The translations under genes and the position numbers were made by a program. The notes under the pieces are model-generated. The model was not told where the DNA came from. It saw nothing but the letters and a program-made list of their open reading frames with translations, and searched no databases. From the NCBI GenBank assembly GCA_028719045.1, contig JAQULD010000058.1, positions 1 to 9,875 on the forward strand: a stretch of 9,875 nt of DNA, in the 5' to 3' direction. Below are positions 1 through 9,875 of the stretch, piece after piece. This DNA is from Candidatus Omnitrophota bacterium. GTDB taxonomy: Bacteria; Omnitrophota; Koll11; Gygaellales; Profunditerraquicolaceae. Numbering within the stretch: the stretch's first letter is position 1; each line of letters starts with the position of its first letter.

Positions 1-1
1 A

Positions 2-598
2 GTAAAAGCCGCCCAGGCAAGCCTTCCTTTGTCCGCCGTAAAAAACTTAAACCTCGCTGAGATCCTGAAGATTGATTTCAAAGTTGTGGCATTGGCGGTA
101 TTGATCTGCGTGTTTACTTTTATTTATGGCCTTTACCAGAAACTGCCTTTGCAGAAAGAGATCAACAGTATTATAAACCAGAGGCCAAAAGTCGCGGGCG
201 TAAACCCCAATGCCGACTATTCCGAACTTTCAACCATAAGCTCTTCCTATAAAGACAAAATAGACGCCATCAACAATTTGATCCTTAAAGAACTCTACCT
301 GACCGGAGAACTGAATACCATACCAAGCCTTATGCCGGACGGTATGATGCTTACCAGCATGAACTTTACAAAAAGAGAAGAAGATAAATACATGGAATTT
401 ACGATTAGCGGCACGGTGACCCTCGCGGACAGCGAACAGGAATACAAAACAGTGGTCACTTTCTATACCAATCTCAAGCAGGACGCTAATTTTAAAAAGT
501 ATTTCAAGAATTTCAACCTCGTATCGGTGGAACGCACAGACTTGGGAACAGGCAGAGGGACAGCGACTAAATTCGTCATATCTTGCACCAGTCAATAA
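2..598 (+). CDS. PilN-like inner-membrane pilus assembly protein (5' partial)
   Basis: This is likely the PilN (MshI/GspL C-terminal-like) component of the inner-membrane alignment complex. It would link a cytoplasmic PilM-type protein to periplasmic PilO. The frame is open to the left edge, where it reads VKAAQASLPL before a TTG at 29. That TTG has no Shine-Dalgarno sequence, so I treat the gene as truncated; a TTG start would give 189 aa. Numbered from the TTG, residues about 18-35 form one transmembrane helix (VVALAVLICVFTFIYG). A periplasmic stretch with a helical region follows. Then comes a PilN-like alpha/beta segment around residues 98-189, with the family-typical pattern 'IPSLMPDGMMLTSMNF' and an 'FTISGTV' strand. 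The next gene starts 12 bases downstream, consistent with an operon. The assignment rests on topology and position as much as on sequence. The upstream part could be a PilM domain fused in GspL fashion. Confidence 0.72.
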   Translation, partial: VKAAQASLPLSAVKNLNLAEILKIDFKVVALAVLICVFTFIYGLYQKLPLQKEINSIINQRPKVAGVNPNADYSELSTISSSYKDKIDAINNLILKELYLTGELNTIPSLMPDGMMLTSMNFTKREEDKYMEFTISGTVTLADSEQEYKTVVTFYTNLKQDANFKKYFKNFNLVSVERTDLGTGRGTATKFVISCTSQ

Positions 599-610
599 AA
601 AGGAACCTGT

Positions 611-1138
611 ATGGACAGCATAGAACTGCTTAATAAATACAAAAATATGGTGGTAAGCGCGGTGGTGCTCCTGATCGCGTTAAGCATTTCTGTTAATATT
701 TACAAAGACCAGTCTAGAAAAACCACCGAGTTAGCCGCAAAAAAAGAGCTTGAAGCTAAAAAGAATACCACCTTGCAGGACATAAATTCTTATGAAAAAC
801 AGCTCGAGGCATATAAAGGGATTTTAAACAAAAAAGCTGTGGATTCGATAATAAATACCCTCGGCGACCTGGCCAAAGAATCTTCGGTTACCATAGAAGC
901 GGTTAAACCGCAGGAAGAAAAGCCTTACGGGACTTTTCGCATGCTCCAATTCGAAATAAACGTTTCATCTTCCAGTTACCACAATATAGCGAAATTCATA
1001 AATAAGATCGAAAGTTACCCTGATATTTTCATGATCACCTGGCTTTCATTGCATGTGGACCTGGTCCAAGAAGGAGACCAGCAGATAAACAAGCTAAAGG
1101 CCGATATGAGGTTAAATACCTTTAAAATCAGCGATTAA
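611..1138 (+). CDS. pilO: PilO-like inner-membrane pilus assembly protein
   Basis: This is likely the PilO (MshJ/GspM-like) partner of the preceding PilN-like protein in the periplasmic alignment complex. The 175-aa product has a short cytoplasmic N-terminus and one transmembrane helix at about residues 12-30 (NMVVSAVVLLIALSISVN). A charged coiled-coil region follows at about 33-72 (repeated K/E/A-rich heptads). A ferredoxin-like periplasmic domain occupies about 75-175, with the pattern 'FEINVSSSSYHNIAKFINKIESYP' (first 20 residues: 112-131), typical of PilO. The ATG at 611 is preceded by AAAAAGGAA, an acceptable ribosome binding site. The gene sits 12 bases after the PilN-like stop and 2 bases before the next start. 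Topology, size and order support the call; sequence divergence from the proteobacterial family is high. Confidence 0.78.
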   Translation: MDSIELLNKYKNMVVSAVVLLIALSISVNIYKDQSRKTTELAAKKELEAKKNTTLQDINSYEKQLEAYKGILNKKAVDSIINTLGDLAKESSVTIEAVKPQEEKPYGTFRMLQFEINVSSSSYHNIAKFINKIESYPDIFMITWLSLHVDLVQEGDQQINKLKADMRLNTFKISD

Positions 1139-1140
1139 CT

Positions 1141-1668
1141 ATGAATAAAACTGCAAATCGATTATTATTTACGGCTTGCGCCATTTTTATACTTAATCCG
1201 CCGCTTGCATTTGCGGATTCGACCTTCAAATCGATCAAAGAACTGGAAAGCCAGGAAAAATCCGTAAACGAGAAAATATCGGCTGCTGATGAGCTGCTTA
1301 AAAAGCCAAAACTCGAATATACCGCGTCTGATTTAAAAGACCCGTTTTTTCCTGAGGAAAAAAAGCCTGAAACAACGCTCCAGCCGGACACAGGCGAAAT
1401 AACCACTGAAGTAAAACCTGTGCCTGAAGGCCAGTTAGAATCGCTTTCAAATTTCACGGTTACCGGGATCATCTGGGGCGGAACGGTCGCGCAGGCGATC
1501 GTGAATGACAAAGTGGTAAAAATCGGCGATATCGTTGACGGAGCAAAAATAATCAAAATCGAAAAAAACGGCATAATAGTGTCTTACATGAACCGCCAAT
1601 ACAAACTTACTTCTCCGGCGGATAATATGATGCAGAGTATTCAAAAAGAGCCTAAAGGAGGCCAATGA
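1141..1668 (+). CDS. pilP: PilP/GspC-like periplasmic pilus assembly protein
   Basis: This is likely the periplasmic PilP (MshK-like) protein that connects the PilN-PilO inner-membrane complex to the secretin. The 175-aa product starts with a Sec signal (n-region MNKTANR, hydrophobic core LLFTACAIFIL), with likely cleavage after A25 (AFA|DS). A charged helix at 31-55 and a Pro/Glu-rich linker follow. Residues 65-71 read LKDPFFP, resembling the 'RDPF' motif common before PilP domains. Residues about 99-156 form a small beta domain (FTVTGIIWGG..AIVNDKVVKIGDIV..KIIKIEKNGI), the beta-rich HR/PilP fold. Proteobacterial PilP is a lipoprotein. The Cys at residue 13 has only a short hydrophobic run before it, so a soluble form cleaved by signal peptidase I seems more likely here. 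The stop overlaps the secretin's candidate starts (ATGATG), indicating translational coupling. Confidence 0.78.
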   Translation: MNKTANRLLFTACAIFILNPPLAFADSTFKSIKELESQEKSVNEKISAADELLKKPKLEYTASDLKDPFFPEEKKPETTLQPDTGEITTEVKPVPEGQLESLSNFTVTGIIWGGTVAQAIVNDKVVKIGDIVDGAKIIKIEKNGIIVSYMNRQYKLTSPADNMMQSIQKEPKGGQ

Positions 1669-3194
1669 TGAAAAAGAATGTCTTACTTCCTGTTTTTGTT
1701 TTTTTCGCTTTTTTCGTTTTTTTCCCCTTATGCGGCCACGCGGAACAGGAACTTCCGTTTGATAACCCTGAAATTACCATTTCCATGGATTTCCAGGACG
1801 CGAACTTAAGAGATGTCCTGAAAATATTCTCCATACAGTCCGAGCTGAATTTTATCGCCTCTGAAGCGGTACAAAACAGGAAGGTCACGCTTTTCCTGAA
1901 CAAAGTCCCGATAAAAGAGGCTATGGATAAATTATTCAAGGCCAATAATCTCGCGTATGACTTGGACAAGGAATCGCGTATTATAATCGTAAAAGACTGG
2001 GGAAAACCGCAAACAGAGACGCTCACAAAAGTTTTCTACCTTAAACACGCTGTCCTTAAATCTTCAGCGCTTGAGAATGAAAAAACGAACCAGGAGATCC
2101 CGAATTCAGATTTAACTCTTGGTTCCGGAGGCACAAGCGCCACCTCCTCAGCATCTTCAACAACGAGCACTACTTCAACTTCACAGGAAGACTCCGGAAT
2201 CACTTCCGCGGTAAAAAAGATACTTACCGCATCGGGTACTGTGATGGAGGACCCGCGTACGAACAGCCTGGTTGTAACAGATATTCCAAGCAAGATGCCT
2301 GTTATCGAACAATTGGTCTCTTCATTAGACATTTCTCAGCCGGAAATCCTGCTGGAAGTGGAAATGCTGGATGTAAGCAAAAACCTTATGGACACACTGG
2401 GTTTTGACTGGACAACGACGACTTCTTTTGCCATTCAAATCGCCACCGGTGTAAAAAAGGGCATTAACTTTCCCTTTACAAATGACAAAAACACGACTAC
2501 TTCAAGCACTTCGAATTGGTCTACGGTCTTTGATTTCATAAGGACGCAAAACGACGTAAAATCATTAGCGCGGCCGAAAGTATTGACCTTAAATAACGAA
2601 ACCGCTGAAATCAGGATCACAGCCAACGAAGCTATCGGCATAAAGACCACCCAGGCATCCACTTCCGGAGGCACCTCCGAACAAACAATAGAAGCGGAAA
2701 GGGCGCAAACCGGGGTCCAGTTAAGAATAACTCCCCAGGTAAACCCTGAAACCGGGGACATTACCATGTTTTTAATACCTTCGGTTACTGATATCGCCTC
2801 AACCAGCACATTTACCGATTCTAGCGGAAAATCCAATGTCTTCAAAAACCCGGAAACGCGAGGGACAAAATCGATAGTAAGAGTGCGTGACGGCGACACG
2901 ATTATTTTAGGCGGGCTTTTAAGGACAGAATATAGTGAAGACGATTCCAAACTGCCATTTTTCGGAGATCTCCCGATCGCCGGCGCTTTGTTCAGGCATA
3001 AAGACAAAACCAAAGACAAAGAACGCGAGTTGCTGGTTTTTATTACGCCCCACATAATGAAGGATGCCGGCAGGGAACTTGCCCAAACAAAACAGTTCCC
3101 GATCCCGGACAGGGAACAGGGGACTGTTTCAGGCGCTGAAAGATTCACCACAATCAGTTCAAGTTTGAACAATTTCGAGCCTAAAAGAAGATAA
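1668..3194 (+). CDS. pilQ: Outer-membrane secretin (PilQ/MshL/GspD family)
   Basis: This gene encodes the outer-membrane secretin channel through which the pilus or substrate would pass. The preferred start is the second ATG of ATGATG: GGAGG at 1657-1661 lies 6 bases upstream of it, against 3 for the ATG at 1665. The 508-aa product has a signal peptide cleaved after A25 (GHA|EQ). An STN domain covers about 37-110 and an N1-type domain about 118-222, containing PRTNSLVVTD at 196-205. A Ser/Thr/Gly-rich stretch at about 149-175 interrupts N1. The secretin beta-barrel domain covers about 297-463. Hallmarks are ARPKVLTLNN (301-310), GVQLRITPQV (349-358), DGDTIILGGLL (408-418) and the LPFFGDLPIAGALFR / ERELLVFITPHI signature (429-443, 452-463). 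It lacks the AMIN domains of proteobacterial PilQ and is short for the family, closer to MshL. Its TAA overlaps the ATPase ATG (TAATG). Confidence 0.95.
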   Translation: MKKNVLLPVFVFFAFFVFFPLCGHAEQELPFDNPEITISMDFQDANLRDVLKIFSIQSELNFIASEAVQNRKVTLFLNKVPIKEAMDKLFKANNLAYDLDKESRIIIVKDWGKPQTETLTKVFYLKHAVLKSSALENEKTNQEIPNSDLTLGSGGTSATSSASSTTSTTSTSQEDSGITSAVKKILTASGTVMEDPRTNSLVVTDIPSKMPVIEQLVSSLDISQPEILLEVEMLDVSKNLMDTLGFDWTTTTSFAIQIATGVKKGINFPFTNDKNTTTSSTSNWSTVFDFIRTQNDVKSLARPKVLTLNNETAEIRITANEAIGIKTTQASTSGGTSEQTIEAERAQTGVQLRITPQVNPETGDITMFLIPSVTDIASTSTFTDSSGKSNVFKNPETRGTKSIVRVRDGDTIILGGLLRTEYSEDDSKLPFFGDLPIAGALFRHKDKTKDKERELLVFITPHIMKDAGRELAQTKQFPIPDREQGTVSGAERFTTISSSLNNFEPKRR

Positions 3195-4924
3195 TGCCTA
3201 AAGAAAAATATTTACGTTTGGGCGAACTTCTGATAAAGGAAGGCCTGATCACTGAGGCGCAATTGGAAAAAGCCATCAGTTATCAAAGGGAGCACGGCAT
3301 CCGCCTGGGCGAGGTTTTCATTGAACTTGGAATGATCAAAGAAGACCAGATGGTTTCCATATTAGGAAGGCAGCTGGGAATTCCTTATTTTGCCCTTGGA
3401 ACAGGCAAATTAAAGCCCATAGCGGAACAGGAATTAGCGGACCTGGTACCTAGGGAATTCGCGATGAAAAACCTGGTATTGCCGCTCTCCAGGACTCTCC
3501 GGTCATTGACTGTGGCCATGGCCGACCCTTTAGACCTCATCCTTATTGACAATATACGCAAGCTCACCAACTGCGAAATAAACCCGGTCATAGCCACGCG
3601 TTCAGATATCAACAAAGCTATCGAAGAATTTTACGGCAAAGCGAAAATGCTCGAAGAAGCTGTGGAAGCTTCTTATGATTTAAGCCAAACCGAGGAATTC
3701 CTCTCGGAAAGTTCGGGGTCGGAAGAAGAATTAAGCCTGGATAAGCTCATTGCCCGCGCCGAAGAAGCCCCGGTGGTCAAACTTGTAGACCTGATCATCC
3801 GCCAGGCAATAGATGAAAGGGCGTCAGACATCCATATCGAGCCTTTCAAAGACAGGATATCTTTACGCTACCGCATTGACGGAAAACTATACGAGGTCCC
3901 TCCGCCGGCAAGACACCTGCATCTGCCGATCCTGTCCAGAATAAAAATCTTAAGTAAACTTGACATCGCGGAAAAACGCCTTCCCCAAGACGGGGCAATA
4001 CTGGTAAAAATAGAAAATAAGCCTATAGACCTGAGAGTTTCCACCATTCCTACAATTTACGGGGAAAAAGTCGTATTAAGAATACTGGACAGGAGCAATA
4101 TCGTGCTGGAATTGCGCCAGCTGGGATTTGATTCCAAACAGTTAGAATACATTCGCAGGGCCATAAACGCGCCTTACGGGCTTGTATTCATGACCGGGCC
4201 CACAGGAAGCGGAAAGACCACCACTCTTTACGCCATGCTGAACGAAATAAAAAGCCCGTCCAAGAACATCATTACCGTCGAGGATCCCGTAGAATACAAA
4301 TTGGACGGTGTCAACCAGGTCCAGGTCAAGCCGGAAATCGGATTGACGTTCGCTTCCGCGCTCAGAAGCTTCCTAAGGCAGGACCCCAATATATTGCTGG
4401 TCGGAGAAGTAAGAGACCTGGAAACCGCCGAGATATGCATCCGTTCAGCGCTCACAGGCCATTTAGTCCTAAGCACCCTGCATACAAATGACGCTTCTTC
4501 CGCCATAAGCCGCCTTATCGACATCGGCATTGAGCCATTTATGCTCGCTCCGTCTTTATTATTGGTGGTGGCGCAGCGTTTGATAAGAAAATTGTGCCCT
4601 GAATGCAAGGAAGCGTACGAACCGGAACCGGAACAGCTTAAGAACATCAAATTAAAAACAGACCTGATATACAAACCAAAGGGCTGTGAAAAATGCAACC
4701 ATATAGGATTTAAAGGCAGAGAGTGTATTTCCGAGGTTTTAATGATCAATGAATCAATACGCGACCTGATCAGCCAGAGGGCTCCTTTCCAAAAAATAAG
4801 GGAAGCGGCCAGGAATTTAGGCATGCAGACGCTTGCCGATTCAGCGATCAAAAAGGTGGAAGCCGGAGTCACTTCGCTTGAAGAAGCCCTGGCAATTACG
4901 CTCGGAGAAGACTATTTGTCTTAA
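3194..4924 (+). CDS. pilB: Pilus assembly / type II secretion ATPase (PilB/GspE/MshE family)
   Basis: This is the cytoplasmic hexameric ATPase that powers pilin polymerisation through the platform protein. The 576-aa length is normal for PilB. Residues 8-31 and 37-60 are two tandem MshEN motifs (RLG...G...Q pattern, 5-residue spacer), the known cyclic-di-GMP-binding arrangement. The N2 region contains the arginine-rich ASDIHIEP and RYRIDG segments. Walker A is GPTGSGKT at 335-342 (K341), followed by the Asp box (TVEDPVEY). Walker B is ILLVGEVRD at 400-408, and the His box is LSTLHTNDA. A zinc-binding tetracysteine module is complete (C468-x2-C471 and C498-x2-C501), as in PilB/GspE and unlike PilT. 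The start overlaps the secretin stop by one base, so it is translationally coupled. A GspE designation is equally possible from sequence alone. Confidence 0.96.
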   Translation: MPKEKYLRLGELLIKEGLITEAQLEKAISYQREHGIRLGEVFIELGMIKEDQMVSILGRQLGIPYFALGTGKLKPIAEQELADLVPREFAMKNLVLPLSRTLRSLTVAMADPLDLILIDNIRKLTNCEINPVIATRSDINKAIEEFYGKAKMLEEAVEASYDLSQTEEFLSESSGSEEELSLDKLIARAEEAPVVKLVDLIIRQAIDERASDIHIEPFKDRISLRYRIDGKLYEVPPPARHLHLPILSRIKILSKLDIAEKRLPQDGAILVKIENKPIDLRVSTIPTIYGEKVVLRILDRSNIVLELRQLGFDSKQLEYIRRAINAPYGLVFMTGPTGSGKTTTLYAMLNEIKSPSKNIITVEDPVEYKLDGVNQVQVKPEIGLTFASALRSFLRQDPNILLVGEVRDLETAEICIRSALTGHLVLSTLHTNDASSAISRLIDIGIEPFMLAPSLLLVVAQRLIRKLCPECKEAYEPEPEQLKNIKLKTDLIYKPKGCEKCNHIGFKGRECISEVLMINESIRDLISQRAPFQKIREAARNLGMQTLADSAIKKVEAGVTSLEEALAITLGEDYLS

Positions 4925-4943
4925 AAACCAACCTCTTTAAAAT

Positions 4944-6182
4944 ATGCCAAAATTCTTTTATATCGTCAGAGACGCCGAAGGAAAAAAGATCCAAAACTAT
5001 GAAGAAGCGGCCACGCAAGACGAACTCGTTTCCCGCTTACAGGCCAGAAATTATATAATAGTAACCCTAAGCGCCGAGACCAAGGAAAACAAAGCCGGAT
5101 TAAAACAGGAAGTCGTCGCAAAAGCCGGTTTTAAACCAAGGCATTACGGCGCAAATACGCACGACCTGGCTATGTTCTGCAGGCAGCTGGCAACACTTTT
5201 AGGAGCCGGCGTCACAATATTAAAAAGCCTGGAAATAATCTCCAAGCAGGTGTCCAGCCGTAAACTTCTGGATGTCACAAAAGAACTGCAAAAAGACATG
5301 GAATCCGGGTTAAGCCTGCACGAATCGATGGCAAAACACCCCAAGGTTTTCTCCGACCTTTGGGTAAACCTGGTGGAAAGCGGTGAAGCGAGCGGTAACC
5401 TCGCCGTAGTACTTAACCGTCTGGCAAGCTATCTTGAAAGAAGCGAAACTTTTAAAAGCAAGATCATTTCTGCGCTTATTTATCCGCTTATACTGTTCAC
5501 TGCCGGCCTCGGGGCATTGCTGTTCCTTACCCTGAAAATCATTCCCGTGTTTGCCGATCTGTTCAAAGGTTTTAACGTTAAATTGCCCGCTCTTACCCAA
5601 ATGCTGGTAAATCTCAGCCATGTGATCAGAAGCACTTTCGTACTCATAATCGCAGTACTAATAGGAGGTTTTTTCGCGCTAAGGCAATTTATCCGGACAA
5701 AAAACGGCCGCCTGCAATTCGAAAGATTTTTATTCTCACTGCCGGTATTCGGAGATTTTTTCCGCGCGTTGATCGTGGAAAGGTTTTCTTCGGAAATGTC
5801 CACCCTTATAGAAAGCGGCGTTCCTATCCTGTATTCCCTGGAAATAACCGAACAAAGCGTGAACAATATGATCGTAGCCAACATAATCCGCGAAGTAAAA
5901 GAAGAGGTGCGTTCCGGAAAAACCCTGAGCCAGCCTTTGGATAGAAGCGGATTTTTCGAACCGATGGTCATCCAAATGATCACAATCGGGGAAGAAATCG
6001 GTGAGTTGTCTCAGATGTTCAAAAAAATTAATTCCTTCTACCAGGAAGTAATAGAAACTTTCCTGACCCGGTTTACTTCAATGTTTGAACCGATAATGCT
6101 CTTATTTATCGGCTCAGTCATAGGAATAATGGTTGTTGGATTGTTTCTGCCTATTTTCCAGATCGCCCAGATCGGCGGATAA
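4944..6182 (+). CDS. pilC: Inner-membrane platform protein (PilC/GspF family)
   Basis: This polytopic inner-membrane platform receives the ATPase rotation and scoops pilins into the growing fibre. The 412-aa product has the usual two-repeat architecture. An N-terminal cytoplasmic region (1-70) begins with a FFYIVRDAEGKKI strand pair. The first T2SSF domain covers about 73-196, with FCRQLATLLGAGV at 78-90 and LVESGEASGNL at 143-153. The second covers about 276-398, with FSSEMSTLIESGVPIL at 281-296 and MITIGEEIGEL at 345-355. Transmembrane helices lie at about 173-200, 230-248 and 380-403. It follows the ATPase by 19 bases. No Shine-Dalgarno sequence is visible before the ATG (the upstream bases read CCAACCTCTTT), so it may depend on read-through translation or an unusual initiation. 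It is the last gene before the regulated pilin leader. Confidence 0.95.
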   Translation: MPKFFYIVRDAEGKKIQNYEEAATQDELVSRLQARNYIIVTLSAETKENKAGLKQEVVAKAGFKPRHYGANTHDLAMFCRQLATLLGAGVTILKSLEIISKQVSSRKLLDVTKELQKDMESGLSLHESMAKHPKVFSDLWVNLVESGEASGNLAVVLNRLASYLERSETFKSKIISALIYPLILFTAGLGALLFLTLKIIPVFADLFKGFNVKLPALTQMLVNLSHVIRSTFVLIIAVLIGGFFALRQFIRTKNGRLQFERFLFSLPVFGDFFRALIVERFSSEMSTLIESGVPILYSLEITEQSVNNMIVANIIREVKEEVRSGKTLSQPLDRSGFFEPMVIQMITIGEEIGELSQMFKKINSFYQEVIETFLTRFTSMFEPIMLLFIGSVIGIMVVGLFLPIFQIAQIGG

Positions 6183-6208
6183 ATCAAGCAAATTTCTTCA
6201 TAAAATTA

Positions 6209-6236
6209 TTGACAAAGCTTCAAATTTTGTTAATAT
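6209..6236 (+). promoter_or_regulatory. Sigma-70-type promoter for the pilin gene
   Basis: A perfect -35 hexamer TTGACA (6209-6214) is followed after 16 bases by TAATAT (6231-6236), which matches the TATAAT consensus at four of six positions. The surroundings are AT-rich. The predicted transcription start is about 6243-6245, giving an untranslated leader of roughly 83 bases before the pilin ATG. The position directly after the platform gene and before the major pilin fits the known need for excess pilin. It is a sequence prediction only; no sigma-54 -24/-12 pair (as used by many pilA genes) was seen. Confidence 0.62.
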
Positions 6237-6269
6237 TAATTCTATGAGAGGAGGTGAAAATCCTATAGT

Positions 6270-6304
6270 TTTTTAGAAAAACATTTTAAGCAATTTTCTA
6301 AAAA
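6270..6304 (+). repeat. 11-bp inverted repeat in pilin 5' leader
   Basis: The arms TTTTTAGAAAA (6270-6280) and TTTTCTAAAAA (6294-6304) are perfectly complementary across a 13-base loop. In RNA this would form an A/U-rich hairpin between the orphan AGGAGGTGA and the real pilin ribosome binding site. It lacks a GC-rich stem and a following T-run, so it is a poor intrinsic terminator. It might act as a protein operator or as an mRNA stability element. Confidence 0.6.
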
Positions 6305-6326
6305 TATATCTATTAAGGAGGAAGAC

Positions 6327-6731
6327 ATGAAAAAAGGTTTTACGTTATTGGAATTAATCATAGTAGTCATTATCTTAGGTGTTTTGGCGACATTAGGCTT
6401 TACCCAGTATGTTAAAGTTGTGGAAAAAGGAAGAACCGCGGAAGCAAAGGCTATTTTAGGCGATATTCGCACCGCAGAGAACGCGTATTATCTCGAATAT
6501 GCCACTTATACAACTCTGCCTAACCTGCCTGTAGGCGCTCCTGCAGTAGCACCAGCTTGCACAGCAACTACACATTATTTTGGATATAATATCGTGGCTG
6601 CAGCCGGCACGTTTACCGCTACAGCGACAAGATGCACTTCCGGAGGCAAAACTCCTAACTTTACCGGAGCCGCGTACGCAGTAACTTTAGACCAAGGTGG
6701 CAACTGGAGCGGTACTGCTGGTTATTTTTAA
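6327..6731 (+). CDS. Type IV pilin / major pseudopilin (likely main pilus subunit)
   Basis: This is the likely major pilin. The 134-aa precursor begins MKKG|FTLLELIIVVIILGVLA, a canonical class III signal. Gly4 is at -1, Phe5 at +1 and Glu9 at +5, so a 4-residue leader would be cut and the new N-terminus methylated by a prepilin peptidase. The hydrophobic alpha1 helix covers about 5-27. The segment RTAENAYYLEYATYTTLPNL (48-67) is the conserved 'AE.Y..E...Y' region of this pilin type. The globular domain contains two cysteines, C78 and C103, probably a disulfide, and a Gly/Trp/Tyr-rich C-terminus. A strong AAGGAGG ribosome binding site (6315-6321) sits 5 bases before the ATG, and a promoter lies upstream, both fitting high expression. 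It has no transmembrane segment beyond the N-terminal helix. Confidence 0.93.
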   Translation: MKKGFTLLELIIVVIILGVLATLGFTQYVKVVEKGRTAEAKAILGDIRTAENAYYLEYATYTTLPNLPVGAPAVAPACTATTHYFGYNIVAAAGTFTATATRCTSGGKTPNFTGAAYAVTLDQGGNWSGTAGYF

Positions 6732-6784
6732 TAGTTAGCGTTACCTGAAGTTAACCAAGCATCTTTTAAGAGAGAACCTTAAAA

Positions 6785-7198
6785 ATGAAAAACAAAGCAT
6801 TTACGCTAATGGAACTTATCATTGTCATACTCATCATAGGTGTAATTGCTGCTATCGGTTTTTCGAATTACGCTAGATCAAGAGAGAATACCCTGGACAA
6901 GGAAGCCTTCGCTAATTTAAGGCTTATCCAAGCGGCTGAGAATGTTTACAGATTTGAAAGCGGAGCTGTTTATCCCAGGACACTGGCTAATGAATCCAAT
7001 ATAGCGAATATTAACCAGTTCTTGAAACTTTCTCTGCCTACTGCAGGCAGATGGAATTACAGAGTTTCAGGGCAAACTTCGCCAAATCCGGGTTGCGCTC
7101 AGGCAACGAGGAACGGAGATAACGGGCGTGCATTTGTCATGACACTCGCCAATACCGGCGACCCGCAGGCATCTCCGCCAGCAGGCGCTTGTCCATAA
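6785..7198 (+). CDS. Second type IV pilin / pseudopilin, paralogue of the preceding pilin
   Basis: The 137-aa precursor begins MKNKA|FTLMELIIVILIIGVIAAIGF and keeps Glu10 at +5, but has Ala5 rather than Gly at -1 of the cleavage site. It resembles the first pilin in the helix and in the segment IQAAENVYRFESGAVYPRTL (48-67; compare RTAENAYYLEYATY in the first pilin), so the two look like tandem paralogues. The C-terminal region differs. It contains NPGCAQATRNGDNGRAF with C104 and ends GACP with C136, a plausible terminal disulfide loop. The gene lies 53 bases downstream of the first pilin. A weak AAGAGAGAA precedes the ATG. It could be a second major subunit or a minor pilin; the sequence does not decide. 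Its stop codon lies at the very edge of the inverted-repeat element that follows. Confidence 0.92.
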   Translation: MKNKAFTLMELIIVILIIGVIAAIGFSNYARSRENTLDKEAFANLRLIQAAENVYRFESGAVYPRTLANESNIANINQFLKLSLPTAGRWNYRVSGQTSPNPGCAQATRNGDNGRAFVMTLANTGDPQASPPAGACP

Positions 7199-7278
7199 AA
7201 ATTAGGGACACTTTTTTAGTTATGCTAAAATCAGTTAAAACTGAAAGACGCGAATTAAAAGAGTGTCCCTTAATTTTA
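7197..7278. repeat. MITE/REP-like inverted-repeat element within the pilin cluster
   Basis: Two arms of about 21-22 bases, at 7198-7218 and 7256-7277, are complementary with a single bulged base and one G-T wobble. They include GGGACACT on the left and AGTGTCCC on the right. The pairing extends inwards by about three more pairs. A second small hairpin sits inside (TCAGTT 7231-7236 with AACTGA 7239-7244), so the whole folds into a branched cruciform or long hairpin. It begins within the stop codon of the pilin gene and ends 3 bases before the next ATG, filling the entire spacer. There is no transposase here. The structure fits a non-autonomous mobile repeat (MITE or REP-type); a transcript-processing or attenuating hairpin is the alternative. 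Confidence 0.6.
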
Positions 7279-7280
7279 CT

Positions 7281-7643
7281 ATGAATAAAAAAGCCCAAAC
7301 GCTGATGGAGGTTTTGACTGCCTCTATTTTATTGCTTCTGGTAAGCTACGGATTAGCCGGGCTTTTTCTTGCCAGCCACAGGCATATTATACGCAGCCAT
7401 TTCAGGTTAGCCGCCGCTGAAATGGGAAAAGTATATCTGGATCCTTTACAAATGGACGTCCGCCAGGATATTGTTGCCAACCCCGCCGCGGCATCCTGTT
7501 TAAAATCCGGAGTCGGTTGCCCTTTAGCGCAGACGCTGGATAACGTGGCATACACTAACACATATGTCCGCTCGCTTTTACCTCTTTCTGACGGACAGAA
7601 TGTTACCAAAGTAATACTGACCGTCGTTTGGGCTGAGAGATAA
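7281..7643 (+). CDS. PilV/GspI-like minor pilin
   Basis: This is a likely minor pilin that would help initiate or prime the fibre. With the ATG at 7281 the product is 120 aa with the short class III leader MNKKA|QTLMEVLTASILLLLVSYGLAGLF. Ala5 is at -1, Gln6 at +1 and Glu10 at +5. The 'TLMEVLTASILLL' helix and the total length match the GspI/PilV group, as does the C-terminal strand VTKVILTVVWAER (108-120). Cysteines C73 and C80 could form a small disulfide loop. An upstream GTG at 7263 would add MSLNFT but lies inside the inverted-repeat arm and gives an atypical leader, so ATG 7281 is preferred. Neither start has a visible Shine-Dalgarno sequence, perhaps because the repeat element displaced it. 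The next gene starts 2 bases after the stop. Confidence 0.8.
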   Translation: MNKKAQTLMEVLTASILLLLVSYGLAGLFLASHRHIIRSHFRLAAAEMGKVYLDPLQMDVRQDIVANPAAASCLKSGVGCPLAQTLDNVAYTNTYVRSLLPLSDGQNVTKVILTVVWAER

Positions 7644-7645
7644 AT

Positions 7646-8254
7646 ATGATACCGGGAATTTTAAGAAAAAAAAACGCGCTTACGCTTATCGAGTTACTGG
7701 TTTCTTTATGTATCATCGGTTTTTTGATCATTGCCATGGCCAATATCGATATATTCAGCCGCCACCATGTGATGTCCAGCGACAAAAAAACCAAAGTACA
7801 GAACTCCCTGGCTTATTCTTTAGAACATATGACTAAAGAAGTTTCCAGGACTATCGGCAATGAGTTCATAAGCGGGGCCGATAGCGTAGCGAATACGGGA
7901 ACGATTGCGGGAGCTCCAGCCCTGCGGGTTTTTGTGGATTTTAATAATAACGGGGTATCGGATGCCGGAGACGGATGGATCGCCTACCGCCTCCAGGGGA
8001 ACTTATTGCAATTCTGTTCGTTCTGCCCGACTGCGGCGTGCAATACCTGCCTATCGTGGACAACTATAAGCAACAGGATAGTGAGTTTTGTCCCTTCAAA
8101 ACCGGCAACTCTTTTTTTGTCAAAAGACTCTTTAGATGTTTCAATCACGGCCTGCTATGATCCGGCGCAAACTATCTTTCCTTGCGGCACCTCAGACAAT
8201 CCCCGGGAGGTAATGCAAAGCACTTTAAGGATGCCTTTAGTCTCCGTAAATTGA
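7646..8254 (+). CDS. PilW/GspJ-like minor pilin
   Basis: The 202-aa product has a class III prepilin signal, RKKNA|LTLIELLVSLCIIGFLIIAM. Ala11 is at -1, Leu12 at +1 and Glu16 at +5, after a slightly longer 11-residue leader. Size, a long helix followed by SLAYSLEHMTKEVSRTIG (54-71), and its place after a PilV/GspI-like gene support a PilW/GspJ-type minor pilin of the tip complex. Unusual features of the globular part are a D98-F-N-N-N102-G-V-S-D106 stretch resembling an EF-hand-like calcium loop, and two closely spaced CxxC pairs (C124/C127 and C132/C135), plus C170 and C180. Spacing to the preceding stop is 2 bases, and GAGAGA upstream is only a weak ribosome site. It is the last gene of the pilin cluster. 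Confidence 0.82.
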   Translation: MIPGILRKKNALTLIELLVSLCIIGFLIIAMANIDIFSRHHVMSSDKKTKVQNSLAYSLEHMTKEVSRTIGNEFISGADSVANTGTIAGAPALRVFVDFNNNGVSDAGDGWIAYRLQGNLLQFCSFCPTAACNTCLSWTTISNRIVSFVPSKPATLFLSKDSLDVSITACYDPAQTIFPCGTSDNPREVMQSTLRMPLVSVN

Positions 8255-8360
8255 CCTTTCGTATTGAAAAGATATTGGAATCCCGCCATTTTTTAATTGC
8301 CAAGTTTTAATAAATATGCTACCTTATTGTAGTAAATTTTAGGCTCTTGTTGGGATTTAT
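8255..8360 (+). other. AT-rich spacer between the pilin cluster and the tRNA gene
   Basis: No gene is seen here. A possible tRNA promoter is TTGCCA (8297-8302), 17 bases, then TACCTT (8320-8325): a good -35 but a poor -10. An imperfect palindrome at 8312-8339 pairs TGCTAC (8317-8322) with GTAGTA (8329-8334) and continues for 4 A-T pairs beyond a mismatch. It could be a weak terminator for the pilin cluster or an operator overlapping the -10 candidate. Neither is strong. Confidence 0.35.
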
Positions 8361-8436
8361 GGGGCGATAGTTCAGTTGGGAGAACGCTACATTCGCATTG
8401 TAGAGGTCGCGGGTTCAACTCCCGCTCGCTCCACCA
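8361..8436 (+). tRNA. tRNA-Ala, anticodon CGC
   Basis: A complete 76-base cloverleaf with encoded CCA. The acceptor stem is GGGGCGA with TCGCTCC, including the G3-U70 wobble pair that is the classical alanine identity element. The D stem is GTTC/GAAC. The anticodon stem is CTACA/TGTAG around the loop TTCGCAT, placing anticodon CGC at 8394-8396 (reads GCG, alanine). The T stem is GCGGG/CCCGC with loop TTCAACT, followed by A73 and CCA (8434-8436). Every stem pairs, and the G3-U70 pair agrees with the anticodon. The radical SAM gene begins only 36 bases downstream. Confidence 0.97.
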
Positions 8437-8439
8437 AAA

Positions 8440-8466
8440 TTTTCCCGATAAGGAATAGCGGGAGAA
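8440..8466 (+). promoter_or_regulatory. Hairpin overlapping the amrS ribosome binding site
   Basis: TTTTCCCG (8440-8447) can pair with CGGGAGAA (8459-8466), including one G-U pair, across an 11-base loop. The right arm contains GGGAGA, the best Shine-Dalgarno match for the amrS ATG at 8473. If it forms, the hairpin would occlude ribosome entry. Its position right after the tRNA CCA end could also make it a processing or pausing structure. It is a prediction by eye only. Confidence 0.4.
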
Positions 8467-8472
8467 TTAGCA

Positions 8473-9576
8473 ATGAAAAATCAATTGAAACTTGGTTTTT
8501 GCCTGGTAATTTTCTTCCTTCTGCTTGGCGTTTCGATTTATACCCCAACCCTTGTAGCAAACACACCGTTAAAAGAAGCTCTTTTTTATGAGAAACTGGC
8601 TAACAATAAGGTTCAATGCCACCTCTGCCCCAGAAACTGCGTAATTGCCGCAGGAAAACGGGGTTTTTGCGGCACGAGGGAAAACCGCCAGGGAGTATTG
8701 TACACTTTATCCTATGCCAAGCCGGTTTCCCTGCACGCCGATCCAATCGAAAAAAAACCGTTATTCCATTTTCTGCCGGGAAAAATGGCATTTTCCATTG
8801 CTACGGCAGGCTGCAATTTACGTTGTAAGTTCTGCCAGAACTGGGAAATTTCGCAAAAATTGCCTGAAGACGTGAATTTTGTCTATCTTGAGCCCGCGGA
8901 CCTGGTGAAAAAAGTGAAGGAAGAAGGCTACGGCGTCATTGCTTATACTTATACCGAACCCACTATTTTTTATGAATATATGCTGGACACCGCGAAATTA
9001 GCCAGAAAGAACGGCATAAAGAATGTCATGCACTCCTGCGGTTATATAAATGAAGCGCCGCTAAGGCAGCTCGTCAAATTTATTGATGCCGCTAATATTG
9101 ACCTGAAAGGTTTCACTAACGATTATTATTCCGAGATGTCCCAGGCGACCCTGGAACCGGTATTAAAAACCTTAAAAATCCTGAAAAAATCCGGAGTCCA
9201 CCTGGAAATAACCAATCTGGTTTTACCGGGATATAATGACGACCCCGCCACAATAACTAAAATGTGCTCGTGGATCAAAGAAAACCTGGGAGCGGATGTG
9301 GCCCTGCATTTTTCGCGTTTCCAGCCGATGTATAAACTCCTGGCGCTTAATCCCACACCGGTCCAGACCCTGGAAAAAGCAAGGCAAATCGCCCTTAACT
9401 GCGGCTTAAAATATGTCTACATAGGAAATGTCCCCGGAAACGCCGCCGAAAGCACCTTTTGCCCAAAATGCGCAAAGCTGCTGGTGGAACGAAGAGGTTA
9501 CTTTGTAATCCAGAATAATATCGAAAACGGGAAATGCAAATTTTGCGGAGAAAAAATTGATGGCGTCTGGGATTAA
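8473..9576 (+). CDS. amrS: AmmeMemoRadiSam system radical SAM enzyme with N-terminal signal/anchor
   Basis: This belongs to the AmrS family of radical SAM enzymes that occur with MEMO and AMMECR1 domain proteins; their reaction is not established to my knowledge. The 367-aa product has CxxxCxxC at C114, C118, C121 (GCNLRCKFCQNW), the ligands of the SAM-cleaving 4Fe-4S cluster. Family signatures are VQCHLCPRNC (47-56), DPIEKKPLFHFLPG (90-103), AYTYTEPTIFYEY (157-169) and DLKGF (210-214). A C-terminal cysteine set (C330/C333, C355/C358) probably binds metal. The conserved family region starts near residue 34 (KEALFYEKL). The first 30 residues are an extra segment, MKNQLK plus LGFCLVIFFLLLGVSI and then TLVAN, resembling a Sec signal or membrane anchor. 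There is no ATG/GTG/TTG near residue 33, so the extension is not a start-site error. GGGAGA lies 8 bases upstream. It overlaps the MEMO gene by 17 bases. Confidence 0.93.
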   Translation: MKNQLKLGFCLVIFFLLLGVSIYTPTLVANTPLKEALFYEKLANNKVQCHLCPRNCVIAAGKRGFCGTRENRQGVLYTLSYAKPVSLHADPIEKKPLFHFLPGKMAFSIATAGCNLRCKFCQNWEISQKLPEDVNFVYLEPADLVKKVKEEGYGVIAYTYTEPTIFYEYMLDTAKLARKNGIKNVMHSCGYINEAPLRQLVKFIDAANIDLKGFTNDYYSEMSQATLEPVLKTLKILKKSGVHLEITNLVLPGYNDDPATITKMCSWIKENLGADVALHFSRFQPMYKLLALNPTPVQTLEKARQIALNCGLKYVYIGNVPGNAAESTFCPKCAKLLVERRGYFVIQNNIENGKCKFCGEKIDGVWD

Positions 9577-9875
9577 GAACAAAATACCGGTTTTAATATT
9601 TATCATTTGCGTTTTAGCGTCATTAATGCCCGCCGCTTTATACGCCCAGGACATAAAAGAGCCTAACGTAGCCGGGGGGTTCTATCCGGCAAACCAGCAG
9701 GAATTATCCGGATTGGTAGACAGCTTTCTTTACGCGGCAAAGCCGGAGTCTGTAAACGGTGAGATCTTCGCGCTGATATCCCCGCACGCGGGCTATCCGT
9801 TCTCCGGTAAAACGGCGGCCTACGGTTACAAACTTATTAAAGGCCTTCCTTACAAGACCGTGGTTGTTATCGGGC
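9560..9875 (+). CDS. amrB: MEMO-family protein (AmrB) with signal peptide, 3' partial
   Basis: The gene runs off the right edge; 105 codons are visible. It is the MEMO partner of the radical SAM enzyme; MEMO proteins resemble class III extradiol dioxygenases and bind metal. The ATG at 9560 lies inside the 3' end of amrS, and GGAGA at 9547-9551 lies 8 bases upstream, so the pair is translationally coupled. The N-terminus (MASGIKNK, then IPVLIFIICVLASLMPAAL) is a Sec signal peptide, with likely cleavage after A29 (LYA|QD). The mature part has the family hallmarks VAGGFYP (37-43) and SPHAGYPFSG (74-83), where H76 matches a conserved metal-ligand histidine of MEMO proteins. The assignment to MEMO is firm. 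The completeness of the active site and any fused AMMECR1 domain cannot be judged from this window. Confidence 0.92.
   Translation, partial: MASGIKNKIPVLIFIICVLASLMPAALYAQDIKEPNVAGGFYPANQQELSGLVDSFLYAAKPESVNGEIFALISPHAGYPFSGKTAAYGYKLIKGLPYKTVVVIG

Follow-up and report, generated by a model that had tools for sequence, protein, structure and literature searches.

Many bacteria appear to keep a second AmmeMemoRadiSam copy outside the cytoplasmic membrane. We put the probability that this copy is an envelope version of the system, with its own SAM handling and electron supply, at roughly 0.6. The reading is built from sequence comparisons starting from one window, by which we mean the whole 9,875-nt stretch of contig JAQULD010000058.1 from a Candidatus Omnitrophota bacterium. 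A separate signal-bearing AmrS lineage would act at the cytoplasmic membrane or beyond it, together with a MEMO-AMMECR1 fusion that would be exported too, and a cytosolic AmrS would remain in most of the same genomes. In bacteria with Tat, mostly, the folded Fe-S AmrS would be exported by that route. TatC-less lineages, such as the window's nearest relatives, would use a Sec-type signal, often paired with a DsbD_2/CcdA-like membrane electron carrier that may keep the 11 AmrS cysteines reduced and/or supply electrons. An MFS-like/spermidine-synthase-like membrane protein, predicted to face outward, would bring or present SAM, and the radical chemistry would act outside on an envelope substrate.

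The AmrS-MEMO-AMMECR1 system includes relatives of human MEMO1 and AMMECR1. Radical SAM enzymes depend on SAM, low-potential electrons and oxygen-sensitive clusters and are for that reason regarded as cytosolic; we know of none that acts beyond the cytoplasm. The literature searched, which covered few subscription papers, yielded no account of an exported AmrS or a periplasmic radical SAM enzyme. MEMO systems are the subject of Burroughs et al. 2019, as cited in PMC7159879. A signal-bearing clade beside a cytosolic copy in many phyla, together with near-perfect partner co-occurrence, offers a handle on where and how this branch works and predicts a SAM-handling membrane protein. In its fullest form, set out below, the reading would amount to the first case known to us of radical SAM chemistry outside the cytoplasm, and SAM would have a path through the membrane.

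Predicted export signals in the window and its relatives

The window encodes a radical SAM enzyme of the AmmeMemoRadiSam system. AmrS (367 aa) scores 377.5 bits against TIGR04337 in a profile search (cut-off 220), which places it in the family. A score of 85.8 bits against PF04055, a match to the radical SAM fold and the CxxxCxxC motif place it in the superfamily. The closest named relatives of the window are Omnitrophota, and the nearest AmrS is that of locus L001 (76%). The amrS and MEMO genes overlap by 17 nt; MEMO starts at ATG 9560, preceded by a TTG at 9557.

Table 1. Features of the window and the basis of each assignment.
Feature	Position	Strand	Basis or remark
PilN, PilO, PilP-like, secretin, T2SSE, T2SSF and prepilin-like genes	2-8254		assigned to type IV pilus or type II secretion; precede tRNA-Ala and amrS
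tRNA-Ala	8361-8436		upstream of amrS
Likely ribosome-binding site of amrS, GGGAG	8460-8464	+	by inspection
amrS, radical SAM enzyme of AmmeMemoRadiSam system, exported-clade paralogue	8473-9576 (stop included; coding 8473-9573)	+	TIGR04337, tree
Predicted Sec-type signal of AmrS (residues 1-29), either cleaved or retained as an anchor	8473-8559	+	hydropathy, charge
N-terminal cysteine set C49, C52, C56, C66	8617-8670	+	100% conserved in Sec, Tat, signal-less and cytosolic groups
Radical SAM motif CxxxCxxC (C114, C118, C121)	8812-8835	+	as conserved as in cytosolic paralogues
C-terminal cysteine set C330, C333, C355, C358	9460-9546	+	90 to 100% conserved in all four groups
MEMO gene, cut by window end	9560-9875	+	TIGR04336, 63.3 bits (cut-off 26)
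Predicted Sec signal peptide of MEMO, residues 1-29	9560-9646	+	hydropathy rule

AmrS and MEMO both begin with Sec-type segments, as the first-pass annotation had claimed and as hydropathy, charge and inspection confirm. The AmrS N-terminus reads MKNQLK, LGFCLVIFFLLLGVSIY, TPTLVA^NTPLKEALFYEKL; its basic n-region, hydrophobic core and cleavage site are recognized by rules and inspection, cleavage being predicted. The core exceeds 15 residues and sits before the family start KEALFYEKL. Net charge is +2 ahead of the core and 0 across the 15 residues behind it, inspection places a plausible signal peptidase I site after A29, and the AF2 model has a helix at residues 2-23. MEMO begins MASGIKNKIPVLIFIICVLASLMPAALYA^QDIKEPNVAGGFYP: basic residues come first, the hydrophobic core again exceeds 15 residues, and signal peptidase could plausibly cut behind it. 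Signal assignments throughout are based on hydropathy, charge and motif rules plus inspection. A twin-arginine motif was searched for in both window proteins and is absent from both, and neither is classed as Tat-type. The earlier statement that such a motif is missing holds for these two proteins but not family-wide, since most exported relatives in other phyla are Tat-type. The AmrS of Desulfobacca acetoxidans (P0130), for example, belongs to the Tat type.

The AmrS segment is shared by close homologues. When the 120 best homologues of the window AmrS in the database are compared, 116 have a hydrophobic N-terminus and the other four are N-terminally short. It is hardly credible that misplaced start sites or metagenome assembly created the signals: the window is a fragment, which speaks for such an error, but the segment recurs in these homologues, twin-arginine motifs occur in 118 of 120 members of a distant homologue group, and, as noted in the first pass, no start codon removes the AmrS core. 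Only codon 1 (ATG) and codon 5 (TTG) could serve as starts within the first 50 codons, and the TTG, unmentioned in the first pass, leaves the core intact. Among the 108 homologues with an extension of normal length, charge is more positive before the core in 99 and less positive in 2. This bias favors the pattern of an inward N-terminus and an outward body, and we consider AmrS export likely. A lipoprotein reading of the AmrS helix may apply to relatives: a Cys lies within residues 13-26 in 94 of 108 close homologues, and the window has Ser21 there.

MEMO beside exported AmrS is usually fused to AMMECR1. In close relatives the MEMO gene continues as a MEMO-AMMECR1 fusion of ~500 aa (PF01875 plus PF01871 in L001); AMMECR1 is seen only there, as a fusion, because the window ends inside MEMO. 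The partners that define AmmeMemoRadiSam are found as an adjacent MEMO in the window and as AMMECR1 in relatives. The MEMO part of L001 retains PHAGY, PSH and CG, which we take to be the metal-ligand motifs of human MEMO1. Sec or lipoprotein-like signals occur in 64 of 68 fusions, and the AMMECR1 with a matching signal that the first pass had suggested looking for is present in relatives. Among stand-alone MEMO proteins, 33 of 41 have no signal, and some of the eight that do, the window's included, are fusions cut by a contig end. Signals also co-occur in the same genomes, a point that the first pass had suggested checking: signal-bearing MEMO is found among the fetched sequences in 39 of 45 genomes with signal-bearing AmrS. 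The six genomes for which none was fetched (G001, G004, G008, G010, G025, G041) count against the envelope reading. In three Nitrospirota loci (L048, L050, L061), AmrS is signal-less and the fusion is lipoprotein-like.

The adjacent pilus locus, which the first pass thought made an envelope substrate imaginable, reflects synteny confined to close Omnitrophota relatives. There, amrS has prepilin-like genes beside it in L001, L002, L006, L009 and 10 to 12 Omnitrophota Sec-type loci. They are not recurrent neighbours elsewhere, and a general pilus link was rejected.

The signal-bearing AmrS clade and its predicted export route

Signal-bearing AmrS proteins belong to a clade of their own, beside a cytosolic paralogue. 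Species genomes were scanned with the patterns CKFCQNW and IFYEYML, and the AmrS N-termini of the best 80 loci fall into Sec-like, twin-arginine and signal-less groups. TIGR04337 is found in 50/50 genomes profiled from these loci, at least twice in most. After further copies were fetched, 139 distinct AmrS were classified. In a FastTree tree, a branch whose local support is 97% separates 90 of them from the rest; we call this group of 90 the exported clade, and the window AmrS lies inside it. After curation its rows comprise 54 Tat-type, 24 Sec-type and 12 signal-less sequences, two of the 12 being truncated. All 49 rows outside the clade were called signal-less, with a typical start MKEALLYEKL just before the first cysteines. 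Both kinds of AmrS coexist in 45 of the 50 genomes, and 45 of 50 likewise have a Tat or Sec signal on a copy from the exported clade. Signal-less clade members (12/90; 25/108 in the Omnitrophota set below) count against the envelope reading. Calls changed by eye in this first set were L001 (Tat to Sec) and L019, L021, one L025 copy, L065, L067 and L069 (to Tat). The classification omits L155 and L180 (no anchor), the tree-aware test and the cysteine comparison omit the truncated L168 and L076, and the cysteine comparison and neighbour counts omit L194.

The predicted AmrS signal type follows the export machinery of the host. Genuine export signals would confine Tat-type AmrS to genomes with TatC, which is absent from 17 of the 80 genomes of the first set. 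Curated counts per genome, with and without TatC, are 46/0 for Tat, 7/16 for Sec and 10/1 for none (automatic calls: 41/1, 9/15 and 13/1), and 16 of the 17 TatC-less genomes have Sec-type AmrS. An Omnitrophota set of 193 genomes and 108 exported-clade rows, which shares seven genomes and three rows with the first, gives curated row counts of 11/58 for Sec, 14/0 for Tat and 25/0 for none; that is, 58 of 69 Sec rows and 0 of 39 others lie in TatC-less genomes. The raw counts are 11/54 for Sec, 11/4 for Tat, 3/0 for Tat-like and 25/1 for none. Four calls (L271, L283, L359, L259) were moved from Tat to Sec by eye, and all four are in TatC-less genomes, so that their re-call favors the rule; L318 was kept as Tat and looks Sec-like, and L266 (no anchor) and L347 (broken frame) were left out. 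Sec-type AmrS also occurs with TatC (7/23 in the first set, 11/69 in Omnitrophota), which counts against the envelope reading. Tree-aware tests yield two well-supported independent pairs in the first set and four in Omnitrophota, none against the rule and none significant; with so few pairs, the counts are prone to over-counting. The tatC gene itself lies within ~3 kb of an exported-clade AmrS gene in G015:C29, G016:C46, G107:C27, G146:C44 and G251:C15. The first-pass suggestion of an extracytoplasmic or membrane-tethered system gains support from the signal-bearing clade, the partner signals and a predicted route that follows TatC.

Most signal-less AmrS in Omnitrophota look like two separate parts, one a membrane piece and the other the body. 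All 25 such rows kept in the Omnitrophota set come from genomes with TatC. At 17 of these loci (L305, L307, L312, L316, L320-L323, L325, L327, L330, L334, L337, L339-L341, L343), and also in L058 and L078, a small ORF terminates right at the start of AmrS or a short way upstream of it; such an ORF was looked for at all 25, and none was found in eight. Its tail, like LxPxxAKYW, resembles the KEALFYEKL segment of intact AmrS. The ORF has a membrane helix in 16 of the 17 (L330 has none in the ORF as called), and charges favor an outward tail in 13 of 18 and the opposite in 3. A programmed frameshift was rejected, as the upstream ORFs end in differing frames relative to AmrS and a constant shift is therefore absent. 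Also rejected was the idea that the split body hitch-hikes through Tat on a neighbour with a Tat signal, a strict motif giving a candidate in 1 of 25 loci.

How the two halves would meet and how the body would exit are hard to account for, and this is the best argument for a cytosolic AmrS body. The N-terminal helix might serve only as a tether, with the body acting from the cytosol on a membrane substrate or on MEMO-AMMECR1 before its export. SAM (and ferredoxin) would be available there, signal-less or split members keep the membrane partner described below at 20 of 25 loci, and polyferredoxin-type proteins lie beside 16 of 25 signal-less loci. We nevertheless consider a mere tether unlikely, given that 54 of 90 exported-clade rows carry a canonical twin-arginine signal, that Tat-type AmrS was found only with TatC, that in 99 of 108 close homologues the charge bias places the body outside, and that MEMO-AMMECR1 bears an export signal.

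Membrane partner and putative electron carriers

The envelope reading needs SAM outside, and a membrane protein with an MFS-like part and a spermidine-synthase-like soluble domain is a candidate for its supply. It occurs in 109 of 111 Omnitrophota genomes with exported-clade AmrS versus 13 of 82 without, and in a second phylum in 44 of 45 versus 5 of 73, with cut-offs set after the lists had been inspected (1e-60 for the partner in both phyla; 1e-105 in the second-phylum count). These genome-wide counts rest mostly on genomes other than those used to pick the family. Among the 50 matches listed for this protein, 6m20 is the only MFS chain. The soluble domain is placed between two membrane halves and flanked by helices 186-201 and 517-532, which have a pLDDT of roughly 53 to 76. 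It is predicted to face outward; with flanking helices of such low confidence, this placement rests on hydropathy and charge, and the low confidence counts against the envelope reading. The catalytic Asp is kept in 6 of 97 partner sequences as read from alignment columns (a fixed-pattern motif search matched few of the 97). The spermidine-synthase fold suggests handling of SAM-like molecules.

Putative electron carriers recur beside exported AmrS. Within 4 kb of AmrS, we compared 88 exported-clade rows (L168 and L194 left out) with 49 cytosolic rows and found DsbD_2 in 15 versus 0, polyferredoxin-type proteins in 10 versus 0, DUF362 in 19 versus 0, MEMO/AMMECR1 in 35 versus 2 and the spermidine-synthase-like membrane protein in 35 versus 3; p-values for these counts are biased towards a difference because the families were picked for recurrence at the same exported AmrS loci. 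DsbD_2 adjoins 15 of 24 Sec-type and 0 of 54 Tat-type rows. In Omnitrophota (98 of 108 rows; loci under 4.5 kb left out) it lies beside 40/59 Sec, 4/14 Tat and 0/25 signal-less loci, and polyferredoxin-type proteins lie beside 7/59, 3/14 and 16/25, respectively. Rows in these neighbour counts are not phylogenetically independent.

The DsbD_2 (PF13386) neighbours keep a CxxxC motif and a PC cysteine in 13 of 13 cases, presumably the positions used by CcdA and DsbD. In the close relatives L001-L007 and L009 the gene follows MEMO-AMMECR1 and is therefore expected, behind an AMMECR1 domain, just past the window end; gene order downstream of it is also conserved in these loci, with genes that we take to resemble RsmE and MtaB. 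Fer4_5 and FMN_bind proteins are found at other exported AmrS loci. A domain scan of the 10 polyferredoxin-type neighbours, which left out L061 and L011, identified the one at L048 as ETF-alpha with Fer4 domains and no membrane carrier. At L022:1744-3432, a single protein directly upstream of exported AmrS combines DsbD_2, FMN_bind and Fer4_5. A DUF362 protein lies just upstream of many Tat-type amrS genes (L032, L036, L038, L044, L046, L052, L054 and others), and its N-terminus is twin-arginine-like in L038 and L043.

Exported AmrS might instead carry out no radical SAM chemistry and, together with MEMO-AMMECR1, transfer electrons through Fe-S clusters or handle metals outside. We find this quite improbable: the common electron-carrier neighbours would suit it and the envelope reading has to posit an outside SAM source, yet CxxxCxxC and most invariant residues are conserved in exported AmrS equally to its cytosolic paralogues, and the fold of the membrane partner suggests the handling of SAM-like molecules. 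In its fullest form, the envelope reading would be a complete extracytoplasmic radical SAM machine with exported AmrS and MEMO-AMMECR1, an MFS-like SAM carrier or presenter, electron carriers and, in Tat-less bacteria, Fe-S assembly after Sec export. We advance this full version tentatively, as somewhat short of an even chance.

Comparison with known systems

Sequence and partners identify the system as AmmeMemoRadiSam (NCBIfam TIGR04335, TIGR04336, TIGR04337). It departs from the known form in its predicted export signals, separate AmrS clade, MEMO-AMMECR1 fusion and membrane partners. The two share homologues of AmrS, MEMO and AMMECR1 over the curated cut-offs and the adjacency of AmrS and MEMO; here, 45 of 50 genomes contain the exported version next to a cytosolic AmrS. 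Pyruvate formate-lyase activating enzyme (3cb8), which is cytosolic, has no signal and lacks the additional cysteine regions that AmrS has towards both termini, beyond the aligned 78-317.

The putative carriers resemble DsbD/CcdA thiol-electron carriers and NapH/NosR-type polyferredoxins in the DsbD_2 cysteines and in the Fer4_5 and FMN_bind proteins at the loci. Known carriers of these types serve cytochrome c, disulfide or nitrogen-oxide pathways, and we know of none that serves a radical SAM enzyme. The membrane partner shares with fused MFS/spermidine synthase (NF037959) a transporter-like membrane part and a spermidine-synthase fold. It differs in scoring below the cut-off (24.2 bits against 40), in the placement of its soluble domain between the membrane halves and in a catalytic Asp that is mostly absent.
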